The translations under genes and the position numbers were made by a program. A stretch of DNA of 11,068 nt from Clostridiales bacterium (GTDB lineage Bacteria > Bacillota > Clostridia > Oscillospirales > Oscillospiraceae): assembly GCA_017577345.1 (NCBI GenBank), contig PITX01000023.1, forward strand, positions 1 to 11,068, in the 5' to 3' direction. Positions 1 to 11,068 of the stretch are shown here, piece by piece; the stretch's first letter is position 1; every line of letters starts with the position of its first letter. Below the pieces are notes generated by a model. That model was not told the origin of the DNA and searched no databases. It saw nothing but the letters and a program-made list of their open reading frames with translations.

Positions 1-12
1 CCCATCAAATGC

Positions 13-50
13 AATGGCGTGACATTCCTGTCACGCCATTGCAGACTGTC
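13..50. repeat. Hairpin-forming direct repeat, copy 1
   Basis: A 38-nt sequence that recurs identically at 350-387. Its core is a perfect inverted repeat with arm AATGGCGTGACA and loop TTCC; in this copy the stem extends to 15 bp (10-24 pairing with 29-43). It ends in GACTGTC after the stem. No gene is visible on its left in the window, so it could be the terminator of an upstream gene or part of a dispersed intergenic repeat. The repetition itself is read directly from the sequence; any function is inference. Confidence 0.85.
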
Positions 51-349
51 AATAAAGCCTCAAATCGTCAAAATAAAGATTGGCGTTGACAATATTGTCA
101 TTGCGAGGTTTGCGGAGCAAACCGTGGGTGCGCAGCCGTTAGCGACGAAGGAGCGCTACGGATGCGGCCTACCCCCTGCGGGTACAATCTGTCCCTATAG
201 GTTTTGAATAATGTAACGAATATATATTTTGACTTACTTCGCAGTTTGCCCTCTACCGTACCTATGTACGCCGACGAGTGCAAACTGCTTGTCTTTGAGC
301 CTTTCTTAACAGCCTGTCAGCATGTCGAAAAGGCTTTTTCGACACGCTG
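51..349. other. Gene-free, repeat-rich intergenic segment
   Basis: No open reading frame here has a credible ribosome binding site or recognisable protein. The segment lies between two copies of a 38-nt direct repeat and contains several inverted repeats: GGTTTGC/GCAAACC (107-123), a nested dyad at 241-288, and a long stem at 317-350. The stretch beginning TGTCATTGCGAGG (97-109) resembles the GTCATTGCGAGG-type dispersed repeats found in many bacterial genomes; this is from memory and was not searched. The most economical reading is a composite of intergenic repeats downstream of the BMP lipoprotein gene. Confidence 0.6.
241..288. repeat. Nested inverted repeat
   Basis: The outer arms GCAGTTTGC (241-249) and GCAAACTGC (280-288) are perfectly complementary over 9 bp. 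Centred inside them is a second perfect dyad, CGTAC (257-261) and GTACG (266-270), with loop CTAT. The nested arrangement suggests a structured RNA or a palindromic intergenic repeat unit. No flanking gene starts close enough for it to be an obvious operator. Confidence 0.6.
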
Positions 350-350
350 A
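317..350. repeat. Long inverted repeat abutting the hairpin repeat
   Basis: TGTCGAAAA (323-331) pairs perfectly with TTTTCGACA (336-344) around a 4-nt GGCT loop, and the stem continues, after one A/C mismatch, with TCAGC (317-321) and GCTGA (346-350). It directly abuts copy 2 of the hairpin repeat. On the minus strand both hairpins follow the stop of the BMP lipoprotein gene at 393, so they may act as a transcription-ending or mRNA-protecting structure, although no clean U-tract follows either stem. Confidence 0.55.
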
Positions 351-387
351 ATGGCGTGACATTCCTGTCACGCCATTGCAGACTGTC
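350..387. repeat. Hairpin-forming direct repeat, copy 2
   Basis: Identical over 38 nt to positions 13-50. Here the stem is 12 bp (350-361 pairing with 366-377) because the bases outside the left arm differ from copy 1. It lies 5 nt beyond the stop codon of the minus-strand BMP lipoprotein gene and could serve as its 3'-end structure. The lack of a poly-U run makes it a poor classical terminator in either direction. Confidence 0.8.
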
Positions 388-392
388 GTACG

Positions 393-1385
393 TTATCTGG
401 TAGTATCTACCACGATCTCGCCGCTGACGATCTTGGCAGCCAGTGCTTCGATTTCAGCCTTGATCTCATCGGAAATCTGCTGCACAGCACCGTCATCGCC
501 GTAGCCGAGACCGACATAGCCGTTGCCCATATCTGCAACCCAGGTGGTGCCCAGCAGGGAGAGATCGCCCTCTTCAAATGCTTTGACTGCATCATAGATG
601 GAGTTGCCGACTTCCTTCTTCATGGAACAGGCAATCACATCCGGATTGATGTACTTCTGATCGGAGTCAACACCAATGGCAAGGAAGCCCTTTTCCTGTG
701 CTGCCTCGAATACGCCATCGCCTGCTGCAGAAGCGATCTGGAAGACGACATCCGCGCCTTCGTCATTCAGAGCGATCGCGCAATCCTTACCTGCGGCGGG
801 ATCATCATAGGAATTCGTATAGTTATGTACGACCTGAATGGAATCGGAATAGTACTTTGCGCCCTGCTCATAACCGACGATAAAGTCGTTGATGGTGTCG
901 CAGTCCTCGCCGCCGACCGCACCGACAACACCGCTCTCGGAAATCGCTGCTGCCGCATAGCCTGCAAGGAAGGAGCCTTCGTTCTGTGCATAGGTGATGT
1001 TCAGAATGTTTGCGACCGGAGCGGAGGTGGCATTGTCGATCCAGATCCACTTGACATCGGGATATTCCGGTGCGATGGTCTCAATGTCATAGAATTCCCA
1101 GCCGACACAGACAACGATATCCGCACCGTCTGCTGCGTTCTTCATCTGGGTATCATGGTTTTCGTTGTTGCATTCAATGTAGGTGACTTCTACGCCGAGG
1201 TCGGCTGCCAGACGGCCTGCACCCTCCTTGGAGGAGTCATAGAAGGAACGGTCACCGAACTTGCCGGCAACGACCAGCGCCAGCTTGGTGCCTTCGCCGT
1301 CGGGACCCGCTTCGCCGCCTTTGCACCCGGCAAAGACACAGGCGATCATAACAAGTGCAAGAAGCAATGCAATCATCTTTCTCAT
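393..1385 (-). CDS. BMP/PnrA-family nucleoside-binding lipoprotein (ABC transporter substrate-binding protein)
   Basis: A 330-residue predicted extracytoplasmic lipoprotein of the BMP (Med/PnrA) family, whose members bind purine nucleosides for ABC uptake systems. Residues 1-21 form a lipoprotein signal: basic Met-Arg-Lys start, hydrophobic core, and lipobox FAGC with the lipidated Cys at 21. The mature domain shows family landmarks: GKFGDRSFYDSS near its start, a GADIVVCVGWEF strand, GADVVFQIASAAGDGV, and AIGVDSDQ. The start at 1385 was preferred to an upstream in-frame ATG because GAGG lies 8 nt ahead of it, followed immediately by the signal peptide, and because the longer reading frame would begin upstream of the promoter. 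No permease or ATPase gene follows it in the window, so its transport partners are encoded elsewhere or it works alone. Family assignment is confident; the exact ligand is unknown. Confidence 0.9.
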   Translation of the reverse strand: MRKMIALLLALVMIACVFAGCKGGEAGPDGEGTKLALVVAGKFGDRSFYDSSKEGAGRLAADLGVEVTYIECNNENHDTQMKNAADGADIVVCVGWEFYDIETIAPEYPDVKWIWIDNATSAPVANILNITYAQNEGSFLAGYAAAAISESGVVGAVGGEDCDTINDFIVGYEQGAKYYSDSIQVVHNYTNSYDDPAAGKDCAIALNDEGADVVFQIASAAGDGVFEAAQEKGFLAIGVDSDQKYINPDVIACSMKKEVGNSIYDAVKAFEEGDLSLLGTTWVADMGNGYVGLGYGDDGAVQQISDEIKAEIEALAAKIVSGEIVVDTTR

Positions 1386-1409
1386 TTTTCTTACCTCACT
1401 ATCATATTC

Positions 1410-1443
1410 TTGTAAGAAGCACAATAATGCGCAGTTCTTACAA
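1410..1443 (-). promoter_or_regulatory. 5'-end stem-loop in the BMP lipoprotein leader
   Basis: On the minus strand TTGTAAGAA and TTCTTACAA (arms at 1435-1443 and 1410-1418) are perfectly complementary. Inside them GCGCA and TGTGC form a further 5 bp with one G-U pair around a TTAT loop. The stem begins about where transcription should start from the promoter at 1449-1477, so the mRNA would start with a hairpin. It could stabilise the message, or the dyad could be a repressor operator at the start site. The structure is seen; the role is inference. Confidence 0.6.
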
Positions 1444-1448
1444 TATAT

Positions 1449-1477
1449 ATTATAATAAACAGCAGGTGTTTCTTCAA
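1449..1477 (-). promoter_or_regulatory. Sigma-A-type promoter of the BMP lipoprotein gene
   Basis: Reading the minus strand, TTGAAG (1472-1477) and a perfect TATAAT (1449-1454) are separated by exactly 17 bp. This gives a leader of roughly 57 nt before the ATG at 1385. Confidence 0.8.
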
Positions 1478-1481
1478 GTAG

Positions 1482-1526
1482 AAAACGGAAATATGCCCCC
1501 TGCATGTCGCATAAATTTTCCGTTTT
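1482..1526. repeat. Dyad just upstream of the BMP promoter
   Basis: AAAACGGAAA (1482-1491) and TTTCCGTTTT (1517-1526) are perfectly complementary, with an inner TATGC (1492-1496)/GCATA (1509-1513) stem separated by a 3-nt bulge. It starts 4 bp beyond the -35 box of the BMP gene. On the plus strand a T-rich run follows (TTTTTATTTT), so it could also work as a terminator of plus-strand read-through. The role is undetermined. Confidence 0.4.
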
Positions 1527-1594
1527 TATTTTGGCGATTTTCAACAAAATGCCTGCCGCCGCGCTGCGTGTCGAAACGGCAGGGAAAAATAGGA

Positions 1595-1623
1595 TTGCAT
1601 TTTTCCGCCTGCGGTGATATAAT
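1595..1623 (+). promoter_or_regulatory. Promoter of tRNA-Gly
   Basis: TTGCAT (1595-1600), a 17-bp spacer, and TATAAT (1618-1623) with an extended -10 (TGA directly before the hexamer). The tRNA 5' end is 10 nt downstream of the -10, as expected for a tRNA gene with a very short leader. Confidence 0.85.
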
Positions 1624-1632
1624 TTGAGCCAT

Positions 1633-1706
1633 GCAGGTGTAGTTCATCGGTAGAACATCAGCTTCCCAAGCTGAATAGGGGGGTTCGACTCCCCTCACCT
1701 GCTCCA
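1633..1706 (+). tRNA. tRNA-Gly (anticodon CCC), CCA encoded
   Basis: A 74-nt cloverleaf can be drawn completely. The acceptor stem is GCAGGTG paired with CACCTGC; the D arm contains GTTC and GAAC around ATCGGTA; the anticodon stem is TCAGC/GCTGA with loop TTCCCAA, giving anticodon CCC (reads GGG glycine codons). The variable loop has 4 nt, and the T arm has loop TTCGACT on a stem of G residues pairing with CCCC and a terminal G-U. The discriminator is T and CCA is encoded at 1704-1706. It has its own promoter (1595-1623) and is followed at once by a strong terminator. Part of its 3' end is repeated at 1840-1861. Confidence 0.95.
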
Positions 1707-1746
1707 AAAAGGACGGAGGGTACTGTGTGCCCTCCGTCCTTTTTGG
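1704..1746 (+). terminator. Intrinsic terminator after tRNA-Gly
   Basis: A 17-bp perfect inverted repeat: arms at 1704-1720 and 1730-1746 with GC core GGACGGAGGG/CCCTCCGTCC and a 9-nt loop. The core is flanked by A5 and T5, so the structure can terminate in both directions. The left arm begins in the CCA of the tRNA. Confidence 0.9.
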
Positions 1747-1765
1747 AGAAAATGCATTCAAATAC

Positions 1766-1832
1766 AACAGTCCGGTGGACTGTTGGCGCCGGCGTTTCTG
1801 CCGGTGCCACCTTAATTTTGCCATCGGCAAAA
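1766..1832. repeat. Three-hairpin palindromic element
   Basis: Three consecutive hairpins lie in 67 bp: AACAGTCC/GGACTGTT (1766-1784, loop GGT), GGCGCCGGC/GCCGGTGCC (1785-1808, one G-T pair, loop GTTTCT) and TTTTGCC/GGCAAAA (1816-1832, loop ATC). The hexamers TGCATT (1753-1758) and AATGCA (1832-1837) form short inverted ends around it. There is no coding potential. It resembles a REP/MITE-like intergenic repeat of the kind dispersed in clostridial genomes, but no second copy is in the window to prove this. Confidence 0.6.
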
Positions 1833-1839
1833 ATGCAAA

Positions 1840-1861
1840 CGACTCCCCCTCACCTGCTCCA
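1840..1861 (+). repeat. Partial duplicate of the tRNA-Gly 3' end
   Basis: This repeats tRNA positions 1686-1706, from the T-loop CGACT through CACCTGCTCCA, with one additional C in the C run. No acceptor 5' half, D arm or anticodon arm precedes it, so it is not a functional tRNA gene. The 155-bp spacing and the 3'-end location match the footprint of site-specific integration at a tRNA gene, or the remnant of a deleted tandem tRNA copy. Confidence 0.8.
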
Positions 1862-1863
1862 TA

Positions 1864-1890
1864 AAGGAGCTGTTGTTTTTACAGCTCCTT
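1864..1890. terminator. Stem-loop between the tRNA remnant and spoVT
   Basis: AAGGAGCTGT (1864-1873) and ACAGCTCCTT (1881-1890) form a perfect 10-bp stem with a T-rich 7-nt loop, immediately beyond the spoVT stop codon. It may end spoVT transcription, or it may have been the original terminator of the tRNA. No good U-tract follows in either direction, so efficiency is uncertain. Confidence 0.55.
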
Positions 1891-1891
1891 C

Positions 1892-2434
1892 TCAGTTCTC
1901 CATTTGCTTTCCGAGGAAGCCCGCGACCGTCTGCGCCAGCTTCTGTTCCGACTCGGTCGGTGCGCTGTCATCCTCATTCAGCAGGAGCATCACGCAGCCC
2001 ATCAGATCGCCCTCGGCAATGATCGGTGCGGCAACGCCCAGATGATAGCGGTCAACGGTTTCCGCCGGACGCAGACGCGTTTCTCCGGCGCGGTAGCGGT
2101 AGCTCTTGCGCTGCTCCATGAGCTGCTCCAGCTCGGCGGAGTTGCGCTTTTCCAGCAGCTCGCGCTTCGGTGCACCTGCCACGGCAATAATGGAATCCCG
2201 GTCGGATACCGCAGCGATGTGTCCCGTATTTTTCCCGATGGACTCACAGATCTGCGCCGCAAAATCCTGCAAATCGCCCATCGGCGAATACTTCTTAAAA
2301 ATGACCTCTCCATCCTTCTCCGTATAGATCTCCAACGGGTCACCCTCGCGGATGCGCAGGGTGCGGCGGATCTCCTTGGGAATGACCACACGGCCGAGGT
2401 CGTCAATGCGGCGGACAATTCCGGTTGCTTTCAT
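1892..2434 (-). CDS. spoVT: SpoVT-like AbrB-family sporulation transcription regulator
   Basis: A 180-residue regulator matching SpoVT in length and architecture. Residues 1-50 are an AbrB/SpoVT swapped-hairpin DNA-binding domain: MKATGIVRRIDDLGRVVIPK followed by EIRRTLRIREGDPLEIY. Residues of about 55-178 form a GAF-like sensory domain, with the PIIAEGDLMGCVMLLL stretch typical of a late GAF strand. In Bacillus, SpoVT is a forespore regulator downstream of sigma-G; the same role here is inferred from homology. The start is supported by AAAGGAG about 9 nt upstream of the ATG. It is divergent from the DUF3592-like gene, with 200 bp between them. A weak sigma-A-like promoter may exist, but no convincing sigma-G promoter was found. 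AbrB-type paralogues without a GAF domain are shorter, which favours SpoVT. Confidence 0.92.
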   Translation of the reverse strand: MKATGIVRRIDDLGRVVIPKEIRRTLRIREGDPLEIYTEKDGEVIFKKYSPMGDLQDFAAQICESIGKNTGHIAAVSDRDSIIAVAGAPKRELLEKRNSAELEQLMEQRKSYRYRAGETRLRPAETVDRYHLGVAAPIIAEGDLMGCVMLLLNEDDSAPTESEQKLAQTVAGFLGKQMEN

Positions 2435-2570
2435 ATCTCAAATCTCCTTTGCTGCTCTTTCTTGCATTTCTATTGTCTGCAAACAATGGGGAATTATGCA
2501 ACCGCCTGCCGCAGAAGCACAAGATAATTGCGTCTGTCGAAAACCGGCACAAAAATTGAAAGTAGGAATC

Positions 2571-2599
2571 TTGCAAAAATGCGGCAATTTTGCTATGAT
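2571..2599 (+). promoter_or_regulatory. Promoter of the DUF3592-like gene
   Basis: TTGCAA (2571-2576), a 17-bp spacer and TATGAT (2594-2599), with an extended -10 element TGC immediately upstream. The ATG at 2635 lies 35 nt after the -10. Confidence 0.75.
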
Positions 2600-2634
2600 A
2601 GTTTTGATGAGTATCGGAATGATCGGAGGGCAGA

Positions 2635-3027
2635 ATGTCGGACTTGTATTTTTTGATATTTGGGATCATCTGCGCTCTGATCGGCGGCGTTTTGATCGTT
2701 CTGAACATCCACATGATCTTCGGATGCAGAATGAAAATATGCGCAGCGATCACCGCGATCAAGCGGGAATCGACGGTCATTCGCGGCTCGACCGTGCACA
2801 CCTACCGTCCCGCGTTTACCTATACCGTGGACGGTAGCACCTATCACGGGACATGCCCGTTTACCTCCTTCAAAAAGGAAAAATATGCTGTCGGTGACGC
2901 TTTGCAGATATTCGTCAGCAAGGCAGATCCGTCGCAGTACCGTTTCAAGGGCAAGATTGGGCTGCTGACCACCGGGATGATCCTTCTCGGCATCGGGCTG
3001 CTCTTTATAATTCTGTATTGGCTGTAA
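2635..3027 (+). CDS. DUF3592-like membrane protein
   Basis: A 130-residue protein with a hydrophobic segment at each end (about 5-29 and 108-129) and a beta-rich soluble part between. The central part carries YRPAFTYTVDGSTYHGT and a following YAVGDALQIFVSKADPSQYRF, the pattern seen in DUF3592 proteins (a 'P-x-F-x-Y-x-V-D-G' strand, then 'vGd-v-v-y-p-P'). The function of the family is unknown. GGAGGG lies 4 nt ahead of the ATG and a good promoter precedes it. Rubrerythrin starts 70 bp downstream on the same strand without a clear terminator between, so the two may be co-transcribed. The family call is by motif recognition only. Confidence 0.75.
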   Translation: MSDLYFLIFGIICALIGGVLIVLNIHMIFGCRMKICAAITAIKRESTVIRGSTVHTYRPAFTYTVDGSTYHGTCPFTSFKKEKYAVGDALQIFVSKADPSQYRFKGKIGLLTTGMILLGIGLLFIILYWL

Positions 3028-3097
3028 ACCGTAATCTACGGGCTCCGGGATATGCTCCGGATACCGCGAAAATAACCAAACAACGGAGGAAATGACG

Positions 3098-3637
3098 ATG
3101 GCAACAAAGTACGCAGGCACACAGACAGAGAAAAACCTGGAGGCAGCATTTGCCGGAGAATCCCAGGCGAGAAACAAGTACACCTATTTTGCATCCAAGG
3201 CGAAGAAGGAAGGCTTTGAGCAGATTTCAGCACTGTTTCTGAAGACTGCCGACAACGAAAAAGAACACGCTAAGATGTGGTTCAAGGAGCTGAACGGCAT
3301 CGGCTCCACCGCAGAAAACCTTGCTGCTGCCGCAGACGGCGAAAACTACGAGTGGACAGACATGTATGAGGGCTTTGCCGTGACTGCCGAAAAAGAGGGC
3401 TTCCCGGAGCTTGCGGCAAAATTCCGTCTGGTCGCGGCGATCGAGAAGCATCACGAGGAGCGTTACAGAGCACTGCTGCACAATATCGAGGTGCAGGAGG
3501 TCTTCGCAAAGAGCACTGTGAAGGTCTGGGAATGCCGCAACTGCGGTCACATCGTGGTCGGCGAAAAAGCACCGGAGATCTGCCCGACCTGTGCACATCC
3601 GCAGGCATATTTCGAGGTCCACGCTGAAAATTATTAA
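3098..3637 (+). CDS. rbr: Rubrerythrin
   Basis: A cytoplasmic non-haem iron protein that reduces hydrogen peroxide with electrons from rubredoxin or NADH-linked donors, protecting anaerobes from oxygen. At 179 residues it has the classical two-domain form. The ferritin-like diiron domain (about 1-138) has ligand motifs with E21 ([11 protein letters not shown]), E54 and H57 ([11 protein letters not shown]), E98 (TAEKEGF) and a helix with E116 and H119. The C-terminal rubredoxin-like domain (about 142-179) has the two CxxC pairs C146/C149 and C162/C165 binding one Fe. An ATG 6 nt upstream is in frame, but GGAGG (3085-3089) sits only 2 nt before it and 8 nt before the ATG at 3098, so the latter is chosen. 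No clear promoter of its own was seen. Confidence 0.95.
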
Positions 3638-3647
3638 GGGCGAAAAT

Positions 3648-3678
3648 ACGGAGCAGAGAAAAAACTCTGCTCCGTTTT
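3648..3678. terminator. Shared terminator between convergent rbr and metG
   Basis: A perfect 11-bp stem ACGGAGCAGAG/CTCTGCTCCGT (3648-3658 and 3665-3675) with an A6 loop. It is followed by TTTATATT on the plus strand and by ATTTT on the minus strand. It fits bidirectional termination between the two converging genes. Confidence 0.88.
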
Positions 3679-3681
3679 ATA

Positions 3682-5631
3682 TTATACCAATCTGGCGCCG
3701 GCGGGGATGCTGTCGTCCAGCATGACAAGGTTCAGCTTGTCGCCGCGCTCGGCGGACAGCAGCATACCGCACGACTCCTGCCCCATCATCTTACGCGGCG
3801 GCAGGTTGGTCACGGCAACCAGTGTCTTGCCGATCAGCTCCTCCGGCTTGTAGAATTTTGCAATACCGGAAAGGATCTGGCGTGGGGTATCCGTGCCGTC
3901 ATTGAGCGTGAATTTCAGCAGCTTTTCCGACTTTTTGACATTCTCACAGGTCAGAACCTTGACGACTGTCATCTCCACCTTGCAGAATTCGTCAAAGGAG
4001 ACGGGAGGCAGAGGCTCGGGCAGGGGATCCTCCGCAGGCTCTTCCGGCTTGGCATTCAAGGCTTCCAGCTCTGCCAGCTCCTTTTCCGCGTCGATGCGCG
4101 GGAACAGGGCAGGACCTGCGGTAACGGTCGTCTGTGCATCCAGCTTGCCGTAAACGCACAGGTCGTCCCAGTCATATGTCTCTGCGCCGATGCGGTTTCT
4201 GATCTCCTCCGCAGTCGCGGGCATGAACGGTGTCAAAAGACCGGCACAAATGCGGACAGTCTCCAACAGATTATACATCACGCGGGCAAGTCTTGCCTTT
4301 TTGCTCTCATCCTTGGCAAGCACCCACGGTGCGGTCTCGTCAATATATTTATTGGCGCGGGAAATGACGGCGAAAACCTCGCTCAGCGCATTCTGGAACG
4401 CATAGTGCTCCATCTGCTCCTCGTATTTTCCGTGCAGCTCGGATGCCATGGCGATCAGCGCATCGTCCAGCGCAGGGTCAGCTTCCTGCTCGGCAGGCAG
4501 CTTGCCGCCGAAATATTTCTGCACCATCGCAACGGTGCGCGAAACAAGGTTGCCCAGATCATTCGCAAGATCGGTATTGATGCAGGAGATCAGCAGCTCG
4601 TTGGAGAAGTTGCCGTCTGAGCCGAACGGGAAGGTGCGCATCAGGAAGAAGCGCAGGGCATCCGTGCCGTAACGCTCCGCCAGCAGATACGGATCGACCA
4701 CATTGCCCTTGGACTTGGACATCTTGCCGCCGTCTAAAAGCAGCCAGCCGTGACCGTAGACCTTCTTCGGCAGCGGCATACCCATGCTCATCAGCATGGC
4801 GGGCCAGATGATGGAATGGAAACGAACGATCTCCTTGCCGACAAAATGCACATCGGCAGGCCAGTAGTCCTTGTAGTCGTCATATTTGTCGTTCATGAAG
4901 CCCAGTGCGGTGGTGTAGTTGAACAGCGCGTCCACCCACACATAGACCACATGACCCGGATCGAAATCGACAGGAACGCCCCAGGTGAAGCTGGTGCGCG
5001 ATACGCACAGATCCTCCAGACCTGCGTCGATGAAGTTGTTGACCATCTCATTGACACGGCTGCGCGGCTCTAAGAAGTCCGTCTCGGTCAGGAGCTTGCG
5101 GACAGGCGCAGCGTACTTGGAAAGGCGGAAGAAATAGGCTTCCTCCTCTGCGGGCTGACATTCGCGGCCGCAGTCGGGGCATTTGCCGTCCTTGAGCTGG
5201 CTCTCCGTCCAGAATGATTCGCACGGCGTGCAGTACATCCCCGTATACTTTCCCTTATAAATATCGCCCTTGTCGTACATTGCCTTGAAGATCTTCTGAA
5301 CGGAGGCAACATGGTAGTCATCCGTCGTGCGGATGAAGCGGTCATAGGAAATGTTCATCAGCTTCCACAGATCCAGTACGCCCTTTTCCCCCGTGACGAT
5401 GTTGTCGACAAACTGCTGCGGCGTGATGCCTGCATTCTTTGCCTTCGTCTCGATCTTTTGTCCGTGCTCATCCGTGCCCGTCAGGAACATGACATCGTAG
5501 CCGCGCAGACGCTTGTACCGCGCCATCGTATCGGTCGCTACGGTGCAGTAGGAATGACCGATATGCAGTTTGTCCGAGGGATAGTAGATCGGGGTGGTAA
5601 TATAAAATTTCTTTTTGCAGGAATCACACAT
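3682..5631 (-). CDS. metG: Methionine--tRNA ligase
   Basis: Cytoplasmic class I aminoacyl-tRNA synthetase charging tRNA-Met, 649 residues. The Rossmann catalytic core has HIGH at 23-26 (KLHIGHSYCT) and the KMSKS loop at 303-307 (GGKMSKSKGN). A zinc knuckle in the connective insertion has C134/C137 and C151/C154. The anticodon-binding helical domain follows, and residues 544-649 form a C-terminal OB-fold tRNA-binding domain of the Trbp111/EMAP type (KVEMTVVKV, SGIAKFY, NLPPRKMMGQESCGMLL), which supports dimerisation in many bacterial enzymes. The reading frame extends 35 codons further upstream into the VanZ gene, but AAGGA about 8 nt before the ATG at 5631 and the usual N-terminus support this start. 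It lies 26 nt behind the VanZ-like gene, probably in one transcript. No T-box leader is visible. It ends at the shared terminator. Confidence 0.97.
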   Translation of the reverse strand: MCDSCKKKFYITTPIYYPSDKLHIGHSYCTVATDTMARYKRLRGYDVMFLTGTDEHGQKIETKAKNAGITPQQFVDNIVTGEKGVLDLWKLMNISYDRFIRTTDDYHVASVQKIFKAMYDKGDIYKGKYTGMYCTPCESFWTESQLKDGKCPDCGRECQPAEEEAYFFRLSKYAAPVRKLLTETDFLEPRSRVNEMVNNFIDAGLEDLCVSRTSFTWGVPVDFDPGHVVYVWVDALFNYTTALGFMNDKYDDYKDYWPADVHFVGKEIVRFHSIIWPAMLMSMGMPLPKKVYGHGWLLLDGGKMSKSKGNVVDPYLLAERYGTDALRFFLMRTFPFGSDGNFSNELLISCINTDLANDLGNLVSRTVAMVQKYFGGKLPAEQEADPALDDALIAMASELHGKYEEQMEHYAFQNALSEVFAVISRANKYIDETAPWVLAKDESKKARLARVMYNLLETVRICAGLLTPFMPATAEEIRNRIGAETYDWDDLCVYGKLDAQTTVTAGPALFPRIDAEKELAELEALNAKPEEPAEDPLPEPLPPVSFDEFCKVEMTVVKVLTCENVKKSEKLLKFTLNDGTDTPRQILSGIAKFYKPEELIGKTLVAVTNLPPRKMMGQESCGMLLSAERGDKLNLVMLDDSIPAGARLV

Positions 5632-5657
5632 GACTGATCCTTCTTTCCAAAATGTAG

Positions 5658-6074
5658 TTACGATTTCTTTTTCCGCAGACGGAAAAACAGGTAAATGATC
5701 AGCGTGCCGACAATGACGCCGGACAGGTCGATCCACACATCTCTGACATTGCCGCTGCGTCCGGGGACAAAGAGCTGAAGCGTCTCATCGCACAGGGCGA
5801 TCAACAGACCGCAGGCGATCGGCTTGAGCAGCAGGAAGTTTCGCATCCGGTAAAACATCCCCGTCATCAGGAAGCCGAGCAGTGCAAATTCCGCGAAGTG
5901 ACCGCACTTGCGCAGGATCCGGTTCGTCATCCACGGCAAAATTTTCTGGATATAGTACAAAAGGCCGAGGCTTTCGGCATCGCTTTGCGCGGCAGGTCTG
6001 GAAGAATGCCAGAAAATCACGCCGATCCACACGGCGGTAAACAGCAGCCAGAGCCAGAATTTTTTCTTTTTCAT
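5658..6074 (-). CDS. VanZ-like family membrane protein
   Basis: A 138-residue integral membrane protein with about four hydrophobic segments (roughly 5-22, 60-76, 83-98, 114-131) and a basic C-terminus. It carries VanZ-like signatures: FWHSSRPA after the first helix, KCGHFAEFALLGF in the second, and CDETLQLFVPGRSGNVRDVW leading to a conserved Asp-Leu-Ser-Gly in the fourth. VanZ of enterococci contributes to teicoplanin resistance by an unsettled mechanism; most family members, including this one, have no known role, so no resistance function is claimed. The start at 6074 is supported by GGAGGG 7 nt upstream and by the promoter at 6108-6136; the much longer upstream reading frame is only the antisense of metF. 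metG follows in the same transcript. Confidence 0.87.
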   Translation of the reverse strand: MKKKKFWLWLLFTAVWIGVIFWHSSRPAAQSDAESLGLLYYIQKILPWMTNRILRKCGHFAEFALLGFLMTGMFYRMRNFLLLKPIACGLLIALCDETLQLFVPGRSGNVRDVWIDLSGVIVGTLIIYLFFRLRKKKS

Positions 6075-6107
6075 GCCGATTCCCTCCGAGCTTCGAAAAT
6101 CGGAAAT

Positions 6108-6136
6108 AGTATACCACAAAAGTCCGGAAAGTGCAA
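6108..6136 (-). promoter_or_regulatory. Promoter of the vanZ-like/metG operon
   Basis: On the minus strand TTGCAC (6131-6136), a 17-bp spacer and TATACT (6108-6113), with an extended -10 (TGG). The start codon is at 6074, so the leader is under 30 nt, too short for a T-box or other riboswitch. Confidence 0.8.
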
Positions 6137-6192
6137 CCAACAGAGAAAAATGCTGTATGTTTTTCCGAAAAGACAAATTCCCCCATTTCGCC

Positions 6193-6221
6193 TTGTATTT
6201 TGCAGCATTTTGTGATACGAT
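6193..6221 (+). promoter_or_regulatory. Candidate promoter of the metF-acs operon
   Basis: TTGTAT (6193-6198), a 17-bp spacer and TACGAT (6216-6221) with TGA forming an extended -10. A perfect TATAAT at 6237-6242 is an alternative -10, but no good -35 lies 16-18 bp before it. Either choice leaves about 50-75 nt of leader before the ATG at 6300, with no recognisable SAM, cobalamin or THF riboswitch. Confidence 0.6.
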
Positions 6222-6299
6222 AAAGATTAATAAATGTATAATGGTAAAGTGTTGGCTTTTCTTTTCCCACAACAACCCGATGACAGGAGGCATACAGCT

Positions 6300-7223
6300 A
6301 TGCGGAAGATCACCGAAATCATGAAAGAACGAAACACAGTCTCCTTTGAAGTTTTCCCGCCTAAGACCGATGCCGGCATGGAAAAGCTCTGCGGCAAGGG
6401 CGGTATGCTGGAAAAGCTGTATTCGCTGCACCCCGACTATATTTCCTGCACCTATGGCGCAGGCGGTACGAATGTCGGCAAAAATCTGGAGGTGCTGAAA
6501 AAGATCCGTGCAGACGGCTGCTGTACCCCCGTCACACACTTTACCTGCATCGGCAACACGAAAGACAGCATCCGTGCCCAGCTGCAGACCTATCTGGATA
6601 ACGGGATCGACCATATGCTCGCGCTGCGCGGCGATCTGCCGTTCGGCATGACGGAGACCGGCGGTGACCTGCACCACGCAACGGAGCTTGTCAGCTTCGT
6701 CCGCAAGGAATTTGGTGACCGCTTCACCGTCGCCGTTGCAGGCTCGCCCGAGGGTCACATTGCCTGCACCTCGCTGGAGGCGGATATCGGCTTCCTCAAG
6801 CAAAAGCAGGATAACGGTGCAGACCTCATCCTTACCCAGCTTTGCTGGGATGTGGATCAGTTCCACCGCTGGCTCGACGCCATCCGCGCCGCCGGCATCA
6901 CCATGCCCGTCGATGTCGGCATCATGCCCATTCTCGACCAGGCAGCCACCATCAACATGGCACTCTCCCGCAACGGCTGTGCTCTGCCGCGGGAGCTGAC
7001 AAGAATAATTTCCAAATACTGGATCTTTCCCAACCCGTTTGACAAAGAACCGACTGACACGGAGGTTTCCTCGAAGAAAGCATCCTTTAAGGAGGCGGGC
7101 ATCGAATACACCGTTCGCCTGATCGGTGAATACCTTGCCTGCGGCGTCAACGGCTTCCATCTGTACGCACTGAACAAGTACGACGATGTCGCCCGGATCG
7201 CAAAAGAGGCAAATCTCATCTGA
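6300..7223 (+). CDS. metF: 5,10-methylenetetrahydrofolate reductase
   Basis: FAD-dependent TIM-barrel enzyme that reduces 5,10-methylene-THF to 5-methyl-THF, supplying methyl groups for methionine synthesis or for the methyl branch of the Wood-Ljungdahl pathway. The 307 residues match the MetF family length. Landmarks are SFEVFPPKT at 15-23 with the catalytic-type Glu17, TYGAGGT at 51-57, LALRGDLP at 107-114 (folate/FAD-contacting Asp112), AGSPEGH at 147-153 and ILTQLCWD at 177-184. The ATG at 6300 was chosen because AGGAGG (6285-6290) lies 9 nt upstream and an N-terminal extension to 6234 has no family counterpart. It heads the acs gene set, with acsD starting 26 nt after its stop, which points to delivery of methyl-THF to the corrinoid protein. 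No metV partner gene is adjacent. Confidence 0.95.
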   Translation: MRKITEIMKERNTVSFEVFPPKTDAGMEKLCGKGGMLEKLYSLHPDYISCTYGAGGTNVGKNLEVLKKIRADGCCTPVTHFTCIGNTKDSIRAQLQTYLDNGIDHMLALRGDLPFGMTETGGDLHHATELVSFVRKEFGDRFTVAVAGSPEGHIACTSLEADIGFLKQKQDNGADLILTQLCWDVDQFHRWLDAIRAAGITMPVDVGIMPILDQAATINMALSRNGCALPRELTRIISKYWIFPNPFDKEPTDTEVSSKKASFKEAGIEYTVRLIGEYLACGVNGFHLYALNKYDDVARIAKEANLI

Positions 7224-7249
7224 TTATCTTTCCGTTTGGAGGCACGACC

Positions 7250-8191
7250 ATGGCTTTTACAGCAAAAACAGAGGCGTATCCCGCATCGGTGATACCCGTC
7301 ACGATCGGCACAGGCGAAAAGGCGATCACGCTGGGCGGAAACCATGCTCTGCCCTTCTGCTCCTTTGATGCACCGATTCAAAATGCGCCGAAAATCGGTA
7401 TGGAAATTCCCGATGCAGGCATCCGTGCCTATCTGCAGGCAGGTCTGTGCGAATTCTATCAAGGCTGTACCTGTCCTGCCGAGATGGCAAAGCGTGCCGC
7501 CTCCGTACCGGGCGTTTCCTTCCTCTGCCTGCATTTGGAAAGTGCCGACCCCAACGGCGAAAACAAATCCGCCGCGGAATGTGCCGCGCTTGCTCGTTCC
7601 GTTGCCGGAGCGACCGACCTGCCGCTTGTCATCATGGGCTGCAAAAACGCGGCAAAGGATGCCGAGATTTTCGCGGCGATCGCCGAGGCACTGCAGGGCA
7701 GGAATATTCTCCTGCTCTCGGCTTGTGAGGAAAACTACAAATCAGTCTGCACCGCCGCTCTGAGCTACGGGCAGAAAATCGGTGCGGAATCCGCCGTGGA
7801 TATCAACCTGGCAAAGCAGCTCAATGTGCTGATCACCCAGCTCGGCGCTGCGCCGTCGTCCGTTGTGATGAATGTCGGCTCTGCCGCCGCCGGGTACGGC
7901 TATGAATATGTCGCCTCCACCATCGACCGCATCCGTGCCGCCGCGCTGGCACAGAGCGACGATCTGCTCCAAATGCCGATCATCACGCCGGTGGCAGACG
8001 AGGCATGGAGCGTCAAGGAGGCGATCGTGCCCGAGGCGGATATGCCTGCCTGGGGCGATGCCGAGAAGCGCGGCATTGAAATGGAGATCACTACTGCCGC
8101 CGCTTATCTGACCTGCGGCTCGGACGCGGTCATCCTGCGCCATCCGGCGGCAGTCAGTGCCATTGCGGACATGCTTGCCGCGCTGATCTGA
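7250..8191 (+). CDS. acsD: Corrinoid/iron-sulfur protein small subunit (acetyl-CoA synthase complex delta subunit)
   Basis: Small, TIM-barrel subunit of the heterodimeric corrinoid iron-sulfur protein (CoFeSP), which carries the methyl group on cobalamin between methyl-THF and acetyl-CoA synthase. At 313 residues it is close to the usual 310-325. Diagnostic stretches include the N-terminal TIGTGEKAITLGG, LHLESADPNGENKS in the strand 3 region, VVMNVGSAAAGYGYEY followed by DRIRAAAL, and the C-terminal DEAWSVKEA. GGAGG lies 7 nt upstream of the ATG. Its partner, the large subunit, is encoded 20 nt downstream as the N-terminal part of a fusion protein. The assignment rests on overall resemblance to AcsD as remembered, not on an alignment. 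Confidence 0.92.
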   Translation: MAFTAKTEAYPASVIPVTIGTGEKAITLGGNHALPFCSFDAPIQNAPKIGMEIPDAGIRAYLQAGLCEFYQGCTCPAEMAKRAASVPGVSFLCLHLESADPNGENKSAAECAALARSVAGATDLPLVIMGCKNAAKDAEIFAAIAEALQGRNILLLSACEENYKSVCTAALSYGQKIGAESAVDINLAKQLNVLITQLGAAPSSVVMNVGSAAAGYGYEYVASTIDRIRAAALAQSDDLLQMPIITPVADEAWSVKEAIVPEADMPAWGDAEKRGIEMEITTAAAYLTCGSDAVILRHPAAVSAIADMLAALI

Positions 8192-8211
8192 ACGAAAGGA
8201 GGACATGCGCT

Positions 8212-10449
8212 ATGGCATTGAAGGGCTTAGATATTTTTAAGCTGTCTCCGAAGAAAAACTGCAGAGAATGCGGTTGTCCGACCTGTATGTCGTTCTGTAT
8301 GAAGGTCGCGCAGGGTGCGGCGTCGTTGGACAGCTGTCCGCACTTCTCTCCCGAGGCGATCGCCGCACTTCTCGAGGCGACTGCGCCTCCCATGAAGACG
8401 GTTTCGGTCGGAAATGACCTGAAGCTCGGCGGTGAAACCGTCCTGTTCCGCCACGAAAAGACCTTTGTTTCGCGCAACCGCTTTGCTGTTTCCGTCTGCA
8501 CCAGCATGGAGGACACAGCCGTCAAAGAGCGGCTTTCCGGCCTGCAGAAGATCGACTATGAGCGCATTGGTGAGCGCGAATATATTGAGTTCGTTCTGGT
8601 ACACTGTACAACAGATGCCGCCGGAAAATGGGAGGCACTCGTCAAAAGTGCCGCCGCGACCGGACGCACGCTGATCCTCGACTGTGAAAATCCGGACTGT
8701 GCCAAGCGGGCACTTGCCATCTGCGCTGACGGCAAGCCCATTCTCAACGGTGCAAACGCGGAAAACTACGCCGAGATGAACGCGATCGCGCTGGAATACG
8801 GCGTTGTGCTCGGTGTCCGCGGAGAAAATCTCAGCAAGCTTTACGACACCGTGAAGCAGTTGGAAGCACTCGGCAATAAAAATCTCATTCTCGATGTCAC
8901 CGGTAAAGATGCAAAGGAAACCTTTGCCAATGCCGTTCTCGTCCGCCGTACCGCACTGAAAGACGGCGACCGCACCCTCGGCTATCCCTCTATCGTCAAT
9001 CTGGCAAGGATCGCGCGGGGCAATCTCTCCCTGCAGACGGCACTTGCCGCCGCCTTTACGCTGAAATACGGCTCTGTGATCGTCATGGAGCAGATGTGCT
9101 ATGCGCAGGCTCTGCCGCTGTACGGTCTGCGCCAGAACATCTTCACCGACCCGCAGAAGCCGATGAAGGTCACGCCGGGCATCTATCCGATGAACGGCGC
9201 TACACCGGATGATCCCTGTCTGATAACCGTCGATTTCGCGCTGACCTATTTCCTCGTCTCCGGCGAGATCGAACGCTCGGGTGTACCGGTCAACCTGTTG
9301 ATCACCGATGCCTCCGGCATGTCCGTTCTGACTGCCTGGGCGGCGGGAAAATTCTCCGCCTCCACCGTCAAAGCCTTTTTTGACGGGCAGGACATCGCGT
9401 CCAAAATCAGAAGCCGCATCCTCGTCATTCCCGGCAAGGTCGCGGTGATGCGCGGCGAAATTCAGGAGAAGCTGCCGGAGTGGAAGGTCATTTCCGGCAC
9501 GAAAGAGGCTGTAGAGCTGGTCAAGTACCTCAAGGACGGCGAGCATCTCAAGGCCGCCGCCGCACCGGTCAAGTCCGCTGCGCCGCGTATGGGCGGCAAA
9601 TTGGTCATTCCCGACATCGTACACAGGGATATGGGCGTTTCCTACAAGCCCCGGAATGCGCAGTCAAAGAAATTCGTCATCATCGGCGAACGCATCCACT
9701 GCATCAGTCCCGTCATCCGTGAGGCGATGGCGACCTTCAACCCCGACCCGATTTTAGAGCGCGCTGCACAGCAGATCAAAGCAGGCGCGACCTATCTCGA
9801 TGTCAATATCGGTCCTGCAGAGTCAAACGGTCCCGAGCTGATGACCTGGGCTGTCAGGCTCCTGCAGGAGGATTTCAACAATGTGCCGCTGGCACTCGAT
9901 ACCACCAACAGCAAGGCGATCGAAGCCGGTATCCGCGTCTATAACCGCACCAACGGCAAGCCCATCGTCAACTCTGCGGACGCAGGCTCGCGCATCTCCA
10001 ACATCGACCTTGCCGCCGCGAATGACGCCATAGTCATCGCCCTGTGCTCTGCTGACGGCATTGCCAAGGACAATGAGGAGCGGATGCACCACTGCCACAC
10101 GATGCTCGAGCGCGGGCTGTCTCTCGGCATGGATGCGTCTGACCTGTGGTTTGACCCGCTGTTTTTGGTCGTCAAGGGGATGCAGGAGAAACAGATGGAT
10201 GTCCTCAACGCCATCCGTATGTTCTCCGACGAGGGGCTGAACTCCACCGGCGGTCTGTCCAACAGCTCCAACGGTGCGCCCAAGGCCATTCGCCCCATCA
10301 TGGACTCCGCACTCATCGCCATGGCGATGATGCAGGGTCTGACCTCTGCGATCGTCAATCCGAACGACCGTCGGCTGATGGAGACGGTCAGATCCTGCGA
10401 TATTATCAAGAACAACGAGCTGTATTCCGACAGTTATCTGGAAATATAA
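8212..10449 (+). CDS. acsC-acsE: Fusion of corrinoid/iron-sulfur protein large subunit (AcsC) and methyl-THF:corrinoid methyltransferase (AcsE)
   Basis: A 745-residue protein joining two proteins that are normally separate. Residues 1-443 match AcsC, the CoFeSP large (gamma) subunit: an N-terminal [4Fe-4S] domain with C17, C20, C25 and C42 (KNCRECGCPTC, LDSCPHF), then the TIM-barrel and C-terminal cobalamin-binding region (LVIPGKVAVMRGEIQE). An Ala/Pro-rich linker (about 444-485) leads to residues 486-745, a pterin-binding TIM barrel like AcsE/MeTr, about 260 residues as usual. It shows FVIIGERIH, TYLDVNIGPA, LALDTTNSKAIEAG, DLWFDPLFL, the GLSNSSN loop whose Asn contacts the pterin in MeTr, and YSDSYLEI at the end. 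AcsE transfers the methyl of methyl-THF to Co(I) of AcsC, so the fusion joins donor enzyme and acceptor. The frame is open throughout. AAAGGAGG lies 9 nt before the ATG. The domain calls are strong; a sequencing artefact is unlikely because a genuine linker separates the halves. Confidence 0.92.
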   Translation: MALKGLDIFKLSPKKNCRECGCPTCMSFCMKVAQGAASLDSCPHFSPEAIAALLEATAPPMKTVSVGNDLKLGGETVLFRHEKTFVSRNRFAVSVCTSMEDTAVKERLSGLQKIDYERIGEREYIEFVLVHCTTDAAGKWEALVKSAAATGRTLILDCENPDCAKRALAICADGKPILNGANAENYAEMNAIALEYGVVLGVRGENLSKLYDTVKQLEALGNKNLILDVTGKDAKETFANAVLVRRTALKDGDRTLGYPSIVNLARIARGNLSLQTALAAAFTLKYGSVIVMEQMCYAQALPLYGLRQNIFTDPQKPMKVTPGIYPMNGATPDDPCLITVDFALTYFLVSGEIERSGVPVNLLITDASGMSVLTAWAAGKFSASTVKAFFDGQDIASKIRSRILVIPGKVAVMRGEIQEKLPEWKVISGTKEAVELVKYLKDGEHLKAAAAPVKSAAPRMGGKLVIPDIVHRDMGVSYKPRNAQSKKFVIIGERIHCISPVIREAMATFNPDPILERAAQQIKAGATYLDVNIGPAESNGPELMTWAVRLLQEDFNNVPLALDTTNSKAIEAGIRVYNRTNGKPIVNSADAGSRISNIDLAAANDAIVIALCSADGIAKDNEERMHHCHTMLERGLSLGMDASDLWFDPLFLVVKGMQEKQMDVLNAIRMFSDEGLNSTGGLSNSSNGAPKAIRPIMDSALIAMAMMQGLTSAIVNPNDRRLMETVRSCDIIKNNELYSDSYLEI

Positions 10450-10464
10450 ATACGGAGGTACAAC

Positions 10465-10899
10465 ATGAAAAAGCTTTCCATGATTCTGATCGCTGCCCTG
10501 CTGATTACTATACTTGCAGGCTGTTCCATTCAGCACTCAGTCGATGGCATTCAGGAGGAAGCAGAAAAACTGCCGATTATCGAAGTGGTACAGGTTTTGG
10601 CAGACAATGATGAGAACGCTTTTTTGGCATATATGCACCCCTCGGTTTCCAAAGATGCCGCCCACAACGGGTTTGTCTATATGGCTGACTATCTGTATGC
10701 AGCTGCCCCGGTATCGCTTGAGTGTCTCAGTACCAATATATATGCCGGCATCGGTGCCGGTGGGAAGTCCCGCACCATTACCTCAAGCTATCTTGTTCAC
10801 CTTGATAAGGGCAGCATTCTTGTCGATGCCGTATATGTCGAAGACAGCGACGGCTCCGGATTTACACAGTTTCTCTGCAAAATCGGTGTTGCACAGTAA
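10465..10899 (+). CDS. Small lipoprotein of unknown function within the acs operon
   Basis: A 144-residue predicted lipoprotein: positively charged start (MKK), hydrophobic stretch 4-18, and lipobox LAGC with the lipidated Cys at 20. The mature part (about 125 residues) is soluble and acidic, starting with a helical segment (EEAEKLPIIEVVQVLADNDE) followed by alternating strands. This outline could fit an NTF2-like fold, but no signature was recognised and that is only a guess. GGAGG precedes the ATG by 7 nt. The gene starts 15 nt after the AcsC-AcsE fusion and ends 30 nt before the acsV start, so it is almost certainly part of the operon. Its extracytoplasmic location is odd next to cytoplasmic corrinoid enzymes. 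Confidence 0.85.
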   Translation: MKKLSMILIAALLITILAGCSIQHSVDGIQEEAEKLPIIEVVQVLADNDENAFLAYMHPSVSKDAAHNGFVYMADYLYAAAPVSLECLSTNIYAGIGAGGKSRTITSSYLVHLDKGSILVDAVYVEDSDGSGFTQFLCKIGVAQ

Positions 10900-10929
10900 T
10901 TTTCCTTTTCCGAAAAAGGAGTTTCCTTC

Positions 10930-11068
10930 ATGTTTCAAGTGTCTTTCCAATTTGATAACGGAGATGCGCCTGTAACTGCCGCTGTTTCGCCCGAAGAAAC
11001 GCTTCTGGATGCGGCACGGCGGCTGAAGATCGCAATTGACGCGCCCTGCTCCGGCAACGGCTCATGCG
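10930..11068 (+). CDS. acsV: Corrinoid protein reductive activator (RACo-type), 5' end only
   Basis: Only the first 46 codons are in the window; the gene runs off the right edge. They encode the start of a plant-type [2Fe-2S] ferredoxin domain: a beta hairpin, DAARRLKIAIDAP, then C40-SGNGS-C46, the first two of four expected cluster cysteines. In acetogens the protein with such an N-terminus beside acsC/acsD/acsE is the ATP-dependent reductive activator (RACo, AcsV; ASKHA/DUF4445 C-terminal domain), which returns accidentally oxidised Co(II) of CoFeSP to Co(I). AAAGGAG lies 8 nt upstream of the ATG. The identification depends on the acs context and the ferredoxin motif, since the ASKHA part is not visible; an ordinary [2Fe-2S] ferredoxin remains possible. 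Confidence 0.8.
   Translation, partial: MFQVSFQFDNGDAPVTAAVSPEETLLDAARRLKIAIDAPCSGNGSC

Follow-up and report, generated by a model that had tools for sequence, protein, structure and literature searches.

A fused AcsC-AcsE gene in one family of gut Clostridia, and a tethered methyl-transfer unit that may feed methionine synthesis

The DNA analyzed here, an 11,068-nucleotide stretch of contig PITX01000023.1 from a Clostridiales bacterium (Oscillospiraceae), is referred to below as the window; it constitutes contig 136 of a 1.6-Mb assembly of 331 contigs that is 90.8% complete (genome G000). On its plus strand, genes were found in the order metF-acsD-acsCE-small ORF-RACo, without cooC and without acsB. 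The first, metF (6300..7223, with the ATG at 6300 being our choice of start), encodes methylenetetrahydrofolate reductase, which makes methyl-THF, and was recognized by the Pfam MTHFR family over 6312-7220 (1.8e-63). It is followed by acsD (7250..8191; NCBIfam NF040759, 438.9 bits against a cut-off of 430), encoding the small subunit of the corrinoid iron-sulfur protein (CoFeSP) and the partner of AcsC, and then by acsCE (8212..10449). Behind acsCE, a small ORF (10465..10899), whose start we read as lipoprotein-like, occupies the position of acsB in most related clusters; it was matched by no Pfam or NCBIfam family, and none of the 81 other loci in the comparison contained a match to it at E 1e-15. 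The last gene (10930..11068), cut after 46 codons by the contig end, is the start of a RACo/AcsV-type corrinoid reductive activator. Its 46 residues had no match in the PDB, were matched by tblastn in 54 loci, and were 50% identical over 46 aa to the RACo of locus L084, a protein that NCBIfam assigns to AcsV (NF040756). Carriage on a plasmid was considered and rejected, the best match being 54.8% identical, in two pieces, on a 2.6-Mb record of Acetoanaerobium noterae.

The sequence-only reading of this DNA had proposed that AcsC and AcsE are joined in one polypeptide, and the locus bore this out. AAAGGAGG precedes the ATG of acsCE, and the gene is a single frame of 745 codons with no internal stop, such that AcsE is not encoded as a separate polypeptide. 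Pfam placed the FeS domain at residues 13-44 of the product, CdhD at 68-438 and Pterin_bind at 505-716. The NCBIfam model for AcsC (NF003195) matched residues 1-442 (8212..9537) with 504.1 bits against a cut-off of 306, and that for AcsE (NF040758), the methyl-THF:corrinoid methyltransferase (MeTr), matched residues 486-745 (9667..10446) with 458.1 bits against a cut-off of 370; with both curated cut-offs exceeded, both halves can be regarded as complete, as had been claimed. The AcsC half resembled PDB chain 9fzy_F (E 7.6e-136; 49% identity in the structural match), and the AcsE half resembled MeTr structures in the PDB. The four predicted [4Fe-4S] cysteines are present in the AcsC half (C17, C20, C25 and C42) and are invariant across 76 aligned fused proteins, while Asn684 of the AcsE half aligns with MeTr Asn199, the residue changed in PDB 2ogy. 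The C-terminal part of the AcsC half is presumed to bind the corrinoid; an HgcA corrinoid model from NCBIfam matched residues 318-447 (E 9.5e-8), with a score far under the model cut-off. This agrees with the earlier proposal that AcsE directly follows the presumed corrinoid-binding end of AcsC.

The same domains, catalytic Asn and cysteines are found in CoFeSP (AcsC/AcsD) and MeTr (AcsE) of characterized acetogens (PDB 4djd, 2ycl, 2yci and 9fzy). In those organisms, however, AcsC and AcsE are separate chains, as the sequence-only reading had stated and as the solved structures confirm, whereas here they form one chain with a 43-residue linker. Among the 50 Foldseek matches listed, the first half of the acsCE product was fitted by CoFeSP chains and the second by MeTr chains; those aligning across both halves came solely from methionine synthase MetH, and these aligned poorly (rmsd 26-28). 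MetH, too, combines a barrel that binds methyl-THF with a corrinoid domain, and its methyl group goes to homocysteine. In MetH, however, the corrinoid and homocysteine domains share one chain, while PF02574 and PF02607 were not found by Pfam in the acsCE product, which thus lacks the domain set of MetH. An AlphaFold2 model of the product, built with 76 fused sequences, had a mean pLDDT of 80.8 and a pTM of 0.45, at which value the mutual placement of the two halves is not reliable.

The linker (residues 443-485; 9538..9666) comprises a variable, Ala-rich part followed by most of a conserved tail that extends to F488. When linkers were measured between fixed anchors ending at F488 in 74 of 75 fused proteins (the anchors could not be placed in L051), their lengths ranged from 39 to 66 residues with a median of 61; by this rule the linker of the window is 47 residues long, as compared with 43 between the NCBIfam matches. 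In these 74 proteins the first part varied, with Ala, Glu and Lys abundant. The final ~22 residues formed a conserved, non-repetitive segment, with Pro at -22 in 93%, Ile at -20 in 92%, Asp at -16 in 92%, Val at -13 in 97%, and Tyr at -11 in 99%. Hence, the description of the linker as Ala/Pro-rich held for Ala in its first half only, and failed for the second. AlphaFold2 confidence averaged 39 for residues 451-460 and 86 for residues 471-480, which suggests a flexible first part of the linker and a better ordered tail. The conserved tail was absent from the split AcsE starts that were inspected, which begin with M-A-K-F or a similar sequence just ahead of the barrel. All seven of the split AcsE starts checked for a ribosome-site motif had AAAGGAG or GGAGG ahead of them. 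No such motif was seen before the internal start codons 460, 464 and 474 of acsCE in the window, and production of a separate AcsE from an internal start was rejected on this ground.

A metagenome contig could in principle carry two genes joined by misassembly or a frameshift; nothing beyond the nature of the contig spoke for this. A protein search examined the best 120 of 7999 scored proteins, the first of which is probably the window's own. All 120 were full-length fusions of 745-759 aa that covered the whole query at 79-100% identity. Among the best 80 of 527 loci that encode a relative in the genome collection, 73 contained a single open frame of 738-768 aa, which in two cases was truncated by the start of the contig. 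The genes were split in the remaining seven, which came from Blautia schinkii, another three Blautia, Limivivens, and two records identified no further than Eubacteriales and Clostridia. Continuity of the frame, which the earlier reading had asked to see confirmed, thus recurs in many separate assemblies, and the linker resembles itself across genera. These data led us to reject an artefact, the probability of which is negligible, and we regard acsCE as a genuine gene fusion with near certainty.

The distribution of the fusion was then assessed in broader samples. From the window's family, 300 genomes were sampled; 90 of them had a match at E 1e-60, and clean full-length fusions were found in 27 of the 300, including the window's. 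Four further family genomes had contig-cut pieces crossing the junction; together with the 27 clean fusions they represent 13 genera, in which this sample contained no clear split copy. Across the phylum, 116 of 398 sampled genomes matched, and only the window's own had one clean frame over both halves; in eight genomes a single match with internal stops spanned both halves, three of which were inspected. The genome search can report AcsC and AcsE matches lying in one frame, and 20 doubtful junctions from both searches were inspected. At 19 of these a stop lay between the halves, with AcsE then beginning M-A-K-F, M-G-K-F or similar, and the apparent fusions outside the clade were rejected. The twentieth, in a genome of the window's family (G194), was fused but shifts frame near residue 350. 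A long open frame in genome G401 was also rejected as a fusion, AcsC there being separate and 447 residues long.

In split relatives, too, acsD, acsC and acsE are adjacent, and in many split genomes acsE lies close behind acsC in the same frame (in G025, for instance, it follows the acsC stop by 24 bases); the in-frame cases were selected by the search and are uninformative on frequency. Given this arrangement, fusion would require little beyond the loss of one stop. A quick tree was built from the AcsC domains of 75 fused and 14 split proteins, and on it the fusion label required two changes. When the distant outgroup was removed (75 fused versus 13 split), a tree with all fused proteins together had a likelihood higher by 23.8 and was not rejected (AU p 0.754), and the AcsC phylogeny makes a single origin likely. 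Within the tree, AcsC of the window and of genomes G009 and G014 formed one group (SH-aLRT 94, under the mark of 95). Taken together, these data suggest that the AcsC-AcsE fusion is a recurring variant of known parts inside one family of gut Clostridia, which probably evolved once. The novelty supposed by the sequence-only reading therefore needs qualification, in that the fusion is common within this family; no description of it was found in the open-licence literature, where most papers of subscription journals are missing.

Gene order was compared only among fused loci having enough sequence. In these, acsD lay upstream of acsCE in 65 of 65, and cooC just upstream of acsD-acsCE in 63 of 65. 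Within 3.5 kb, metF was present on the upstream side in 30 of 60 and acsB on the downstream side in 49 of 60, leaving 11 without acsB there. The two fused loci without cooC, L045 (from G009) and L095, both belong to genomes with no match to acetyl-CoA synthase (ACS). L068 retains cooC although its genome gave no ACS match; G014 also retains it, with acsB absent within 7.8 kb downstream. The absence of acsB beside acsCE says little when taken by itself, because the genomes of five loci without acsB within 3.5 kb downstream have ACS upstream (L052) or elsewhere (L028, L058, L079 and L091). The gene order in G002 is uninformative because its contig ends 270 bases past the fusion.

ACS (PF03598) and carbon monoxide dehydrogenase (CODH; PF03063) were sought in 24 genomes, CODH in those 24 only. 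The window's genome had no match to either, nor any match to the acsCE product apart from the copy in the window. Among the seven fusion-bearing members of its genus, G004, G011 and G016 had both ACS and CODH, and neither was found in G000, G002, G009 (99% complete) or G014 (94% complete). ACS was matched in 48 of 58 further family genomes (weakly in G020), and among the 10 without it only G248 carries the fusion. G248, in which MetH is present, is also the one exception among 25 clean fusion-bearing genomes outside the genus, the other 24 having ACS. In genomes reached via named loci, ACS was missing in 3 of 11, namely those of L095 (a Faecousia sp.), L068 (Pseudoflavonifractor sp. MSJ-30) and L045.

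One explanation of these observations is that the fusion serves only the Wood-Ljungdahl pathway, and that CODH/ACS of the window's genome was missed in an incomplete assembly or lies on unbinned contigs. The prevalence of ACS in fusion-bearing genomes of other genera, the three genus members with both enzymes, and the fragmentation of G000 into 331 contigs all favor such ordinary acetogenesis. However, the nearly complete G009 and G014 also lack both matches and share one AcsC group with the window; the window's cluster is contiguous and yet has neither cooC nor acsB; and the genomes of L095 and L068 likewise lack an ACS match. We therefore consider this explanation unlikely, and CODH and ACS seem to have been lost in the window's lineage. 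The assertion that AcsC must meet ACS next to its bulky C-terminal partner is weakened accordingly for G000 and three fusion-bearing genus-mates.

A cluster without cooC and acsB might also be the decaying remnant of a Wood-Ljungdahl pathway that has been lost. When acsCE was compared with its counterpart in L021, dN was 0.11 and dS 1.02 for the whole gene, 0.13 and 1.18 for the AcsC half, and 0.05 and 0.82 for the AcsE half; by these estimates both halves look to be under purifying selection. Besides a dN/dS near 0.1, the catalytic residues are conserved in the ACS-lacking members of the 76-protein alignment, and metF, acsD and the fusion have been retained together in at least two places in the tree (the window's group and L095). 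In view of these observations, decay is a very improbable explanation.

Enzymes that methylate homocysteine were counted in 80 genomes, hand-picked from the genus and family matches and a subset of all matching genomes; short and long forms of PF02574 were told apart by open-frame length, and the fragment in G000 (no more than the final 30 positions of the profile, at a contig end) was counted as short. Within the genus (17 genomes), MetH, with frames of 801-828 codons and PF02607, was found in G001, G003, G006, G007, G010 and G012, all six of which lack AcsCE. In the seven members with AcsCE (contig-cut in G004), MetH and its cap family PF02607 (B12-binding_2) were not found, and PF02574 occurred as a one-domain protein (frames of 295-320 codons); the full MetH was likewise not found in G000. 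The short form also occurs in four incomplete genomes of the genus (55-85%) in which AcsCE was not matched; of these, G015 has both ACS and CODH, and G008 has CODH. The ratio of short form to MetH within the genus was 7:0 with AcsCE and 4:6 without (p 0.03, uncorrected for kinship). Among the 60 AcsC-positive genomes of the 80, 50 had the short form only, 5 MetH only, 3 both and 2 neither, versus 5, 11, 0 and 4 of the 20 AcsC-negative genomes (Fisher p 4e-5, a value inflated by shared ancestry). In genomes at least 90% complete, the corresponding numbers were 36, 3, 3 and 1 versus 1, 10, 0 and 4 (p 4e-6, kinship uncorrected). In Blautia schinkii, the sole PF02574 match was also the short form. 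The genome of L068 (Pseudoflavonifractor sp. MSJ-30), whose record carries no MAG label, likewise has a single PF02574 match, in an open frame of 298 codons. In genomes with CoFeSP and AcsE there is thus a tendency for MetH to be absent and for a homocysteine barrel alone to be retained, a pattern that would fit replacement of the rest of MetH by CoFeSP-AcsE.

The one-domain protein was examined further in G009. Its best solved relative was Thermotoga maritima MetH (E 4.8e-47), followed by structures of betaine- and homocysteine S-methyltransferases (E 1.4e-16 to 5.3e-14). The NCBIfam models ranked it as bifunctional homocysteine methyltransferase/MTHFR (247 bits), betaine (181), MetH (141) and S-methyltransferase (109), all under their cut-offs; because MetH comes third and none exceeds its cut-off, the designation "MetH-type" is tentative. 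In the eight loci inspected, its gene adjoined neither the acs cluster nor any corrinoid gene recognized by eye. The window's cluster contained neither a SAM riboswitch nor a T-box at or above the gathering score, and a riboswitch link to methionine was dropped there. THF riboswitches are present in L024, L026 and L095.

Our main reading, to which we assign a probability of about 0.6, is that acsCE encodes a tethered methyl-transfer unit in a lineage that has lost CODH/ACS, and that this unit feeds methionine synthesis. The linker would tether AcsE to the C-terminal end of AcsC, the large subunit of CoFeSP, and the product would pair with AcsD from the preceding gene; it is a reasonable inference that the tether raises the local concentration of the methyltransferase and fixes the ratio at 1:1. 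MetF would supply methyl-THF, from which the AcsE domain would pass the methyl group to the Co(I) of a CoFeSP, either its own or a neighboring one, with the RACo/AcsV-type protein repairing over-oxidized cobalt. The unit very probably carries out this transfer from methyl-THF to CoFeSP. In most relatives the methyl group would proceed to ACS for acetogenesis. In the window's lineage, the unit may have been retained because it feeds methionine synthesis: methyl-CoFeSP would donate to the one-domain PF02574 homocysteine methyltransferase, such that separate proteins would perform the job of MetH. That methionine is the main methyl sink in the window's genome is a view we favor only slightly. Whether AcsD, AcsCE and a separate PF02574 barrel amount to a cobamide-dependent, CoFeSP-based methionine synthase in the CODH/ACS-free lineage, and possibly in CODH/ACS-bearing relatives without MetH (perhaps Blautia schinkii), we regard as evenly balanced.

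The chemistry of AcsE is reversible, and methyl groups could instead flow from methylated compounds via CoFeSP to THF or another acceptor for one-carbon supply, a notion with which the adjoining metF is also compatible. However, a separate MtaC-type corrinoid carrier (PF02607) was sought in the fusion-bearing genus-mates and none was found, leaving such a flow with no known methyl-loading partner; we judge it improbable.

Direct transfer of a methyl group from CoFeSP to a homocysteine methyltransferase without a folate domain has been predicted elsewhere: according to the parts of these papers available to us, MesB and MesC were predicted from gene distribution to take the methyl group from CoFeSP (PMC7857596), and the same was proposed for core-MetE of Dehalococcoides (PMC7005905). 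Those enzymes, however, are MetE-type. PF01717, the family of MetE and the core methionine synthases (MesA-D), was found in none of the 80 genomes, with controls positive in 10 of 14, and core-MetE was rejected as the acceptor; the candidate here is the PF02574 barrel instead. Moreover, AcsE and MetF are present here, whereas Dehalococcoides, in the passages available, lacks both.

The fusion also bears on how acetogens are recognized. According to a 2024 survey (PMC11338639), acsE was "not detected" in 78% of CODH/ACS-bearing genomes of human-gut Oscillospirales, that is, in genomes of the same order as the window's and partly of the same genus name (Faecousia). As far as its available passages show, it used one KO per gene (K00197 for acsC, K15023 for acsE); a fused gene given one KO would yield that very result. 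Its main text nowhere uses the word "fused", and these passages mention no fusion; in the portions available of two other papers, "fusion" refers to His-tags (PMC3584212) and to cells (PMC12213060). The AcsC-AcsE fusion is a likely reason for, and a concrete candidate explanation of, acsE missing from most of these genomes. In a ruminant study, again by its accessible text, acsE was among six genes required to call an acetogen, which reduced 449 acsB-bearing MAGs to 69 (PMC12449052); the fusion would thus bear on which gut bacteria are counted as acetogens. For structural studies of cobalamin movement between its partners, it further provides a naturally tethered CoFeSP-MeTr. Of more interest still are the fusion-bearing members in which no CODH/ACS was found, the window's genome included: these ACS-less bacteria offer a testable case for CoFeSP re-used as the methyl carrier of methionine synthesis.

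When gene order around the fused acsCE gene was compared with that of relatives, the slot between acsCE and the start of the RACo-type activator gene was found to be occupied by acsB (encoding acetyl-CoA synthase, ACS) in most of them. In the window, this slot holds an open reading frame (10465-10899, + strand) that was assigned to no family and reads as lipoprotein-like; it had no matches at E 1e-15 among the 81 other loci compared. Further upstream, the names read from sequence were a putative metG (3682-5736, - strand), rubrerythrin (3092-3637, +), AbrB/SpoVT-like regulator (1892-2434, -), and BMP-type lipoprotein (393-1547, -). Among the other acs loci compared with the window, metG and rubrerythrin were each matched in one.

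Two ACS matches per genome were observed in many genomes of the family, including the genus-mate G011. In G011 (contigs C100 and C65), one ACS match adjoins acsCE and the second lies on the CODH-bearing contig.

RNA elements were also located near acs clusters. In locus L117 of G014, a genus-mate genome without ACS, an OLE RNA (17114-17754, 443 bits) lies a few kb 5′ of the metF-cooC-acsD-acsCE cluster. THF riboswitches, all on the - strand, were found in L095 (14362-14459), L024 (6394-6488), and L026 (2390-2486).

A small group of fused proteins (loci L091, L092, and L093, and genome G194) carries an Ala/Pro-rich linker clearly unlike the others. Moreover, in a quick AcsC tree, L091-L093 split off separately together with locus L100. 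Given this separate branch and the differing linker, a second, separate fusion event keeps some probability, although a single origin is likelier.

In the Blautia schinkii genome (L090, G737), acsC and acsE are split, and the sole match to PF02574 (homocysteine methyltransferase domain) sits in a 317-codon open frame; the MetH-lacking pattern may extend to Lachnospiraceae acetogens.
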